Below are positions 1 to 64,000 of a stretch of DNA of 64,000 bases, one piece after another (within the stretch, counting starts at the first letter, position 1; each line of letters starts with the position of its first letter). The notes under the pieces were generated by a model, which was not told the origin of the DNA, ran no database searches, and saw nothing but the letters and a program-made list of their open reading frames with translations. This stretch comes from Belliella pelovolcani. GTDB lineage: Bacteria > Bacteroidota > Bacteroidia > Cytophagales > Cyclobacteriaceae. The stretch spans positions 372,001 to 436,000 of the forward strand of contig NZ_FTOP01000001.1 of assembly GCF_900156785.1 (NCBI RefSeq). Reading direction: 5' to 3'. The translations under genes were made by a program, and so were the position numbers.

Positions 1-233
1 TGAATGCGAAAGTAAAGATCATTATCAGCATCATAATCCCAGCCTTCCAAGCGCATCATTTTGGTAACCAGATCTTCTACTTCATCATCCTTTAGACTCG
101 GAAATATGGCTTTTGTAGAATCAAATCGGAGCTGAAACTCCACATCAAAAAGCGCCGCAGAGCGATACTCCTCCAGACTTGGCTTCTGATTGATCGATCG
201 TCTCTTTGGTTGATTAGGCTCTAAAGAATACAT
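1..233 (-). CDS. Hypothetical protein, 3' end cut by window edge
   Basis: An open frame starts at an ATG at 233 and runs without a stop to the left edge, giving 77 visible codons beginning MYSLEPNQPKRRSINQKP. The visible part is acidic and rich in Glu/Asp, with no signal peptide and no recognisable motif. The start lies 1 nt after the stop of the upstream 147-residue gene (stop at 235), so the two are almost certainly co-transcribed and translationally coupled. I do not recognise the family. The C-terminus is missing and could hold the informative domain. Confidence 0.6.
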   Translation of the reverse strand, partial: MYSLEPNQPKRRSINQKPSLEEYRSAALFDVEFQLRFDSTKAIFPSLKDDEVEDLVTKMMRLEGWDYDADNDLYFRI

Positions 234-234
234 A

Positions 235-678
235 CTAGGGCTTATCTTTCAGGTATTGATTAGCAGCATTGGCAATCGCCATTTTAGCTTTACTGATTTG
301 TCGAGCCGCAAGTGCCAGATCTATATTCAGTGTATTTTCTAATGCTTGATTTTTAATCCAAGTATCAGGATCTTGATCTCGAAGTGAAGCTAGTACTTCT
401 GTATGAGTCACGATGACATTAGAAGGGCAATTGATTACCTGTGCGATTTCTTCTTCACTGAGTACAGCTTGGTATGTTTCACAAATCATTTTTGGACTGT
501 AGATGTAGCCAAATTCGAACGAATCATCCGCCCAAAGGAGTTTGCCTGTAAAAGCATCTTGATAGATCGCTCTTCCTTTGCCTTGATTGATGGCCTGAGA
601 AAGCATCTTCGACTTGACCAATGAAAAATGCTTGAAGACTTCCATACAAATAGCGTTATGGGATTGACTGTTGCTCAA
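235..678 (-). CDS. Hypothetical protein (147 aa), TTG start
   Basis: This is a 147-residue soluble protein without signal peptide or membrane segment. The chosen start is a TTG at 678 that directly abuts the TAA of the preceding 56-residue gene. A purine-rich AAGGAAG stretch lies a few bases upstream, which supports this start over the internal ATG at codon 12. The C-terminal third (about residues 105-140) is Ala/Ile-rich and probably helical. It is the middle member of a tight three-gene reverse-strand unit (56 aa, 147 aa, at least 77 aa). I do not recognise it and infer no function. Confidence 0.6.
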   Translation of the reverse strand: MSNSQSHNAICMEVFKHFSLVKSKMLSQAINQGKGRAIYQDAFTGKLLWADDSFEFGYIYSPKMICETYQAVLSEEEIAQVINCPSNVIVTHTEVLASLRDQDPDTWIKNQALENTLNIDLALAARQISKAKMAIANAANQYLKDKP

Positions 679-849
679 TTAAGCTTCCTTATTTTGATTG
701 AACTTGCTAAAAAAAATAGCTTCCGTCAGCTCAATCGCCTTATCAGCAATCACATTCACAAAACTGAAATAGGGCTGTGGCTTATCCTCTACAGAAATGT
801 GATTCTCTAAGCTTTGGATATTTTCTTCTTGTTGTAAGGTTTGATTCAT
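679..849 (-). CDS. Small hypothetical protein (56 aa)
   Basis: A short frame runs from the ATG at 849 to the TAA at 679-681. It encodes an acidic N-terminal half (MNQTLQQEENIQSLENHISV) and a likely amphipathic helix at about residues 30-52 (NVIADKAIELTEAIFFSKF). The main support is context: its stop touches the TTG start of the next gene, and that gene runs 1 nt from the following one, which is a typical operon arrangement. The family is unknown. It could be a small structural or adaptor protein for the two downstream unknowns. Confidence 0.5.
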   Translation of the reverse strand: MNQTLQQEENIQSLENHISVEDKPQPYFSFVNVIADKAIELTEAIFFSKFNQNKEA

Positions 850-1213
850 AGTATGAAATTGTAATTGACTCCAGGAATAATACCTATTTGATTTAAAAAC
901 TACCTTGTCTCAATTTCAAAAGTAAAACAATAGCCGTTCAGTTTTTTAGTCAATTCATATCCGCAGGGTTTGACTTCATATCCGTAGGGTTTTTGACAAA
1001 ATCCGCAATTTAGCGACGGTGTTCTCGCAGAGGAAAGCAAAGGGGCAGAGCTTGCTGAGGAGGGTGGAAGGAGTTGAAGAAAGCTACATGAAAACACCTT
1101 ATATTGATAAAAGGCAGGAAGCACTAAAAACTAAATTTCTTAAAGTTTGTGGATTTTAACGCGCCTCATTGATTTACAAGGTCATTACAAAATTGTCAAG
1201 TAAAATAAGCACC
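850..1213. other. Intergenic stretch without a convincing gene
   Basis: About 360 bases separate the left-edge operon from the 58-residue gene. I see a short tandem repeat (954-992), purine-rich tracts near 1030-1090, and no ORF I trust. A 74-codon reverse frame at 900-1124 has an unusual Ser/Cys/Pro-rich composition and is probably not coding. The promoter of the left-edge operon should lie just right of 850, but I cannot point to a clear match to the TTTG/TAnnTTTG consensus. Confidence 0.4.
954..992. repeat. Two-copy 21-nt tandem repeat
   Basis: The 18-base string TTCATATCCGCAGGGTTT (954-971) recurs at 975-992 with a single C-to-T change, offset by 21 bases. A weaker third echo (AAAATCCGCAA) follows. 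The period is a multiple of three and reads on the reverse strand as KPYGYEV/KPCGYEL, but the surrounding frame does not look like a real protein. Confidence 0.55.
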
Positions 1214-1247
1214 AAAAAAACCTCCAAGAATTTAATCTCGAAGGCTT
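1214..1247 (-). terminator. Intrinsic terminator of the 58-aa gene
   Basis: Read on the reverse strand, an 8-bp stem (CCTTCGAG with CTTGGAGG, two G-T wobbles, extendable by AAG/TTT) with an 8-nt loop is followed by seven T. It lies about 30 nt beyond the stop of the small gene at 1277-1453, which supports that gene being transcribed on its own. Confidence 0.6.
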
Positions 1248-1276
1248 AAAAGTTAAAATATCTTTGGGTATGAAAA

Positions 1277-1453
1277 TTAACTTCCACAACCAATACAATC
1301 GATATGGCTGTCCATGGGTTTGACACCTTTGAGTTGCATTTCTAAATTATGAATCTGATCACGGGTGTCCATATCCTGAAACATGTCCCCGGTCAAGGAT
1401 CCTTTCAGTTCTTCGATTTTCTTCTCCAATGAAGTTTGCTGTTCTGTAGTCAT
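1277..1453 (-). CDS. Small protein with C-terminal CxxC motif (58 aa)
   Basis: ATG at 1453, TAA at 1277-1279. The protein starts MTTEQQTSLEKKIEELKG, probably helical or coiled-coil through about residue 42 (LEKKIEELK and IHNLEMQLKG heptad-like stretches), then ends abruptly in DCIGCGS. The paired Cys (residues 53 and 56) sit three residues from the C-terminus, a layout suited to metal binding, redox chemistry or covalent attachment; this is inference. There is no signal peptide. It is monocistronic, divergent from the M20 amidohydrolase and followed by its own terminator. I do not recognise a named family. Confidence 0.65.
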   Translation of the reverse strand: MTTEQQTSLEKKIEELKGSLTGDMFQDMDTRDQIHNLEMQLKGVKPMDSHIDCIGCGS

Positions 1454-1639
1454 GATTTATTTGGTTTTAAGTGGTAAGCACCTTACAAAATAAAAAAGTT
1501 CTATAAAATTTTCAGCCTCTTGATGCTCAGAATTATAAAAAAACCAATTCATTTCTGTACGCCGGAACAATCCCCGCATAAATTTTGTCAATCTATTAGG
1601 TATTCTACAATTTTGATTTTTAACAACAGCTATTTTCTT

Positions 1640-2773
1640 ATGGATCAAAAGTCCTTCCTAAAACTCAAAAATCTCCGTCATACACTCCACCAATACCCCG
1701 AAGTATCAGGTGAAGAAAAACAAACTGCCGAGCGTATTTTAGATTTCTTCGAACCACTACAGCCTGATCAAGTAATCAGAAATATCGGAGGACATGGGTT
1801 AGCATTTATTTTTGAAGGGAAGGAAAAAGGCCCCACTTCACTCTTCCGCTGTGAACTTGATGCCTTGCCAATTTTAGAAAAAAACAACATCAAACATCAA
1901 TCCACAATCCCAGGCAAAGCACATCTCTGTGGACATGATGGTCATATGGCAATTATCTCAGGATTGGGTTTATTCCTACATCAGCAGAGACCACAAAAGG
2001 GACGCGTCATTTTACTTTTTCAGCCAGCAGAAGAGACTGGCCTAGGAGCAGCAGCCGTAATCGAAGATGCCAAATTCAAAAAAATCAAACCCGATTATGC
2101 CTTTGCCCTTCACAACTTGCCAGGCTACGAACAGCATCAAATCATCATCAAAAAAGGCACTTTCACGGCCGCATCCGCAGGCTTGATCGTCAAGCTCAAG
2201 GGTGAAAACTCACATGCTGCCCATCCAGAAGCTGGAAATAGCCCCGCAGAAGCCATGTCCAAAATCATCGTGGCACTTCAAAAACTTCCTGATGCCATGA
2301 AGAAATTTAGTCTGATTACGGTTATCCATGCCAGATTGGGCGAAGTAGCCTTTGGTACCACGCCTGCTGATGCGACCATCATGGCTACCTTAAGGGCTTT
2401 TGAAAATGACACACAAGTCCTCCTTCAACAGTATGCAGAAAAGCTCTGCACCCAGATTGCCAAAGAGTATGGCCTTGAGATCAGTTTTGAATATACAGAG
2501 GAGTTTGCGGCCAGTCACAATGATGTAGATGCTTGGGAGTTTGGTAATGAAGCTGCCAAAAAGCTGAAGCTCAAAACCAAACACATCCGCTTACCTTTCA
2601 GGTGGTCTGAAGATTTTGGGCTATTTTCTATTCATACCAAGACGCTCCTTTTTGGGCTTGGTTCAGGAAAAAATCACCCCCAACTACATGAAAATGATTA
2701 CGACTTCCCAGATAACATCATTCCTACGGGAGTGAAAATGTTCGAGGAAATCATCGATCAAATTCATCATTAA
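1640..2773 (+). CDS. M20-family amidohydrolase
   Basis: A 377-residue metallopeptidase-like enzyme of the M20 (hippurate hydrolase / N-acyl-amino-acid deacylase) group, which removes acyl groups from amino acids. The metal-binding CGHDGH lies at residues 97-102, then FQPAEETGLGA with the catalytic/ligand Glu pair, HNLPG, and GENSHAAHPEAG in the dimerisation lid domain. The start is placed at ATG 1640 (MDQKSFLKLKNLRHTLH), where homology-like sequence begins; an upstream in-frame ATG at 1520 would add 40 unlikely residues. There is no signal peptide, so it is cytoplasmic. It sits 44 nt upstream of alr on the same strand, probably one operon. The exact substrate cannot be read from sequence. Confidence 0.85.
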   Translation: MDQKSFLKLKNLRHTLHQYPEVSGEEKQTAERILDFFEPLQPDQVIRNIGGHGLAFIFEGKEKGPTSLFRCELDALPILEKNNIKHQSTIPGKAHLCGHDGHMAIISGLGLFLHQQRPQKGRVILLFQPAEETGLGAAAVIEDAKFKKIKPDYAFALHNLPGYEQHQIIIKKGTFTAASAGLIVKLKGENSHAAHPEAGNSPAEAMSKIIVALQKLPDAMKKFSLITVIHARLGEVAFGTTPADATIMATLRAFENDTQVLLQQYAEKLCTQIAKEYGLEISFEYTEEFAASHNDVDAWEFGNEAAKKLKLKTKHIRLPFRWSEDFGLFSIHTKTLLFGLGSGKNHPQLHENDYDFPDNIIPTGVKMFEEIIDQIHH

Positions 2774-2817
2774 GCTTCTGATCAATCAATTTTAAAATTT
2801 ATTCTAGCATCCCTTTC

Positions 2818-3972
2818 ATGAATCATACTTCATACATAGAAATCAGTAAATCAGCCTACAAAAAAAATATTCAATTTCTCCGGCAGGAAGTAGACGAGCA
2901 GACGACAATCTCTGCGGTAGTCAAAGGCAATGCATATGGACATGGCATAGAACATATAGTCCCCATTGCAGAAGCAGCTGGAGTGAGACATTTCAGTACT
3001 TTTTCAGCTGACGAAGCTCTTCGGGTCTTTGAGGCCAGCAGCAAAAAGTCAGAAATAATGATCATGGGGATGTTGGAAAATAGTGATTTGGAGGAGTTGA
3101 TCAGAAAGGGTATTAGTTTTTTTGTATTTGAGTTTGACCGGTTAGAAAAGACCATACAAGCTGCTAAATCTACGGGAATCAAAGCCAAAATACACATTGA
3201 AGTAGAGACTGGCTTTCACAGAACTGGCTTTGAATGGGCTGAAAGAGAAAAGCTCCTTGAAATTCTACGGGAAAATGAATCGCATTTATATTTGGCTGGA
3301 CTTTGTACGCATTATGCAGGAGCTGAGAGTGTCAGCAACTATGTGCGTGTAAGGGAACAAATCAAAAAATACCATCAATTCAAAGATTGGTTTACTGAGA
3401 AAGGTATGTCATTCGAGAGATACCATACCGCATGCTCTGCAGCGACTTTTAGCTATCCCGAAACAATTATGGATATGGTCAGGATTGGAATTGCTTCCTA
3501 TGGGTTTTGGCCAACCATGGAAACTTACATGTATAAGTTCAAAAGTCTACCAGAAAACAACAAAAACCCTCTCAAAAGATTGATTTCTTGGAAAAGTAGC
3601 ATCATGAGTTTGAAAAAAGTCAAGATGGGAGATTTTATAGGCTATGGCTCTAGCTACATGGCTCCAAGAGATATGACCATTGCTCTGGTTCCAATTGGCT
3701 ATTCCCACGGCTATAGCCGGTTGTTGAGCAACCAGGGTAAGGTGCTGATCGCAGGGAAAATCGTCTCTGTGGTAGGCACTGTCACCATGAATAGTATAGC
3801 TGTAGACATCACAGACTTAAAGAATGTCAAAAAAGGAGATGAAGTAGTTTTGATCGGTAAGCAAAAGAAAAACGAAATCACAGTTGCCTCCTTTGGTGAG
3901 TCTACCCAGCAAGTGAATTATGAATTACTCACCAGACTACCCATGGATATTCCCAGGAAAGTTGTCAAGTAA
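2818..3972 (+). CDS. alr: Alanine racemase
   Basis: A 384-residue fold-type III PLP enzyme that interconverts L- and D-alanine for peptidoglycan. The PLP lysine is K36 in AVVKGNAYGHG, and the GYGSSY segment near residues 275-280 carries the second catalytic base (Tyr). The C-terminal beta-domain includes VPIGYSHGYSR and GTVTMNS. The length is normal for stand-alone Alr. Many Bacteroidota carry a MurF-Alr fusion, so this may be an additional or broader-specificity racemase. It follows the M20 enzyme by 44 nt; an acylase plus racemase pair could process N-acyl or D-amino acids (inference). Confidence 0.88.
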   Translation: MNHTSYIEISKSAYKKNIQFLRQEVDEQTTISAVVKGNAYGHGIEHIVPIAEAAGVRHFSTFSADEALRVFEASSKKSEIMIMGMLENSDLEELIRKGISFFVFEFDRLEKTIQAAKSTGIKAKIHIEVETGFHRTGFEWAEREKLLEILRENESHLYLAGLCTHYAGAESVSNYVRVREQIKKYHQFKDWFTEKGMSFERYHTACSAATFSYPETIMDMVRIGIASYGFWPTMETYMYKFKSLPENNKNPLKRLISWKSSIMSLKKVKMGDFIGYGSSYMAPRDMTIALVPIGYSHGYSRLLSNQGKVLIAGKIVSVVGTVTMNSIAVDITDLKNVKKGDEVVLIGKQKKNEITVASFGESTQQVNYELLTRLPMDIPRKVVK

Positions 3973-3981
3973 ATAAAGATG

Positions 3982-4008
3982 AAAGAGCTGCTTATTGGGC
4001 AGCTCTTT
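3982..4008. terminator. Bidirectional terminator between alr and desaturase
   Basis: AAAGAGCTGC and GCAGCTCTTT form a perfect 10-bp stem with a 7-nt loop. On the plus strand it is followed by T-rich sequence 10 nt after alr. The desaturase stop codon (3992-3994) lies in the loop and its last codons form one arm, so the hairpin doubles as the end of the reverse-strand coding sequence. Confidence 0.7.
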
Positions 4009-5065
4009 TTAAGAATTTGTAATGTGAATGCAAGGCCATAGACAAAGTCTCGTGCTCATGATATGGTAGACCGTGTTCTAGTGCTGTAGTCCTGACGATT
4101 TCAGACATGGCAGGATAGTGAATATGGCAGATTTTTGGAAAAAGGTGATGCTCTACTTGGAAGTTAAGCCCTCCACAGAAGAATGCCGCCATTTTACTTT
4201 TCCTAGCAAAGTTAGAAGTAGTTCTCATCTGATGCTCAGCCCAAGACTCTTCAATATTTTCAGACTCTTTGGGGTGAGGAATAGTGGTCTCCTCTACCAA
4301 ATGTGCGAGTTGGAACACCAAGCCCAAGACCAAACCCATGGTAAAGTTCATCGCCAAATAACCAATCAAAAACTGCCACCAATTGATATCCATCACCACC
4401 AAAGGCAAGACGATATACATGCCATAGTAAAGCAATTTGTAAAAGAATAGATTGAAATATTCGCGCTTTGGATGGTCATTGGTATGACTACCAATCTTTT
4501 CCTGGAAGAACTTCACATAATCTTTTCTAAAGAACCAGGAAATTGAAGCAAGCGCGTAAAGAAAAAACGCATAAATATGCTGAAAGCGATGAATGAATTT
4601 CTTTTTCTCATCTTTAGATATTCTGATCAATCCCGGAGCAACATCCAAATCCCCGTCATGCCCCATGATATTGGTATAAGTATGATGAACTTTATTGTGG
4701 GTGATTTTCCAAATATAGACATTGGCCCCGATCAGGTTGAAAATATAGCCCAGCGCATCATTCACCCACTTCTTGTTAGAATAAGAGCCATGTAATGCAT
4801 CATGACAGATATTGAAGCCTATAAATGACATGGTCGCACCCAATCCTATAGCTAGCAGTAAGCTCCCCCAAAGAGGAAATACCTCTAGTAGTATCAAAAT
4901 ATAAAAACTGACAAATAGCAATAAATAGAAAACAGTCTTAAAGACCATTGCACTATTAGCCGTTTTTGAAATTTGATTGTTTTGAAAATAGGCTTCTACT
5001 CTTGATTTAACTGTAGGGTAAAACGCTGACTTTTGGGTATCGACAAACTTAAGGGATTGATTCAT
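3992..5065 (-). CDS. Membrane fatty-acid (acyl-lipid) desaturase
   Basis: A 357-residue integral-membrane di-iron desaturase that introduces a double bond into acyl chains, probably of membrane lipids. Three histidine boxes are visible: HDALH (88-92), HNKVHH (123-128) and QVEHH (303-307). The glutamine in place of the first His of box 3 is typical of front-end (delta-5/delta-6) desaturases and of the linoleoyl-CoA desaturase group. No cytochrome b5 domain is fused. Hydrophobic segments lie near 42-85 and 175-245. It is convergent with alr and shares a terminator. A role in adjusting membrane fluidity is the usual one; substrate and regiospecificity are unknown. Confidence 0.85.
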   Translation of the reverse strand: MNQSLKFVDTQKSAFYPTVKSRVEAYFQNNQISKTANSAMVFKTVFYLLLFVSFYILILLEVFPLWGSLLLAIGLGATMSFIGFNICHDALHGSYSNKKWVNDALGYIFNLIGANVYIWKITHNKVHHTYTNIMGHDGDLDVAPGLIRISKDEKKKFIHRFQHIYAFFLYALASISWFFRKDYVKFFQEKIGSHTNDHPKREYFNLFFYKLLYYGMYIVLPLVVMDINWWQFLIGYLAMNFTMGLVLGLVFQLAHLVEETTIPHPKESENIEESWAEHQMRTTSNFARKSKMAAFFCGGLNFQVEHHLFPKICHIHYPAMSEIVRTTALEHGLPYHEHETLSMALHSHYKFLKRAAQ

Positions 5066-5202
5066 GAAATATGGAGGATAATCGGAAATTTAATTGGGTA
5101 ATCTAAGTCAACGTATGCTTTAATAATGATTCAAAACCAATTTAAGTTCAATTGAAGATTGTCATAACTCAAATAATGGGGACTGCTCGTTACAAAGCAC
5201 AT

Positions 5203-5667
5203 CTAAATCAATATGCTTTTTAGATCCGCTGGAGAATAATTCACAGACTTGAGTGTTTTTCGGTCTCCTGCCCTGAAGACCAGGTACATTTCACCTTCTT
5301 TTTCATAAAAACAATCTACTCCCTGATTTTGATAATGCGCCACAGTGGCCTCTGCTTCTGCCAGGTCTTTACAAGCTTTGCTCATATTGGAGCGCTGTAC
5401 TTCATCAAAGAGGTCTTTGAACTTCTCTGCCAATCCAAACTCTAGAATAGCTCCAGATAAAACATATTGTATATCACAAAGTGCGTCAGCAATCTCTACA
5501 ATATTCTGATCTGCGATAGCTTCTTCCAACTCCTTGAGCTCCTCGGCAATTAAAGACACTCTAAGCTCGCACCTTTTTGCGTCGGGGATTTTTGGCTGGG
5601 AAAGAATGGGGTGCTTGAATGTCTGATGAAAAGCGGCTACTGAGGTAAGTGATTTGGGGTCTTGCAT
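5203..5667 (-). CDS. MazG-like nucleoside triphosphate pyrophosphohydrolase
   Basis: A 154-residue all-alpha NTP pyrophosphohydrolase-like protein of the MazG/PRA-PH superfamily, which hydrolyses (d)NTPs or related nucleotides to the monophosphate and pyrophosphate. The Mg-binding helices carry EELKELEE (42-49) and EIADALCD (58-65), matching the ExxE and ExxD pattern. A C-terminal extension (about 95-154) includes a small beta element, VDCFYEKEGEMYLVF. I start at ATG 5667 (MQDPKSLTSV); the frame is open to 5808, but that N-terminus is out of character. It is transcribed away from the lipoprotein at 5851 and lies about 140 nt upstream of the desaturase on the same strand. Confidence 0.75.
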   Translation of the reverse strand: MQDPKSLTSVAAFHQTFKHPILSQPKIPDAKRCELRVSLIAEELKELEEAIADQNIVEIADALCDIQYVLSGAILEFGLAEKFKDLFDEVQRSNMSKACKDLAEAEATVAHYQNQGVDCFYEKEGEMYLVFRAGDRKTLKSVNYSPADLKSILI

Positions 5668-5789
5668 AGGTTTGATTCTATTTGTAATGCTAATTTTTGG
5701 ACATTGATCAGTCATTTGAATGTCCATTGAATAAAGAAACAAAACTTTATGCATATCAGGAAATGAAATATTCAAATCAGCAAGAAAAA

Positions 5790-5814
5790 TCCCCCAAGGA
5801 ACTTCCAAGGGGGA
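5790..5814 (-). terminator. Intrinsic terminator of the EF-hand lipoprotein gene
   Basis: A G/C-rich interrupted stem (TCCCCC/GGGGGA, AA-AA internal loop, then GGA/TCC) is followed on the reverse strand by TTTTTCTT. It is about 35 nt beyond the stop at 5851. Confidence 0.7.
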
Positions 5815-5850
5815 TAAGATTATTGAATAAAAAAATCGGTGAGATAGTGG

Positions 5851-6633
5851 TTATTTTCTTTTGAGCATTACAGCGGTCTCAAGGTTACTTTCAATTCTAG
5901 TCAAAATAGCTGCATTACCATCAGCACTGTTTGGGCCGATGTCGATTCTACCATCACCATTAGCATCTACAGCAGTATTGAAATCAATCCCTGCAAATAA
6001 TTTATCCATATCAAAAGATAAAATCATCTCAGTATCACCATCCACTTCTACTCCAGCAGCATTTTGAGACCTTGCTTTGATCATCTTCTCAGTAGTCAAC
6101 CAAATGGTAGAAACTTTACCATTGATCTCCCCTGCTATCCAAAGGGATTTTTCGTACATAGGATCATTGGAACTACCGTCTGTTTTCTTAAATAATCTAA
6201 AATTCACCTCAGTGTAATTACCTTGAGGGCTTCTTCCCTCCGCGATAGTTGACACCCTAACGTCTCCATTGTTTACCAAAATTACATTTCTCGACTTGGA
6301 GGCTTCATTGTGAAATGAGGTGTTCACATTGGTTCTCAGAGAAATATTACCAATGCTGATACCTGCCAAAAGATCTGCTTTAGCTGCGTAGCGCATTTCT
6401 ACATCTTTTGTCCCTACTGCAAATTGACTAGTTGCAAAACCATTCACGATAACTCTATCGTTCATCCTTGCATTGGAAGAACCACTGCTCTCTGTAGTTG
6501 CACTCAGCGCAACATTGCTTTGTGGTTCGTCCATGTTGGCATCATCATCTTGAGAACAAGAAAAAGTTAGGAATCCAAGAGCCATAATGAATGCCAGTTT
6601 TTGAATGTGTTTGATTGAATTTTTCATTTTCAT
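5851..6633 (-). CDS. Secreted lipoprotein with EF-hand-like loop
   Basis: A 260-residue lipoprotein. The N-terminus has a basic stretch, a hydrophobic core (LAFIMALGFLTF) and a lipobox ending in SCSQDDD; the acidic residues after the Cys resemble the lipoprotein export signal of Bacteroidota surface lipoproteins. The body is Ser/Asn/Thr-rich. Near the C-terminus DANGDGRID (223-231) matches a calcium-binding EF-hand/dockerin-type loop. I do not recognise the domain. It is monocistronic, with its own terminator and a long AT-rich leader region (6634-6840). Confidence 0.75.
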   Translation of the reverse strand: MKMKNSIKHIQKLAFIMALGFLTFSCSQDDDANMDEPQSNVALSATTESSGSSNARMNDRVIVNGFATSQFAVGTKDVEMRYAAKADLLAGISIGNISLRTNVNTSFHNEASKSRNVILVNNGDVRVSTIAEGRSPQGNYTEVNFRLFKKTDGSSNDPMYEKSLWIAGEINGKVSTIWLTTEKMIKARSQNAAGVEVDGDTEMILSFDMDKLFAGIDFNTAVDANGDGRIDIGPNSADGNAAILTRIESNLETAVMLKRK

Positions 6634-6844
6634 AAATAGTTGGTTTACGATAATGAATTACGCAATGCCTGTGCCAACGGATCGGGTAAAAAATGACAAA
6701 ATATTTGTATCCGAAACAATTTATGGTCTTAAAAACCAGAAATTGGATTTAAGTAAAAAAACGTTACTTAAATTCTATTTATAACAGTTCGTTTATATTT
6801 TTAGTCGTTTCATATATTTCATCCATCCTGTCCAATATAAATAA

Positions 6845-6874
6845 AAAAAGCCTCAGAGAGATCTGAGGCTTTTT
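6845..6874 (-). terminator. Intrinsic terminator of DUF4382 lipoprotein gene
   Basis: AAAAAGCCTCAG and CTGAGGCTTTTT form a perfect 12-bp stem with a 6-nt loop. The A/T ends make it usable in both directions. It lies about 20 nt beyond the stop at 6896. Confidence 0.8.
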
Positions 6875-6895
6875 AATCATTCAAGGTAGTAGTAA

Positions 6896-7795
6896 TTAAA
6901 GTTCAATATTTGCTATTGTAACTTGCCTGCTATCAACAGTCACATCGGTTACAGTTTGAACTACAGTTGGTACGCCTTCAGCATCAATTTCAGCTACTAT
7001 TAAGTCATAAGACTTAGGTGCCAAGAAGGCAAGTATATAATCTCCGTTATCTTCCGCACGAGTACTAGAGATGGCATTTGGAAATCTTACTTCTTCGCCT
7101 TCTGGATCATCACTTTCAGATTCATCAAATGACCCCGCTTCATATGCATATACTACATAAGCGCTTTCAGCATTTCTGTTTGAAATATTTCCTCTGATAT
7201 CACCAGCTTCATTATTGACAATCACTCTGATCGTAGGTTTCAAAAGATACATTCCCGTTACTCCAGCTTTTGTAACTGATTTCCTTAGATCAAAATCAGC
7301 TGTAATTTCAACAGTTCCATTAACAGGAACGGTAAATTCACCAACCGCCTTATATCCAGTCTGCTCTCCACTTGGCACAAACAATGGCACTTGCGTTCCA
7401 TCTTCAAAAGTAATGTAACAACCTGGATTAGAAGCGGTGCTTCCTCTAGTAGCAGCATCTAGCTTGAATCTCACGCCAGTGTATCTTCCAGCGCCTGCTG
7501 TAAAATCACCAAGAAGCTCAGTTCTACCATTTTGCAATTCCAACAAATTAATGGTTACTGGCCCTTCGAATTCCTCAGCAGTTTGCCAAGATCCTCCTTC
7601 TTTTTGGTATTCGATTCCCAAGAAGGTAATATATACGCCTGTCACACCTTCTTCATCTATAGGAGCATCAGTAATGTTCATTTTAATCTGCCCCTCCCCG
7701 TTGATGTCTTCATCATTTGAGCATGAGAATAGCCCAAAACTGATCACCGAGATAAACACGACAATCATTCCGAATAATTGGTTCTTTGTTTTCAT
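6896..7795 (-). CDS. DUF4382-type lipoprotein
   Basis: A 299-residue lipoprotein with signal peptide and lipobox (SFGLFSCSNDEDINGEG). Residues about 38-195 (GQIKMNITDAPIDEEGVTGVY ... ELLGDFTAGAGRYTGVRFKL ... GYKAVGEFTVPVNGTVEITADFDLRKSV) look like the DUF4382 domain, a beta-sandwich common in Bacteroidota and archaeal surface proteins with no assigned reaction. The remaining 100 residues resemble a carboxypeptidase-regulatory-type beta domain (GDIRGNIS ... YILAFLAPKSYDLIVAEID). The ATG at 7795 (MKTKNQLFG) is preferred to the in-frame ATG at 7822 because it gives a clean signal peptide. Confidence 0.75.
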   Translation of the reverse strand: MKTKNQLFGMIVVFISVISFGLFSCSNDEDINGEGQIKMNITDAPIDEEGVTGVYITFLGIEYQKEGGSWQTAEEFEGPVTINLLELQNGRTELLGDFTAGAGRYTGVRFKLDAATRGSTASNPGCYITFEDGTQVPLFVPSGEQTGYKAVGEFTVPVNGTVEITADFDLRKSVTKAGVTGMYLLKPTIRVIVNNEAGDIRGNISNRNAESAYVVYAYEAGSFDESESDDPEGEEVRFPNAISSTRAEDNGDYILAFLAPKSYDLIVAEIDAEGVPTVVQTVTDVTVDSRQVTIANIEL

Positions 7796-7885
7796 GGTAA
7801 TTATTTTTTGTTTTCTATTCAAAGTAACACCATGATAATGAAGTGGGCATGAAGGTGAAATGAAGACAAAATGAAATTCAAAAAA

Positions 7886-7918
7886 AAACGCAAAGTAAAT
7901 TCACCTTACTTTGCGTTT
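7886..7918 (-). terminator. Intrinsic terminator of the exported SOD gene
   Basis: CGCAAAGTAA and TTACTTTGCG pair over 10 bp (13 with AAA/TTT) around a 7-nt loop. The reverse strand continues into a T run. It is 22 nt beyond the SOD stop. Confidence 0.8.
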
Positions 7919-7940
7919 GAAGAAATTAATCTAATATCTC

Positions 7941-8708
7941 TTATTTTAAAGCATCGTAGCGCTCCGCCACGGCATCCCAATTGACCAAATTCCACCAGTT
8001 GCCGATGTAACCTGCTCTATCACTGGTATACTTCAAATAGTAAGCGTGCTCCCATACATCTATCCCCATCAATGGGATGCCTTGGAAATCTGATACATCC
8101 ATCAATGGATTATCTTGATTGGGTGTTGAGCCTACCGCTAGTTTTTTATCTGCATCTAAAACCAACCAAGCCCAGCCGGAGCCAAATCGGGTTTTTCCTG
8201 CATTCTCAAATTGTGTTGCGAAATCTGCAAAACTTCCAAAGGACGCATTGATAGCATCTGAAAGATCTCCAGTTGGCTCACCACCACCGTTTGGTGACAT
8301 GATCTTCCAAAAAAGCTCGTGGTTATAATGTCCCCCACCATTATTCCGCATTTTGGTAGAATATTTAGAAATATTCATCAATACTTCCTCTAGAGGAGCA
8401 CTCACATCTACACCCTCTTCAGCGGCTGCCTCTCCAAGATTTTTTGCATAAGCTGCTGCATGCTTTGTATAATGAATCTCCATGGTCATGGCATCAATAT
8501 GTGGCTCTAGTGCAGTATAATCATAAGGCAATGGCGTCTGTTCAAATCCAGTTCGTAAAATCACTCCGCCCTCTTCTGTAGATCCCCCACCACAGGCCGT
8601 CAAGAAAGCAGAGCCTATCATAGATGACCCTATGCCAATTGCAAGCGTGGCCTTTGAAGTTCTTGAAATAAAATACCTCCTGGATACTTTAAAATTTGAG
8701 TTTTTCAT
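7941..8708 (-). CDS. Exported Fe/Mn superoxide dismutase lipoprotein
   Basis: A 255-residue Fe/Mn-type superoxide dismutase that converts superoxide to peroxide and oxygen. The metal ligands are in place: His in MEIHYTKH, His in GGGHYNHELFW, and Asp and His in GIDVWEHAYYLKY; the active-site Tyr follows in AAAYAKN. PNQDNPL resembles the Mn-type glutamine region. Unusually for the family it carries an export signal: a twin-arginine-like SRRYFIS near residue 10, a hydrophobic stretch, and a lipobox-like FLTAC followed by GGGS. This suggests Tat export and lipid anchoring outside the cytoplasm. It is monocistronic and divergent from dapF. Confidence 0.88.
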   Translation of the reverse strand: MKNSNFKVSRRYFISRTSKATLAIGIGSSMIGSAFLTACGGGSTEEGGVILRTGFEQTPLPYDYTALEPHIDAMTMEIHYTKHAAAYAKNLGEAAAEEGVDVSAPLEEVLMNISKYSTKMRNNGGGHYNHELFWKIMSPNGGGEPTGDLSDAINASFGSFADFATQFENAGKTRFGSGWAWLVLDADKKLAVGSTPNQDNPLMDVSDFQGIPLMGIDVWEHAYYLKYTSDRAGYIGNWWNLVNWDAVAERYDALK

Positions 8709-8799
8709 TTTTTTAGGGTTTTATCCTTTGGTTTTGTTTGTTCAAAATTGTACAATCGATTAGTGTTTTAGATATACCTTCTTGAAGTATTCTTTGGTT

Positions 8800-8822
8800 T
8801 TGATATACATTGATATATCAAT
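8800..8822. promoter_or_regulatory. Operator-like direct repeat plus palindrome
   Basis: TTGATATA occurs at 8800-8807 and 8810-8817, exactly 10 bp apart and so on the same helical face. The second copy is the left half of the perfect 14-bp palindrome ATTGATATATCAAT (8809-8822). The arrangement looks like a protein-binding site in the sod/dapF spacer. Confidence 0.4.
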
Positions 8823-8921
8823 AGCCTCCTAAATTTCTCAAAATCCATAACACATCATTTTATCTAAATGCCTAAGTTAAAGATTTCATGGCGATAATAA
8901 AACCATAAATCGGACAATAAG

Positions 8922-8951
8922 TCTGATTTTATGACAAGATGTTTATGTTTG
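8922..8951 (+). promoter_or_regulatory. Predicted dapF promoter
   Basis: TATGTTTG (8944-8951) fits the Bacteroidota -7 element TAnnTTTG exactly. A TCTG (8922-8925), one base off the TTTG -33 element, lies 18 nt upstream. The predicted transcript would begin about 55 nt before dapF. Confidence 0.5.
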
Positions 8952-9014
8952 CAAAACCAAAAATCAATGGTTTGGTTTTTGAAATAATGTTTTCTTGAAA
9001 CAGGTACCTTACAA

Positions 9015-9791
9015 ATGGAATTTTCTTTTTACAAATATCAAGGCACGGGCAATGACTTCATCATGATTGATGACAGAGTTGAGAATTTCCCTGAGCAAGA
9101 CCTTCAACTTGTACAAAATCTTTGCGACCGAAAGTTCGGAATCGGAGCAGATGGATTGATTTTGATCAGAAATAAAGAAGGATTTGATTTCGAAATGATT
9201 TATTTCAATGCAGACGGATCTCAAAGCATGTGTGGAAATGGCGCACGATGTGCAGTAGCATTTTCTAAGTTTTTGGGAATCATCTCTGACCAAACCCGCT
9301 TTATGGCCATCGACGGCCCACATACCGCCAATATCGCAGATGAATTAATAAGCCTAGAAATGAGTCCTGTCAATAGCTTATCAAACGCTGGGCAAGATTA
9401 TTTCGTGAATACAGGATCACCACATCATGTGAGATTTGTAGAAGATGTAATCACATACCCAGTCGTAGAAGCGGGAAAAGCCATACGCTACAGTGAAGCC
9501 TATCAGCCTAAGGGCACCAATGTGAACTTCATCACACCAATCAGCGAAAATGAGATCCATGTTCGCACTTACGAAAGAGGTGTGGAAAACGAGACCCTCT
9601 CTTGTGGTACAGGCGTGACAGCATGTGCCTTAGTCTATGGGTACCAAAACGAGCTGAACGAAGTAAAAATAAAAACTCCAGGAGGAAATCTCAGCGTCAA
9701 TTTCACTTCAGCAGCAGACGGAAGTTTTCAAAACATCATCCTAACAGGCCCAGCCCAGCAGGTCTATCAAGGCAAGTGGAAATCCAAATAG
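9015..9791 (+). CDS. dapF: Diaminopimelate epimerase
   Basis: A 258-residue PLP-independent epimerase that converts LL- to meso-diaminopimelate for lysine and peptidoglycan. The two catalytic cysteines are C73 (SMCGNGARC) and C197 (TLSCGTGVTA). The N-terminal YKYQGTGNDFIMID motif and the substrate-binding GVENETLSCGTG context are canonical. Length is normal. The ATG at 9015 is the first in frame and matches the usual N-terminus (MEFSFYKYQGTGNDF). secA follows after 121 nt; a separate secA promoter in that gap is possible but not obvious. Confidence 0.95.
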   Translation: MEFSFYKYQGTGNDFIMIDDRVENFPEQDLQLVQNLCDRKFGIGADGLILIRNKEGFDFEMIYFNADGSQSMCGNGARCAVAFSKFLGIISDQTRFMAIDGPHTANIADELISLEMSPVNSLSNAGQDYFVNTGSPHHVRFVEDVITYPVVEAGKAIRYSEAYQPKGTNVNFITPISENEIHVRTYERGVENETLSCGTGVTACALVYGYQNELNEVKIKTPGGNLSVNFTSAADGSFQNIILTGPAQQVYQGKWKSK

Positions 9792-9912
9792 CTTAATGAT
9801 TCTTTAAGTAACCACAGGCGACTGGGAAAAATGAATCCCTGATCAATGCAATACTAATTTCCTATTGTAATAAAAACGAAGTAATTTTATAGCCCAATTA
9901 TAGAAACCGAAT

Positions 9913-12900
9913 ATGTTAGAAATTATAGCCAAAGGACTGGCAAAAGTTTTTGGAACGAAGTCAGATAGAGATATAAAAGAATTGACCCCTAAGGTCGCCT
10001 TGATCAATCAAGAATACAGCAAGCTTCAAAGCCTAAGTGATGAAGAACTTAGAGCCAAAACGGCAGAGATCAAAAATACTATCAATAGCGATTTGAAATC
10101 GTTTGATGATAAAATTGCTGATTTTAGAGCACAGATTGAAGCACTTGCACCAGAAAAAGTCCACGAAAAGGATGCCCTCTACAATGAAATAGACAAAACC
10201 GAAAAAGACAGAGATGAAGCTTTGGAGGTGGTCTTGGAAAAAGTCATGCCATTGGCCTTTGCAGTAGTAAAGGAAACAGCCAGGAGGTTCAAAGAAGTAG
10301 GTAGCCTTAAAGTCAAAGCCAATACCTATGACAGGGAGCTTGCTGCTAAGAAATCTAATGTGGAGATCACAGGTGATGAAGCCATTTGGCACAACAAATG
10401 GATGGCTGCAGGCACCGAGGTCGTTTGGGACATGGTTCACTACGATGTACAACTCATCGGTGGTATGGTGCTTCACAAAGGAAAGATTGCCGAAATGGCT
10501 ACAGGTGAGGGGAAAACCCTCGTTTCCACTTTACCAGCCTATTTGAATGCCTTAGCAGGTAGGGGTGTACACCTTGTTACTGTCAATGATTATCTTGCCA
10601 AACGAGATTCCGAATGGAATGCTCCACTTTTTGAATTCCATGGATTGACAGTAGATTGTATTGATAAATATCAGCCCAACTCAGAAGGAAGAAAGAAAGC
10701 CTACCAATCAGACATCGTCTATGGTACGAACAATGAATTTGGTTTCGATTATTTGAGAGACAACATGGCTCGTGATGCGGGTGATTTGGTTCAAGGCAAG
10801 CATCACTTTGCGATGATTGATGAAGTTGACTCCGTATTGATTGATGATGCGAGAACACCTTTGATTATTTCAGGTCCGGTACCAAGAGGAGATCAGCACG
10901 AGTTTATGGAGATGAAGCCGAGAGTTTCCACTTTGGTAGAAGAACAGAGAAAGTTGATCCAAGGCTATCTAGCTGACGCAAAGAAATTAATCGCTGAGAA
11001 AAATGAAAAAGATGGCGGCTTAGCACTTTTCCGTGCATTCAGAGGAATGCCAAAATACAAGCCCTTGATTAAATATCTGTCTGAGCCGGGTATCAGAGTG
11101 ATTTTGCAGAAAACAGAAAACTACTATCTGCAGGACAACAAAAGAAACATGCCTGAGGCAGATGAGCCTTTATTGTTTACCATCGACGAAAAAACCAATT
11201 CTGTGGAGTTGACTGACAATGGAATCGAGGTAATCACCAAAAAAAATGAAAACCCTAACTTTTTTATCCTTCCAGATATCGGTGTAGAAATTGCCGAAAT
11301 GGAGAAAAACCCGGATCTAGATGACAAGGAAAAACTCATTCGCAAGGAAGAGATCATCAAAGATTATGGTGTAAAAGCACAAAGAATTCATACAGTCAAC
11401 CAGCTTTTGAAAGCTTACTGTATGTTTGAAAAAGACACAGAATATATCCTTGTAGATGGCAAGGTGAAAATTGTCGACGAGCAAACAGGTCGTGTGATGG
11501 AAGGCAGGAGATACTCTGATGGCCTCCACCAAGCAATAGAAGCCAAAGAAAATGTAAAGGTTGAAGATGCGACGCAGACCTATGCGACCATCACTTTGCA
11601 GAACTACTTCAGAATGTACCACAAACTCTCAGGTATGACTGGTACTGCTGAGACTGAGGCTGGTGAGTTTTGGGAAATCTACAAATTGGATGTGGTAGTA
11701 ATCCCAACCAACAAACCTATTGTAAGACAGGATAGGGATGATAAGGTCTATAAGACTGTAAGAGAAAAATTCAATGCAGTAGCAGAAGAAATAGTAGAGT
11801 TGACCAATGCGGGGCGTCCAGTCCTAGTAGGTACTACCTCTGTAGAAATTTCTGAATTGCTCAGTAGAATGCTGACCATCAGAAAAATCAACCACCAAGT
11901 ATTGAATGCCAAGCAGCACGCCAAAGAGGCAGATGTAGTAGCTGAAGCTGGAAAACCAGGTACAGTGACCATTGCCACCAACATGGCGGGTAGAGGTACA
12001 GATATCAAGCTAACCCCAGAATCAAGAGCTGCGGGTGGTTTGGCTATCATCGGTACAGAGCGCCACGAGTCTAGGAGAGTTGACCGTCAGCTGAGAGGTA
12101 GATCAGGTAGACAAGGTGATGTAGGTTCTTCACAGTTCTTTGTCTCTTTGGAAGATAACTTGATGCGATTATTTGGCTCCGAAAGAATTGCCAAATTGAT
12201 GGATAGAATGGGTCTGGAAGAAGGAGAGGTGATTCAACATTCAATGATCTCCAAATCCATAGAGCGAGCACAACGCAAAGTTGAAGAGAACAACTTTGGA
12301 ACTCGTAAGCGTCTCTTGGAATATGATGATGTGATGAATTCTCAGAGAGAGGTTGTCTACAAGAGAAGAAGAAATGCATTGATGGGAGAGCGCCTTGAGT
12401 TAGACATCTTGAATATCATGTATGATGTTTGTTTTGACATCGTTCAAATGGCCAAGTCTACCGAAGATGTTGAAAATATGAGAATGAACATCTACAGCTC
12501 TTTGGGCGTAGATCGTCCATTTACCTTGGATGAAATTCAATCCAAAGACACCGCAGTCTTGACCCAAGCGCTATTTGATGCGGCATATCAAAGCTATGTG
12601 GGTAAGAACAATCGAATTTTGGAACGGGCTTTGCCTATTCTCAGCGATGTCTACGCACAAAGAGGTGCTACTGTGAAAGAAATCATGGTACCAATCACCG
12701 ACAGCTTGAAGCAAATAGGTGTGGTAGTCAATCTGGAGTCTACTGTCAACAATAAAGGTAGAGATCTGATCAGGGCAATTGAAAAGAATGTCACCTTAGC
12801 CATCATCGATCAAAACTGGAAAGAGCATTTGAGAGATATGGATGACTTGAAACAATCTGTACAGAATGCTGTCTATGAACAAAAAGACCCGCTTTTGATT

Positions 12901-13290
12901 TACAAATTTGAGGCTTTTGAGATGTTCAAGAGATTTGTAGGCAAACTGAATGAAGATGTGATCTCTTTCTTGGCCAAGGCTGAGCTTCCTACACAGGATC
13001 CAAGTCAGGTAAAAGCTGCTCAAGCTCCACGTCAACAGGAAAATGTACAAGCATCAAAAGCTGAAGTTGGTAGCAGTCTCAATCCTGGAGCCGCTAGACA
13101 AGCTGCTGCAGCCACAGCCAACCGATCAGCTGAAACACAAGTAGTCGCTCCTAGAAAAACTGATAAGGTCTATGGAAGAAATGACCGAGTGACAGCGCAG
13201 TATGCAGATGGAACTGTAAAAAAAGATGTAAAGTATAAAAGCGTGGAGCAAGATGTGACATCAGGCAAATGCGTAATCATAGAAGGATAA
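9913..13290 (+). CDS. secA: Preprotein translocase ATPase SecA
   Basis: A 1125-residue SecA, the cytoplasmic motor that drives preproteins through SecYEG. Walker A (ATGEGKT, about residues 196-202) and the DEAD-like IDEVDSVLIDDARTPLIISG (about 303-322) mark the first nucleotide-binding fold. SGMTGTAETE, NMAGRGTDIKL and RQLRGRSGRQGD mark the preprotein-binding/second fold region, and ALIDQNW-like AIIDQNWKEHL the helical scaffold. It is longer than the about 900-residue E. coli protein because of an N-terminal helical insertion before Walker A, as is usual in Bacteroidota. The C-terminus is Ala/Gln-rich and lacks the Cys zinc-binding tail. It leads an operon with the next two genes (11-nt gap). 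Confidence 0.95.
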   Translation: MLEIIAKGLAKVFGTKSDRDIKELTPKVALINQEYSKLQSLSDEELRAKTAEIKNTINSDLKSFDDKIADFRAQIEALAPEKVHEKDALYNEIDKTEKDRDEALEVVLEKVMPLAFAVVKETARRFKEVGSLKVKANTYDRELAAKKSNVEITGDEAIWHNKWMAAGTEVVWDMVHYDVQLIGGMVLHKGKIAEMATGEGKTLVSTLPAYLNALAGRGVHLVTVNDYLAKRDSEWNAPLFEFHGLTVDCIDKYQPNSEGRKKAYQSDIVYGTNNEFGFDYLRDNMARDAGDLVQGKHHFAMIDEVDSVLIDDARTPLIISGPVPRGDQHEFMEMKPRVSTLVEEQRKLIQGYLADAKKLIAEKNEKDGGLALFRAFRGMPKYKPLIKYLSEPGIRVILQKTENYYLQDNKRNMPEADEPLLFTIDEKTNSVELTDNGIEVITKKNENPNFFILPDIGVEIAEMEKNPDLDDKEKLIRKEEIIKDYGVKAQRIHTVNQLLKAYCMFEKDTEYILVDGKVKIVDEQTGRVMEGRRYSDGLHQAIEAKENVKVEDATQTYATITLQNYFRMYHKLSGMTGTAETEAGEFWEIYKLDVVVIPTNKPIVRQDRDDKVYKTVREKFNAVAEEIVELTNAGRPVLVGTTSVEISELLSRMLTIRKINHQVLNAKQHAKEADVVAEAGKPGTVTIATNMAGRGTDIKLTPESRAAGGLAIIGTERHESRRVDRQLRGRSGRQGDVGSSQFFVSLEDNLMRLFGSERIAKLMDRMGLEEGEVIQHSMISKSIERAQRKVEENNFGTRKRLLEYDDVMNSQREVVYKRRRNALMGERLELDILNIMYDVCFDIVQMAKSTEDVENMRMNIYSSLGVDRPFTLDEIQSKDTAVLTQALFDAAYQSYVGKNNRILERALPILSDVYAQRGATVKEIMVPITDSLKQIGVVVNLESTVNNKGRDLIRAIEKNVTLAIIDQNWKEHLRDMDDLKQSVQNAVYEQKDPLLIYKFEAFEMFKRFVGKLNEDVISFLAKAELPTQDPSQVKAAQAPRQQENVQASKAEVGSSLNPGAARQAAAATANRSAETQVVAPRKTDKVYGRNDRVTAQYADGTVKKDVKYKSVEQDVTSGKCVIIEG

Positions 13291-13301
13291 AAACAACAAT
13301 C

Positions 13302-13850
13302 ATGGGAAGATCAATATTAACAGGAGTCGTACTTTTATTTTTGATGGGTTCTTGTAACCTGATCAAAAAAACGAGTGGTGATGCTGAAAAATATGATTCT
13401 TACAGTGAAGATTTGGCGTTAATCAGAATTACCTTCCCTGACCTGTCAGAGCAGGCTGTCACTGAAGAGCCTAGAAAAGAAAGTACTGGAGCACTCGCTG
13501 TAGACAATGACCTCTCCTTTGCCATGGAAAGTTTTATAAGCAATAATAAGACAGAGCGATATTATTCGGGTTTTACAGTTTTGGTATATAGTGGTGTAGA
13601 CAGAGACGCTGCCTTCAAAACAAGAAACGACCTCTACACATCTTTTCCAGACATCAAGGCTGACATGCAATATCAACAGCCCCGCTACTTAGTCAAAGTA
13701 GGCAAATTTATCAATAGAATAGAGGCTCAAGCCCATTACCATATGCTCAAGGAAACATTCCCAATGGCTAGAATCATTCAAGATAGGTTCCAGCGAGAAG
13801 GTTTTGTTAATCCTGACGAATTCAACAACAATGATCAAGGACAAAATTAA
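13302..13850 (+). CDS. SPOR-domain-like lipoprotein
   Basis: A 182-residue lipoprotein with lipobox LLFLMGSCN (Cys 18). After an acidic linker, residues about 90-172 (SGFTVLVYSGVDRDAAFKTRNDLYTS ... PRYLVKVGKFINRIEAQAHYHMLKETFPMARII) have the alternating beta-alpha pattern of a SPOR domain, which in other bacteria binds denuded peptidoglycan glycan strands at division sites. The start at ATG 13302 gives a proper signal peptide; the frame opens at 13269 inside secA. It follows secA by 11 nt and overlaps the next gene by 20 nt, so it is co-expressed with both. Confidence 0.75.
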   Translation: MGRSILTGVVLLFLMGSCNLIKKTSGDAEKYDSYSEDLALIRITFPDLSEQAVTEEPRKESTGALAVDNDLSFAMESFISNNKTERYYSGFTVLVYSGVDRDAAFKTRNDLYTSFPDIKADMQYQQPRYLVKVGKFINRIEAQAHYHMLKETFPMARIIQDRFQREGFVNPDEFNNNDQGQN

Positions 13851-15018
13851 ATCACTAGCAAGCCAGTACAAATCAGAAATAATAGCCAACAGAAGGCATC
13901 TTCATGCCAATCCAGAGTTATCTTTTCATGAACATGAAACGGCCGCATTTGTCCAAAATCAGCTCAAATCTATTGGCATTACTGAGCTGGAAACCAAGGC
14001 AGATACAGGTATTGTGGCATTGATCAAAGGAAAAAATCCAGATAAAAAAATCATCGCGCTACGTGGTGACATGGATGCTTTACCGATTTTTGAACAAAAT
14101 GAAGTCTCTTACAAATCCACCAAACCTGGAGTCATGCATGCCTGTGGACATGATGTTCACACTGCTTCTTTGCTAGGTGCTGCCAAAATCCTGAATGATG
14201 TCAAAGAAGAGTTTGAAGGTACAATTAAGTTAATTTTTCAACCTGGAGAGGAATTAATTCCCGGTGGCGCCTCTTTGATGATTAAAGATAAAGCTTTAGA
14301 AAACCCCAAGCCTCAAGCCATCATAGGCCAACATGTGATGCCTTTGATACCAGTGGGAAAAGTTGGATTTCGTAAAGGCATGTATATGGCCAGTGCGGAC
14401 GAGCTTTACATCACGGTAAAAGGCAAAGGTGGTCACGGTGCCATGCCAGAAACCCTAGTAGATCCAGTGCTTATTGCAGCGCATATGATCGTGGCTTTGC
14501 AACAAGTAGTGAGCAGAAATGCTTCTCCAAAAATCCCTTCGGTGCTTTCCTTCGGAAGGATTGAGGCGCTAGGTGCTACCAATATCATCCCCAATGAGGT
14601 CAAAATCCAAGGTACTTTCCGTACGCTAAATGAAGCATGGAGAGCCAAAGCCCATCAACATATGATCAGCATTGCTAAGGGAATTGCTGAAGGAATGGGA
14701 GGAGAAGTAGACTTTGAAGTAAGAAAAGGTTATCCATTTCTGAAAAATGCCGAAGAACTCACCAACCGTGCTCAAAATGCAGCTATAGAATACCTAGGCA
14801 AAGAAAATGTCGAAGACTTGGATATCTGGATGGCTGCTGAGGATTTCTCCTATTATACACAAGAAATGGACGGCTGTTTTTACAGATTAGGAACCAGAAA
14901 TGAGGCTAAAGGCATCACTTCTGGCGTACATACTCCCACTTTCGATATTGATGAGGATGCGCTAGAGATAGGAGCTGGATTGATGGCATACTTGGCAGTA
15001 AAGGAGTTGGATGCTTAA
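13831..15018 (+). CDS. M20-family amidohydrolase (second copy)
   Basis: A 395-residue M20D-type amidohydrolase (N-acyl-L-amino-acid or peptide hydrolase). CGHDVH (105-110), FQPGEELIPGGA, GQHVMP and GKGGHGAMPE supply the di-metal site and lid. The ATG at 13831 overlaps the preceding lipoprotein gene by 20 nt, which implies translational coupling; an upstream frame to 13804 would add nine residues. There is no signal peptide. It is clearly distinct in sequence from the enzyme at 1640-2773, so the two are not a recent duplication. Substrate is unknown. Confidence 0.85.
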   Translation: MIKDKIKSLASQYKSEIIANRRHLHANPELSFHEHETAAFVQNQLKSIGITELETKADTGIVALIKGKNPDKKIIALRGDMDALPIFEQNEVSYKSTKPGVMHACGHDVHTASLLGAAKILNDVKEEFEGTIKLIFQPGEELIPGGASLMIKDKALENPKPQAIIGQHVMPLIPVGKVGFRKGMYMASADELYITVKGKGGHGAMPETLVDPVLIAAHMIVALQQVVSRNASPKIPSVLSFGRIEALGATNIIPNEVKIQGTFRTLNEAWRAKAHQHMISIAKGIAEGMGGEVDFEVRKGYPFLKNAEELTNRAQNAAIEYLGKENVEDLDIWMAAEDFSYYTQEMDGCFYRLGTRNEAKGITSGVHTPTFDIDEDALEIGAGLMAYLAVKELDA

Positions 15019-15169
15019 AAAAACACAAGGAATATAGTTGAAATAAGCTAAGTAAAATAATCAATAAATATTTGAGTATTTCTCAAGCTTCTATTTGTTC
15101 CTAGCTTATTCTCTCGTAGCATATTTCAAATTATATCCACTGTATATCTACCATATTTCAATAAAGCAC

Positions 15170-15946
15170 ATGAAACAAATCAAATCACTTTCTCTAGCCC
15201 TTGTTTTGGTGATGGGATTGCAGACTCAAACTTTTGCTTGGGGAGCTATTGGGCATTATGTCATCGGTAAACTTGCCGAGTGGCAGATGAAGTCCACGAC
15301 TGTGGAAAGAGTCGAAGAAATCTTGCAAAAAGAATCTATCTCAGGTGTGGGTGTTTGGATGGACAACATCCGTTCAGACAAAAACTACAACTACACCAAT
15401 ACTTGGCATTGGGTGACTACTGCCAATGGAGAATATGATAAGTCTATCCAGGAAGAAGCTGGAGACGCTTATGAAGCCTTTTTGAGAATCAAAGAAAATC
15501 TCAAGAAAGGAGGATTATCTACTCAAGAGGAGCGGGATCAACTCCGCATGCTAATTCATATTGTGGGGGATTTGCATCAGCCATTTCACGTGGGCAAGCC
15601 AGGTGATCGTGGCGGCAATGATGTGAAAGTAAGTTTCTTTAACAAAGAGACCAATATTCATGCAGTTTGGGATTCTGATCTCATCGCAAGTAAAAATATG
15701 AGTTATTCTGAGATCGCAACAGAACTTCAGAAAAGAATCAATCCAAGCCTAATAGACAAGTATACCAAGACTACACCAGCCGATTGGTTGAAAGAGGCAG
15801 TTGCTATCAGGCCAGCCATGTATGACATTCCAGAAAATGGAAGAATTGGCTATGAGTATATTTACAAGTATTACCACCATACGGAGGAGCGTTTGATAGC
15901 AGCAGGCATCAGGTTAGCGCAGGCTCTGGAAGAGATTTATGGATGA
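15170..15946 (+). CDS. Secreted S1/P1-type nuclease
   Basis: A 258-residue S1/P1 nuclease, a tri-zinc enzyme that degrades single-stranded nucleic acids and 3'-nucleotides. The signal peptide ends TFA, placing W24 (WGAIGHY) at the mature N-terminus, where its amino group binds zinc in this family. Other ligands are H29, the Asp in WMDNIRSD, His in TWHWV, and the cluster HIVGDLHQPFHVGKPGDRGGN and HAVWDSDLI. The ATG at 15170 (MKQIKSL) is preferred to 15095 because it gives the signal peptide. It is probably periplasmic or extracellular, with a role in nucleotide or phosphate scavenging. Confidence 0.88.
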   Translation: MKQIKSLSLALVLVMGLQTQTFAWGAIGHYVIGKLAEWQMKSTTVERVEEILQKESISGVGVWMDNIRSDKNYNYTNTWHWVTTANGEYDKSIQEEAGDAYEAFLRIKENLKKGGLSTQEERDQLRMLIHIVGDLHQPFHVGKPGDRGGNDVKVSFFNKETNIHAVWDSDLIASKNMSYSEIATELQKRINPSLIDKYTKTTPADWLKEAVAIRPAMYDIPENGRIGYEYIYKYYHHTEERLIAAGIRLAQALEEIYG

Positions 15947-15970
15947 TTAGACTTTTAATCACCTTTAAAA

Positions 15971-16007
15971 AACAAAAAGACCGACTTGAAAACTCGGTCT
16001 TTTTGTT
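15971..16007. terminator. Bidirectional terminator
   Basis: AACAAAAAGACCGA and TCGGTCTTTTTGTT form a 14-bp perfect stem with a 9-nt loop, A- and T-rich at the base. It sits between the convergent nuclease gene and the MG2-type gene and can serve both. Confidence 0.85.
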
Positions 16008-16038
16008 TTTCTACATTGTACATGCACCTTGCTGAGCA

Positions 16039-17634
16039 TTAATCCAAAACCTCAAAAACATCAGTCAAAACCCTCCAAACCTTCCCATCGAAGTGACTTT
16101 GCTTAACCTCATATTGACCAGTAAGTTTAGATGAATAAACGGAAGTATTACCTTGGTTATTCTTTGGGTTCCAATAAAGTTGATTCCTGAAATCAGGAAA
16201 ATTTGCCTGCTGTTTTTCTAAAATGACTTCATTTTGAAAAGGCAAAAAACGGGGTGCAAATTTGTAATAATCAAGATACAAGGCTTCAGAAGGAAGCTCA
16301 AACCCTCCAAAATCTCCTTGCTTTGAAGTTAGACTAATGACCCCGGCATATACTTGATCATTGAAATAAAATGTACGGGTGATCAAATCTATGCTAGCAA
16401 TTTCCTTAGGATCAAAAGCAGCGAAGGCATTGGCATTTACAACAGGCATATTATCGATGAGTAACAATGGGTTTTCTTGAAAAACCAACCCTGTCGGACT
16501 ATTCATTACTTTGAAAAGTACTTGTCTGTTTGACTTTCTCACGTAGACTTCGGACACATATTCCTTGAGCGTCACTTCCATACTTTCAAAGCGATTATAG
16601 TCATCTAAAAAGTACGTCTTATCAGCCTTGAGTGCAGTATTGATAAACCGGTTTCCCTGTATGTCTGGTCTGAAGTAATAGTCTTCAACCTGGCCAGCCA
16701 ATATCAAATCATTCAAAAAAGCTTCATCATCGCGCAATAATTTCAAAGCAGGAATTTGAAAATCCTCAGATAAGTCCAAAGAAATAAATGGAGAGATCAG
16801 CTCAAAATCCATGGCAGAGCTTTCGTCCTCTTTTTGTACCAAAAGGAAGTTCAAATCACGAAAAGCGGCTAACTCAAAAAATAACTCTCCCTGAGCATTA
16901 CTTTCTGCAATGTTGAAATAATTTTGACGCCCATGCGCTGAGAGGTAATAAGCCTGCTTTGTGTTTTCATTTCTAATCTTTGCATGAATGATATGACCAT
17001 AGGGTTCGGGAATAATATTTTTTGGCTCCCATGTAGACTTATAAATCCTATTATTTAGCCTGCCTTGATATTTTTCTTCTAAAAATGGATTCTTCAGAGA
17101 TACTGATAGTATTCCTTCTTCGGGTAGCTTCAATGCTACCACTTCGCTTTTTGAAACAGATTTTTGCCTAGTGAAACCAGCCTTCAAATCACTATCCTTG
17201 ATAAACTTTTCAAAGTTAACATCTCCCGATACGGCAGGAGCAGGTTTCTCTGGATTGATTATAGTAATCAACTGGTTGTAAAGACCTTCATCGCCGGTAA
17301 AGGGGCTACTACGCGTATAAGATCTAATCAGGTAATGATCAGATATCAAAGTATGAGGTGCTTTGAGAATGGCACTACCTTTACCCTCTTCTAATGGAAC
17401 AAGTAGCTGATATACTGATTGTCCATTGCGATTGATCAGCTCTACATAAGCCATGCTTGGACTGAAGTCTGAGGAAGTAGTCCTGACATCTATAGCCAGC
17501 CAAACAGGCTCTCCAGTGGAAGCTATACTTTTCGATACATGCATGTAAACAGACTCTTTCCAATTAGGTTGTTGGGCAGAGACCGTTAAACTGCTAGCTA
17601 ATAATAGGATGAATATGTTTATAATCTTTTTCAT
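16039..17634 (-). CDS. Secreted MG2/plug-like protein of a TonB operon
   Basis: A 531-residue exported protein (signal peptide ending SAQQ). Residues about 25-120 resemble the MG2 macroglobulin-like domain (EPVWLAIDVRT ... AYVELINRNGQSVYQLLVPLEEGKGSA). Near 375-435 a TonB-receptor plug-like stretch appears (ENPLLLIDNMPVVNANAFAA ... EIASIDLITRTFYFND ... GVISLTSKQGD), but no beta-barrel follows. It is the last gene of the operon 22260 to 16039, 12 nt after the DUF4249 gene. A periplasmic or outer-membrane accessory to the receptor is the likely role (inference). Confidence 0.7.
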   Translation of the reverse strand: MKKIINIFILLLASSLTVSAQQPNWKESVYMHVSKSIASTGEPVWLAIDVRTTSSDFSPSMAYVELINRNGQSVYQLLVPLEEGKGSAILKAPHTLISDHYLIRSYTRSSPFTGDEGLYNQLITIINPEKPAPAVSGDVNFEKFIKDSDLKAGFTRQKSVSKSEVVALKLPEEGILSVSLKNPFLEEKYQGRLNNRIYKSTWEPKNIIPEPYGHIIHAKIRNENTKQAYYLSAHGRQNYFNIAESNAQGELFFELAAFRDLNFLLVQKEDESSAMDFELISPFISLDLSEDFQIPALKLLRDDEAFLNDLILAGQVEDYYFRPDIQGNRFINTALKADKTYFLDDYNRFESMEVTLKEYVSEVYVRKSNRQVLFKVMNSPTGLVFQENPLLLIDNMPVVNANAFAAFDPKEIASIDLITRTFYFNDQVYAGVISLTSKQGDFGGFELPSEALYLDYYKFAPRFLPFQNEVILEKQQANFPDFRNQLYWNPKNNQGNTSVYSSKLTGQYEVKQSHFDGKVWRVLTDVFEVLD

Positions 17635-17646
17635 TAAATTCTCAAC

Positions 17647-18807
17647 TTAATCTTCCCAAAAATCAGGTTTTACGTTTGTACCTCTTTGCGTACAGTCAAC
17701 ACAGAATGCAGGCGCAGCTCTAAAAGCAATAGGAAAAGGGCCATCGCCAAATATTGGATTGACAGGCATGAAATTCCCAGACTGAAAATACTCGGCATAT
17801 CTACTAGGTGGAATTGTGTCAGGTCTAGCCGAACAGTTATCATATTCAGAAATTCTCACTGGCCATGGGGCCACTTCTTCTGCAGTGATAAAAATTCTTT
17901 TGGTGGAAGGAATACCCATACTGATATAACCAATAACTGACACATTAGAATCTCCTACTTTTTTGATATTACCACCAATTAGAGAAGGTAAAGGACTAAA
18001 TATCCCTCCAATATCTTCCGAATTTTTTCTCATAATCTCCCAGAAATCAAAAGCATTTCTATCAATAGCATATTGCTTCACCAAAATACTATACCTAGCG
18101 GATAGCTTCTCTGATAGATTTGGAATGAGATTGATCTCTTTATCACTTATCAAATCTCCATTAAATCTACGTGAATTTTCTATTGCAATGCGCTGGATTC
18201 TACTGTCATTCCAGCAGCGTGATACATCAGTCTCAGGAGTCACCTCTTCGATCCTTCGCGTCTCTCGGTCATATCTGTAAAATGTTCCTATTGCTGACCG
18301 AAAAATCCAATCTTCTTCATACTGCCACAAGAAGTACTGTGCCTCAGCTGTCCCTTGGGTATTGACTCTGATGCTGACTCCCGAATCCCCTTTGCTCCAA
18401 GTTACTTCGTCGAGCTCAGGTGTACTGATGGGGGTTAGTAACTCAGATTCATAGGTCTCATTATTTCGCAATCGGATATTAAGTCTATACTCCTGATTAA
18501 CAGGAAGTATTTCTGAAATGGAATAAACACCAGCCTCTAACTCCTGAAAAGACCAAGCGCCAGATTCTGTGCCTATCAAACGCAACACAGCACCCGACTC
18601 TATTCTGAATTGTGCTTGATCCAGATTTCCTGTTCTACTCAGCTTAATGGTAGAAGTGCTACCATCGATAGCGATGTAACCCTCTACTACCAAAAGATTA
18701 GTATCCATGGGGTTGACCTCTGGATTAAACTCTTCTCTACAGGCCACCAACAAAAAGGTCGCTAGTAGAAACGTTATAAAAATTGGCTTGCTCCAGTGTA
18801 TTTTCAT
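17647..18807 (-). CDS. DUF4249 family lipoprotein
   Basis: A 386-residue lipoprotein with lipobox FLLVACREEF (Cys 23). The start of the mature protein (NLLVVEGYIAIDGSTSTIKLSRTGNLD) and the Cys-containing C-terminus (FCVDCTQRGTNVKPDFW) match the DUF4249 pattern of Bacteroidota, a family usually encoded beside TonB-dependent receptors and of unknown function. Its ATG overlaps the receptor stop (TGATG), so the two are translationally coupled. A surface lipoprotein partner that caps or feeds the receptor, by analogy with SusD-type pairs, is possible but not shown. Confidence 0.8.
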   Translation of the reverse strand: MKIHWSKPIFITFLLATFLLVACREEFNPEVNPMDTNLLVVEGYIAIDGSTSTIKLSRTGNLDQAQFRIESGAVLRLIGTESGAWSFQELEAGVYSISEILPVNQEYRLNIRLRNNETYESELLTPISTPELDEVTWSKGDSGVSIRVNTQGTAEAQYFLWQYEEDWIFRSAIGTFYRYDRETRRIEEVTPETDVSRCWNDSRIQRIAIENSRRFNGDLISDKEINLIPNLSEKLSARYSILVKQYAIDRNAFDFWEIMRKNSEDIGGIFSPLPSLIGGNIKKVGDSNVSVIGYISMGIPSTKRIFITAEEVAPWPVRISEYDNCSARPDTIPPSRYAEYFQSGNFMPVNPIFGDGPFPIAFRAAPAFCVDCTQRGTNVKPDFWED

Positions 18808-21548
18808 CAGATTCTGAAATTGTAGGTAATAAATGGAATAGGTCTCGCAAATATGGATAATTGGTATCCTTGCAGCACGCCATTGACAGGCGTGAAGAAT
18901 ACGGAGTAGGGGTTTTGCCTACCTAATACATTGTACACTCCCAAAGACCAAGAGGAGTGTGCCAGTTTTCGAACTTTATGATTTCCTTCTAAATTGATAG
19001 AAAAATCCATTCTGAAATAATCGGGAATCCTGTATGCATTTCTTTCAGAGAAAAATATGCGTTCAGAGCCAGCATATTCAAACTTAGCCACAGGTAAGGT
19101 GATTGGTCTTCCTGTATTGTAATTGAAGTTCAATGAAGTACTGACACGCTTGCTAAGCTCGTAATTCCCCATCACTGTCACGTTGTGTGGTTGATCAAAA
19201 TTATTGGGGTACCAGTCTCCATTGTTTATTTTTTCAGCTTGCTCGTCAGCTGCAGTTCTGAGTAATGACCTTGCATAGAAATAACTGATCCAACCATTTA
19301 GCTTCCCACTATTTTTTCTCAGCATCAACTCCATCCCGTAGGACCTTCCTTCTGTCCTTAGAATCTCCTGTTCGACTTGATCATTGAGCAAAAGCGTCGC
19401 TCCAGACCTATAGTCGAGTAGATTTTTCATATTCCTATGATAGACTTCTGCCGAAAATTCATAAGTATCTCTCTTGAAATTTTTATAATAACCTAAAGAA
19501 AGCTGATCCCCCCATTGAGGAGCTATGTTATTATCTGATAGCTTCCAAGTATCTGTGGGTGCTATCGCGGCATTATTTGTCAACAAATGAATAAATTGTC
19601 TATTGGTATTGTAGCCAAACTTGATGGAAGCAGTATTGTCCAGTAAATATCTTGCTCCTAGCCTAAATTCTGGTCCCTGATAACTTTGAATTACCTCGCC
19701 TGATGCAAAACGCTCCTCTCTCAAAAAAGTATTTTCCGAAGGAGATTCACCTGCTTGATAAAATCTCGCGGTACTTGGACCAAGATAATTATACAAGGCA
19801 TACCTCAATCCTAAGCTAAGGTTTAATTTGTCATTGATCTCTATATCGTCAGACACATAAATCGCAGATTCCAACGCTCGCTCAGGATTAACCTTCCTAG
19901 CCAATATCCCTGACTCATTCCCAAATGGATCTAGTTGACCTGCATTGAGGTTGTATTCTTGTGAGCTGAGTCCATAGGTGAATTTATGTCTGAATCCCAC
20001 CTCTTGCTTGAAGTTAAGTCGAACAAACTTCTGTCTAATTCTATATCCAAGATTATATGCCGTGCTAGGTGTATCCCTTCCCTCAATACCAAAATTATAC
20101 TCGTCTTGCCCAACAACCAGCTCAGACTCTAATCTTTCATTGATAAAATAAGTCCAAGAACCATTATAATTCAAATTCTCATAGCCAAACAAAGTATCTG
20201 CATCAAATTGAAAACTATCCTTGCTTGCATATACATTGAGTCTCAGCGCATGCTTATTGGTCAGTTGGTGAGCAAGGTTGAAGTTAAAATCATAGAAATT
20301 GGCTCTGCCATTACTGAAAGATGTATTCTCCTCTAGCAAATTGAGCAACCAATCTGAATAAGTCGAGCGGAGTCCTGATGCCAAAGTTGTCTTCTTCCCA
20401 ATTGGTCCATCTACACTTAGTCTTCCTGTAAGCAGACCAATTCCTCCATTTACTTTAATTTTTTCAGCATTTCCATAACTGCCATTGACATCCAATACCG
20501 AGGAAAGTCTGCCTCCATATTGGGCAGGAACTCCTGCCTTGTACAATTCTACACCATTCACTAAGTCTGCATTGAAAGCAGAGAATAAACCAAACAAGTG
20601 AGAAGGATTATAAACTGTTGCATGGTTATAAAGAATCAAGTTTTGGTCAGCAGCACCACCACGGACATTGAAGCCTACACTAGCCTCCCCAACAGTCTGT
20701 ACTCCTGGAAGCGAGAGCACACCACGAATGACGTCTACTTCTCCAAGTGCAGCTGGTATTTTTTTGATAGAGGACATGTCCAGCTTCTGCACACCCATTT
20801 CAGTTCTACCTATGTTATTATTCTTTTCAGCTAAAAGCAGGAATTCATCCATGCTGATGATATTTTCTTCTATCATCAAGTCCAACTGTCCATCTGCATT
20901 TAGCTGAACTTGTCTTTGCTCTACAAAACCACCTAAATTTTGAACAAAGAGTGTATGTCTTCCAATTGGTAAAGTGATATTAAAATTACCATTTGAATCA
21001 GTCACGGTACTGATGGTTTTGCTTTGTTCATAAATCACTGCTCCTGGCACTGGGTTTCCAGTGTCATAGCCCACTACTTTCCCTTTGAGGGTAGCAGTAC
21101 CAGTATTACTTTTTGCATCGCCGATGACATAGAGTTTATTCTTGGAGAAAGTCCTATCCCCATCACTAAGCCCAGCAGCTGTACCTTGTTGGGAATTTTC
21201 TAGAAAAAAAGTAGGGCTTAGCCTCAGGGTCAAATTTCTCCCTTTTGTGATAAAGACCCTATCACGTTCATCAATTGAGTATTTGAAATCTGTCTTTTCA
21301 AAAATCGCAAACAAGACGTCTCGAAGGTTACTATTTTCCAATGAAAGATTGACTCTAATGTCAGTAAGCTCCTCGGCGTCAAAATAAAATTGATAAGGCG
21401 TACTAGCCGATACAGTCTCGGCAAACTCCGTAAAACTTTTGCCTACAAATATCCCAGAGATCGTCCGCCCAGTATTGGAACTTTGTTGCGCTACTGAGGC
21501 CGATGATAAGCCTGTTAATAGGGCTAAGAAGAAAAATATCCTATTCAT
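18807..21548 (-). CDS. TonB-dependent receptor with STN domain
   Basis: A 913-residue outer-membrane receptor. After the signal peptide (SSASVAQQ), residues about 30-105 look like a secretin/TonB short N-terminal (STN) domain (KSFTEFAETVSASTPYQFYFDAEEL ... VNLSLENSNLRDVLFAIFEKTDFKYSI). Next come a carboxypeptidase-regulatory-like domain (GTATLKGKVVGYDTGNPVPGAVIYEQ), a plug (VDVIRGVLSLPGVQTVGEASVGFNVRGG as split motif) and a barrel ending in aromatic PFITYNFRI. I start at ATG 21548, which overlaps the upstream stop by 8 nt (ATGAATAG). An STN domain usually talks to a FecR anti-sigma factor, but none is encoded here. The ligand is unknown. Confidence 0.88.
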   Translation of the reverse strand: MNRIFFFLALLTGLSSASVAQQSSNTGRTISGIFVGKSFTEFAETVSASTPYQFYFDAEELTDIRVNLSLENSNLRDVLFAIFEKTDFKYSIDERDRVFITKGRNLTLRLSPTFFLENSQQGTAAGLSDGDRTFSKNKLYVIGDAKSNTGTATLKGKVVGYDTGNPVPGAVIYEQSKTISTVTDSNGNFNITLPIGRHTLFVQNLGGFVEQRQVQLNADGQLDLMIEENIISMDEFLLLAEKNNNIGRTEMGVQKLDMSSIKKIPAALGEVDVIRGVLSLPGVQTVGEASVGFNVRGGAADQNLILYNHATVYNPSHLFGLFSAFNADLVNGVELYKAGVPAQYGGRLSSVLDVNGSYGNAEKIKVNGGIGLLTGRLSVDGPIGKKTTLASGLRSTYSDWLLNLLEENTSFSNGRANFYDFNFNLAHQLTNKHALRLNVYASKDSFQFDADTLFGYENLNYNGSWTYFINERLESELVVGQDEYNFGIEGRDTPSTAYNLGYRIRQKFVRLNFKQEVGFRHKFTYGLSSQEYNLNAGQLDPFGNESGILARKVNPERALESAIYVSDDIEINDKLNLSLGLRYALYNYLGPSTARFYQAGESPSENTFLREERFASGEVIQSYQGPEFRLGARYLLDNTASIKFGYNTNRQFIHLLTNNAAIAPTDTWKLSDNNIAPQWGDQLSLGYYKNFKRDTYEFSAEVYHRNMKNLLDYRSGATLLLNDQVEQEILRTEGRSYGMELMLRKNSGKLNGWISYFYARSLLRTAADEQAEKINNGDWYPNNFDQPHNVTVMGNYELSKRVSTSLNFNYNTGRPITLPVAKFEYAGSERIFFSERNAYRIPDYFRMDFSINLEGNHKVRKLAHSSWSLGVYNVLGRQNPYSVFFTPVNGVLQGYQLSIFARPIPFITYNFRI

Positions 21549-22260
21549 TTCGAAGTGTTTTTTGGTAGGCTTGTACAATAGCGGTTTGATAAGCCCTACG
21601 ATCTAGTCTGTATTTTAAGCCTTTTTCTTTAATGACCTCTCTAGCCAACTTTTTCTCCATTCCAAGAATTCGAATCGCACTTTGTTTTGTTTTTAGGGGG
21701 TTTAGTTCTCCTCCATGAAAAAGCAATAAGCTTTCAGATTGGTCAAACCTGGTGTTTCGCTCTAGCTCCTTAATTTCCCTTTGAAGGGATTTTTGGTGAT
21801 AAGCATATAGACCATCCTCCACAATTTCCTCCAAAAATATATCAGCATAGTCTCCTGCTACAACCTTGGTACTTCCTTTGACAAATTTGACATCTCCGAA
21901 ATCACTGTGGATTATAAATTCACTTATTCTGTTTGATTGGAGAATGACCTTTTTGGCATGAATGGGATTCAGTGCTATCAAGTTCTGACTGACCAAATCA
22001 TAGAGCAATGGAATGTCTTTGTAGACTATACCATTAAACACAATATCAGCATAGTTATAGGCCGTACTTTGAAAGAAAGCGTGACCAATATAAGCACTGG
22101 GATATTCTACATATTCTCCACCATTGAACACCTCAGGAGTCATGGAGATTTTTTCTCTGTAAAGTGCTTCAGGACCTATTTCCTGCCCCTGATTAGTAGC
22201 AATGAACGCAATAAAAAAAGCTAAGCTAAACAAGGGTTTAAGAAGAACAATATTTTTCAT
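21541..22260 (-). CDS. Hypothetical exported protein of TonB operon
   Basis: A 239-residue protein with a signal peptide (FFIAFIATNQGQE). The visible features are a conserved-looking GHAFFQSTAYNYADIVFNGIVYKDIPLLYDL stretch (as a long beta-rich region, about 60-95) and a basic helical C-terminus (KKLAREVIKEKGLKYRLDR). The first part resembles the aspartyl-protease-like or surface-associated small domains seen at the head of receptor operons, but I cannot name the family. It is the promoter-proximal gene of the operon and overlaps the receptor start by 8 nt. It is divergent from recG across 234 nt. Confidence 0.65.
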   Translation of the reverse strand: MKNIVLLKPLFSLAFFIAFIATNQGQEIGPEALYREKISMTPEVFNGGEYVEYPSAYIGHAFFQSTAYNYADIVFNGIVYKDIPLLYDLVSQNLIALNPIHAKKVILQSNRISEFIIHSDFGDVKFVKGSTKVVAGDYADIFLEEIVEDGLYAYHQKSLQREIKELERNTRFDQSESLLLFHGGELNPLKTKQSAIRILGMEKKLAREVIKEKGLKYRLDRRAYQTAIVQAYQKTLRNE

Positions 22261-22494
22261 GTGCTGGTAATGAAATAATTTCCTTGCAAGCTACAAAGAT
22301 TCTCCTTGTCAATTAATTTCAAAATCTTAAATAGTCTTTGAATTTTACAATTGGTGAAAAATGGCTCTGAAAATCTGAAAAAAGGGAATAATCGGCTTTG
22401 ATTTATGATGAATATTGGAGCATTTTCAAAATAGACTTAGCATTTTCACATCCTATGGTTTAATTTGTACTTTTTAAACCTAAAGTGATTAGCA

Positions 22495-24588
22495 TTGTCT
22501 GGATTCTTTGATACCAAAATCGAATACTTGAAGGGAATGGGGCCACAAAAAGCGGCCTTATTTAATAAAGAGCTCAATATTTTCACTTTTGGTGAGCTGA
22601 TTCAGCATTACCCTTTTCGCTACGAAGACCGAACCAAATTTTTTAAAATCAAGGACCTCCATGAAGACCTTGAGCATGTACAAGTCATCGCTAGAATTCG
22701 AAGTGTAGAGACCATAGGAGAAGGACGAAGAAAAAGACTTATTGCCCATATCTTTGATGATACGGGTGAGATGGAACTCACTTGGTTCAAAGGTATCCAA
22801 TGGGTGATCAAAAAGCTCGTGCCTGGTGCAGCATTTGTGTTCTTTGGCAAGCCTGCAAAATATGGAAGAAAATTTAGCATAGCTCATCCAGAGATGGACG
22901 TACTCACTGCTGCACAGGAGGAGCGCAGTTTCTTTCAACCTGTCTATCCTACTACTGAAAAACTTAGGGCCAAATTCTTAGACTCTAAGGGAATCTCGAG
23001 AATCATGGAAGGTCTGATAGCTACTGCCTATCCGCAGATTCAAGAAACCCTGCCTACTGGAGTGCTTCAGCGTTTTAATTTGATCCCAAAGCGGGATGCA
23101 CTCAGACAAATCCATTTCCCGGAAAATCCAGAAATCCTCAAAAGAGCGAGGTATAGGTTGAAGTTTGAGGAGTTCTTCTACGTTCAGCTAAGGTTACTCA
23201 AACTTAAGCTGACACGTACCGAAAAGTCTCAGGGACAGATTCTGAATCAAACAGAATTGGTCACAAAGTTTTATAAGGAGCATTTACCATTTGAATTGAC
23301 AGAAGCTCAGAAAAGGGTAATTAGGGAGTCTTTTGCTGATATGAAATCTGGTAAGCAAATGAACCGTCTCATTCAAGGCGATGTGGGGAGTGGCAAAACC
23401 ATGGTCGCTTTTATTTGTATACTGATCGCAATCAGCTCTGGTGCACAAGCCTGCTTGATGGCCCCTACAGAGATACTGGCCAATCAACATTATGAAGGGC
23501 TGAGGGAATATGCGGATATGATGGGTCTAAATATCGCCTTGCTGACAGGTTCGACCAAAAAGTCAGTCCGCAAAGTGATCCATGAAATGCTACTTTCTGG
23601 AAATCTACACATCATCATTGGAACCCATGCCTTGTTAGAAGATATCGTTCAATTTAAGAATCTTGGCTTGGCGATAGTAGATGAGCAGCACAGATTTGGT
23701 GTCGCGCAGCGGGCTAAATTATGGGCTAAAAATGAAAAATTCCTTCCTCATGTACTGGTCATGACAGCTACACCTATCCCTCGTACTTTGGCGATGACCT
23801 TGTATGGAGACTTGGACATCTCAGTGATTGACGAAATGCCCTTGGGTAGAAAACCCATTCAGACAGTTCACAGGTATGATAAAGATCGCTTGAAGGTTTT
23901 TGGATTTATGCGCAAGCAGATCGAATTGGGAAGACAGATATATCTCGTGTATCCATTGATCGAGGAGTCCGAAACTTTGGATCTAAAGAACCTAATGGAT
24001 GGCTATGAAAGTATCTGTCGGGCATTTCCTGAATATCCGATCAGCATTGTACATGGCAATATGAAAGCTGCCGATAAAGACTTCGAGATGCAGCGCTTTG
24101 TCAAGGGAGAAACCAAAATCATGGTAGCTACTACAGTGATCGAAGTAGGCGTGAATGTGCCCAATGCTTCTGTGATGGTGGTAGAAAATGCCGAGCGATT
24201 TGGACTTTCTCAGCTACATCAGTTGAGAGGAAGGGTAGGAAGAGGTGCAGATCAGTCTTATTGTATTCTGATGAGTAAATACGAACTTTCCAAAGACAGT
24301 CGCATTCGATTGGATACCATGGTCAGGACCAATAATGGCTTCGAAATTGCCGATGTGGACTTGAAGCTCCGTGGACCGGGTGACTTGATGGGTACGCAGC
24401 AAAGTGGAGTGGCAGACTTATTAATCGCTGACTTGAGCAAAGATGCACCAATATTGACACTTGCAAGAGACGCTGCACAAGAACTCCTCCAATCCGACCC
24501 CGATCTTTCTCAACCTGAAAATGCCCTAGTTCTAAGACAAATTCGAGATCAGAAGAAACACGAGATCAATTGGAGTAGGATTAGTTAG
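22495..24588 (+). CDS. recG: ATP-dependent DNA helicase RecG
   Basis: A 697-residue superfamily 2 helicase that reverses stalled replication forks and branch-migrates Holliday junctions. The N-terminal OB-fold wedge domain (about 1-150; KYLKGMGPQKA-like YLKGMGPQKAALFNKELN) precedes Walker A GDVGSGKT (about 295-302), DEQH box (VDEQHRFG, about 395-402), TATPIPRT, and the C-terminal motif VGRGADQSYCILMS plus RGPGDLMGTQQSG typical of RecG. The start is a TTG at 22495; no in-frame ATG gives a complete wedge domain. It is monocistronic and divergent from the TonB operon. Confidence 0.95.
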   Translation: MSGFFDTKIEYLKGMGPQKAALFNKELNIFTFGELIQHYPFRYEDRTKFFKIKDLHEDLEHVQVIARIRSVETIGEGRRKRLIAHIFDDTGEMELTWFKGIQWVIKKLVPGAAFVFFGKPAKYGRKFSIAHPEMDVLTAAQEERSFFQPVYPTTEKLRAKFLDSKGISRIMEGLIATAYPQIQETLPTGVLQRFNLIPKRDALRQIHFPENPEILKRARYRLKFEEFFYVQLRLLKLKLTRTEKSQGQILNQTELVTKFYKEHLPFELTEAQKRVIRESFADMKSGKQMNRLIQGDVGSGKTMVAFICILIAISSGAQACLMAPTEILANQHYEGLREYADMMGLNIALLTGSTKKSVRKVIHEMLLSGNLHIIIGTHALLEDIVQFKNLGLAIVDEQHRFGVAQRAKLWAKNEKFLPHVLVMTATPIPRTLAMTLYGDLDISVIDEMPLGRKPIQTVHRYDKDRLKVFGFMRKQIELGRQIYLVYPLIEESETLDLKNLMDGYESICRAFPEYPISIVHGNMKAADKDFEMQRFVKGETKIMVATTVIEVGVNVPNASVMVVENAERFGLSQLHQLRGRVGRGADQSYCILMSKYELSKDSRIRLDTMVRTNNGFEIADVDLKLRGPGDLMGTQQSGVADLLIADLSKDAPILTLARDAAQELLQSDPDLSQPENALVLRQIRDQKKHEINWSRIS

Positions 24589-24762
24589 GGAGGTTTGGCC
24601 TCAGAGGAATGCAGGTGAACAGGGGTTTAGACTACCATAGATTTTAAAAATTATTGAGATTTAGACATACCAATTAGGACTAGTGATGTGGAATTCAGTT
24701 GGAAGGTTAAAGTAAATTTTGGAATTATACAGAGAAGTTGGATGATTTATTGTAAAGTACAG

Positions 24763-24794
24763 TTCCTTCTAAAAGGAAAATTTTTGTAAATTTG
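24763..24794 (+). promoter_or_regulatory. vapBC-like promoter with overlapping palindrome
   Basis: TAAATTTG (24787-24794) matches TAnnTTTG exactly. The inverted repeat TTCCTT-CTAA-AAGGAA (24763-24778) covers the place where the -33 element should be. The antitoxin ATG is 22 nt downstream. Autorepression by the antitoxin or the complex through this palindrome is the natural reading (inference). Confidence 0.5.
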
Positions 24795-24815
24795 ATAGGG
24801 TGTAAATATTTAATT

Positions 24816-25055
24816 ATGAAAGCGATTGATTTAAAGTTAGTAGATAGTTATTTCAAGTTGTTAAACGGATTAAGTCCTGATAATAAATTGGAGTTGATAT
24901 CGAGGCTTTCTAAGTCTTTAAAGTCAGAGGAGAAGAAAGAAAAAGTTTCTTGGAAAAGTCTATTTGGGGCTTTGAAGCTTGATCAACCAATTGATGAATT
25001 TTTGACAGAATTGAAAGATGACAGAAAATTCATACGAAAACAAATTGACATTTGA
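24816..25055 (+). CDS. VapB-like antitoxin
   Basis: A 79-residue acidic/basic helical protein (MKAIDLKLVDSYFKLL) immediately upstream of, and overlapping by 4 nt (TTGA), a PIN-domain toxin. The order, size and overlap are typical of type II toxin-antitoxin operons, and the C-terminal half (SWKSLFGALKLDQPIDEFLTELKDDRKFIRKQIDI as a toxin-wrapping segment) resembles antitoxin tails in Bacteroidota. The N-terminal DNA-binding fold is not obvious. The ATG at 24816 is preferred to 24792 because of the promoter at 24787-24794. Function is assigned mainly by its partner. Confidence 0.7.
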   Translation: MKAIDLKLVDSYFKLLNGLSPDNKLELISRLSKSLKSEEKKEKVSWKSLFGALKLDQPIDEFLTELKDDRKFIRKQIDI

Positions 25056-25450
25056 AAAAGTATCTATTAGACACGAATATTTGCGCCTATTTTTTGAATG
25101 GGAAATTCGATCTTGAAAGTAAAATCGAAGAAATTGGGATTGAAAGATGTTTTGTTTCAGAAATCACGATCGCTGAATTAAAATACGGAGTTGCAAAAAG
25201 TACTTTTAAAGAAAAAAATAAGAAGACTCTTGAGCTTTTTCTAACAATGTTTAATATACTTCCCATTTTTCCCGCTCTTGATATTTATGCTAAGGAAAAA
25301 GCTAGATTAAAAACAAAAGGGAAAATTTTAGATGATTTTGATCTTTTGATAGGCTCAACAGCAGTGTTTAATGATTTGATTTTGGTAACAAAGAATATTA
25401 GTGATTTCGATAGACTTGAAAATATCACTATAGAGGATTGGACAGTTTAG
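25052..25450 (+). CDS. VapC-like PIN-domain toxin
   Basis: A 132-residue PIN-domain ribonuclease of the VapC group, which in known cases cleaves tRNA or rRNA. The acidic catalytic residues are present: D7 (YLLDTNICAYFL), E42-region (SEITIAELKYGV), D96-region (ILDDFDLLIGSTA) and the C-terminal TKNISDFDRL. The start is a TTG overlapping the antitoxin stop (TTGA). The domain appears complete and intact. The same reading frame resumes after the stop and encodes a second PIN C-terminus (see 25451-25576). Confidence 0.85.
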   Translation: MKKYLLDTNICAYFLNGKFDLESKIEEIGIERCFVSEITIAELKYGVAKSTFKEKNKKTLELFLTMFNILPIFPALDIYAKEKARLKTKGKILDDFDLLIGSTAVFNDLILVTKNISDFDRLENITIEDWTV

Positions 25451-25576
25451 AAACAATTAGAACTACCAAATTCAGTAATTGCAGCCTCAGCATTCACTCA
25501 TAAATTACCTTTGTTAACAGGTGATAAAGAATTTGCTAAGATTTCAGAATTGGATGTTATCCTTTTTGAAATTTGA
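25451..25576 (+). pseudogene. Remnant C-terminus of a second PIN-domain toxin
   Basis: Starting at the first base after the VapC TAG and in the same frame, 41 codons read KQLELPNSVIAASAF then THKLPLLTGDKEFAKI and end at TGA 25574-25576. This is the classic distal half of a PIN domain (D/N-x-x-IAA-x-A ... LLT-x-(N/D)KDF-x-x-I), with Asn where the catalytic Asp is usual. No start codon or N-terminal half exists, so it is a decayed fragment of a separate toxin, not part of the intact VapC. Confidence 0.7.
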
Positions 25577-25622
25577 GAAATCAACAAAAAAATTCTAGAA
25601 TTGGTAAATCAATTTTTCCCTT

Positions 25623-26615
25623 TTATTCCAATTTCAACTTATATATCGGGTTATCTTCATTCATTGGATTGAAGCCATACATAATACCATTTGCTTCGTC
25701 AATAGTGATGAAATTTAAAGGATGATCTAATGCTATGTTTTCTTTTAACTTCCCACTCCAGTCAAATACCAACAAGTTACATTGACTAGGATTTTCCAAT
25801 TCAGTGACATTTTTCCCATAATAGACAGCATAGATGTTTTGATCAGTACTTGCGATGGCGGTGAAGGCAATATTTGTCTGATCTGCATCATATAGCAAGT
25901 CCCCAAAGAGTGTTTCGTGAAATTTAGTTTGCTTTCCATCAGTGATTAGAAGCTCATCATAATAATTGAAAACTGCTGCATAGCGCTCTTCGCTTGGCTT
26001 TTTGGTCAGGTAATTTGATGAAAATGTCAGCTTTCTAGTATTATCTAGACCTTGGAAATGAGCATTTTTGACTGAAAGCGAAAATGAACTTTTGGCCCCC
26101 CTGACCTCCCTAGCCATCTTGGTAAATAGGGTTTGGTATCCTCCTGGCTGAAAAATATATTCAGTCTCCGACACTGCTATTATTTCCTCCACAATATCAG
26201 ATTCAGGAATCAGAAATTGTTCCTGCAATAAGCTCCCTTCTTCAAGGTCTAAGCTGAAAAGCTTGTTCCGAAACCCATCAAATACATAGACTTGCCCATC
26301 ATCTCCAATTGACAAAGAAGGATAGCTTGAGAACTCATCAGGTCCTTCCCCTAGTTTACCCAAGCTATGAAGTACTTTCCAGTCCTGATCCAGGACCTTG
26401 ATAAAACCATGGATCCCAAACTCATCTATGATGACCATTTTTCCATTACCAGTGGCTTTCATCTGGCTCGGGTTTCTAAGGAAGTCCTCTGATATGATGT
26501 TTTCTAAGCTTTTTTCTGTTACAATTTTTGCAATATTGCTTTCTGAGCAACTTGAAATAAAGAAATATACTATAGAAATTACTAGTTTATATCTATGCAT
26601 AAAATACGACATCAT
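25623..26615 (-). CDS. 6-bladed beta-propeller-type lipoprotein
   Basis: About 330 residues. A short N-terminus with hydrophobic LVISIVYFFISSC gives a lipobox (SSCSES). The body carries repeated beta-propeller blade motifs (GNGKMVIIDEFG, KVLHSLGKLGEGPDEFSSY, SIGDDGQVYVFDGFRNKLFSLD, LDHPLNFITIDEANGIMYGF), as in the 6-bladed beta-propeller lipoproteins (BF3164-like) abundant in Bacteroidota. The start is uncertain between ATGs at 26615, 26612 and 26600; 26615 is 7 nt after the upstream stop. It forms a two-gene operon with the following gene. Role unknown; surface binding is plausible. Confidence 0.7.
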   Translation of the reverse strand: MMSYFMHRYKLVISIVYFFISSCSESNIAKIVTEKSLENIISEDFLRNPSQMKATGNGKMVIIDEFGIHGFIKVLDQDWKVLHSLGKLGEGPDEFSSYPSLSIGDDGQVYVFDGFRNKLFSLDLEEGSLLQEQFLIPESDIVEEIIAVSETEYIFQPGGYQTLFTKMAREVRGAKSSFSLSVKNAHFQGLDNTRKLTFSSNYLTKKPSEERYAAVFNYYDELLITDGKQTKFHETLFGDLLYDADQTNIAFTAIASTDQNIYAVYYGKNVTELENPSQCNLLVFDWSGKLKENIALDHPLNFITIDEANGIMYGFNPMNEDNPIYKLKLE

Positions 26616-26622
26616 TAAATTC

Positions 26623-27789
26623 TTACAAACCATCAACATCCAATTCAACCACATCTATAAGATACTCCTCGGCATCCATATTTCCTCTTTTAAAATAAAA
26701 TCTACCTTCCTGATCTATGTAGGAAAAGTTTTTGTATTCTTTTGGTAACAAATACTCCTTCCAAACATGCGGACTTTTCTGATACAAATCGACAATTTGA
26801 AAGATGTATTCATGAACAAAATTATTGGTCAACATAATATCAGATACTCCTACTTGCTCCCCTAACTTCATCGCCTTTCTTACGGCTCTGATAAAATATT
26901 TTCTATCTGATAAATTTAAAATATTCTTAGAAATTAGGTTAAAATCATTTTGGTTATAGTACACTTCCACTTGATGATCCCTGATAAAATCTGCTTGATT
27001 CATACCAAATTGAACTCCAGTGGGTTTTTTATTCAATTTTCCATCATAAGTATAGAGTCTATACTCCTCTGAATCTTCAATAAATGAATACAAGTTGGGA
27101 TCAAAAGAGAAGCTTGCGTAATAAACTCCATTATCAAAAATATAATAAGGATCCTCGTCTCCCCAGAATAAATTATTTCTATAAGAACTTTCTTGTGGAT
27201 ACTTGAAAAACGTTCTACTTTCTCCTGTTTTTAAATTTAGCTTTATAGCAAGGAAGGAAGTTTCATAGTGTTCCTTTTGACTAGAAGAGTATTTTTTGCT
27301 TGTTGCAGATAAAGTTATAATCGGCTGATCATCTGTGGCTTCAAAATTAATGATTTGTGTTTTGGATGCGGTGTAAAATTGCTCTTCTGTTAATCTATAT
27401 ACATTCCAAGAGTTCTTGATTTTCAGATCTGAATCGAGTAAAAGTAAATTCCCTAATCCCATTTCTAGTGCAAAAACAGAATCTTCATTTACCAAATATA
27501 ACCCTCCTAAATATGTTAAATTCACTTCATTTATTCCCTTTTGGAATCGATTTGAACTTAAAAGTTTTCCTTGACTATCATATTTAAAAACCACAGCATT
27601 CATAATATCATAAGCATAAATCAAAGAATCATTGAACAATTCAAAATCGAATCCACTAGGTGTAAATTGTTCATTTTCAATTTTTATCGTCTTGACAATA
27701 GAAAATGGTAAGTCTTCAAATTCAGCCTTAGGTGTAGAACATCCAGCAAGCAATAAAATCATTGAACTTAGAAAATAAAAATATCTCAT
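26623..27789 (-). CDS. Beta-propeller-like lipoprotein (possibly DUF4221)
   Basis: A 388-residue lipoprotein (lipobox ILLLAGCSTPK) starting at ATG 27789; the frame is open further upstream but without a signal peptide. The body shows alternating short beta segments and aromatic residues consistent with a propeller (SLIYAYDIMNAVVFKYDSQG, DSVFALEMGLGNLLLLDSDL), and ends EYLIDVVELDVDGL. It resembles the DUF4221-type lipoproteins and the protein at 48952-50127 in layout, though I did not align them. It sits 7 nt upstream of the next propeller gene, so the two are likely partners. Confidence 0.6.
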   Translation of the reverse strand: MRYFYFLSSMILLLAGCSTPKAEFEDLPFSIVKTIKIENEQFTPSGFDFELFNDSLIYAYDIMNAVVFKYDSQGKLLSSNRFQKGINEVNLTYLGGLYLVNEDSVFALEMGLGNLLLLDSDLKIKNSWNVYRLTEEQFYTASKTQIINFEATDDQPIITLSATSKKYSSSQKEHYETSFLAIKLNLKTGESRTFFKYPQESSYRNNLFWGDEDPYYIFDNGVYYASFSFDPNLYSFIEDSEEYRLYTYDGKLNKKPTGVQFGMNQADFIRDHQVEVYYNQNDFNLISKNILNLSDRKYFIRAVRKAMKLGEQVGVSDIMLTNNFVHEYIFQIVDLYQKSPHVWKEYLLPKEYKNFSYIDQEGRFYFKRGNMDAEEYLIDVVELDVDGL

Positions 27790-28022
27790 TGAAGTATATT
27801 GTTGATGAATAATAAAATAGTTAACGCTCCTTAATTTAATAAGTTTTTGAGCTTTACAGAATCTTTGCAAAAAGATAATGTGTTTAAAAGTAGTCCATTT
27901 TATACAAATAGTAGCTAAAAAATGAAACCCAGCTCTGAACTACGAGCAAAGATGAAATAGTCCCTGAGTTTATAGAAATGTTTCTTACTATTTAAATTTG
28001 AAAGTTGATAAATTTGAACAAT

Positions 28023-28041
28023 GTTACCAATTTTTGGTAAC
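28023..28041. promoter_or_regulatory. Palindromic operator of the parD/parE module
   Basis: GTTACCAA-TTT-TTGGTAAC is a perfect 8-bp inverted repeat 31 nt before the ParD start. Two TAAATTTG -7-like elements (27993-28000 and 28009-28016) lie just upstream. Ribbon-helix-helix antitoxins such as ParD repress their own promoter through such palindromes (established for the family), so this is the probable operator. Confidence 0.65.
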
Positions 28042-28072
28042 TTCGAAATATTAATCATTTCAATAAATTAAA

Positions 28073-28324
28073 ATGGGACGTAATACATCAGTTTCTTTAG
28101 GGAGTTATTTCGAAGATTTCGTTGAAAGTAAAATATCAGAAGGACGGTTTAAAAATGCAAGCGAGGTAATTAGAGCTGGTCTGCGACTTTTGGAAGAAGA
28201 AGAAGGTAAGATTAAGTTACTAAAAAATGCAATTCAAGAAGGAATAGAAAGTGGAAGAGTAAAAGATTTTGATTCTGATAATCATTTAAAACTTTTAAAG
28301 GCAAAGCTCCAAAAGAATGGGTAA
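28073..28324 (+). CDS. ParD-like ribbon-helix-helix antitoxin
   Basis: An 83-residue type II antitoxin. The N-terminal RHH segment reads NTSVSLGSYFEDFVESKISEG (split at residue 4), RFKNASEVIRAGLRLLEEEE, the hallmark of ParD/CopG-type proteins; the C-terminal tail (KNAIQEGIESGRVKDFD) is the typical ParE-binding segment. The ATG at 28073 follows the palindrome at 28023-28041. The downstream ParE frame starts inside this gene (8-nt overlap). Because ParE is frameshifted, this antitoxin may now act alone. Confidence 0.85.
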   Translation: MGRNTSVSLGSYFEDFVESKISEGRFKNASEVIRAGLRLLEEEEGKIKLLKNAIQEGIESGRVKDFDSDNHLKLLKAKLQKNG

Positions 28325-28617
28325 ATATTTTTTAACTGCTAAAGCGCTGAGTGATTTATCGGATATTTATGAATACACCTACTATTTTTGGTCAGAAAAT
28401 CAGGCAGATAAATACTATCAAAATTTGATCGATTGTTTTCAAAGCTTAGCAAAAAACCCCAAGAATTGGAAGAGCGTATGACGAAATAGATCTTGGCTTG
28501 CTTGGATTTCCAATGAGGAAACATGTGATTTTTTACAAACTTTATGCTGAAGAAGAAATTGAAATAATAAGAATTCTAAGTTCAAATATGGATTTGAAAA
28601 AGCTTATCAAAGAATAA
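28317..28617 (+). pseudogene. ParE-like toxin disrupted by a frameshift
   Basis: The frame starts at ATG 28317 (MGKYFLTAKALSDLSDIYEY) and stops prematurely at 28479-28481 after 54 residues. Shifting +1 at the A6C4 run (28451-28460) restores a perfect ParE continuation (NPRIGRAYDEIDLG, then LLGFPMRKHVIFYKLYAEEE and IEIIRIL) to a TAA at 28615-28617, about 99 residues in all. Removing one C or A from the run gives one intact frame, so a single-base insertion is the simplest explanation. A homopolymer sequencing error or recoding at CCC-A cannot be excluded. Confidence 0.8.
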
Positions 28618-28622
28618 ACTCT

Positions 28623-29210
28623 ATGCCACAAAACCGCTACTTTATCATTTACAAACCTTTTGGTATACTGAGCCAATTCAGTGGTGATGCCAATACTTTG
28701 AAAGTACTTGGTGATTTTCCTTCTGATGTCTATCCAGTGGGCCGTTTGGATAAGGATAGTGAGGGCTTGCTGCTGATCACTAATGACAAATCCCTCAATC
28801 ATCATTTGCTTAATCCTAGATTTGCCCATCAAAGAACATATCTAGCACAAGTAGAAGGTATTCCTACCGCAGAGGCGATCGCACAACTGGAAAATGGTGT
28901 GGATATCAATGTAGATGGGAAAATGTACCATACTAAAAAAGCCAAAGCCCAATTACTTAATGAAGCACCAACTCTCCCTCCAAGAAATCCGCCCATTCGC
29001 TATCGCAAAAATGTGCCCGACTCTTGGGTCCAACTCAGCCTGATAGAAGGCAAAAACAGACAAGTCAGGAAAATGACCGCCGCTGTGGGCTACCCCACCT
29101 TGAGGTTGGTCAGATATTCCATGGAAAATCTGAACATTGAGGGATTTGATGTAGGAGAGGTGAGAGAGTTGGACAGAAACACGATTTACAAGGCTCTGAA
29201 GCTCTCCTAA
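28623..29210 (+). CDS. rluE: 23S rRNA pseudouridine synthase RluE-type
   Basis: A 195-residue RsuA/RluE-family pseudouridine synthase without an S4 domain, which matches RluE (E. coli enzyme modifies 23S U2457). The catalytic Asp lies in VGRLDKDSEGLLLITND (D42), preceded by FIIYKPFGILSQFS and followed by the family motif EGKNRQVRKM. Start ATG at 28623, 5 nt after the parE remnant. Its TAA shares 4 nt with the stop of the convergent lipoprotein gene (CTAA at 29207-29210). Position specificity is inferred from family resemblance. Confidence 0.85.
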   Translation: MPQNRYFIIYKPFGILSQFSGDANTLKVLGDFPSDVYPVGRLDKDSEGLLLITNDKSLNHHLLNPRFAHQRTYLAQVEGIPTAEAIAQLENGVDINVDGKMYHTKKAKAQLLNEAPTLPPRNPPIRYRKNVPDSWVQLSLIEGKNRQVRKMTAAVGYPTLRLVRYSMENLNIEGFDVGEVRELDRNTIYKALKLS

Positions 29211-30430
29211 GGGCGAGGAAGGAGATCTTTTCTGATTTGTACAGTTTGGATAGTCGCGGTATCTTCGCTATCGTCAGTCCAAGCCAAAATCACATGATGC
29301 GCTTCATCTGTCATTTGTGGAAAACCACTTGACCTAGTACCTGAAATATTCCCGACTAGCAAAGGCTCAGATTTTTTCCCAGACTTATCCACAGTTCTAA
29401 GATAGATACCTCCTTCTTCCAGCCAAGACACCAAGGCCACGTTATCTTCGAGCATCAGCATATCAACCCTTCCAGTTGGTTTTCCTAGATCAATCAAGAT
29501 TGCTTCTCCAAAATGATTTTGTGCCTTTTCAAAGAAGGCTGTTTTGACCGTTGATTTCCCTTTGGCTCCACTAAACCAAGTCACTGCTGACTGCCCATTC
29601 AGACTTGCTGATCGGGGTCCATTGACAGGGCATCCAGCTATCTCCCAGAAGTCATTGTAAATTGGCATTGGGCTAGACCAGTCTGTGCCTTCATAAGCAA
29701 CCCAATAAATATCCCTTACCTCCTCTGCTGAGCGATCTCTATAAAAAACTACAGGCCCATCTGCTCCCATTGAGGAAGTGGTCTGACAGCAATCACATAC
29801 CCGATCATCCAATTCCCACTCTACCAGTTTCGCTCCTTCAGTATTGAGCACTGCCGCACGTAGGGTCATCGCTCCACCATGATCATGATCATGATGTCCA
29901 CCACCAGAAGTATGGCGCCCATCCAGCCAAGTAAAAAACATATTTTCTCCCCAAGGAAGCATCGAGACAAATCCGTGTTCGGTATGGGTACCATCATCGT
30001 GTAGAGCAAAAGGCTCAGACCAATTTTCGCCATCCAATGAAAATGTCAACATGATGTCATAAGAAAATGTGCTTGGACTACTCTTCCGAAGATAGAAAGC
30101 GACCAAAGTCCCATCTTCAAAAGCAGCCAGTTGTGGATAATCTGCCCAATTCACAAACCAGTCAGTTCCAGTTACAATTGTCCTCGGAGGGCTCCAGTTG
30201 CCATCTGAGCGTTCGGAGTACATCATTTTATTGACTTCATTCACACGCTCTATCCATGACAGGTATACAACACCAGAAGGAGCGGTAAAAAGGTAGGGCT
30301 GACCAAAAACCACACCCGGCTCCGAAAAAGTATAGAGTTCTTGTACAATTTGAGGAGAGGAAACTTCTTTCTTGTTTGGATTGCAAGATAGTAGTGAGAG
30401 AAAGATAAAGAGAAAATGAGTTTGTTTCAT
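29207..30430 (-). CDS. Lipoprotein with sialidase-like propeller and CDCC motif
   Basis: A 407-residue lipoprotein (lipobox SLLSCNPNK). Repeated Asp/Trp-box-like blades (SDGNWSPPRTI, SLDGENWSEPFAL, EGTDWSSPMPIY) indicate a sialidase-like beta-propeller, but the Arg triad of true sialidases is not evident, so a catalytic sialidase is unlikely. Two metal-suggestive features stand out: a His-rich loop GGGHHDHDHGG and a Cys cluster RVCDCCQTT, plus an isolated AGCPVNGPR. These resemble proteins found near copper or heme functions (inference). It is encoded 13 nt after a small membrane protein, probably one operon. Confidence 0.65.
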   Translation of the reverse strand: MKQTHFLFIFLSLLSCNPNKKEVSSPQIVQELYTFSEPGVVFGQPYLFTAPSGVVYLSWIERVNEVNKMMYSERSDGNWSPPRTIVTGTDWFVNWADYPQLAAFEDGTLVAFYLRKSSPSTFSYDIMLTFSLDGENWSEPFALHDDGTHTEHGFVSMLPWGENMFFTWLDGRHTSGGGHHDHDHGGAMTLRAAVLNTEGAKLVEWELDDRVCDCCQTTSSMGADGPVVFYRDRSAEEVRDIYWVAYEGTDWSSPMPIYNDFWEIAGCPVNGPRSASLNGQSAVTWFSGAKGKSTVKTAFFEKAQNHFGEAILIDLGKPTGRVDMLMLEDNVALVSWLEEGGIYLRTVDKSGKKSEPLLVGNISGTRSSGFPQMTDEAHHVILAWTDDSEDTATIQTVQIRKDLLPRP

Positions 30431-30443
30431 GGAAGTGAAGCGC

Positions 30444-30884
30444 TTAATCTTCTGGAAGGGATTTTAAATAAGCTTTTACTTTAATTGTTCGCAAGTAAAT
30501 TGTAATCAAAGGGATTAGCCATAGCAATTCTGTAAATACTACATGAAAAATGGTCCGCTTATTCCATCCTAATTCAGGGATAAAAAATAAGACAAACCAT
30601 ACTGACAAAGTGAGTTTACCCACTATGCCCACCACAATCAGGTAATTCCAAGAGATCGGATAAAAAGCACTTAAAAAAACCAAGAAACCAATCAACATCC
30701 CAAAACTCCCCAGAGCAGTAGCGCTCATATCTACCGTACTCTCCATATTCATAGCCTGCCATTTCAATAAATCTTCTCCAAAGTATCGAAAGAAAGCTGA
30801 CCAAGCAAAGGTGTACATTCCCGTCAGTAACAGTAGTCCGCGCATCGGCATTGGGAAGTTTGGTGTAAGTGTATTTTTCTCCAT
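30444..30884 (-). CDS. Small integral membrane protein (4 TM)
   Basis: A 146-residue protein with about four hydrophobic helices (GLLLLTGMYTFAWSAFF, LGSFGMLIGFLVFLSAF, NYLIVVGIVGKLTLSVWFVLFF, HVVFTELLWLIPLITIYL). No catalytic motif is visible and no family is recognised. It is the first gene of a two-gene unit with the sialidase-like lipoprotein (13-nt gap) and is divergent from the amidase. A membrane partner for that lipoprotein is the only contextual hint. Confidence 0.65.
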   Translation of the reverse strand: MEKNTLTPNFPMPMRGLLLLTGMYTFAWSAFFRYFGEDLLKWQAMNMESTVDMSATALGSFGMLIGFLVFLSAFYPISWNYLIVVGIVGKLTLSVWFVLFFIPELGWNKRTIFHVVFTELLWLIPLITIYLRTIKVKAYLKSLPED

Positions 30885-30958
30885 TCTATGAATTGATTAT
30901 ATTCCAGACGATTTTAACAAATGATCTCAAAAGAGGTTTTCACCCTATACAAAACTAC

Positions 30959-32635
30959 ATGAAGGATTTTACAAACAACCGAAAATGGGGAATTATTCTA
31001 TTAATTCCCACCCTACTACTGCTGGGCTTTGTGGTCGGCAAGAAAGTGGGAGAAATCAATGCCCCAGCCATTGAAGCTGCGGAGGCTCTTGTTGGATTGG
31101 AATTTACCCCTGCGGAGCGAGATAGCATGATCCAAAACCTGAAGAATTATCGAAATGGTTATGACAATATGCGCAAGCAAATCATCGATAATTCAGTCAG
31201 TCCATCCATGTCATTCAACCCTCTTCCTCACGGATTCTTACCAAACCAAAACCAATCAGATCCAAAGTGGGGACTACCTTCCAATGTGGCATTACCTGAA
31301 AATGAAAATGACATTGCATACCTCAGTGTGGCAGAGTTATCCACATTAATTAGGACTGGCAAATTGAGCTCCGAGCGATTGACAACAATATATCTCAATA
31401 GAATCAAAACCTATGGAGATACACTCCAAGCAGTCATCACAGTAATGGAGGAAGAAGCATTGATGCAAGCCAGAGCGATGGATGCTGAGATCAAAGCAGG
31501 TAAATACCGAGGCCCTCTTCATGGCATACCTTATGGCATCAAAGACCTCCTTGCTGTCAAAGGAACCAAGACTACTTGGGGAGCCATGCCTTACAAGGAT
31601 CAAGTCATCAATGAAACAGCTACTGTTGTGGAAAAGCTCAATGATGCTGGAGGAGTACTCTTGGTGAAATTTACCTTAGGTGCCTTGGCCATGGGAGATG
31701 TCTGGTACGGAGGAGTAACCAAAAACCCCTGGAATCTCAATCAAGGCGCTAGCGGGTCTTCGGCAGGCTCGGCATCGGGGGTCAGTGCAGGCTTGGTTCC
31801 TTATGCCATTGGTACCGAAACACTCGGAAGTATCGTATCACCATCGACCCGAAATGGCGTGACAGGCTTGAGACCTACCTATGGAAGAGTTAGCAAGCAT
31901 GGAGCAATGGCATTGAGCTGGAGTATGGACAAAATCGGCCCTATATCTAGGTCAGCCTTAGACAATGGGATTATCCTTCATGCCATCAATGGTATGGATC
32001 ATAAGGACAAAAGCACCATTGCAGCAGCCCTTAACTACAATGTGGATAAGTCAGTCAAATCACTAAAAATTGGTTATTTTGAAGATTTCTTCGAAGGCAA
32101 CCGCCCGAATAATGAATTTGACAGAAGAGTATTGGAAGATTTGAAGCGTATGGGTCTTGAGCTCCATCCGGTCAAATTGAGTACATCTGTTGACGTCAGT
32201 AGTATGTTGATAACTTTGTATGCAGAAGGCGCAGCCGCATTTGATGACCTCACTAGAATGGACTTGGATGACCTGCTAGTCGCTCAAGGCAGAAATGCTT
32301 GGCCAAACCTATTCCGTTCAGCTAGATTTATCCCAGCTGTGGAATACATTCAAGCGAATAGGTTTAGATCCATCCTAATTGAAGAAATGCATCAACTTTT
32401 CCAAGCGTATGATGTCATCGTTACACCATCTTATGGTGGAAATCAATTGCAAATCACCAATCTTACAGGACACCCAGCTTTGTGTATGCCTAATGGCTTC
32501 TTGGAAAATGGCAGCCCCACTTCAATCACTTTCTTAGCCAATCTTTTTGATGAAGAAAAATTGATCATGCTAGGAAGAGCCTATCAAGAAAGTACTGATT
32601 GGCAAAATAAAAGACCGCCATTATTTGATAGATAA
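30959..32635 (+). CDS. Amidase signature family enzyme, membrane-anchored or exported
   Basis: A 558-residue amidase-signature hydrolase. The Ser-cisSer-Lys triad is visible: Lys in GIPYGIKDLLAVKG (about 196), the Gly/Ser-rich GASGSSAGSASG (about 263-274) and the nucleophile in TETLGSIVSPS (about 291). The N-terminus (MKDFTNNRKWGIILLIPTLL) is a signal anchor or signal peptide, so it probably acts outside the cytoplasm, unlike GatA. The ATG at 30959 is chosen because upstream codons back to 30869 overlap the divergent gene. Amide substrate unknown; GatA is excluded by the signal sequence and solitary context. Confidence 0.8.
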   Translation: MKDFTNNRKWGIILLIPTLLLLGFVVGKKVGEINAPAIEAAEALVGLEFTPAERDSMIQNLKNYRNGYDNMRKQIIDNSVSPSMSFNPLPHGFLPNQNQSDPKWGLPSNVALPENENDIAYLSVAELSTLIRTGKLSSERLTTIYLNRIKTYGDTLQAVITVMEEEALMQARAMDAEIKAGKYRGPLHGIPYGIKDLLAVKGTKTTWGAMPYKDQVINETATVVEKLNDAGGVLLVKFTLGALAMGDVWYGGVTKNPWNLNQGASGSSAGSASGVSAGLVPYAIGTETLGSIVSPSTRNGVTGLRPTYGRVSKHGAMALSWSMDKIGPISRSALDNGIILHAINGMDHKDKSTIAAALNYNVDKSVKSLKIGYFEDFFEGNRPNNEFDRRVLEDLKRMGLELHPVKLSTSVDVSSMLITLYAEGAAAFDDLTRMDLDDLLVAQGRNAWPNLFRSARFIPAVEYIQANRFRSILIEEMHQLFQAYDVIVTPSYGGNQLQITNLTGHPALCMPNGFLENGSPTSITFLANLFDEEKLIMLGRAYQESTDWQNKRPPLFDR

Positions 32636-32655
32636 AATGGTTATAATCAAATATA

Positions 32656-32718
32656 CTTTTCCAAAGTTTGGTTAAACGTAAAAGTAAACACAAAGCACAA
32701 GACTGAACTTTGGAAAAG
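32656..32718. repeat. Long inverted repeat between convergent genes
   Basis: CTTTTCCAAAGTT (32656-32668) and AACTTTGGAAAAG (32706-32718) are perfect 13-bp complements separated by 37 nt. No T run follows either arm, so it is not an ordinary intrinsic terminator. It lies in the 156-nt gap between the amidase and the kinase gene. Confidence 0.6.
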
Positions 32719-32791
32719 CTACCCTCTAATTAAGTGTTATTTGACAAAAAATGTGAAGAACTTTGATAGACAGGCTCCGAGAAAAGTTTTC

Positions 32792-33832
32792 TTATTGCTT
32801 ATTGAAGCCAAGTTGCTGCAATGATTTTAGTAAGTACATCTGATTTTTTGCACGGTCATAGTTTTGATTTTCGTATTTGATCTGATAGTAAATATTACCA
32901 TTCAAATAATCTGTCAAAAAGCGCAGTCCCATGATATAGATCATCATTTCTCCCCCAAAGTGTAGTGAGGCGATTTCGTCTTTGGTCAATGTGTCTATGC
33001 TTCCTTCAAGAAAACCTTCATATAAAGCTTGGTATTTATCCACAATGACTTTAAGAGAATCAAAATCCAGAGAATTTTCATCCAAATTACAGGCAACAGT
33101 TCTCACCAAATCCCCAAAATCATTGAAAACATAACCGGGCATCATGGTGTCAAGGTCTATGATTGCCTCTACTTTTGTCAAATCAGCTGAGAAAATCAGG
33201 TTATTGATTTTGGTATCATTGTGGGTAATTCTTTTTGGTAGAAGCTTAGTCCAACTCTGGTACTGATTTACTAAGTCATGTTGACTTTGGTAAAAGACTA
33301 CTATCTTTTCAAGTTCTCCATGCAAGGAAAGAGATGTTTTCTTCAAGGCTATTTCGAATTGATGGTACCTCATGGACAAATTATGGAAGTCAGGAATTAC
33401 TTCTTGAAATAAATTTACATCTAAAGAACTAGCAGTAGCAATCAAAGAAGAGAATGCTTTAGCCGCTAGGTATGCTTGCTCAGGGGCTTGAATCTCTTGA
33501 AGGCATATCCCAGGGACAAAAGGTAATATGCGATAATATTCACCATCCAAGAGACAGAGTGTTCTCCCTTTGAGATTCGGAATAGGTAATGGGAAATCAA
33601 AATCCAATTCATCAAAAGCTAGGTGATCAATCAGAAGTTGATGATTGTGGGCAATCAAACCAGGGTTTTGAAACACTTTGCTATTGAATTTCTGAATGAT
33701 ATAGCTACTTGAGTCAGTAATGGCAAGCCAAGTTTGATGAATATGCCCTGCTCCAAAAAGTGAAACTTTAGCTGTGGATAAGTCTAAAGGGTACAAATCA
33801 TTGAGCTTTTGAACAAAATGGAGATCTTTCAT
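32792..33832 (-). CDS. APH-fold sugar kinase (NahK-like)
   Basis: A 346-residue aminoglycoside-phosphotransferase-fold kinase. The catalytic loop THNDTKINNLIF and the metal-binding IIDLDTMMPG plus DFGDLVRT follow the pattern of N-acetylhexosamine 1-kinases, which phosphorylate GlcNAc/GalNAc at C1. N-terminal residues (SLFGAGHIHQTWLAI, SSYIIQKFN) form the nucleotide-binding lobe. It is divergent from a sodium/solute symporter with about 94 nt between them, suggesting uptake and phosphorylation of one sugar. Specificity for hexosamine is inferred from the motif and not proven. Confidence 0.72.
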   Translation of the reverse strand: MKDLHFVQKLNDLYPLDLSTAKVSLFGAGHIHQTWLAITDSSSYIIQKFNSKVFQNPGLIAHNHQLLIDHLAFDELDFDFPLPIPNLKGRTLCLLDGEYYRILPFVPGICLQEIQAPEQAYLAAKAFSSLIATASSLDVNLFQEVIPDFHNLSMRYHQFEIALKKTSLSLHGELEKIVVFYQSQHDLVNQYQSWTKLLPKRITHNDTKINNLIFSADLTKVEAIIDLDTMMPGYVFNDFGDLVRTVACNLDENSLDFDSLKVIVDKYQALYEGFLEGSIDTLTKDEIASLHFGGEMMIYIMGLRFLTDYLNGNIYYQIKYENQNYDRAKNQMYLLKSLQQLGFNKQ

Positions 33833-33926
33833 TGAGTCTGGTTTGAATTACAATGATAAGTGAAAAGCAGCAGATCACAGAATCCAGCTAACTTATTTGC
33901 AAATCCTAGAAAAGCCAGTAGATTTA

Positions 33927-35720
33927 ATGGATAAAATTATTTGTATGACTATTTCCCATTTGGATTGGGCCATCATCGGAGCCTTTTTTGTGATTTCTTT
34001 ATTGATAGGTGTCTTGACCGCTAGAAAAGCTGGTTCTTCATCCAAAGAGTTTTTTCTCTCAGGTAGGAACATGCCTTGGTGGCTTTTGGGTGTTTCCATG
34101 GTGGCCACCACATTCTCTGCGGATACCCCCAATTTGGTCACAGACATTGTCAGAACGAATGGCGTATCTGGAAACTGGGTTTGGTGGGCATTTCTCCTTA
34201 CAGGCATGCTTACGGTATTTGTCTATGCCAAATTATGGAGACGATCTGAATCCACGACAGATTTAGAATTTTACGAAATCCGCTATGGCGGCAAGCCCGC
34301 AGCATTTCTGAGGGCATTTAGGGCCATCTACTTGGGTGTGTTTTTTAATGTAGTGATTATGGCCACAGTAGCCCTTGCTGCAATCAAGATCGGGGGAGTG
34401 ATGTTGGGCTTGAGTCCTATTGAGACACTTTTGATTGCTTCCATCGTCACAGTGATCTACAGTTCACTAGGGGGACTCAAGGGGGTATTATTGACAGATT
34501 TTTTTCAATTTTTCATTGCCATGGCAGGAGCGATTTGGGCCGCTATACATGTCTTAAGTTTACCAGAAATCGGTTCATTGGATAATTTGCTCACCCACCC
34601 AAATGTATCTGATAAATTGAACTTTATACCTGATTTGAGTGATGCAAACTTATTTGTCCCTTTACTATTGATGCCTTTGGCGATCCAATGGTGGGCGACT
34701 TGGTATCCGGGAGCAGAGCCAGGTGGTGGTGGCTACATCGCTCAACGTATGCTTTCTGCCAAAGATGAAAAAAATGCGATTGGAGCGACGCTTCTTTTTA
34801 ATATTGCCCATTATGGTATGCGACCTTGGCCATGGATCATCATTGCTTTGGCTTCCTTGGTGATCTTTCCAAATATCTCGGATATGCAAGCAGCTTTTCC
34901 ACATATCCCAGCAGGTAAACTTGGTCATGATCTGGCCTACTCAGCCATGCTTACCTATCTTCCTGTGGGCTTGGTAGGCTTAGTCTTAGCCTCACTGATT
35001 GCAGCGGTGATGTCTACCTTATCCACACACCTCAATTGGGGCTCTTCTTATGTGGTCAATGACTTCTATCAGCGCTTTATCAAACCACAAGCTTCTGAAA
35101 AAGAATTGGTATTGGTAGGAAGGTTATCCACAATAGGCTTGATGTTCTTGGCTGCATTATTGGCTTTGGAGTTGAATAATGCACTTGAAGCCTTCAATAT
35201 ATTATTGCAAATTGGTGCCGGTACTGGGGCGATTTTTATCCTCCGTTGGTTTTGGTGGAGAATCAATGCTTACACCGAAATCGCAGGTATGGCGATTTCG
35301 TTTTTAGTTGCTATTTTCTTCGAAAAAATCAATCCAGCTTATGAACTTATCCACATTGAAGAAAGCCAAGCTTATCTTAAAATCCTCTATGGGGTAGGTA
35401 TTACGACGATAGGCTGGGTTTTGGTTACCCTCTTTACGCAACCAGAGCAAGATCAAGTGCTCCTAAGTTTTTATCGTAAGATCAAGCCAGCTGCTATCGG
35501 CTGGAATGCTCTTCTGAAAAGATATCCACAGGAAGAAACTGAACAAGGGAGGTTGCCAAAGGAGATAGCACTGATGCTAGTCGGGTCGGTAATGGTCTAT
35601 GCTGTCTTATTCAGCGTAGGTTTTTGGATTTATGGAGAAAGATATGAGGCTACAATAGCAGCTATGATCGCGCTTATTGGTGGAGGGATCATTTTAAAAA
35701 GTTGGAAGGGATTGAAATAA
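33927..35720 (+). CDS. Sodium:solute symporter (SSS family)
   Basis: About 597 residues with some 13-14 membrane helices. Typical SSS signatures are visible: SSKEFFLSGRNMPWWLLGVSM (split by one residue from ATTFSADTP), YSSLGGLKGVLLTDFFQF, and ASLIAAVMSTLSTHLNWGSSY. It imports a solute with sodium. Start is ambiguous among 33897, 33927 and 33945; 33927 (MDKIICM) keeps the first helix intact without overlapping the promoter region. Divergent from the NahK-like kinase, so a sugar or amino sugar is the most likely substrate. No signal for amino-acid specificity was noticed. Confidence 0.82.
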   Translation: MDKIICMTISHLDWAIIGAFFVISLLIGVLTARKAGSSSKEFFLSGRNMPWWLLGVSMVATTFSADTPNLVTDIVRTNGVSGNWVWWAFLLTGMLTVFVYAKLWRRSESTTDLEFYEIRYGGKPAAFLRAFRAIYLGVFFNVVIMATVALAAIKIGGVMLGLSPIETLLIASIVTVIYSSLGGLKGVLLTDFFQFFIAMAGAIWAAIHVLSLPEIGSLDNLLTHPNVSDKLNFIPDLSDANLFVPLLLMPLAIQWWATWYPGAEPGGGGYIAQRMLSAKDEKNAIGATLLFNIAHYGMRPWPWIIIALASLVIFPNISDMQAAFPHIPAGKLGHDLAYSAMLTYLPVGLVGLVLASLIAAVMSTLSTHLNWGSSYVVNDFYQRFIKPQASEKELVLVGRLSTIGLMFLAALLALELNNALEAFNILLQIGAGTGAIFILRWFWWRINAYTEIAGMAISFLVAIFFEKINPAYELIHIEESQAYLKILYGVGITTIGWVLVTLFTQPEQDQVLLSFYRKIKPAAIGWNALLKRYPQEETEQGRLPKEIALMLVGSVMVYAVLFSVGFWIYGERYEATIAAMIALIGGGIILKSWKGLK

Positions 35721-35781
35721 AACCATTTACATTGAAACAGCTACTTATATGATATCACCTTATTTTTTTAACTCAAAAAAT

Positions 35782-36651
35782 CTAATCCTTGAACTTTTGA
35801 AAATAAGCCATATCCACATCAAAAACCTTTCTTTCTTTAACGCCTAGCTGAACTTTTTCAAACATTTTTACCAACTTTTGACCGTCTACTAGTTCGATTT
35901 GTGGTGCTCCATCTCTTGATGCTTCTTTTTCAGCTTCACGAGTAAATGTTCCAGTGGTTAAAATAATTCCCTTTTCTGCTCTTCCGATCATCGCGTTTCT
36001 AAAATCTCCAACTTGGGATCTAGACACTGAGCATTTATATCTTTTGCATTGAAAAATCACTTTAAAACTAACGAATGGATTTACTTCTAGAACACCATAT
36101 CCATCTATCCCTCCATCATGGGACCTACCTACAACTTCAACGTTTTCAAAATCATGCTCTCTTAAAAGTTCTTTACATACATTTTCAAAACCACTCGGAG
36201 AAAGACTCTGCAAAATTTCCAATAAACTATTTTCAGCCTTGATTTCAACTGAATCTGGATCATTTTCTTCCTGCTCTTCTATAACTTCTGATTTTGATTT
36301 ATTAATTCTAGCTTTTTGGTTAATAGCTACCCATTTCAAAAATATTTCTCGAGATTGTTCATCGTTCAAGTAGGTATTTTTCCCCTTTTCTGTAAGTTTC
36401 CAGGTTCCTCTTACAGAGGAATCTAACAATCCTTCCCAAGTTAAATACTGTCTAGCCCAAGCTACTTGATTATGAAATTTATTGGTACCAGATTTCAATG
36501 TTTGATCTAAGAACTCTTCTTTTAAATTTAAGTTTTCAGCTATTTTATCGGATACTTCCTTTGGCTTTCCAGAAAACCCAAGTTCTCTTAATGCATCTAA
36601 AAGTGGGCCAAACCAATTGATAAATTCAGATTTCGATTTTCTTTTTACCAT
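35782..36651 (-). CDS. Mrr-type (type IV) restriction endonuclease
   Basis: A 289-residue protein with an Mrr N-terminal winged-helix-like domain (about 10-95; FHNQVAWARQYLTWEGLLDSS) and a C-terminal PD-(D/E)xK nuclease domain: E155-region SPSGFENVCKELL, GGIDGYG (D183) and FQCKRY (Q201-K203). Mrr enzymes cleave foreign DNA carrying modified bases. It appears intact. It lies 22 nt after gldD on the same strand, so it may be read through from gldD. The locus is AT-richer to the eye than its neighbours and may be a mobile defence gene (inference). No cognate methylase is present, as expected for type IV. Confidence 0.85.
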   Translation of the reverse strand: MVKRKSKSEFINWFGPLLDALRELGFSGKPKEVSDKIAENLNLKEEFLDQTLKSGTNKFHNQVAWARQYLTWEGLLDSSVRGTWKLTEKGKNTYLNDEQSREIFLKWVAINQKARINKSKSEVIEEQEENDPDSVEIKAENSLLEILQSLSPSGFENVCKELLREHDFENVEVVGRSHDGGIDGYGVLEVNPFVSFKVIFQCKRYKCSVSRSQVGDFRNAMIGRAEKGIILTTGTFTREAEKEASRDGAPQIELVDGQKLVKMFEKVQLGVKERKVFDVDMAYFQKFKD

Positions 36652-36673
36652 GAATTCATAACATTTAATTCCA

Positions 36674-37252
36674 TCAATTTTTAAACTCCAAAGTATTGAT
36701 CAGGTGCATCATGTCGATCTTGATGTGTTCAATCACTGGTGCTAGAGAGTCATTTTTCATGGCAGTATCGAAGTAAAGCGCGCCACGGAGAAAGTGCTTA
36801 GTTGAATCTGTCACAAAGAATTGAAACTGGGTAGGTACCTCCCCAGACAATTCTGCGACTACCCCCGTGTATCCTTTGGGAGTCAAAAGGACCGACTCCT
36901 CGATTCCATAAGCTTTGATTTGATGTTTGGCAGTCAAATTGATCGCATCATTGAGTACCAATTTGACATCACCACCCTGACTACCTAGGGGCAGATAGGT
37001 CAGGTGGACTTTGGCCCCCATATCTTGGTAATGTAGATTGATCCAAGCTTCTTCCTTCAAGTTGAAAGTATCCTGTTCCACCGTGGCAGCTTGAGGCTTT
37101 TCAAATAGGTACGGAAAAGAGTCAGAAAGTGACTCAAAAGTGTGTTCAGGCAAATCAATTCTATTGTAACCCATCGGGCGAGGCAAGTAATCTCCGCCGC
37201 AACCCGTCAAAAACATCAGCACCAAAATACTGTTTAAAAACCTACTAGACAT
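36674..37252 (-). CDS. gldD: Gliding motility lipoprotein GldD
   Basis: A 192-residue lipoprotein (LVLMFLTGCGGDYLPRP) whose mature N-terminus DYLPRPMGYNRIDLPEHTF matches the GldD signature (P-x-P-x-GY-x-R-IDLPEH). GldD is required for gliding in Flavobacterium johnsoniae and is part of the gliding/type IX secretion-associated set of Bacteroidota. The usual neighbour gldE is not here; gldD is flanked by an Mrr gene and a divergent DinB-like gene. Its presence points to gliding motility or its machinery in this organism. Confidence 0.85.
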   Translation of the reverse strand: MSSRFLNSILVLMFLTGCGGDYLPRPMGYNRIDLPEHTFESLSDSFPYLFEKPQAATVEQDTFNLKEEAWINLHYQDMGAKVHLTYLPLGSQGGDVKLVLNDAINLTAKHQIKAYGIEESVLLTPKGYTGVVAELSGEVPTQFQFFVTDSTKHFLRGALYFDTAMKNDSLAPVIEHIKIDMMHLINTLEFKN

Positions 37253-37325
37253 AATTCAAAGTTATCATTTTGCTTTGATTTGGATCAGAGATAATTGAAA
37301 TTTAAATAAAAAAGGAAACTTAGCC

Positions 37326-37850
37326 ATGAAAAGATTAAAAACAATCGTAACTCTAGCACTATGCTATGCAGCATTTGTGCTCAATCCATTGCAGGCACAA
37401 ACCAACTTGGAAGAATTCATACTCAAGTGGGATAATGGTAAAGCTTTTACACTAGAAGTAGTGGACAAAATGCCTGAGGAATTGCTCAATTATAAGCCTC
37501 ATGATACCGCCATGAGTTTTACAGAACAAGTGACACATTTATCTTCGGCAATTGTGGGCATCAGTCAAGGATACCTCAATGGTGGTAATCCTGGCTTTCA
37601 AGTTTCTGTCAAACCAGCAAATAAAGCAGAATTGAAGGCTTTTGTAGCCCAGTGCTTTGATTATGGGAAAGAAACTTTCTCAAACCTGACAGAACTAGAA
37701 TTGGCAGAAAAGATCGATATTTTTGGCATGAACGGTAGCAGAAGACAGGTTATTAGCCTGATAGATGACCATGTCACCCATCATAGAGGAGCTGCCGTCT
37801 CTTATATCCGAGCCAATGGTATTGAGCCACCAAGATTTAGAGGTATGTAA
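37326..37850 (+). CDS. Exported DinB-family-like protein
   Basis: A 174-residue four-helix-bundle protein of the DinB/YfiT superfamily with a cleavable signal peptide (VLNPLQAQT). Candidate metal His lie in FTEQVTHLSS and IDDHVTHHRGAAVSYIR, the latter matching the conserved HxxHH-R pattern near the C-terminus. Most DinB-like proteins are cytoplasmic thiol-S-transferases or unknown; export is less common. It is monocistronic, ending 3 nt before an intrinsic terminator. No substrate can be proposed. Confidence 0.75.
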   Translation: MKRLKTIVTLALCYAAFVLNPLQAQTNLEEFILKWDNGKAFTLEVVDKMPEELLNYKPHDTAMSFTEQVTHLSSAIVGISQGYLNGGNPGFQVSVKPANKAELKAFVAQCFDYGKETFSNLTELELAEKIDIFGMNGSRRQVISLIDDHVTHHRGAAVSYIRANGIEPPRFRGM

Positions 37851-37852
37851 GC

Positions 37853-37883
37853 AAAAAAGCCAAGCGATAAACTTGGCTTTTTT
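37853..37883 (+). terminator. Intrinsic terminator of the DinB-like gene
   Basis: AAAAAAGCCAAG and CTTGGCTTTTTT form a 12-bp stem with a 7-nt loop and a terminal T run. It may also serve the convergent nitroreductase. Confidence 0.85.
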
Positions 37884-38060
37884 TAGATGATAATACAGAT
37901 TCTAAATTTACGCTGTTTTACTTGTAAATCGATTAATTGGCTTAAGCGATTTCAATTGGCCAATATCAATTAGTATCTTGTATCTATAATTAATAGAATT
38001 AAGCTATTTGGTTTGAATTTTATAGTTACTGGTAAAATTCAGTTTATTCATATTGTAAAC

Positions 38061-38666
38061 TTATCCTCTTACCCACTCTACCTTCTCTTCAATAGGTCTG
38101 CGTTTTCCTTGTGGATACCTGTCTGTAGCTGGCTTTGCCACATAGAAGAATCCCATCATCATATCTTCCTCTTCCAGTCCAAACCATTCCTTGGCCTCAG
38201 GCCAGAAAGTCGGCCCTCCAGTTCCCCAATAAGCAGCAAGTCCATGAGCAGCAGCAGTGAGGTACATATTCTGAACAGCCATCGCTACTGCGGCAATTTC
38301 CTCCATGACAGGAAGGTTTGCTCGTATGTCACGCTTCATTTTGATAGCGATCACGTGAGAAGCTTTGAGCGGATTCTCTTTGAATTTTTGGTAAGTCGCT
38401 TCTATGAAATTTCCATTCTTCTCAGCTCTCTGCTTATACAATTCGGCCTGAAAGTCAGCAAATTTTTTCAATCCGTCCCCAGAAAAAACCGTAAAACTCC
38501 AAGGTTCTGTCAGTTTGTGGGTTGGTGCCCAATTGGCATTTTCGAGCATCTCTTGAATGATACTATCATCCACGGGGTCATTTTCTTTGAACTGCGCTAT
38601 AAACATGGACCTACGTCCACGGATGATTTTATTTACTTCTTCGATATTGAATTCAGGTCTTTCCAT
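38061..38666 (-). CDS. Nitroreductase family protein
   Basis: A 201-residue FMN-dependent nitroreductase-like oxidoreductase. The N-terminal RGRRSMFIAQF corresponds to the FMN-phosphate-binding RRS motif, followed by ANWAPTHKLTEPWSFTVF (the substrate/FMN loop as in YdjA-like members) and GLAAYWGTGGP near the C-terminal third. NAD(P)H-dependent reduction of nitro or quinone compounds is the family role. It follows the TonB receptor gene by 98 nt on the same strand. A plus-strand frame of 230 codons over the same region is an antisense shadow. Confidence 0.85.
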   Translation of the reverse strand: MERPEFNIEEVNKIIRGRRSMFIAQFKENDPVDDSIIQEMLENANWAPTHKLTEPWSFTVFSGDGLKKFADFQAELYKQRAEKNGNFIEATYQKFKENPLKASHVIAIKMKRDIRANLPVMEEIAAVAMAVQNMYLTAAAHGLAAYWGTGGPTFWPEAKEWFGLEEEDMMMGFFYVAKPATDRYPQGKRRPIEEKVEWVRG

Positions 38667-38764
38667 ATATTTCTTTGGGTTGATTTACTTTTTTACACAA
38701 TGTAAAATGCGAAAAAATGGTTTCATTAAGCTGGTCGTTCTGTTAAGTAATTACACAATATTTA

Positions 38765-41008
38765 CTAAAAAGAATAACCCAGCTTAACACCTCCATAGTA
38801 ATTTCTCAATGGGGCAGGCTGGAAGAATCTGTTAGCAAATGCATTCAGGTCATTTCCTAGGCTGTAGACTTCATTGAGTAAGTTATCCACACCAAGGTAG
38901 ATTTCTGCATCCCACCCTTTCCCAAGACTATTTCTCCAACCCAATCTGGTGTTGACAAGATGATAGGTATCCTGAAATACGGTATTAGCATCATTCAAAG
39001 GCAACTTATCCACAAATTGATGTGTGAAGTTTAAATATATACCAGATCTTGTTCGTAAGTCAAACTGATTGACCAAAGTATTTGGTGCTACACCGGTAAG
39101 CTGATTACCTGAGAAATCATTGCCTCCACTGACAAAATCTGCAAACTCAAAATAATGACCAGTAAATGCATGAGCAATTTTGACCTCTTGGAGCCAAGCT
39201 TGTTGATTTCTCCAAGGAGCATAGTCCACACTAGCCTCTATTCCTCTCTGATTTGTACTTCCTGCATTTCTGAATAAAACCACTCCTTGTTCATTGGTAA
39301 AAGAAGTGATGGTCTGACTCAATTTGAAATAAAAAGCAGTGATATCCACATTGAAAATCCCATAACTTGCTCGATACCCAACCTCATAATTGATCCCTCG
39401 CTCTGCCTCTAAGTCCAAATTGATGCTTCCTTCGTTGGTGCGGACTTCAGCAATACTCGGTGGAGAGAAGCCAGAGCTTATACTTCCATGGATACCTGAG
39501 CGCTGAGACAGTTGGTAAGCCATAGCCAATCTAGGGATGACTAAGGGGTCAAATCTTCGACTATTACGTGATGGTTCATTGGCACTGGCGTCTACACTTC
39601 TGTTGATGTCATATTTGGAGAAATTCTCACTAAATGCCAGCGTCATCAGGAGTTTATCCGTCCACTCTATTTCTATTTGTTGAAAAAGGAATGCCTGAGT
39701 AGTAATCAGGTCATCGCTAAATCTAACGGTATCTGCTTGTCCATTTCTATTTCCAAAGTTTTGGGCAGCAGTATAACCATATTGATATTCACCACCAGCA
39801 ATGAACCTAATCGGAAATCCCCCAAGTCGATCATCACGTGTAAACTTGGTTCTACCGCCATGGCTGAAAGCTGTCTCCCTTTTGTAATCCAATATAAAAG
39901 GATTCTCAAATTCCGTGGTATTGATATAAAGAGCTGTCTCATTTGTAACCTTGTCCGTGAAATCATACCGATGTGAAATGGTTCCATATACAGATTTCTG
40001 CGCAATTGAGCTGTTTTGTTCAATGGATCCAGGCCGAGCTTGTCGTGGATTCTCTTCCAGTTGGGTTCCATTCAGTGCGCCTGGAATCTGATATTGTAGA
40101 TCACTGAATAGAATTTGAGTAGATAAGGATTGTCTCTCTGATGGATTAAAGTGAGTAGCTAGTTGAAATACTTTCCTATCAACTGCGGAATGCTCTCTGA
40201 AACCATCGGACTTTTGATGTACATAAGACGCGCTGATGCCTCCACTGCCTATTTGCTGATCTATGCCAAATCGATATCGCATCAGACCAAAGTCACCCAC
40301 ATTCAAATCAGATGCTATCCTATTTTCCTCAATGGTTCTCCTACTTTCAAAACTGATCACTCCACCATTGCCCGCACCATAAATACTTCCTGCAGGACCT
40401 TTGATGATTTCGGTTTGTTGTACATTACTTAGATCTAATATATTTAAAGGTGTAGTACCATCTGGCGCAGTAAATGGAATGCCATTCCAATAAACCTTCA
40501 CATTCCTCACACCAAAAGGCGATCTCAAGGAACTACCTCGGATAGATATTCTATAGCTAGCTGGCGCACGCTCTTCTACTCGTATACCTGGCTTGGTATT
40601 AAAGGCATTGACGATAGATGTTTCATTGAAGCGATAAAGTTCATTTTCCAAAACTCTACTCACAGCGCCTGCCTGCTGCAACAATGGTCTATCTGACTCA
40701 AAAGCAGCAACTGTAATGGCCGAAAGGTCATTTGTTGTCGGTTTCAGTTTTATGATTTGATCTTGAAAAGAAAGAATTTCTACTGTTAATTTCTGAAAGC
40801 CTAAATGCGAAAAATTGAGTTTTTTAGATTGTGTCAAATCTATTTGTGCAATCCCTTCTTCATTGGTAATAGTATTTTTAATTCCCACTCCAGATATCAA
40901 AACACCCGGAATTGGTTTAAGATTACTTGAATTTACAACCTTGATGGAGGTTTGGGCAAAAAGACTGAGCGACAGGAAAAAGAATAAAGGTATTATCGTT
41001 GCTTTCAT
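38765..41008 (-). CDS. TonB-dependent outer-membrane receptor
   Basis: A 747-residue receptor: signal peptide (LSLSLFAQT), carboxypeptidase-regulatory-like N-terminal domain (about 20-95), plug (NAFNTKPGIRVEERAPASYR, SIRGSSLRSPFGVRNVKVYWNG, GPAGSIYGAGNGGVISFESR) and barrel ending LRNYYGGVKLGYSF. The plug style resembles FecA/siderophore-type receptors more than SusC; no SusD partner is encoded. ATG 41008 (MKATIIP) is preferred over 41035. It is preceded by the M1-peptidase terminator, so it has its own promoter, and no cobalamin riboswitch was seen upstream. The substrate is likely an iron chelate or other small ligand (inference). Confidence 0.85.
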   Translation of the reverse strand: MKATIIPLFFFLSLSLFAQTSIKVVNSSNLKPIPGVLISGVGIKNTITNEEGIAQIDLTQSKKLNFSHLGFQKLTVEILSFQDQIIKLKPTTNDLSAITVAAFESDRPLLQQAGAVSRVLENELYRFNETSIVNAFNTKPGIRVEERAPASYRISIRGSSLRSPFGVRNVKVYWNGIPFTAPDGTTPLNILDLSNVQQTEIIKGPAGSIYGAGNGGVISFESRRTIEENRIASDLNVGDFGLMRYRFGIDQQIGSGGISASYVHQKSDGFREHSAVDRKVFQLATHFNPSERQSLSTQILFSDLQYQIPGALNGTQLEENPRQARPGSIEQNSSIAQKSVYGTISHRYDFTDKVTNETALYINTTEFENPFILDYKRETAFSHGGRTKFTRDDRLGGFPIRFIAGGEYQYGYTAAQNFGNRNGQADTVRFSDDLITTQAFLFQQIEIEWTDKLLMTLAFSENFSKYDINRSVDASANEPSRNSRRFDPLVIPRLAMAYQLSQRSGIHGSISSGFSPPSIAEVRTNEGSINLDLEAERGINYEVGYRASYGIFNVDITAFYFKLSQTITSFTNEQGVVLFRNAGSTNQRGIEASVDYAPWRNQQAWLQEVKIAHAFTGHYFEFADFVSGGNDFSGNQLTGVAPNTLVNQFDLRTRSGIYLNFTHQFVDKLPLNDANTVFQDTYHLVNTRLGWRNSLGKGWDAEIYLGVDNLLNEVYSLGNDLNAFANRFFQPAPLRNYYGGVKLGYSF

Positions 41009-41086
41009 TCGATTAAAATTATTGATCGTCCACATTTTTGTGCTCTTAATTTATTTCTCTTTAACAGCCCTTAGCTATAAATGATT

Positions 41087-41122
41087 AAAAAAACCTGATA
41101 AATATCTTTACCAGGTTTTTTT
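41087..41122 (-). terminator. Intrinsic terminator of the M1 peptidase gene
   Basis: AAAAAAACCTG and CAGGTTTTTTT pair over 11 bp; the loop contains a further TAAA/TTTA pairing. It lies 48 nt beyond the stop at 41171 and separates that operon from the receptor gene. Confidence 0.75.
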
Positions 41123-41170
41123 AATCGTAATTCTTATTCAAAATAGATTTAGAAAATCTAGGATAGAAAG

Positions 41171-43489
41171 TTATTTTCTCTGAGCCCTCTTCATTGGGTT
41201 ATCACCCGTAGAAACGCCTCTTGCTCCACCTGCACTTTTAAATAACTCAAATCTACTAGGAGCGAAAGTTCTTGGCCAATAGTTGTTGGACTCGTCAATA
41301 TCTGCTGTCTCTCTGTATGGATCTAGCACGATATTTTTTACTTCCTTTTTCTTAGCAAATACCTTAGTGACTTCTTTTTCATTGAGTCTCCATATTTCAG
41401 CAGGTATTCTATCCACCTCAGATGTACCATCAGTATAATTGAACTGAATGATCAAAGGCATCACTAATCCGCCTTCATTCTTAAATTTCATCTCATAGAA
41501 ATTTAAGCCACTGTTTAAGAGGTCTTTTTCTTGTTGGCTTAGCCTTGCCATGAAGTCCTTGTATGCTTTTTCATCATCTGGCGTGACAGAGAATGGATTG
41601 TAGCTATTGTAGAAGTCTCTAGTCGCAGGATCAGCTTCTACGATTGTCTGCTCGATATCCTTGGCATTATAGGTTTTAGATACGTAAGACTCTTCTCTAT
41701 CAAATGCTTTTTTTGCATCGGCTTTTTTCTCAGCAGGAGTTCTATTGTCTAATTTATACCAACTCACTTGCTCAATAGAGATATCCACAGGGTCCGTCCC
41801 AAAGAACCAACCCCTCCAGAACCAATCCAAGTCTACACCTGAGGCATCTTCCATTGTTCTGAAGAAATCTTCAGGAGTAGGATGCTTAAACATCCACCTT
41901 TTGGAATATTCTTTAAAAGCAAAGTCAAACAACTCTCTGCCCATGACAGTCTCTCTCAGAATATTCAAAGCTGTCGCAGGTTTTGCATAAGCATTTGGGC
42001 CAAACTGGATGATATTCTCAGAATTGGTCATGATCGGCTCAAGCAAGCTCTGATCACTTCTCATGTAAGGCGCAATCTTGTGCGCAGGTCCCCTTCTAGA
42101 TGGATAGTCTCTGTCCCATTCTTGTTCTGCCATGAACTGCATGAAGGTATTGAGTCCTTCATCCATCCAAGACCATTGTCTCTCGTCAGAATTTACGATC
42201 ATTGGGAAGAAATTATGTCCCACTTCATGAATGATCACGGAGATCATTCCGTATTTGACAGCATCGGTGTAAGTACCGTCAGCATCTGGTCTTCCGTAGT
42301 TAAAACAAATCATCGGATATTCCATACCGTTGCTAGCTTCTACAGAAATCGCTACTGGATATGGATAATCAAAAGTCTTCTCTGAGTAAGACTTGATCGT
42401 GTGAGCTACAACTCTTGTGGAATACTGCTCCCAAAGTGGATTCCCCTCTTTGCCATAATAAGACATGGCCATTACGTCTTTACCACCTTGTTTTACCACC
42501 ATGGCATCCCAAATGAATTTTCTTGAAGAAGTCCAAGCAAAGTCTCTCACATTTTCGGCATGGAAAATCCAAGTCTTCTTATCTTTTGCTTTACCTTTTT
42601 CCAATCTTTCTGCTTCTGCCTGAGTTCTGATCACTACTGGCTTATCGTAAGACTTTTTGGCTTGCTCCCATCTCTGAAGCTCAGTTGCTGAAAGTACTTC
42701 TTCAGGATTTTGCAACACTCCTGTTGATCCTACCATATGGTCTGCAGGAACGGTGATTTTCACTTTATAATCTCCAAAAGTCAAGGCAAATTCACCCCTG
42801 CCAACAAATTCTTTGTTTTGCCAGCCTTCGAAATCAGAATAAACGGCCATTCTCGGGAACCACTCTGCCATGGTGTAGAGGTAATTGCCATCCTTCTCAA
42901 AGTATTCATATCCTGGACGGCCACCGATAAAGCTCATTCTATCATGAATGTTGAAACTCCAGTCCACGGTAAACTCGAAAGTTTCGCCATTTTTCAAAGG
43001 CTGGGGAAGATCCACACGCATCATGGTATTGTTGATGGTAATCTTGAGGTCATCACCCCCCATGGTTTTCACACTGTTGATCTTGTAGCCTAAGTCTTGG
43101 TCATGCCACACAATGTTTTCGATTTGTCGCATGTTCATTCTAGCATTGATGCTATTTTGAGCCATCTTAGGAGTTCTAGAATCAGCCGCTCTCTCGTTTT
43201 GATCCAACTGAATCCAAAGGTAGGTAAGTGGATCTGGAGAATTGTTGTAATAAGTCACCTTCTGCCAGCCTTTGATCGCTTGCTTTTCATCATCAAGCTC
43301 TACCTCGATCTCGTGATCAGCTTTTTGTTGCCAATACATATGACCTGGGGCTCCAGAGGCAGTTCTGTATACATTTGGCGAACGTAACATCGTTCCCAAC
43401 TGCTCAAATCTCTCAGCATGGTTTCTCTGTGCATCTACGCTAAAAGTCACCATTAAGCCAAGGATTACTAGTGTAAATATTCTATTCAT
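41171..43489 (-). CDS. Secreted M1-family metallopeptidase
   Basis: A 772-residue gluzincin. The zinc site is HEVGHNFFPMIVNSDERQWSWMDEG: HExxH followed 18 residues later by Glu in the MDEG segment. The signal peptide (VTFSVDAQR) places it in the periplasm or outside. The N-terminal saddle domain (about 45-230) and long C-terminal region fit the Bacteroidota M1 subgroup; the exopeptidase GxMEN motif appears as NGMEYPM, a weaker version. It follows the HupE-like gene by 48 nt, with a DUF6702 gene divergent next to that, forming a recurrent Bacteroidota neighbourhood. Confidence 0.85.
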   Translation of the reverse strand: MNRIFTLVILGLMVTFSVDAQRNHAERFEQLGTMLRSPNVYRTASGAPGHMYWQQKADHEIEVELDDEKQAIKGWQKVTYYNNSPDPLTYLWIQLDQNERAADSRTPKMAQNSINARMNMRQIENIVWHDQDLGYKINSVKTMGGDDLKITINNTMMRVDLPQPLKNGETFEFTVDWSFNIHDRMSFIGGRPGYEYFEKDGNYLYTMAEWFPRMAVYSDFEGWQNKEFVGRGEFALTFGDYKVKITVPADHMVGSTGVLQNPEEVLSATELQRWEQAKKSYDKPVVIRTQAEAERLEKGKAKDKKTWIFHAENVRDFAWTSSRKFIWDAMVVKQGGKDVMAMSYYGKEGNPLWEQYSTRVVAHTIKSYSEKTFDYPYPVAISVEASNGMEYPMICFNYGRPDADGTYTDAVKYGMISVIIHEVGHNFFPMIVNSDERQWSWMDEGLNTFMQFMAEQEWDRDYPSRRGPAHKIAPYMRSDQSLLEPIMTNSENIIQFGPNAYAKPATALNILRETVMGRELFDFAFKEYSKRWMFKHPTPEDFFRTMEDASGVDLDWFWRGWFFGTDPVDISIEQVSWYKLDNRTPAEKKADAKKAFDREESYVSKTYNAKDIEQTIVEADPATRDFYNSYNPFSVTPDDEKAYKDFMARLSQQEKDLLNSGLNFYEMKFKNEGGLVMPLIIQFNYTDGTSEVDRIPAEIWRLNEKEVTKVFAKKKEVKNIVLDPYRETADIDESNNYWPRTFAPSRFELFKSAGGARGVSTGDNPMKRAQRK

Positions 43490-43537
43490 AGGTTATTTTA
43501 TTTTACTAGACAATATGCTTACAAGTTAATTAATATT

Positions 43538-44119
43538 TTACCAAAACTTGGTATCAATCATCATCATGATTGACATCCCTAATACCACTGCGGAAATCAC
43601 TAAAGTCCATTCTTTACGATTCACCCCTATCAGGCCTACTAAGAGTGATGAAGCCAACAGAAACAAGGCAACGATCAGCAGCTGTCCCACCTCAAGACCT
43701 ATATTGAAAGCGAGGAGTGGCTGAAAGATAGAAGCCTCTCTTCCCAGCAATGACCTGAGGTAATTGGAGAAACCCATGCCATGGATCAAACCAAAGAAAA
43801 TTGCGAAGATATAATTCAATTGTATGCCCCTGCTGTTGCTAGGCTTTGGTTTGAAAATATTTGCTAGCGCAGTAATTGCGATGGTCACTGGAATCAAAAA
43901 CTCAATCAAATCAGAATTTACTTTGATCACATTGAGCGTAGCGAGTGCTAAGGTAATGGAGTGTCCAATGGTGAATGCGGTTACTAGGATGAGGATTTTT
44001 TTCCAATCTCTAGCCAAATAAATTGCACAAAGCGCAATTACAAATAAAATATGATCAAAACCCTTAAGGTCTAGGATATGCTTATATCCTAATTCAAAAT
44101 ATAACTGGAATTGGCTCAT
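43538..44119 (-). CDS. HupE/UreJ-family membrane protein
   Basis: A 193-residue protein with about six membrane helices. HIL at residues 14-16, KGFDHILFVIAL (19-30), TAFTIGHSITLALA and FGLIHGMGFSNYL contain the conserved His/Asp residues of the HupE/UreJ family, whose studied members are nickel or cobalt permeases. Here no hydrogenase or urease is present; the neighbours are an M1 metallopeptidase (48 nt downstream) and a DUF6702 protein (divergent), so metal delivery to an exported metalloenzyme is a reasonable but unproven role. Confidence 0.8.
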   Translation of the reverse strand: MSQFQLYFELGYKHILDLKGFDHILFVIALCAIYLARDWKKILILVTAFTIGHSITLALATLNVIKVNSDLIEFLIPVTIAITALANIFKPKPSNSRGIQLNYIFAIFFGLIHGMGFSNYLRSLLGREASIFQPLLAFNIGLEVGQLLIVALFLLASSLLVGLIGVNRKEWTLVISAVVLGMSIMMMIDTKFW

Positions 44120-44213
44120 GCTTGCCTTTGGTGATTAAATTTATTTTAACTGGTTTTTAGGGAGTGTAATTATAATGCATAATTTGCACAAAAAGTAACA
44201 AAGAGCGTTTCAA

Positions 44214-44702
44214 ATGGTCTATAATTATATTTTCATGTTTATACTGGGATGGAAGGTTATGTTCCACCCTTTTTATATCAGCTTGACTGACATTCGTTTT
44301 AATGATAAAGAAAAGTCGATAGAGATCGCTCAAAAAATCTTTTGGGATGATCTTGAAGTAGCACTAGCTAAAACCTTTGATACGAAAGTAGACTTCATGA
44401 ATCCCGATTCTCGAAATAGATTAGAAGATATGATCAAAAAATACCTTCTGATGCACAATCAAGTTACCATCAATGGGAAGCGAGTGAAACTTGAATATCT
44501 TGGATATGAAATAGAGGACGATGCGGCCTGGTTTTACATGGAAGGTAAAGCTGTGGAAAAGCCAATAACAGTAGAAATCTACAATTCATTATTAGTCAAA
44601 GAATTTGCTGAACAGCAAAACTTGATTAATTTTTATATTGATAAAAAACCTAAAAGTCTCATTCTATATAAGGATAAAACTTCAGGTATATTGAAGTTTT
44701 AG
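44214..44702 (+). CDS. DUF6702-like exported protein
   Basis: A 162-residue protein with a short hydrophobic N-terminus (YIFMFILGWKVMF) followed by HPFYISLTDIRFNDKEKSIEI, which is the characteristic opening of the DUF6702 family; KIFWDDLEVALAKTF continues the match. The function is unknown. It is divergent from hupE/M1 across 94 nt and convergent with the RNA-ligase-like gene, sharing the stop tetramer TTAG at 44699-44702. The ATG at 44214 is used; 44235 is a possible alternative. Confidence 0.7.
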   Translation: MVYNYIFMFILGWKVMFHPFYISLTDIRFNDKEKSIEIAQKIFWDDLEVALAKTFDTKVDFMNPDSRNRLEDMIKKYLLMHNQVTINGKRVKLEYLGYEIEDDAAWFYMEGKAVEKPITVEIYNSLLVKEFAEQQNLINFYIDKKPKSLILYKDKTSGILKF

Positions 44703-45250
44703 GTTGTGAAAAAAACTTGATATACTACCTCCCACCTACCCTCTATACGCTTCAATAAAGAAATACTGTCCACTTGATCTTGAGCTTGAATGGATAAAGT
44801 CGAAAGGAAACTAAAATATAGATCAAACTGTCTCTCTTTGATGTCCTTGAAGGCTATGGTCATGTGTGGATGATAATTTCGGTCACTTAACTCAGACACT
44901 AACTTCAATTCTTGTTTACAAAAAGTTGTCAAGCTACTTTGCAAAGCAATCAAGTCTTTGTTTTCATTTACCCTCACAAATATGACCCGCTTTCCAAATC
45001 GATCAAAGCCATCAATTTGAATGGAAAACGGTTTCAAGTTATTGGAGAATTCTTTTACTTTCTCAATTAATATACCTTCTTTGGCTTCATTCCAGCTAAA
45101 AGGCATTTTTAGCGTGATATGAGGAGGAGATTTTAGTGCATATTTTAGCCCAAAAGTATCTTTAAGCTTCAGTTTTAATTGATGAACTTGATCAAATAGT
45201 GCTTCCGAGGGAACCCATGCAATAAAATATTTGCTGATAATTTTCGCCAT
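44699..45250 (-). CDS. 2'-5' RNA ligase-like phosphoesterase
   Basis: A 183-residue 2H-phosphoesterase. The two HxTx motifs are HITL (PPHITLKMPF, about 53-56) and HMTI (YHPHMTIAF, about 138-141). Family members ligate or hydrolyse 2'-5' or cyclic phosphodiester bonds in RNA; the reaction here is not predictable. The start at ATG 45250 (MAKIISKYFIAWVP) matches the family N-terminus, while the open frame to 45526 runs into the divergent stress-protein gene. Its stop overlaps that of the DUF6702 gene by 4 nt. Confidence 0.82.
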   Translation of the reverse strand: MAKIISKYFIAWVPSEALFDQVHQLKLKLKDTFGLKYALKSPPHITLKMPFSWNEAKEGILIEKVKEFSNNLKPFSIQIDGFDRFGKRVIFVRVNENKDLIALQSSLTTFCKQELKLVSELSDRNYHPHMTIAFKDIKERQFDLYFSFLSTLSIQAQDQVDSISLLKRIEGRWEVVYQVFFTT

Positions 45251-45374
45251 TTGGCACAAATATATTGGAAATAGGGATGACAAGACCGAAATTGGTATTG
45301 GAATCACATTCTTTTGAATTTTAAGACAAAAAATCAAAAGAATATACAGGTAACCTAAGACAGAAAAGCAGACT

Positions 45375-46286
45375 ATGAGCAAATTCCAAAAAGCAATGAT
45401 AGGGTTGGATCTTACCGAAATGGATGAAATCCTCCTAAAAAAAGTTGCCTTTATCTCTGATACAATTGGCTTTGAGAAATTATATTTTGTACATGTGGCA
45501 AAGGATCTCTCCTTGCCAGAAGACATTAGGAAAAACTACCCAGATCTTCTAGCCCCAATTGATGAATCTATCAAATCTGAAATTCGCAACATCATTTCAA
45601 AATCTGACTTTGATCCAAAGCTAGATTTTGAAATCATAGTATTGGAAGGAAATGCCTTTGAGACATTTATTCGTCAAGCGAAAATCAAAGATGTTGATCT
45701 GATCATCATGGGTAGAAAGGATGTGTTGCCGGGTAGTGGCTCTTTAGCCAAAACTATGGCTCAAAAAGCTCCATGCTCAGTGCTTTTTCTTACAGAGAAA
45801 GGGGCAATTCAGACACCCAAAAACATCATGATTCCTCTTGACTTTTCTGGTCACTCTTTGATGTGTTTTAAGTTTGCAGAGGCTTTAAAAAACTCCCTCG
45901 ATGTCAAAATCATTGGGTTTCATATTTACGAAGTTCCTATCGGATACTACAAAACGGGAAAGTCATTTGATGAATTTGCAAAAATCATGGAAGACAATGC
46001 ACAGAAAGACTGCGAAGCTTTTATCAAGAAAAATAACTTATCTCCTTTTGAATGTAAGTTTGTACTCAAACAAAATGGAAATGATGGTCGCCATATCCTT
46101 CAGGCAGCCAAGTCTGAGCATATAGACCTCTTACTGATGGGTAGTAGGGGACGTACGAATTCAGCAGCAATCTTACTAGGTAGTACAGCCGAAAAACTCG
46201 TTCAGGTCAATAATGAAATTCCGATGATTATCTTCAAACAAAAAGGTGAAACCATGAACTTCTTGGATGCACTTATGAAAATATAA
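45375..46286 (+). CDS. Tandem universal stress protein (UspA family)
   Basis: A 303-residue protein with two USP domains (about 3-145 and 150-285). The second retains the nucleotide-binding pattern G-x2-G-x9-G(S/T) as [17 protein letters not shown]; the first has a degenerate version ([12 protein letters not shown]). Tandem USPs often act as ATP-binding stress or dormancy factors in the cytoplasm. It is monocistronic, divergent from the RNA-ligase-like gene, and followed by the candidate ncRNA region. Confidence 0.85.
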
Positions 46287-46373
46287 TATGTATTTCTGCA
46301 ATTAGACCAGTAACTAATTTATTGTCTGTCTTGAATCAAGCCGATATTAATAGATATTGGATACTCATTGATA

Positions 46374-46401
46374 TTGACTATAAATCTAAGGTTTATTTTA
46401 T
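46374..46401 (+). promoter_or_regulatory. Possible promoter of the candidate ncRNA
   Basis: TTGAC (46374-46378) lies 17 nt (counted from its TTG) upstream of TATTTTAT (46394-46401), a near match to TAnnTTTG. It sits about 90 nt after the stress-protein stop. The match is weak and supported mainly by the structured sequence and terminator downstream. Confidence 0.3.
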
Positions 46402-46407
46402 AATGAA

Positions 46408-46663
46408 AACTCCACTGGTAAGAAAGCGGACAATCATAAAATGTAATATGAGTATCCGCAAAGTTGCACGTTAAGGAAAGAGAGGCATTATATCATGGGG
46501 AACTCGTCCACAGAACAGCCCATAGCTCGTGCGCGGTGCCGTAGTCAACTGAAGGTAAAATCATACATTCTTCTATTAATTGTTCGGCAAGGTGCAAGTA
46601 ATCGGAAATATATAAAGTAAAGTTCATCAAAAAAGGCTTCCTTTTCACGGGGAAGCCTTTTTT
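46408..46663 (+). ncRNA. Candidate structured non-coding RNA
   Basis: This segment lies in a 421-nt gene-free interval (46287-46707) and ends at a strong intrinsic terminator far (over 340 nt) from the stress-protein stop. It is locally G/C-richer than flanking intergenic DNA and has nested complementarity: GCGGA/TCCGC (46427-46458), TTGCACGTT with AAGGTGCAA (9 bp, one mismatch; about 46464-46472 and 46589-46597), and ATGGG/CCCAT (about 46495-46523). No ORF of note fits. A long hairpin with an internal open region is compatible with a 6S-type RNA, but I cannot match it to a consensus; tmRNA, RNase P and SRP RNA signatures are absent. Ends are approximate. Confidence 0.4.
46629..46663 (+). terminator. 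Strong intrinsic terminator
   Basis: AAAAAAGGCTTCC and GGAAGCCTTTTTT form a perfect 13-bp stem with a 9-nt loop, followed by GTTTTATTTTT. It ends the candidate ncRNA and can also stop the convergent glycosylphosphotransferase transcript. Confidence 0.85.
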
Positions 46664-46707
46664 GTTTTATTTTTAGCTTAATCAGAGCTTTGTACAGAAA
46701 AATAAAA

Positions 46708-48081
46708 TCAATATGCATTTTCTCTATTGTAGAGCAACTCTCCGATAGTTTTGTAACAAATACTCAAATCCATCCAAATGGACCAATTTTGAATGTAAAA
46801 GGAGTCCAATCTCACTCTAGATCGAATTTGTCTAAGGTTTTCAATTTCTCCCCTGTAACCCCTAACCTGAGCAAGCCCTGTAATTCCTGGCTTGATTTTA
46901 TGTCTAGAATTGTATTTCTCTACTTGCAATTGAAAATTTTGATTCATGGGGATCGTGTGTGGTCTAGGCCCCACAATAGACATATTTCCAAACAGAACAT
47001 TTAAGAATTGTGGCATTTCATCCAAAGATGATCTCCTGAGGAATGAACCGATTCTTGTAACTCTAGGATCATTTTTGGTTGCTTGATGGGTATCTGCATA
47101 GTCGTTTGGCGTCATGGAGCGGAATTTCAGACACTTGAATACTTCATTATTCACTCCATTTCTTTCTTGAATAAAGAATATAGGCCCTTTAGATTCCCAT
47201 TTGATCAAAATGCCTACCAAGGGAATCATCCAACTAAGTATAAATACAGTAACGAATAAAGAAAAAACAATATCAAAGGACCGCTTAAGAATTCTATTTG
47301 GAATACTGTCTAAAGGGATGTCATTGACATTGATGACAAAAAACTCTCCATACTTTGAAAAAGACAAATTCTTTTCAAGTTGAAGATTGCCATTAGGTAT
47401 GATTTTTACTTTGAAATACCTTTCATCCGCATAATCCATCACTTGTCTAATCGTACGCGCATCCAAATCTTCGCTTAGATAAACGAGATCCAAATCGAGA
47501 GATTCAGCTTCTTCAAAGAAGGCTTCCAATGCCCCACGAGAGTTAACATGATTCGTAGAAAGTTGATCATAGAACCCTAAAAAGTTAATACCAAAATCTC
47601 TTCTTTGTTTGAAAACTTGAGCAAGTTTATTGCTAGCGCTATTTCTTCCTAAGATAACTGCATTCCTATAATTTTTTCCTTGTATCCTATACTGTTTGAG
47701 TAGTAGATGCACACTTACTCGGTAGATGCTTAAGAAAATTACTAATGTTACAGCAACCCCTACTAGAAAAAATATACCCAATGGATGCTCTTGTGTTGGT
47801 ATCCAGAATATAGCCATCAACCCTACAAGCCAAATCAATGACTCAGGGATTTGTTTTAGGGTATAGCCTAATTCAGCTGTCCTTCCAATCTTGTAATCTC
47901 TTCTGCCTACCGAGATAAGCAGCCAAAAAAAGATAAAGTAAGCAAACAGTTTTACAGTAACTTCTGGGTAGCCAATGAAGTACCTGAATAAAGCCACTGA
48001 TAATGTCAGCCCTAATACTAGAACTAGTAAATCCCCTATAACAAAAAGCCATGGGAAATATTTGTGAAAACGTCTTTTCAT
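46708..48081 (-). CDS. Polyprenyl glycosylphosphotransferase (WcaJ-like)
   Basis: A 457-residue membrane enzyme that transfers a sugar-1-phosphate to undecaprenyl phosphate, starting exopolysaccharide or capsule units. Four N-terminal helices and a CoA-binding-like (Rossmann) middle domain (NAVILGRNSASNKLAQVF) precede the catalytic C-terminal domain: KRSFDIVFSLFVTVFILSW, FKCLKFRSM, RRSSLDEMPQFLNVLFG, MSIVGPRPHT and KPGITGLAQVRG. Length fits WcaJ/WbaP-type (undecaprenyl-phosphate glucose or galactose phosphotransferase). Divergent from a methyltransferase over 205 nt; wecB and wzi lie 3-5 kb away, so surface polysaccharide genes are clustered loosely. Confidence 0.88.
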   Translation of the reverse strand: MKRRFHKYFPWLFVIGDLLVLVLGLTLSVALFRYFIGYPEVTVKLFAYFIFFWLLISVGRRDYKIGRTAELGYTLKQIPESLIWLVGLMAIFWIPTQEHPLGIFFLVGVAVTLVIFLSIYRVSVHLLLKQYRIQGKNYRNAVILGRNSASNKLAQVFKQRRDFGINFLGFYDQLSTNHVNSRGALEAFFEEAESLDLDLVYLSEDLDARTIRQVMDYADERYFKVKIIPNGNLQLEKNLSFSKYGEFFVINVNDIPLDSIPNRILKRSFDIVFSLFVTVFILSWMIPLVGILIKWESKGPIFFIQERNGVNNEVFKCLKFRSMTPNDYADTHQATKNDPRVTRIGSFLRRSSLDEMPQFLNVLFGNMSIVGPRPHTIPMNQNFQLQVEKYNSRHKIKPGITGLAQVRGYRGEIENLRQIRSRVRLDSFYIQNWSIWMDLSICYKTIGELLYNRENAY

Positions 48082-48286
48082 AAAAATCTTTTAATTCCTT
48101 TGTCCAAATACGTGGAAACTAGTAGTAATAGTTTTCAATCTTATTTGGATTATCTGAATTTTAAACTTCAAATAGTTAAATTTGGTCGTAAAATTAAAAA
48201 AGATTTACAAAGCAGTATTACTTTTGAGGTAATTAATTTGTTAATTAAAAATATATTTTGAGCCAATAAATCAGGCTGTTCCAATC

Positions 48287-48955
48287 ATGAAGAAATTAAG
48301 AAACTTACTGGACGCTTCACACAATCCAGAATCTATAGGGAATAAGTTCAGACATAGACGCTTTTTTGTATTTGAAACCTTGATAGCTAAAAATTTCCCT
48401 GCCGGAAGGAAGCTTAAAATACTCGATGTTGGGGGAACAGCGTACTTTTGGAAAGACAAAAATTTTTTAAAAAATTATCAAGTAGAAATCATTTTACTCA
48501 ACTTAGATACCTCAGAAACAGGACATCCACAGCTTCGAGCAGTCAAAGGTGATGCTACTGACCTGTCGGAATTTGGAGATGATTCTTTTGATTTAGTTTT
48601 TTCTAATTCTGTGATAGAGCATCTTTATACATTCGAGAATCAAGAAAAAATGGCTCGAGAGTGTATGCGCGTTGGAAAGAAGTTTTTTATCCAAACTCCA
48701 AACAAACACTTTCCCATAGAGGCACACTATGCGCTTCCTTTTGCTCAGTATCTCCCCAGTAAATGGGTATATACCATCCTGACTAAAACGAAATTAAGCC
48801 GACTTCATCGCTGGAGGCCTGAAAAAGCCCAACAATATTTAGAAGAAATCAGATTACTATCTATGAAAGAATTGATAAAACTCTTTCCCGGTTCGACTTT
48901 ATTCAAAGAGAAATTCTTGGGAATGAACAAATCATTTATTGCACACAATCTTTAA
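48287..48955 (+). CDS. SAM-dependent methyltransferase
   Basis: A 222-residue class I methyltransferase. Motif I is LKILDVGGTAYFW (about 43-55), the acidic strand VEIILLNLD follows, and SFDLVFSNSVIEHLY marks motif IV/post-IV of the small-molecule type (Methyltransf_11/23-like). The C-terminal region is basic. Located beside a polysaccharide-initiating transferase, it may methylate a sugar or lipid carrier (inference). Its stop shares TTAA (48952-48955) with the convergent lipoprotein gene. Confidence 0.8.
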   Translation: MKKLRNLLDASHNPESIGNKFRHRRFFVFETLIAKNFPAGRKLKILDVGGTAYFWKDKNFLKNYQVEIILLNLDTSETGHPQLRAVKGDATDLSEFGDDSFDLVFSNSVIEHLYTFENQEKMARECMRVGKKFFIQTPNKHFPIEAHYALPFAQYLPSKWVYTILTKTKLSRLHRWRPEKAQQYLEEIRLLSMKELIKLFPGSTLFKEKFLGMNKSFIAHNL

Positions 48956-50127
48956 GACTTTTCTCTCAATTCATAAATGTAATAGCACTGATAATCTTTC
49001 TCGTACTCGTGCAATTCAGCCTGATCACCATATTGCAAATAGCGATTTGGTCCTACATTGAGTAATATCTTACCAGGTAGCGTCCACTCAATCGGCTTAC
49101 CTACTTGTACACCATCTCTGATCAAAAAATGATACTTCTTTCTGGAGTTAGTCTCCAATTGTTGCTGCTCTTCACTTGGGTTTTCGAATACAGTGTTAGG
49201 ATCTGATCCAGTTCTGTAGCCAACTATAACTTCATCTCCATACCCAACGATCTCGGAAAATGCTCCACCGAATCTATTATTGTTTGCTCGATGCTCTTGT
49301 ACAGCAGCTCTAGTTGCTTCTTCCCAAGGTACAGTGATCAATTTATTTGGTGCAATTCTTTCTAAGTGGATCTTATTGGCAATTTTAAAATTATCATTGG
49401 GGTCTAACTGATACAATATAGAATCTCCCCAAAGCATTGATGAAATAAATGTAGAGTTCAAGTCGGAAAAGTAAATTGGGTTATCCATGAACGGTATAAA
49501 TGCCCCTTGCTTAAATGCGCTACTTTCATCTAGCTTGCCACCTTTATTGACTTCTCCTGTTCGAGCATTTTGCAGGTGAACCATATTGAGTGTATCAAAA
49601 TAATCCTCAGGATATCTTTGAAGAAAAGCATCATTCATATTTACTACAGCAGCTATTGCCCCATCATTAGTTCTGAATGTACTCAAGTTATCACGCGTGA
49701 AATTGATCAACCTAAACCTAATGCCCTGCTCAAAAGTAAAGCTTCTCTGTACTTTCAGGTTTAGATCATACAAGTAGGTGCTCCCCTCAGTGACTACCAT
49801 GATTTCATCTCCTACAAAGCCCATTCTCGCAGTCACAAGCCCAAATGAATCTGGACCCTCAGCTAATGTATTTTCTGCCACCACTTCCCCAGCCTTATCA
49901 ATGATCATAAAATGCCCTTCCATGCTCATTTGAGGAACTATCAAGTAAAGTTCTTTTTCGGGATGAAAATCAAGTATTCGGACAGTTTTTAAAATGTCTA
50001 TGACCAAGGAGTCTACCATGACAAATTCAAATTCTAGGTCTTTATCGTTCCTAGAAGAGCGCTCTCCACAAGAACAGATGCTTCCAATTAGAATAAAAAC
50101 AAAAATAAGTAGGTTGGATTTTTTCAT
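48952..50127 (-). CDS. Propeller-like lipoprotein
   Basis: A 391-residue lipoprotein (lipobox LIGSICSCGERS). The body has repeated beta-strand pairs (GHFMIIDKAGEVVAENTLAE as KAGEVV-type blades, GDEIMVVTEGSTYLYDLNLKVQRSF) resembling the lipoproteins at 25623-27789 in style; a 6-bladed propeller or DUF4221-type fold is likely. Function unknown. It is divergent from the HbpS-like gene, with a perfect 9-bp inverted repeat in the 101-nt spacer. Confidence 0.65.
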   Translation of the reverse strand: MKKSNLLIFVFILIGSICSCGERSSRNDKDLEFEFVMVDSLVIDILKTVRILDFHPEKELYLIVPQMSMEGHFMIIDKAGEVVAENTLAEGPDSFGLVTARMGFVGDEIMVVTEGSTYLYDLNLKVQRSFTFEQGIRFRLINFTRDNLSTFRTNDGAIAAVVNMNDAFLQRYPEDYFDTLNMVHLQNARTGEVNKGGKLDESSAFKQGAFIPFMDNPIYFSDLNSTFISSMLWGDSILYQLDPNDNFKIANKIHLERIAPNKLITVPWEEATRAAVQEHRANNNRFGGAFSEIVGYGDEVIVGYRTGSDPNTVFENPSEEQQQLETNSRKKYHFLIRDGVQVGKPIEWTLPGKILLNVGPNRYLQYGDQAELHEYEKDYQCYYIYELREKS

Positions 50128-50143
50128 CCCTAAAACTACTTCT

Positions 50144-50168
50144 GATTTAGTTAATATTCAACTAAATC
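50144..50168. promoter_or_regulatory. Operator-like inverted repeat in divergent spacer
   Basis: GATTTAGTT-AATATTC-AACTAAATC has perfect 9-bp arms around 7 nt and lies 16 nt from the lipoprotein start and 60 nt from the HbpS-like start. The size and position fit a dimeric regulator controlling one or both genes. No regulator gene is adjacent. Confidence 0.5.
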
Positions 50169-50228
50169 TCAATCAACTTCACTTTCCAATGATAAATGAC
50201 GAGATTCACCAAATAAAAATTAATTGCT

Positions 50229-50690
50229 ATGAAGCATATTCTTATAACCATCCTATTGAATATTTCAATTCTCGGACTGAGTCATGCGCAAACTCAGCCA
50301 ACTCTCTCCTTAGAGCAGGCTACTAAAATCGCTGATGCAGCCCAAAAGAAAGCCCTTTCCGAAAATTGGGATGTGGTCATTGCTATTCTTGATCAAGGCG
50401 GGAATTTGATTTTGCTGAGAAGAATGGATGGCACACAAATCGGAAGTATAGAAATCGCTCAACTCAAAGCCAAAACTGCTTTTGAATTCAAGCGTCCTAC
50501 AAAAGTATTTGAAGAGATGATCAAAGGCGGTGCAGTACATTTGACTACCATGCCTATCACAGCAATAGAGGGAGGCCTACCAATATTCAAAGACGGTATC
50601 ATCATTGGTTCCATCGGGATATCTGGAGTGACCTCCGCCCAAGATGGAATTATCGCTGAAGCTGCTTTGAAGGCTGCTGGATTGATGTGA
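50229..50690 (+). CDS. Exported HbpS/GlcG-family heme-binding-like protein
   Basis: A 153-residue protein with a signal peptide (ILGLSHAQT) and the GlcG/HbpS (DUF336) fold: LSLEQATKIADAAQKKAL, AILDQGGNLILLRRMDGT, AKTAFEFKRPT, GGLPIFKDGIIIGSIGISG and EAALKAAG. HbpS of Streptomyces is an extracellular heme-responsive protein; other members are of unknown role. The family match is strong, heme binding here is not shown. Monocistronic, convergent with the cupin gene (1-nt gap). Confidence 0.82.
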   Translation: MKHILITILLNISILGLSHAQTQPTLSLEQATKIADAAQKKALSENWDVVIAILDQGGNLILLRRMDGTQIGSIEIAQLKAKTAFEFKRPTKVFEEMIKGGAVHLTTMPITAIEGGLPIFKDGIIIGSIGISGVTSAQDGIIAEAALKAAGLM

Positions 50691-50691
50691 T

Positions 50692-51174
50692 TTAGGTCAA
50701 TTGTTTGATGATTTCTACATGCTGGGGAAATCTGTCTAATAGCTCTTCCCTTTCAAACAGCCTAAAATCTTCGAAATCAAAACCTGGTGCAACGACACAA
50801 GAAACTAAGGAATAAGAATTGTTTTCATCTACTGTAGAACCAAAAATCACCCCTGCAGGAACCAATTGCTGGGGTTTATTTTTTTCACCAACGGGTCCCA
50901 CTTTTATCTTTTCATATTGACCTTTTGAATCAATTACGTGCACCGTCAGTGGTGATCCTTCATGATAAAACCACATCTCATCACTCTTAATCTGGTGAAA
51001 TTTCGAAATGTTCTCAGAGGTCAACAAAAAATAAATTGACGTCATGATACTTCTTTCTCCAGAGTCCGTGCTGACTCCCAAATTAGCTCTATAAAATTCT
51101 TTATAGAATCCCCCTTCTGGGTGTGGGATTAAATCCAATTGAGCAACAAGCTCCTCTATTCTCCTCTTGCTCAT
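50692..51174 (-). CDS. Cupin-like DUF985 protein
   Basis: A 160-residue cytoplasmic beta-barrel protein of the DUF985/cupin group: IPHPEGGFYKEFYRA near the N-terminus, SIYFLLTSENISKFHQIKSDEMWFYHEGSPLTVHVI as the metal/ligand-binding strands (split here by context), and VAPGFDFEDFRLFER at the C-terminus. The enzymatic role is unknown. Its ATG overlaps the wecB stop by 4 nt, so it is translationally coupled to the UDP-GlcNAc epimerase, which hints at a role with sugar nucleotides. Confidence 0.82.
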   Translation of the reverse strand: MSKRRIEELVAQLDLIPHPEGGFYKEFYRANLGVSTDSGERSIMTSIYFLLTSENISKFHQIKSDEMWFYHEGSPLTVHVIDSKGQYEKIKVGPVGEKNKPQQLVPAGVIFGSTVDENNSYSLVSCVVAPGFDFEDFRLFEREELLDRFPQHVEIIKQLT

Positions 51175-52265
51175 CCGTATATTTCTAAAATTTTATCAAC
51201 GATTCGTGCTGCTGTTTTTCCATCCCAAAGCGGAATGCCTTGATAAGTTTTCCAGTCACCTTTCATCAGTTTTTCCATGTATGGTCCTAAATGCTGCGGA
51301 TCTGTACCAACCAATTCATTTGTACCCAGCTGAATAGTTTCTGCTCTCTCTGTATTATCTCTCAGTGTCAAGCAAGGCACATTCATCACACTTGCCTCCT
51401 CAGTAATTCCTCCAGAGTCTGTGATGACAGCGAGGGCATTTTCTACCAAGTAATTGAACTCTAGATACCCCAATGGATCTACCATGAATAAATTCTTATG
51501 TGATATTCCAAGGTTTTCCAAATTTTTAGCGGTCCTAGGATGTACTGGAAAAATAATCGGCATGTCATTACTTCCTGCGATGATAGCATCAATCATCGCC
51601 TTAAGCTGTCCCTCCTGATCTACGTTGGCTGGGCGATGCATGGTGAGAACAAAGTATCTTTGGGCTTCTAGTTGTTCAAAAATCTCTCCTTCTGGTCTTT
51701 TGAATCTGGATCTATTCGCTAATAGTGTATCTATCATTGTATTTCCAACAAAATGAATTCTTTCTTGTCCAACTCCAGCCTTGAGCAAGTTTTGATTGGC
51801 TATTTCTGAAGTAGTGAAAAAATGATCACTGATGCTATCAGTTACCATTCTATTGATCTCTTCTGGCATGCTCAAATCCCCAGAGCGAATTCCTCCTTCA
51901 ACATGAGCCACGTCAATGCAAAGCTTCTTAGCCGTAATAGAGCAAGCTAATGTAGAAGTCACATCACCAACCACTATGACCAAATCAGGTTTATTTGCCA
52001 ATAATTCTTTTTCAAAGGCTATCATAATTGTGGCTGTTTGCTCCGCTTGTGTTCCTCCTCCAGCGGCTAAGTTGGTATCAGGTTCTGGAATATTCAACTG
52101 CTCAAAAAAATCACCAGACATTTTTTTATCATAATGTTGGCCTGTATGAATTAACCTAAAACTCAGTTTAGCTCCTAAGTTGCTACGTCGCTGCAAACTG
52201 TGGATGATCGGAGCAATTTTCATAAAATTAGGTCTTGCACCTGCCACCAATGTAATCTTCACCAT
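51171..52265 (-). CDS. wecB: UDP-N-acetylglucosamine 2-epimerase
   Basis: A 364-residue non-hydrolysing epimerase giving UDP-ManNAc for surface polysaccharides. Signatures include VAGARPNFMKIAPI at the N-terminus, HTGQHYDKKMS, VVGDVTSTLA, HVEGGIRSGDLSMPEEINR, and VITDSGGITEEASVMNVPCLTLR in the UDP-binding C-terminal half. Length is standard. The DUF985 gene follows with 4-nt overlap; Wzi and a WcaJ-like transferase in the vicinity support a capsule or exopolysaccharide role. Confidence 0.92.
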   Translation of the reverse strand: MVKITLVAGARPNFMKIAPIIHSLQRRSNLGAKLSFRLIHTGQHYDKKMSGDFFEQLNIPEPDTNLAAGGGTQAEQTATIMIAFEKELLANKPDLVIVVGDVTSTLACSITAKKLCIDVAHVEGGIRSGDLSMPEEINRMVTDSISDHFFTTSEIANQNLLKAGVGQERIHFVGNTMIDTLLANRSRFKRPEGEIFEQLEAQRYFVLTMHRPANVDQEGQLKAMIDAIIAGSNDMPIIFPVHPRTAKNLENLGISHKNLFMVDPLGYLEFNYLVENALAVITDSGGITEEASVMNVPCLTLRDNTERAETIQLGTNELVGTDPQHLGPYMEKLMKGDWKTYQGIPLWDGKTAARIVDKILEIYG

Positions 52266-52437
52266 TGTCTTTCGTTTATAGAAAAGCTAAATTAGAGATT
52301 ATCTGGAGTCTTAACAAAGGCTTAGACTAGGGAATAAACTTTCACAATAAGACATTTTGCAGATTTATTTCGTTTATTTGTAGGTCAATAATTAAAAAAA
52401 GTGAATTTCACTTTTCTTTAGAAATTACAATAATGCA

Positions 52438-53100
52438 ATGCTACAGGTCAGGAGACTAATTACTATTTTGATTACTTACATTTTTTTGACAGTTACCTCA
52501 AGTTCCTGTGTTGACGAGCTTTTAAGCGAGACACTTGTTTATTCTAATAATTTTAGCACCCTAGATCTTAGGAATTTTACCAATGCAAGGTTGTTCGTGT
52601 TTCAAGGTGATACAGTAGCTGGGTTTTATCACAATGAAGAACTTACCGTGAAAGTGCTTGAACTACCGCCACACAATGCGCTTAGGATAACAATAGATGT
52701 ATTAGCACATGACAGTTGGGACGGTAATGTAGATGATGGTATTTCGGGGCCAGACTTTTGGTATTTCAAGATTGATGATGAAGAAGTTTATCGAACTACT
52801 TTTTCAAATACTGTTTGCGTAAGTAGCTTTTGTTTGCGGCAATCATTTCCACAAGAATATTTTAGACAGAACTTCCCAAAGACTGGCGCAATACAAACCT
52901 ACAATGTGGGAAGATGTAATACAGGCCCCAATAACCTTGGGACAACAAAGTATAGGGTCACAAAAATAATCCCACATTTCGGTAACGATGTGAAATTAAC
53001 CATGGGTGATGAGTTGCTCCAATTGAATGCAAATAGTCCTCTTTGTGATGAAAGTTGGTCTGTTTCAAAGATTGAGGTAAGTGCAATGGAGGTAAGATAA
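52438..53100 (+). CDS. Hypothetical lipoprotein upstream of wzi-like gene
   Basis: A 220-residue lipoprotein (lipobox TVTSSSCVDEL). Features: a beta-rich body, DSWDGNVDDGISGPDFWYFKIDD near the middle (an acidic, possibly calcium-binding loop and carbohydrate-binding-like Trp/Tyr), and several Cys (VCVSSFCLRQ, GRCNTG, PLCDESW) that could form disulfides. I do not recognise the family. It ends 2 nt before the Wzi-like gene, so both act in the same process at the cell surface. Confidence 0.65.
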   Translation: MLQVRRLITILITYIFLTVTSSSCVDELLSETLVYSNNFSTLDLRNFTNARLFVFQGDTVAGFYHNEELTVKVLELPPHNALRITIDVLAHDSWDGNVDDGISGPDFWYFKIDDEEVYRTTFSNTVCVSSFCLRQSFPQEYFRQNFPKTGAIQTYNVGRCNTGPNNLGTTKYRVTKIIPHFGNDVKLTMGDELLQLNANSPLCDESWSVSKIEVSAMEVR

Positions 53101-53102
53101 TT

Positions 53103-54797
53103 ATGCAGAAAATTAAATCAGCTTTTATAGGAATTTTCTTCTACTTTGGGCTAGTATCAGTACTTTCTGCTCAAACAATGCCTTTGAATACTCCTGGAGT
53201 AGATGAATACTTGAGGAGAAAACAGCTCCTTGGAGAAATCTCAGGCACAAGCTCTTTTGCTATCAGACCGCTTTATCCGGTTGAAGCTTTCGAACGCTAT
53301 TCGGCATTTGATCTTGATAGTACATTCCAAGATTATGATCATTCCGTTGTCAATCGAAAATTTGGAAAAAAGAATCAAGGCACTTTTTTAATGATGCCTA
53401 TGTCTATCCAAAGCCAGTACAATTCCGAGCTTAGTTTTGGTATCAATGACGGAGCCATGGTGCCTAATAAGGGCTGGCAATCATTATACAGGATGGGGTT
53501 TTTTGCAAGCTATGGCAAATTCAGCGTACAGATTCAGCCTGAATTGATTGTAGCACAAAACCTCGAGTTTGTTGGAATGCCTCTAACACATCCTGCGATT
53601 GTTTTTGTCCATTTTGAGCATATGAATAGGATAGACCTACCAGAGCGAATGGGAGATAGGCCTTACAGAAGATTTCTACCTGGCCAGTCAAGCATACGAT
53701 TCAATCCTGGAGACTTCTCAATTGGTATTTCAACAGAGAATCTTTGGTGGGGTCCTGGTAGAAGATCTTCATTGCTTTTAAGCAATAATGCACCAGGCTT
53801 TACCCACTTAACATTTAATACCAGAAAGCCTGTTCAGACTCCTTTGGGTCATTTTGAAGGTCAAGTTATCGCAGGGCACCTTTACAGTACTGATTACCCC
53901 ATCCCACATCAAGACTTAAGATGGCAACAGAGCCATGCCTATGTACCTAAGCGAGAAAATGGTGATCGATACCTTTCGGGTATGATATTGACCTATCAAC
54001 CAAAATGGGTTCCTGGTCTTTCTATCGGGTATGCTTCAACCAACCATATGTACAGAGCAGATATGGATCGGTTCAGTGATTATCTGCCAATTTTCAATGG
54101 GGAAAAGGCAAATGCCAATGTATTCAATCCCAAAAGAGAACAAAGACAGCAATTCAGTTCGGGGTTTTTTCGCTGGATAAGCCAAGAGGGCCACTTTGAA
54201 TTCTATGGAGAATATGGAACCAATGGCAATTCTAGAAGATTCAATGATTTTATCATTACCCCCGAGCGCAATAGAGGTTTTACTTTTGGATTTAGTAATC
54301 TATTTACACTAAAGAAGCCTCAACAATACATCCAACTTAGCGCAGAAATGACCCAAACAGGTCAAACGATTCGAGAAGGTATCCAAAACTTTGAAACTTG
54401 GTATATTCATGATCATGTAAGGCATGGCTATACGCATCAAGGCCAAGTGTTGGGTATGGGCTATGGCCCGGCTGCTAATGTCAACTGGATGGAAGTAGCT
54501 TGGGTGAAAAACTTCAATAGAATAGGTTTCCAGTTTGAAAGAATCGCCTACAACAATGATTTTTACTATTACATGTTTGAAGGATCTCGAGACTGGAGAA
54601 GAAAGTATATTGATCTTGTTCCTGGGCTATTTACTGATTGGAAAGTTGGAAATCTACTCCTATCTGGAAGTGTCCAATATGTCAATACATGGAATTACAA
54701 ATGGACACTAGAGAATGACCCTAACCAATATTTTGTACCAGGTGATGATAGGCAGCATTTCATGGCTAGATTTGGTATCTCTTATATCATCAAATAA
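53103..54797 (+). CDS. Capsule assembly Wzi-family outer-membrane protein
   Basis: A 564-residue protein with signal peptide (GLVSVLSAQT) and the Wzi pattern: MPLNTPGVDEYLRRKQLLGE, DLPERMGDRPYRRFLPGQSS, SIGISTENLWWGPGRRSSLLLSNNAPGF as the family hallmark region, then alternating aromatic strands to a C-terminal FGISYIIK. Wzi forms an 18-stranded outer-membrane barrel that anchors capsule polysaccharide. It is co-transcribed with the small lipoprotein (2-nt gap), and wecB lies divergently upstream. Confidence 0.85.
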   Translation: MQKIKSAFIGIFFYFGLVSVLSAQTMPLNTPGVDEYLRRKQLLGEISGTSSFAIRPLYPVEAFERYSAFDLDSTFQDYDHSVVNRKFGKKNQGTFLMMPMSIQSQYNSELSFGINDGAMVPNKGWQSLYRMGFFASYGKFSVQIQPELIVAQNLEFVGMPLTHPAIVFVHFEHMNRIDLPERMGDRPYRRFLPGQSSIRFNPGDFSIGISTENLWWGPGRRSSLLLSNNAPGFTHLTFNTRKPVQTPLGHFEGQVIAGHLYSTDYPIPHQDLRWQQSHAYVPKRENGDRYLSGMILTYQPKWVPGLSIGYASTNHMYRADMDRFSDYLPIFNGEKANANVFNPKREQRQQFSSGFFRWISQEGHFEFYGEYGTNGNSRRFNDFIITPERNRGFTFGFSNLFTLKKPQQYIQLSAEMTQTGQTIREGIQNFETWYIHDHVRHGYTHQGQVLGMGYGPAANVNWMEVAWVKNFNRIGFQFERIAYNNDFYYYMFEGSRDWRRKYIDLVPGLFTDWKVGNLLLSGSVQYVNTWNYKWTLENDPNQYFVPGDDRQHFMARFGISYIIK

Positions 54798-54800
54798 TAC

Positions 54801-55943
54801 TTAGAGCACTTCATTCAAACCAAAATAAAAAGCACGCTGATCTCCATAGGCAATATCAATTCTGATGTTCAGTCCATCTGGATTTAGTCGGTAACGGAAC
54901 CCAATCCCCCCTCCAAACCGGGTGCGGTCCCAACCAAAATCACTGACACGATCTGCTACCTGGCCCGCACTTCCGAAAAACACCAATCCAAAATTGCGAT
55001 AGACAGGAAGTCTGTATTCCAGCTGTTGAACGATCGCGTGATTGTCCCTATATCTTCCCTCAAAATACCCACGCATCAAATCACTCCCTCCAATCAGAGA
55101 AATGTGCTGAAACGGAGGATTTCCTGTGGTAAAACTCAAATAGCTTTGTATCGCTAAAACTTGATTATTGTAGGTGCTGATATATCTTCTAATGTCTATT
55201 GCATATTGGTCAAAAGTAAAATTGCTACCAATTGCAGATTGAAAGCTCATCCAAGAAAAGCTATTATTCCAACCTTTTTTTGGTTGAAATATATTGTCTC
55301 TTGTATCATAATTCAAAACCAACCCCAAACCAGAAAGTCTCTGTCCATTGGCTCCTGCTACGAGATTATTGTCGAGTATACCTCCCTCTTCCTTTTTGTA
55401 AATGTCATCTGATCGGAATTCATACCTTGGTCCCAAATAGAGACCCTTTACTAATTGCCGCTCATAATTTATATGGAAATAAATATATCGTGTAGCATAA
55501 AATTCTTCATTAGCTACGTCCAGATCATTCCCTATTCCATAAAATTTGAATGGATAATCAGTCAGTTCCAATCGAGCATTTAGATATTCCTTATTTTGAT
55601 TAGACCAAAGCTCCAGCTCTGTTGTGAAAATGGCTTGGTTGTTCAACGTATACAAAAATGTAATTGGCAATGAAGATGGCCGAAGTAGTGGGTCTAAGTC
55701 TCCTTTATGTCTAAAAATTCTAATAGCTCTAGCTCCCAAGCCTAAGCTAGTCTCAGGGGAATATACCACTGCGGGAATAAAAGACCATTTTTCACCAGAG
55801 ATAAGGTCAACTGTATTGTCTGCAAAATCAAAAAGTTTCTCAATAATCCTTGACTTGTGATTACCTGTATCAATTGAATCAAGCTCTTGAGCAAAAAGAG
55901 AAAAGCAAAAAAGCCATAAAAAAACTGCCGATATATATTTCAT
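54801..55943 (-). CDS. BamA/TamA-type outer-membrane barrel protein
   Basis: About 380 residues with a signal peptide (CFSLFAQELD) and a barrel of the Omp85/surface-antigen family: AVVYSPETSLGLGARAIRIF, GLGLVLNYDTRDNIFQPKKGW, SLIGGSDLMRGYFEGRYRDN (the conserved R-G-Y/F region) and GGIGFRYRLNPDGLNIRIDIAYG. No POTRA domains are present, as in short Bacteroidota members. The ATG at 55943 (MKYISAVF) is preferred over the TTG at 55952. It follows the TonB receptor by 39 nt at the end of the carotenoid-side gene run. Confidence 0.82.
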   Translation of the reverse strand: MKYISAVFLWLFCFSLFAQELDSIDTGNHKSRIIEKLFDFADNTVDLISGEKWSFIPAVVYSPETSLGLGARAIRIFRHKGDLDPLLRPSSLPITFLYTLNNQAIFTTELELWSNQNKEYLNARLELTDYPFKFYGIGNDLDVANEEFYATRYIYFHINYERQLVKGLYLGPRYEFRSDDIYKKEEGGILDNNLVAGANGQRLSGLGLVLNYDTRDNIFQPKKGWNNSFSWMSFQSAIGSNFTFDQYAIDIRRYISTYNNQVLAIQSYLSFTTGNPPFQHISLIGGSDLMRGYFEGRYRDNHAIVQQLEYRLPVYRNFGLVFFGSAGQVADRVSDFGWDRTRFGGGIGFRYRLNPDGLNIRIDIAYGDQRAFYFGLNEVL

Positions 55944-55982
55944 CGGCAGCAAAGTTACGGCTTCAGCTTATTCATACAAGCA

Positions 55983-58388
55983 TTAAAATTCAATGATAAT
56001 TCCAATGGTGGGCAATACAGTTCCAGCTGTGCTTCTGACCGATCTAATCAAGTACCTATTGGTATCATTGGGGTCAACATTGATGCCACCCTCTGGATTC
56101 CTGTTGGGAATCAATTCATCTGGTTGTTGTGCTTTGAAATTGTATGCGTTTTGTACATCAAAGTACCAGTTGAGATTCCACTTGTCGAAGAAATACTTTT
56201 TGTCAATTCTCAAATCCAGCTGATGAAAAGAATCTAAGCGTTGACCATTGATATTATTAAAATCCAATATTCCTCCTCCTCTCAAGTCCCAATTGCTTCT
56301 CAATGTAGAGGCCTGTATGTCGAATGGCGTATACGGCGCACCGCCTAAGAACCTCCATCTTCCTCCTATTTCCCAGTTCTTTCCGAATCTTTTACCTGCA
56401 GTCATGGTCACTATGAATCTATTGTCCCAAGAAGAAGGAATGAAGCCGTCTGTATTTGGATTGGTAAATTCACTTCTCACCAAGGTCACTGCTGCAATGC
56501 CATAAAAATTATTGAATAGACGCTGCTGAGCTAGAAACTCTATTCCATAAGCTCTTCCTTCAGCATTGGAAGCTACTGGTTCATTGCCTATCACTCCAAA
56601 ATCAGCTCCTAAATTTGCCAGGGCAATGCCATTTCTGATGGAGGTTGGATAGTTATTGTAGTGCTTGTAAAATGCTTCAATTGTAAATCTCCTGTTTTTC
56701 TCGGGTAAAACTCTTTCGATTCCAGTGATCAGTTGACTTGACCTGATGAATCTGATATCATTTAGCTGATTGACCAATTCTCCCTCATTATTTCTAAACC
56801 CAAGAGCTGTGTAAGGTGGTTTTTGGTAATAAATCCCTCCATTGGCTGTCCAAAATAGATTGGGTTTAAATTGATAAGAAACAGAAAGTCTAGGACTGAT
56901 CTGATTCAGGGGGTTTTGAGCTGTGAGTCCAAAATCACTTCCATCCATTCTCACCCCACCAGAAAGTAAGAGCCTCTCATCCTTAAAGGTTTTAGTTCCC
57001 GAAACAAAAGCTCCATAGCTATTAAAAAAAGCTGTATTGTTAATATTGATGATGCCCCCATCCTGCGAAAGTGAAGCCCTGTCAAAATTATTGATCAGGT
57101 ATCTAGCAAATTCGTAATTGACGCCATATTTCAAGCTATAACCTTTACCGAAAATGCTGTTCTCTGCTCTAAACTTGTTTTCACTTTCCTGAGAAGTGTA
57201 GTCAAAGAGTAAGTTTGCCGCATCACTTTCGTCGTTATTGAGATATTTGTAGGCTTCATTGTTAAGCATATTCCTACTGAGAATAAAAGTCCAAAAGCCG
57301 TTTTGTCTGTATCTTTTCAGTTTAGCTCCAGTAGCATAATTCCATTGAGATGAAATCGGCAAATTGTCTAGTCTAAAAAGGCGCTCCTCTCTTTCTTCTT
57401 CTGTTTCATTATTTGGAACATCGAAGTTCAAGGCAAATTGATCAATGGCACCGACACCAATCAAGGTCAACTCTGTCTTGTCATTAAATTTTGTAGTTGT
57501 TTTGAATTGAAAGTCATTGAATGTAGGTAAAAATGGCAAACCCAAAAGCCTGAACAACCCTTGTAAGTAAGACCTTCGAGCAGATACAAGGTATGTGGTT
57601 TTTTCGCCTAAAGGCCCTTCATTAGAAAGCGTAAGTTCGCTTGCTCCTACTGTTAGTTGGGTAAACATTTTATCTCTTCGGCCCTCTTTGAGCTCAAATT
57701 CAAAAAATGAACTGAGTGCATTCATTCGGTTGGCTGGAAATCCACCAGTAACTACCTCTACATTTTTGATAAGGTTTACATTGAGGATGCCTACAGGGCC
57801 GCCAGAAGAACCCTGAGTAGCAAAGTGATTGATCACAGGAACTTCAATTTCGTCTATGAAGAATTTGTTTTCATTTGGAGCTCCACCTCTAATGATGATA
57901 TCATTTCTGAAGCTAGCAGTACTCGCTACTCCTGGAAGGGATTGAATTACCCTGCTGATATCTCTATTGCCTCCAGGGTATCTTTCTATTTCGTTGGCAT
58001 TCAATCTTCGGACAGAAAGTGGGGTTTCATCTGACCTGGAAAACTCCGAACTGACCACTACTTCATTCAAGTCCGAGGCTTCTTCTTCTAATTCAAAATC
58101 CAACTGGACGGCACGTGCACGCGTTACTTGGACTTCGAAAATAGTTTTGGACTTGAAGCCTACGAAGCTAGCCCTGACATTATATAATCCAGGATTAATT
58201 CCTTCAATCCTATATTTACCATTTTCATCTGAGACAGTGCCGATTTCAGTGCCTGTTATGACAATATTAGCAAATGGAACAGGTTCATTATTTACAGGAT
58301 TTTTGACTGTACCTTGGATGATTCCACCTTGTCCGTATAAGTTTGAAGAAATAAATAAAAAGCAGATAATCGAGTATATAAGTTTCAT
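55983..58388 (-). CDS. TonB-dependent receptor downstream of crtW
   Basis: An 801-residue receptor: signal peptide (SSNLYGQGG), carboxypeptidase-regulatory-like domain (about 22-110; GTVKNPVNNEPVPFANIVI), plug (PGGNRDISRVIQSLPGVAST, IIIRGGAPNENKFFIDEIEVP) and barrel ending PTIGIIIEF. There is no STN domain and no SusD partner. It starts 53 nt after the crtW stop without a clear terminator between, so it may be read through from the carotenoid operon. Ligand unknown. Confidence 0.85.
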   Translation of the reverse strand: MKLIYSIICFLFISSNLYGQGGIIQGTVKNPVNNEPVPFANIVITGTEIGTVSDENGKYRIEGINPGLYNVRASFVGFKSKTIFEVQVTRARAVQLDFELEEEASDLNEVVVSSEFSRSDETPLSVRRLNANEIERYPGGNRDISRVIQSLPGVASTASFRNDIIIRGGAPNENKFFIDEIEVPVINHFATQGSSGGPVGILNVNLIKNVEVVTGGFPANRMNALSSFFEFELKEGRRDKMFTQLTVGASELTLSNEGPLGEKTTYLVSARRSYLQGLFRLLGLPFLPTFNDFQFKTTTKFNDKTELTLIGVGAIDQFALNFDVPNNETEEEREERLFRLDNLPISSQWNYATGAKLKRYRQNGFWTFILSRNMLNNEAYKYLNNDESDAANLLFDYTSQESENKFRAENSIFGKGYSLKYGVNYEFARYLINNFDRASLSQDGGIININNTAFFNSYGAFVSGTKTFKDERLLLSGGVRMDGSDFGLTAQNPLNQISPRLSVSYQFKPNLFWTANGGIYYQKPPYTALGFRNNEGELVNQLNDIRFIRSSQLITGIERVLPEKNRRFTIEAFYKHYNNYPTSIRNGIALANLGADFGVIGNEPVASNAEGRAYGIEFLAQQRLFNNFYGIAAVTLVRSEFTNPNTDGFIPSSWDNRFIVTMTAGKRFGKNWEIGGRWRFLGGAPYTPFDIQASTLRSNWDLRGGGILDFNNINGQRLDSFHQLDLRIDKKYFFDKWNLNWYFDVQNAYNFKAQQPDELIPNRNPEGGINVDPNDTNRYLIRSVRSTAGTVLPTIGIIIEF

Positions 58389-58441
58389 AGGCTGAGATTA
58401 ACAGATACCTAATCTATTTCAACTTATAAAAGTTTAGAAAA

Positions 58442-59167
58442 TTACTGGTTTTTTTCTGTGAGTTGGAGATTCTCCTCTTTGACTTGCCACAATCTCCACC
58501 ATGGAGTGCCTGGAGAATCATGATGCTCGAAGTGATATCCGAAAAAATAACAGGTCACAAAAGCCCATAAATGATTCTTTTCTTGCGTATGCGAATGATG
58601 CACATTGTCAGATTCACCCATGTGTGGTCTGTATGTTCCAAAATAAAATAGCTGCAAGGTGGCCAAAATCGCCGGTAGCATCCAAAATACAATTAGGTTT
58701 TCAGTGGGAAGAAAAAGTTTGAGGATATTGAACGTCACAGCCATAAGCAAAATTTGCCATATGGTAACGTATTGCCTGATAAAGCTCAAATACCAAATGA
58801 AGAAATTTCCAGAAGCATGGTAATCTGGGTCTTTGTCAGTAGCGACGTATCGGTGATGTTCGTGATGCTTCGGAAAAAGCTTCCAATAAAAGTTATAAGA
58901 AAATAATATGGCACTTAACCAACCAAATGCATGATTGACTCTCTTATTCCTTGATACCAAGCCATGCATCGCATCATGGGCAGTGATAAAAAGCCCCGTG
59001 TACAAATGGGTCTGAATCAAAATACCCAAATAGGTGAGCGGATTCGTCCAGTTCAATTCAAAAAAAAGCAATATGACTAGGGAAATAGCCCACAAAATGA
59101 TGATTAAAGAGGCGATGATAATTCCCTTGGGATCTATATCAGATGTATGATTGATGAATTTAGGCAC
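58442..59167 (-). CDS. crtW: Beta-carotene ketolase CrtW-like
   Basis: A 241-residue membrane di-iron oxygenase. The His motifs HDAMH (64-68), HHEHH (101-105), the FYFGTYRPH segment, and FGYHFEHHDSPGTPWWRLW near the C-terminus follow CrtW beta-carotene 4-ketolases rather than CrtZ hydroxylases or acyl desaturases. CrtW adds keto groups at C4, needed for flexixanthin, canthaxanthin or astaxanthin. It follows ispH by 24 nt in the carotenoid run. Neither lycopene cyclase nor CrtZ lies in the window, so other steps must be encoded elsewhere. Confidence 0.82.
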   Translation of the reverse strand: MPKFINHTSDIDPKGIIIASLIIILWAISLVILLFFELNWTNPLTYLGILIQTHLYTGLFITAHDAMHGLVSRNKRVNHAFGWLSAILFSYNFYWKLFPKHHEHHRYVATDKDPDYHASGNFFIWYLSFIRQYVTIWQILLMAVTFNILKLFLPTENLIVFWMLPAILATLQLFYFGTYRPHMGESDNVHHSHTQEKNHLWAFVTCYFFGYHFEHHDSPGTPWWRLWQVKEENLQLTEKNQ

Positions 59168-59191
59168 AAATAAAGGTAAGCAGAATCTTGG

Positions 59192-60037
59192 TTAGAAAGT
59201 ATCCAATTTTGCTTTTACTTGCTCCATCAGCCACATGGGTGTAGAAGTGGCGCCGCAGATACCAACCGTGTCATTAGGCGAAAACCAAGTTGGACATACT
59301 TGATCTTGATTGGAAACAAAGTAAGTGTTAGGATTCTTTTCTTTACATACATTATAAAGCACCTTCCCATTGGAAGACTTGGTTCCACTGACGAAGACGA
59401 TTTTATCAAACTTCTCGGCAAAAGCTCTCAGTTCTTTGTCCCTATTCGAAACTTGGCGACAAATGGTGTCATTGGTATTGACTGTGATGCCATTGTCTTT
59501 CAGTATTTCATTGATTTCGTAGAACTTATCAGTGCTTTTCGTAGTCTGACTGTAAAGTGTCAAATTTTTTGGCAGAGACTCAATGTCTAATTCTGAAATA
59601 TCCTGAAAAACTACCGCTTTGTTGTTGGTTTGTCCCAGTAAGCCTACTACCTCGGCATGACCGTGCTTCCCGTAGATATAAATAGTTTCTTCTTTATCGA
59701 AAGAATTCTTGATCCTATTCTGAAGTTTCAATACGACAGGGCAACTGGCGTCTATAAGCGTTAAGTTATTTTTGATAGATAGTTCGTAGGTAGACGGTGG
59801 CTCACCGTGAGCTCTAATCAAAACTTTTTCATTGACCAAGTCATGTAATTCATCATGATTGATGATTTTGAGACCTTTGGCTGTTAGCCTATTTACCTCT
59901 TCGTCATTGTGAACGATATCTCCAAGACAATACAGATAACCCTGCTCATCGAGGATTTCTTCTGCCATTTCAATAGCATACACCACTCCAAAACAAAAAC
60001 CTGAGTGTTGATCTATATGTACTTGAAGATTCATCAT
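59192..60037 (-). CDS. ispH: 4-hydroxy-3-methylbut-2-enyl diphosphate reductase
   Basis: A 281-residue iron-sulfur enzyme of the last MEP-pathway step, giving IPP and DMAPP. The three cluster cysteines are C15 (GFCFGV), C99 (DASCPVV) and C193 (TICRQVSNRD, the ATTNRQ-equivalent, here QVSNRD). SGTKSSNGK near 225 is also typical. Start MM at 60037/60034. It lies between crtB (106-nt gap) and crtW (24 nt), so precursor supply is encoded with the pigment genes; the larger gap may hold its own promoter. Confidence 0.92.
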   Translation of the reverse strand: MMNLQVHIDQHSGFCFGVVYAIEMAEEILDEQGYLYCLGDIVHNDEEVNRLTAKGLKIINHDELHDLVNEKVLIRAHGEPPSTYELSIKNNLTLIDASCPVVLKLQNRIKNSFDKEETIYIYGKHGHAEVVGLLGQTNNKAVVFQDISELDIESLPKNLTLYSQTTKSTDKFYEINEILKDNGITVNTNDTICRQVSNRDKELRAFAEKFDKIVFVSGTKSSNGKVLYNVCKEKNPNTYFVSNQDQVCPTWFSPNDTVGICGATSTPMWLMEQVKAKLDTF

Positions 60038-60143
60038 AGGCTATTAACTTAAAGCTTGTTCAAATGTTTCGATGGATTATATCAGTGTTCTGTTAATTAA
60101 TTCGATCTTTATTGATAATTCTATAAGAAAGAAAAAAACTCCC

Positions 60144-60989
60144 TTAAGCCCAACCAAGCTTCATACCGAAGTAAGTGCCGAGCAATAGTGAAAGTTTTCT
60201 AGCATTTGGAATTCTGATTCTTTGTTGTGTGATGGTTTCAGGAGGCAAAGCTTTGATTTTATCGAAGAGCTTTTGATAATAGAGATAAGCTACTTTTACA
60301 CCCATTTTTGCACCAGATGGGAGCTGATTGATTCCAATCAAAGCTTCATCAAAATCTTTTTGTATATCCTCTTCGATCATCTCTTTGGCAGACTTATCAA
60401 AAGTCATGAAGTCCACACCTGGAAAATAGACTCTCCCTCGCTCTTCATAATCACTCTTGATATCTCTCAGGAAGTTTACCTTTTGAAATGCTGCGCCCAA
60501 CTTACAGGCTGGATCTTTTAACCTCTGATATTTTGCTTCGTCCCCTTCGCAGAATACTTTCAAACACATCAGACCAACAACCTCAGCAGAACCATAGATA
60601 TATTCGTGGTACTTGGAATCATTGTAAGTTTTGAAGTCCAAATCCATTTCCATGCTATGGAGAAATGCTTCAATCAAATCCCTATCAATATTATACTGGT
60701 TGACAATTATTTGAAATGCATGCAGCACTGGATTGAGACTAATTTTTTCACTGATCGCTTTGTAAGTATCCTGCTTGAATAATTCCAACAAGGATTTTTT
60801 GTCCTGATCGTGAAATGTATCTACAATTTCGTCTGCATATCTGACAAACCCATAAATAGCATATATAGGCATATGGTACTTCTTATCGAGTGTTTTGATA
60901 CCCAAAGTAAAGCTTGTGCTGTACCGTTGTGTAATCAGCCGACTACACTCGAAGGTGGTTTGGTCAAAAAGCGCTTTTGCATCCATCAT
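60144..60989 (-). CDS. crtB: Phytoene synthase
   Basis: A 281-residue trans-isoprenyl diphosphate synthase-fold enzyme that condenses two GGPP to phytoene. The first Asp-rich motif is YADEIVD (52-57) and the second NFLRDIKSDYEERGRVYFP, typical of CrtB rather than squalene synthase. It starts 19 nt after crtI, in the order crtI-crtB usual for Bacteroidota. MM at 60989/60986 leaves the start ambiguous by one codon. Confidence 0.9.
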   Translation of the reverse strand: MMDAKALFDQTTFECSRLITQRYSTSFTLGIKTLDKKYHMPIYAIYGFVRYADEIVDTFHDQDKKSLLELFKQDTYKAISEKISLNPVLHAFQIIVNQYNIDRDLIEAFLHSMEMDLDFKTYNDSKYHEYIYGSAEVVGLMCLKVFCEGDEAKYQRLKDPACKLGAAFQKVNFLRDIKSDYEERGRVYFPGVDFMTFDKSAKEMIEEDIQKDFDEALIGINQLPSGAKMGVKVAYLYYQKLFDKIKALPPETITQQRIRIPNARKLSLLLGTYFGMKLGWA

Positions 60990-61008
60990 GGATAATATAC
61001 CATTTTAT

Positions 61009-62490
61009 TTACAAATTGTTTTCTTTCATCACCTCTTTGGCCACAACATGTCCAGAGATCAAGGAAGGTGGAACGCCTGGACCTGGTACTGTCAGTTGAC
61101 CTGTGTAATAGAGGTTCTTAACTTTCTTGTTTTTCAATGAAGGCTTCAATATAGCAGTTTGTAACAAAGTATTCGCAAGACCATATGCATTTCCTTTAAA
61201 TGCATGATAATCAGACTTGAAATCTTTGTGGGCATAGGATCGCTTATATACCACATGGCTTCTTACTTCTTGTCCTGTGAGCCGCTCAAGTCGGTCCATG
61301 ATAATATTATAATATTTCTCTCTCATCTCTTCAGTATCTTCCAAATCTGGAGCTAAAGGAACTAGTAGAAAAAGGTTTTCCATTCCCTCAGGAGCTACAG
61401 TAGGATCGGTCTTTGAAGGAACTGAAGCATAAAACAATGGTTTCTCAGGCCATCTTGGATTGGTATAGATGGCATCCGCATGAGGCCCTAGAGGTTCATC
61501 AAAAAAAAGATTATGATGACGAAGGTTATCAAGCTTTTTATTTACCCCTAGGTAGAAAAGCAAGCTACCCGGAGCCATCACACGTTTATCCCAATATTTT
61601 TCATCGTAGTTTCTGTAAGCAGGCTCTAATACTTTTTGATCGATATGATTATAATCAGCACCAGCCACGACCACATCTGCGTCAAACTTTCTTCCATCTT
61701 TGGTAAATACAGCCTTTGCAATGCCATTTTGAATGCCTATGGAAGTCACCTCAGCATCATAATGGAATTTCACACCTTTTTCCTCAGCCAGCTTCACCAT
61801 ACCTTCTATGATCTTGTGCATACCGCCATCCGGATACCAAGTTCCTAATGCGATATCAGCATAATTCATCAAGGAGTAAAGTGCAGGTATATTTTGTGCT
61901 GTTTCCCCTAAGAACAAAACTGGGAACTCCATAAGGCGGATGATTTTGTCTTCCTTGAAAAACTTGCGGACATGCTTGGACATGGATTGGAAAATATCCA
62001 TTCTAATCATGTCTAATAAAAGACCAGGACTTGTGAATTCAAAAATTGAGCGACTTGGTCTATATACCAAATCTTTTATTCCAACTTCATATTTATAAGC
62101 TGCCTGCTTCAAAAACTCATCTAGTTTAGGGCCAACTCCTGGTTCTATTGTCTCTAACAGGGATCTGAATGCAGCAAGATTCGCAGGAATATCCATAAAA
62201 TCATTGTCACCAAATACTACCGTGTAAGAAGGATCCAACCTGATGAGATCGTAGTAGTCCGAGGGCTTCTTGCCAAAATGTCCAAAATAAGTTTCAAAAA
62301 CATCTGGCATCCAATACCAACTAGGACCCATATCAAAAACAAAACCCTCGGCTTCGAACTTTCTGGCTCTACCACCGGGGGTACTGTTTTTCTCAAGGAG
62401 TGATACATTATAACCTTGATTTGCAAGGTGTGTGGCGGCTGAGAGTCCAGCAAAACCAGACCCTATGACCACTACATTTTTTATTGACAT
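61009..62490 (-). CDS. crtI: Phytoene desaturase
   Basis: A 493-residue FAD-dependent CrtI-type desaturase converting phytoene to lycopene. The N-terminal dinucleotide fold is VVVIGSGFAGLSAATHLA (8-25) with PGGRARKFE, the DMGPSWYWMPDVFE segment follows, and the C-terminal signature is NLYYTGQLTVPGPGVPPSLI (split) ending SGHVVAKEV. It starts 4 nt after the sigma-factor stop, so the regulator and the enzyme are translated from one message. Confidence 0.93.
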   Translation of the reverse strand: MSIKNVVVIGSGFAGLSAATHLANQGYNVSLLEKNSTPGGRARKFEAEGFVFDMGPSWYWMPDVFETYFGHFGKKPSDYYDLIRLDPSYTVVFGDNDFMDIPANLAAFRSLLETIEPGVGPKLDEFLKQAAYKYEVGIKDLVYRPSRSIFEFTSPGLLLDMIRMDIFQSMSKHVRKFFKEDKIIRLMEFPVLFLGETAQNIPALYSLMNYADIALGTWYPDGGMHKIIEGMVKLAEEKGVKFHYDAEVTSIGIQNGIAKAVFTKDGRKFDADVVVAGADYNHIDQKVLEPAYRNYDEKYWDKRVMAPGSLLFYLGVNKKLDNLRHHNLFFDEPLGPHADAIYTNPRWPEKPLFYASVPSKTDPTVAPEGMENLFLLVPLAPDLEDTEEMREKYYNIIMDRLERLTGQEVRSHVVYKRSYAHKDFKSDYHAFKGNAYGLANTLLQTAILKPSLKNKKVKNLYYTGQLTVPGPGVPPSLISGHVVAKEVMKENNL

Positions 62491-62494
62491 ATGC

Positions 62495-63007
62495 TTAATT
62501 TTTGTGTCTGTACACGTGAAGATCGTCTTTTAAAATCTTTCTGGCAATATGTATTCTATTTTTTACTGTTCCGATTGGAATCTCAAGTTTTTCGGCTATT
62601 TCGTGATATTTAAAACCACGGTAATGCATCATAAAAGGAGTTTTGTAGACATCATCTAGGTTTTCGATGGCTTCATAGATATCGTCCATTGCAAAATCTC
62701 CATAGGCTCCATTTTCAACCAGAACATCACCTGAATTGATGTAGTGTAAGTTATCAGTAGTATCAACAAAAGTACCCCTTCTTACCATTCTTTGATAATT
62801 GGTAATGAAGGTGTTTTTCATAATCGTATACAACCAAGCCTTCAAGTTAGTACCCTCAGTAAATTTGTCTCTGTTTGTGAAGGCCTTCACCATCGTGTCT
62901 TGCATCAAGTCGTTTGCATCATCCATATCTCTGGTCAATTTCAAAGCAAATGGCTTCAAAGAGCTAGAGAGCTTGTTTAGTGAGTAACTGAATTCTAGAG
63001 TTGTCAT
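62495..63007 (-). CDS. ECF RNA polymerase sigma factor in crt operon
   Basis: A 170-residue sigma-70 family ECF factor. Region 2 spans about 10-80 (DMDDANDLMQDTMVKAF, NLKAWLYTIMKNTFI) and region 4 about 115-165 (FMMHYRGFKYHEIAEKLEIPIGTVKNRIHIARKIL as a split helix-turn-helix). The ATG at 63007 (MTTLEFSY) is preferred to 63031, because the -7 element lies at 63029-63036. No anti-sigma gene is adjacent. It is the first gene of the carotenoid operon, so it may direct its own operon or further light- or stress-response genes. Confidence 0.9.
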   Translation of the reverse strand: MTTLEFSYSLNKLSSSLKPFALKLTRDMDDANDLMQDTMVKAFTNRDKFTEGTNLKAWLYTIMKNTFITNYQRMVRRGTFVDTTDNLHYINSGDVLVENGAYGDFAMDDIYEAIENLDDVYKTPFMMHYRGFKYHEIAEKLEIPIGTVKNRIHIARKILKDDLHVYRHKN

Positions 63008-63028
63008 GGCTTTTTGTTTTTGTTGAAT

Positions 63029-63059
63029 CAAATATATAAATGATTAAACAAACTCCAAA
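63029..63059 (-). promoter_or_regulatory. Promoter of the sigma/crt operon
   Basis: On the reverse strand TTTG (63056-63059) is followed after exactly 19 nt by TATATTTG (63029-63036), a perfect TTTG-N19-TAnnTTTG Bacteroidota promoter. Transcription would start about 15 nt before the sigma-factor ATG. Confidence 0.75.
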
Positions 63060-63099
63060 ACATTTTGTGGAATATTTTTTATTTTTTGTTAAACAAAAA
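63044..63099. promoter_or_regulatory. Candidate CarH/LitR operator cluster
   Basis: Three elements overlap or flank the promoter. A near-perfect inverted repeat CCAAAACATTTTGTGG (63055-63070) covers the -33 box. A perfect palindrome TTTTTGTTAAACAAAAA (63083-63099) lies upstream. The half-site TTAAACAAA is shared by that palindrome (63089-63097) and by the spacer between -33 and -7 (63044-63052), 45 bp apart. Binding by the adjacent MerR-B12 regulator is inferred. Confidence 0.5.
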
Positions 63100-63177
63100 G
63101 CCTAGTACTCATAACATAGAATTAATATACTCCTCAAAATCGCCTTTTTAAGTGTATATACATGCTTTTTAATAAAA

Positions 63178-63199
63178 AAACAGACCTGAAGGTCTGTTT
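63178..63199 (-). terminator. Intrinsic terminator of the carH-like gene
   Basis: AAACAGACC and GGTCTGTTT form a 9-bp stem with a TGAA/TTCA tetraloop, followed on the reverse strand by a run of T. It lies 22 nt beyond the regulator stop, so the sigma/crt operon needs its own promoter. Confidence 0.8.
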
Positions 63200-63221
63200 A
63201 ACTTTTTTTGTTAATGTTTAA

Positions 63222-64000
63222 TTATTTTTCTTGAGATATCAATTCCATCTCTTCTATATACTCTTTGATCTCTCGGATGTAATTCATGGTTTTGACATTT
63301 TTCGGGAATCTCAAGTCTTGACCGATGATCTGGTAGCCTGACAAGATTATTTCAGACTCTTGATACATAGAGGCAAGGTTATCAATATACTCTTGTACCT
63401 GCTCAGCACTAGGTGCTGTAGTGATTACAGTCATCAGGTAATCCGGCTTGTGCATCTTATACACCAATTCCAAATCAGCCCTTGGCGTACTTTGACCCAA
63501 ATAGATTACTTTATGTCCTTTCAACTTGATCAAATAGGCAGCAAACAACAAAGAGATTTCATGTAGTTCACCTTCAGGCAAGAATAGTAAAAACTTTTTG
63601 CCTCCACCTTTATAAACTTGACCATCTATGGCAACGATAAGCTTTTGTCTAACCAAGTTACTGATGAAGTGTTCTTGTGCAGGGTTGATCGCCCCGGTCT
63701 GCCATAGTACACCTATCTTGGACATGAATGGATAGACAATGTTTAACATCGTCTGTTCAAAGCCAATTTTTAGGATGTTTGTAGAAAGCACTTTATCAAA
63801 TCGCTCCTCTTCCATTTCGATCATAGAAATAGTAAGCGCATGAATCTGATCATCGTGGGTAAGTGTTCGCTCTGTAAGTTTTACTACCTCTTCACGAATT
63901 TCAGCAATATCCATTTTAGCAATCTTACTGATTTTATAGCCATTGTCATTGAGTAGGGCTACATTCAGGATCAGCTTCAAATCATCATCATCGTAATACC
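63222..64000 (-). CDS. CarH/LitR-type MerR B12 photoreceptor, 5' end cut
   Basis: The frame extends past the right edge; the visible part starts YYDDDDLKLILNVALLNDNGYKISKIA, the second half of a MerR winged-helix DNA-binding domain. The helical B12-cap domain contains LWQTGAINPAQEHF (codons 63669-63704), an exact W-x9-EH motif that marks CarH/LitR light sensors. The Rossmann-like B12 domain follows, with GELHEI (the His that ligates cobalt from below) and VIYLGQSTPRADLE. In known cases the dark AdoCbl-bound tetramer represses carotenoid genes and light breaks it up. It lies directly upstream of the sigma/crt operon, with its own terminator between. Confidence 0.88.
   Translation of the reverse strand, partial: YYDDDDLKLILNVALLNDNGYKISKIAKMDIAEIREEVVKLTERTLTHDDQIHALTISMIEMEEERFDKVLSTNILKIGFEQTMLNIVYPFMSKIGVLWQTGAINPAQEHFISNLVRQKLIVAIDGQVYKGGGKKFLLFLPEGELHEISLLFAAYLIKLKGHKVIYLGQSTPRADLELVYKMHKPDYLMTVITTAPSAEQVQEYIDNLASMYQESEIILSGYQIIGQDLRFPKNVKTMNYIREIKEYIEEMELISQEK

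Follow-up and report, generated by a model that had tools for sequence, protein, structure and literature searches.

In the carQRS system of Myxococcus xanthus, the ECF sigma factor CarQ is paired with an anti-sigma factor, CarR. Half-sites of CarH, a B12-based photoreceptor, are known to have a TnnACA core (PMC9304148). Among Bacteroidota, strain GF1 resembles the case described here in that its crt genes are preceded by a MerR gene that includes a B12 domain (PMC6974559), and Chryseobacterium lacus in that its crt genes are light-induced (PMC7064467). The available parts of the C. lacus account differ in reporting no car or lit operon genes (PMC7064467), and an operator, a sigma tier and a link to rhodopsin are absent from the available parts of both accounts (PMC6974559, PMC7064467). 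Our literature search, its coverage extending to few subscription papers, returned no CarH-rhodopsin link and no Bacteroidota CarH operator. For proteorhodopsin regulation in flavobacteria, the part of PMC3587595 available to us calls for further work.

The carotenoid locus and its CarH-type regulator

We analyzed a carotenoid locus of Belliella pelovolcani at the right edge of a 64,000-nucleotide stretch of DNA (the window). All genes are on the minus strand, at the positions given in an earlier sequence-only reading, in the order carH, ECF sigma, crtI, crtB, ispH and crtW; crtZ and cruF lie just upstream of carH.

63222..64000, minus strand: 3' part of carH; the full gene (63222-64124, equal to L002:5223-6125) starts beyond the window
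63169..63204, minus strand: predicted terminator hairpin and T-run after carH (-11.5 kcal/mol, z -4.8)
62495..63007, minus strand: ECF sigma factor, 170 aa (Pfam Sigma70_r2 and r4_2)
61009..62490, minus strand: crtI, CrtID-type phytoene desaturase (NF058655, 762.6 bits, cut-off 640)
60144..60989, minus strand: crtB, phytoene synthase (PF00494 SQS_PSY, 2.4e-45, and synteny)
59192..60037, minus strand: ispH (NF002187, 351.9 bits, cut-off 276)
58442..59167, minus strand: crtW-like beta-carotene ketolase (NF045690, 232 bits, below the cut-off of 350)

The NCBIfam profile matched above its cut-off by crtI is named 'bifunctional phytoene desaturase/3,4-desaturase' (CrtID). For crtB, all NCBIfam matches are below cut-off, and the name is based on Pfam SQS_PSY and synteny. 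For the sigma gene, ATG 63007 (170 aa) is a better start than the TTG 63031 of the reading-frame list, and the gene's stop codon is separated from the crtI ATG by the 4 nt noted earlier. No anti-sigma gene was found beside it, as every gene between crtW and cruF, both included, is assigned to another family (Pfam, NCBIfam). The 214-bp gap between carH and sigma includes the terminator hairpin, the fold of which was matched by none of 200 shuffles; a hairpin with changed letters is seen by eye in 10 of 12 close relatives. Since the carH-sigma-crtI order is seen again in many of the 52 loci from relatives, the arrangement is not due to chance.

Reading the contig past the window edge, as the sequence-only reading had suggested, yielded a complete carH product of 300 aa with MerR and B12-binding domains. 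A MerR winged-helix domain occupies its N-terminus (PF13411 MerR_1, residues 6-71, 3e-16), so the absence of a MerR DNA-binding helix, which that reading had named as evidence against itself, does not apply. B12-binding_2 (PF02607, residues 95-162) is above its cut-off, and B12-binding (PF02310, residues 183-264) is below it (22.7 bits, cut-off 32.1). The best PDB sequence matches are 3whp and 5c8d, both CarH of Thermus thermophilus (TtCarH). The AF2 model (pLDDT 85.7) has 5c8d as its top Foldseek match (E 3e-14), with 288 aligned columns and a TM of about 0.6 covering both parts of the B12 domain, the helix bundle and the Rossmann part. The two motifs reported from the partial protein are present as W141-x9-E151-H152 and G185-E-L-H188-E; the W, E and H of the former and the lower-ligand His188 are invariant in 52/52 loci. 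Residue 142 is Q, as it is in 40 of the 52 loci, at the position of TtCarH H132, which we take to be the light-state ligand. Recognition-helix residues H20, T21 and R23 are identical in all 50 aligned loci, their TtCarH equivalents being E, V and R. The score against NF052513, the NCBIfam CarH equivalog, does not reach the cut-off (95 bits against 400); therefore, we label the protein CarH-type, a member of a distant subfamily, rather than a CarH equivalog. A gene of the ATP:cobalamin adenosyltransferase family is present in 54 of 59 genomes, including that of Belliella. Domains, key residues, predicted fold and deep synteny all bear out the earlier claim of a CarH-type regulator and an ECF sigma upstream of crt genes. 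We infer that the protein is an AdoCbl-dependent photoreceptor-repressor, predicted to respond to light and B12.

A paired inverted repeat and its distribution

Between carH and sigma, a 30-bp inverted repeat, TGTTTAA-N16-TTAAACA, occurs twice, about 44 bp apart, around what we take, from the Bacteroidota housekeeping consensus, to be the sigma-gene promoter.

63066..63095, no strand: candidate operator O1, TGTTTAA-N16-TTAAACA with 2 mismatches
63056..63059, minus strand: -33 box TTTG, Bacteroidota housekeeping type, in the promoter of the sigma gene, from sequence
63029..63036, minus strand: -7 box TATATTTG in the O2 spacer, from sequence
63021..63050, no strand: candidate operator O2, TGTTTAA-N16-TTAAACA with 1 mismatch, enclosing the -7 box

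Three of these elements recur in the 12 close relatives: the O1-position site in 12/12 with one or two mismatches, O2 in 12/12 with none or one, and TAnnTTTG in 12/12 aligned sequences. TTG stands 19-21 bases ahead of TAnnTTTG at 12 of the 36 perfect sites whose assigned target is a sigma gene. The half-site keeps the TnnACA core of CarH. The tandem 11-bp direct repeats nnnnTnnACAn, usual in studied CarH systems, were not found; instead there is the 30-bp inverted repeat, and neither strand of the Belliella carH-sigma intergenic region has a TnnACA pair 9-13 bp apart.

Across spacings, perfect matches peak at N16 (27 against about 0 expected), the spacing used in the genome-wide scan. In the 4.1-Mb Belliella genome the perfect N16 repeat occurs just twice, ahead of a proteorhodopsin-crtY-blh operon and ahead of a PTPS-folE-SDR operon. 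Two-mismatch matches in this genome are noise (37 versus 62 for a reversed-pattern control); therefore, genome-wide use was limited to sites with 0-1 mismatch. One such site with a single mismatch, on C20, was dropped because it overlaps a long reading frame.

At least one site is found in 36 of 38 carH-to-target intergenic stretches and two or more in 29, with 22 of the 29 pairs 42-45 bp apart. In the named genomes, which overlap the relatives set (partly the same genera, at least one same genome), a site lies between carH and a sigma gene within 700 bp of it in 41/41 loci, and in 1/39 of the other carH loci. Sites also precede sigma genes in genomes with carH elsewhere, and in G025, G040, G042, G044 and G050 these sigma genes are followed by crtI. 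Further sites occur at L080, L082, L083 and L085, loci that have crtI next after carH without an intervening sigma gene. Across 198 Bacteroidia genomes, with Fisher values uncorrected for phylogeny, the perfect repeat is present in 92 of 118 CarH-positive genomes (absent in 26) versus 8 of 80 CarH-negative ones. Relatives have 96 perfect sites, 95 of them annotated; 25 of the 95 have no labelled target, and four of these 25 precede cryptochrome/photolyase genes. At class level, where 33 of 176 sites (28 loci) were annotated, 22 of the 33 are at sigma, carH, crtI, PTPS, folE, rhodopsin or crtZ genes. For CarH-negative genomes the corresponding count is 0/4 (four of eight such sites annotated).

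The proposed light regulon and its alternatives

The proteorhodopsin (PF01036, 147.7 bits) has helix-C residues D-T-E in RYVDWTLTVPLMCVEFY, which we read as the motif of a proton-pumping rhodopsin; proton pumping is thus predicted. In order-level relatives, a site within one mismatch is present at 18 of 24 testable rhodopsin genes (0.02 expected) and absent at 6. The 24 omit L134 (G010), whose contig ends 53 bases upstream, and L157, the second fragment of a split G019 gene that has its match in the first fragment. At class level, 16 of 29 examined rhodopsin genes have no such site. A CarH homologue is found in 37/37 rhodopsin-bearing genomes (above cut-off) of the class sample versus 81/161 others, uncorrected for phylogeny or habitat. 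In the flavobacterium Dokdonia sp. PRO95, the part of PMC3587595 available to us describes proteorhodopsin expression as constitutive, an observation that counts against control by CarH.

In the dark, a CarH oligomer would occupy O1 and O2, whose four TnnACA half-sites lie roughly two helical turns apart, and would cover the sigma-crtI-crtB promoter. Light would break the Co-C bond and take the CarH complex off the DNA, allowing sigma-crtI-crtB transcription. The proteorhodopsin-crtY-blh and PTPS-folE-SDR operons would be under the same repressor via the same repeat. Because this repeat stands at all three units, we propose that light would switch them on together. The cell would then make and cyclise lycopene, cleave the product to retinal, and produce the proton pump and pterins. 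ECF sigma produced in the light would form a second tier: it may transcribe ispH-crtW and also cruF-crtZ-carH, whose activation would remake the repressor. What the sequence itself shows is the protein family, its key residues, the repeat and how conserved it is, and which genes follow it; that CarH binds the repeat, that control depends on light and B12, and which genes the sigma serves are predictions. We consider an AdoCbl-CarH light regulon of carotenoid, retinal, proteorhodopsin and pterin genes, with an ECF sigma second tier and wide occurrence in Bacteroidia, to be likely.

The second tier is suggested by a motif near ispH.

60044..60068, minus strand: AACA-N16-GTTAA immediately ahead of ispH, a candidate promoter of ECF type (9/12 close relatives versus 0.12 expected)

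In distant loci, the motif occurs before cruF or ispH in 4/19, sigma in 5/11 and crtZ in 2/11. Since it was found post hoc, in the very alignments used for its counts, we treat it as hypothetical. The sequence-only reading was right that ispH is in line with the crt genes; as for a single run, ispH-crtW may hypothetically be transcribed apart, under the sigma factor, instead of forming the end of a single operon.

The inverted repeat might itself be a promoter read by the ECF sigma rather than an operator, as its half-sites share letters with the candidate motif AACA-N16-GTTWA, which also precedes sigma in 5/11 distant loci. This is very improbable: two-fold symmetry and the fixed N16 point to a dimeric binder, O2 overlaps a housekeeping-type promoter (TTG-N19-TAnnTTTG), and sites are present at the four loci lacking a sigma gene between carH and crtI. 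Such a binder could also be a co-inherited, dimeric light- or redox-linked regulator, with CarH acting only on local crt genes via another site. Operators of studied CarH proteins are direct rather than inverted repeats, and TetR-type regulators adjoin some sites (L159 by Pfam; similar-looking reading frames at L080, L123 and L125). However, the TetR-type genes stand directly behind the sites, as expected of targets, site occurrence goes with carH presence across the Bacteroidia genomes, a site lies between carH and sigma in all 41 named loci with sigma within 700 bp, and the Belliella intergenic region has no TnnACA pair 9-13 bp apart. We regard this explanation as unlikely and CarH as the probable binder, toward which we also count the apparent pairing of a fixed recognition helix with a fixed half-site.

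The regulator may also be CarA-like, repressing without B12 and leaving the DNA on some other signal. According to the part of PMC8156234 available to us, CarA of M. xanthus keeps its B12 motif and does not need B12, and the Belliella protein has no His at the H132 position. Against this stand the invariant W, E, H and lower His, the widespread adenosyltransferase family gene and the lack of a candidate antirepressor beside carH, each gene of the locus being assigned to another family. Accordingly rated, a CarA-like mode is quite improbable, and AdoCbl-dependent repression remains our preferred reading.

Comparison with known systems

In many Bacteroidota, a B12 photoreceptor probably represses proteorhodopsin directly in the dark via an inverted-repeat operator, which would couple pumping, retinal, carotenoids and pterin/cryptochrome functions into one light/B12 regulon with an ECF sigma second tier. 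Proteorhodopsin control in Bacteroidota thereby gains a named candidate regulator and a testable DNA site, and rhodopsin phototrophy is predicted to depend on cobalamin supply.

Pseudomonas class II LitR proteins (PplR1, PmlR2) also use spaced half-sites, T(G/A)TACA-N12-TGTA(C/T)A, and their light genes include phrB, folE and cryB (PMC9758184). They differ in half-site and spacing, in a B12 domain reduced to its helix bundle and in the release of PmlR2 by a LOV protein; rhodopsin is not among the genes named in the available part of that source (PMC9758184). M. xanthus CarA/CarH and CarQ-CarR-CarS likewise combine a B12-domain repressor and an ECF sigma in light-induced carotenogenesis. There, as far as the available parts of PMC8156234 and PMC9304148 describe, the CarH and CarQRS pathways are separate, whereas in Belliella the sigma gene itself is a predicted target of the repressor.

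The closest systems are the class I LitR CarH proteins of T. thermophilus, compared by sequence, and Bacillus megaterium, compared via the available parts of PMC8156234 and PMC9304148. They share the MerR DNA-binding domain, four-helix bundle, Rossmann B12 domain, W-x9-EH, lower His, a crt target and the TnnACA half-site core. Thermus CarH has H132 and helix residues E-V, whereas the Belliella protein has Q and H-T; the operators of studied CarH proteins are tandem 11-bp direct repeats, whereas Belliella has a pair of 30-bp inverted repeats, and its predicted targets include ECF sigma, rhodopsin and pterin operons. Thus, the kind of photoreceptor is known, while the proposed operator architecture and regulon are new, and B12-based light switches may use an operator code that is also new.

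The carotenoid locus and its regulator

Gene calls and Pfam/NCBIfam profiles for the Belliella genome (4.1 Mb in 44 contigs; the window spans 372001-436000 of contig 30) recovered every gene that the sequence-only reading had named at the carotenoid locus (CarH-type regulator, ECF sigma factor, crtI, crtB, ispH and crtW). The contig extension it had proposed for the truncated regulator gave a complete protein of 300 residues that includes a MerR domain. Judged by its sequence, this is a real CarH-type light locus.

63222-64124, minus strand: carH, CarH-type regulator (300 aa), start beyond the window edge; Pfam domains MerR (6-71), B12-binding_2 (95-162) and B12-binding (183-264)
Upstream of carH, same strand: CrtZ-like hydroxylase (Pfam FA_hydroxylase, no NCBIfam match)
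Upstream of carH, same strand: CruF-like protein (scores under NCBIfam cut-offs)

Thermus CarH is the first PDB sequence match of the regulator (3whp, E 2.5e-20; 5c8d, E 3.1e-20). 5c8d is also the top Foldseek match (E 3e-14, TM about 0.6) of its AlphaFold2 model (pLDDT 85.7, pTM 0.70); the rmsd of 9.5 A means that the relative domain placement differs. Residues W141, E151, H152 and H188 are invariant in 52 loci from 51 genomes, and position 142 is Gln in 40 of the 52 (His in Thermus). In the recognition helix, H20, T21 and R23 are identical in all 50 aligned loci; the Thermus residues are E, V and R. The only other PF02607 protein in the genome, a 901-aa frame on contig C43, is probably methionine synthase. 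A Cob_adeno_trans family gene is present, as in 54 of the 59 genomes sampled from the order, this one among them, and AdoCbl could therefore be made from imported cobalamin.

A carH homologue (E 1e-20 or better) occurs in 51 of these 59 genomes. The sigma gene or crtI lies downstream on the same strand in 38 of the 52 loci fetched, several kb off in a few; neither was found within the stretch fetched in the other 14. At five loci (L080, L082-L085) crtI-crtB directly follows carH. In the two close relatives examined (L036, L043) a further gene separates crtB from ispH, encoding a CarR-domain lycopene cyclase in L036, and a gap of this size (~720 bases) is present in several other relatives. The window genome has no such gene; its own CrtY sits in a rhodopsin operon. 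A TonB-dependent receptor-like gene (55983-58388) follows crtW, a position kept in many close relatives.

An inverted repeat between carH and the sigma gene

Alignment of the carH-sigma intergenic region from 12 close relatives revealed conserved blocks such as TTTGTTTAAY and RTTAAACAAA. We scanned the last 400 bases of 38 intergenic stretches for TGTTTAA-Nx-TTAAACA, with dinucleotide shuffles as the control. Perfect matches numbered 27 at N16, 4 at N17 and 1 at N26; shuffles gave about 0. Under a relaxed rule (N16 or N17, with at most one mismatch, or two if one half is perfect), 36 of the 38 stretches contain a site and 29 contain two or more. The last two sites are 42-45 bp apart in 22 of these 29 and 63-64 bp apart in three, close to four or six helical turns; the remaining distances are 32, 74, 107 and 122 bp. 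The window has two such sites:

63021-63050: O2, inverted repeat, 1 mismatch
63066-63095: O1, inverted repeat, 2 mismatches

A scan of the window alone under the relaxed rule was not significant (3 found versus 0.98 expected), so the case for the operator rests on conservation. A third, weak operator-like site (63195-63224, two mismatches) overlaps the carH stop codon; some relatives also have weak sites in this area. A perfect palindrome, TGTATATACA (63153-63162; one copy in the window versus 0.03 expected), lies in the stretch from the carH terminator to O1. It is kept in several genus members and G009 and is perhaps a further regulator site.

A predicted terminator hairpin lies between carH and the promoter of the sigma gene. 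The -7 box of this promoter, TTTG-N19-TATATTTG, falls inside O2. Of the 36 perfect sites attributed to sigma genes, 12 contain TAnnTTTG with TTG 19-21 bases ahead, offset into the site by 14 bases (11 sites) or 15 bases (one); among the remaining 24 are O1-type copies farther upstream and sites whose promoter geometry differs. This arrangement was found in none of 11 rhodopsin sites and one of 14 PTPS sites.

A different motif appears ahead of cruF, where AACA and GTTxA and little else of the non-coding part are kept in the 12 aligned relatives, and a similar one lies just ahead of ispH. Defined post hoc as AACA-N15..17-GTTWA, it stands ahead of cruF in 11 of the 12 close relatives and ahead of ispH in 9 (0.12 expected each), and ahead of eight other locus genes in 0 or 1 of 10-12. 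At distant loci it precedes cruF or ispH in only 4 of 19; it also precedes sigma in 5 of 11, a position at which half-sites of the operator can resemble it. The motif resembles ECF promoters; as a promoter of the ECF sigma factor, it would place carH itself among the targets of sigma, forming a reset loop.

Predicted targets and co-occurrence with CarH

Exactly two perfect N16 sites occur in the genome, each ahead of an operon:

83 bp ahead of the rhodopsin ATG: rhodopsin (PF01036, 147.7 bits), lycopene cyclase (Pfam; under NCBIfam cut-offs), Brp/Blh-family beta-carotene dioxygenase
29 bp ahead of PTPS: PTPS, GTP cyclohydrolase I, SDR, two small proteins, flavin reductase-like protein

The first, which holds CrtY, is a predicted pump plus retinal synthesis operon; the shared operator would keep it in step with the crt operon. 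The small proteins of the second are encoded at L101:7461-7910 and 7929-8222; the 149-aa protein matches neither Pfam nor NCBIfam profiles.

Perfect sites are present in 44 of the 59 genomes, 96 in total versus 6 for the reversed pattern (summed by hand). For the 95 annotated sites the nearest gene is sigma (36), PTPS (12), rhodopsin (11), crtI-like (5), flavin reductase (2), carH (2), SDR (1), TonB (1) or unlabelled (25). Four unlabelled sites precede cryptochrome/photolyase-family genes (L114, L183, L189, L191). Fasciclin-domain genes follow another four (L120, L124, L178, L182), and a TetR-type regulator (TetR_C_23, L159:1555-2220), with ORFs of similar appearance at L080, L123 and L125, lies directly behind a perfect site.

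Allowing one mismatch, the 420 bp upstream of the rhodopsin gene hold a site for 18 of the 24 testable genes of order-level relatives (shuffles, 0.02). None was found for the second gene of G028 or for G020, G001, G042, G016 and G043; G001 and G042 have a two-mismatch site, and G043 lacks CarH. In G019 (L155) the rhodopsin gene is split by a stop codon and the perfect operator is still upstream. At the class level (N16/N17, at most one mismatch) the site precedes 13 of 29 rhodopsin genes examined, and is thus common but far from universal; CarH is present in all 37 genomes with rhodopsin above the cut-off.

The site and CarH tend to occur together. Among 198 Bacteroidia genomes, CarH is found in 118 and the perfect site in 100: 92 of the 118 CarH-positive genomes (168 sites) versus 8 of the 80 CarH-negative ones (8 sites), the reversed pattern giving 18 (table summed by hand). 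In the order sample the site is present in 42 of 51 CarH-positive and 2 of 8 CarH-negative genomes. A set of 80 named carH loci shares genera, and one genome or more, with the earlier sample. In this set, a site is present at every one of the 41 loci where sigma lies no more than 700 bp away. The other 39 yielded one, at L256, where the contig stops some 300 bases past carH; at L270 and L329 sigma is farther away and the stretch just before it fell outside the scan.

Comparison with known CarH operators

Binding of the repeat by CarH itself is the economical reading of these observations and quite likely correct. The literature searched for links of CarH to rhodopsin or to Bacteroidota CarH operators yielded no description of this operator and regulon. 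The CarH operators published so far consist of 11-bp direct repeats in tandem, nnnnTnnACAn (PMC9304148, PMC8156234). The TnnACA core is kept here, but inverted, with about 24 bp between the two centres. Around 95 perfect sites, base composition is T-rich and A-rich on the outer sides of the half-sites, and a second TnnACA at a distance of 11 bp is not apparent. For M. xanthus CarA, inverted repeats were once proposed and afterwards reread as direct repeats (PMC9304148). For the predicted operator, the N16 spacing, fixed across many diverged genomes, favours a true inverted repeat. In Thermus, one head-to-tail CarH dimer touches DR1 and DR3 (PMC9304148), a reach of 22 bp; a dimer that spans a similar distance, with one of its DNA-binding domains reversed, would therefore fit the repeat found here.
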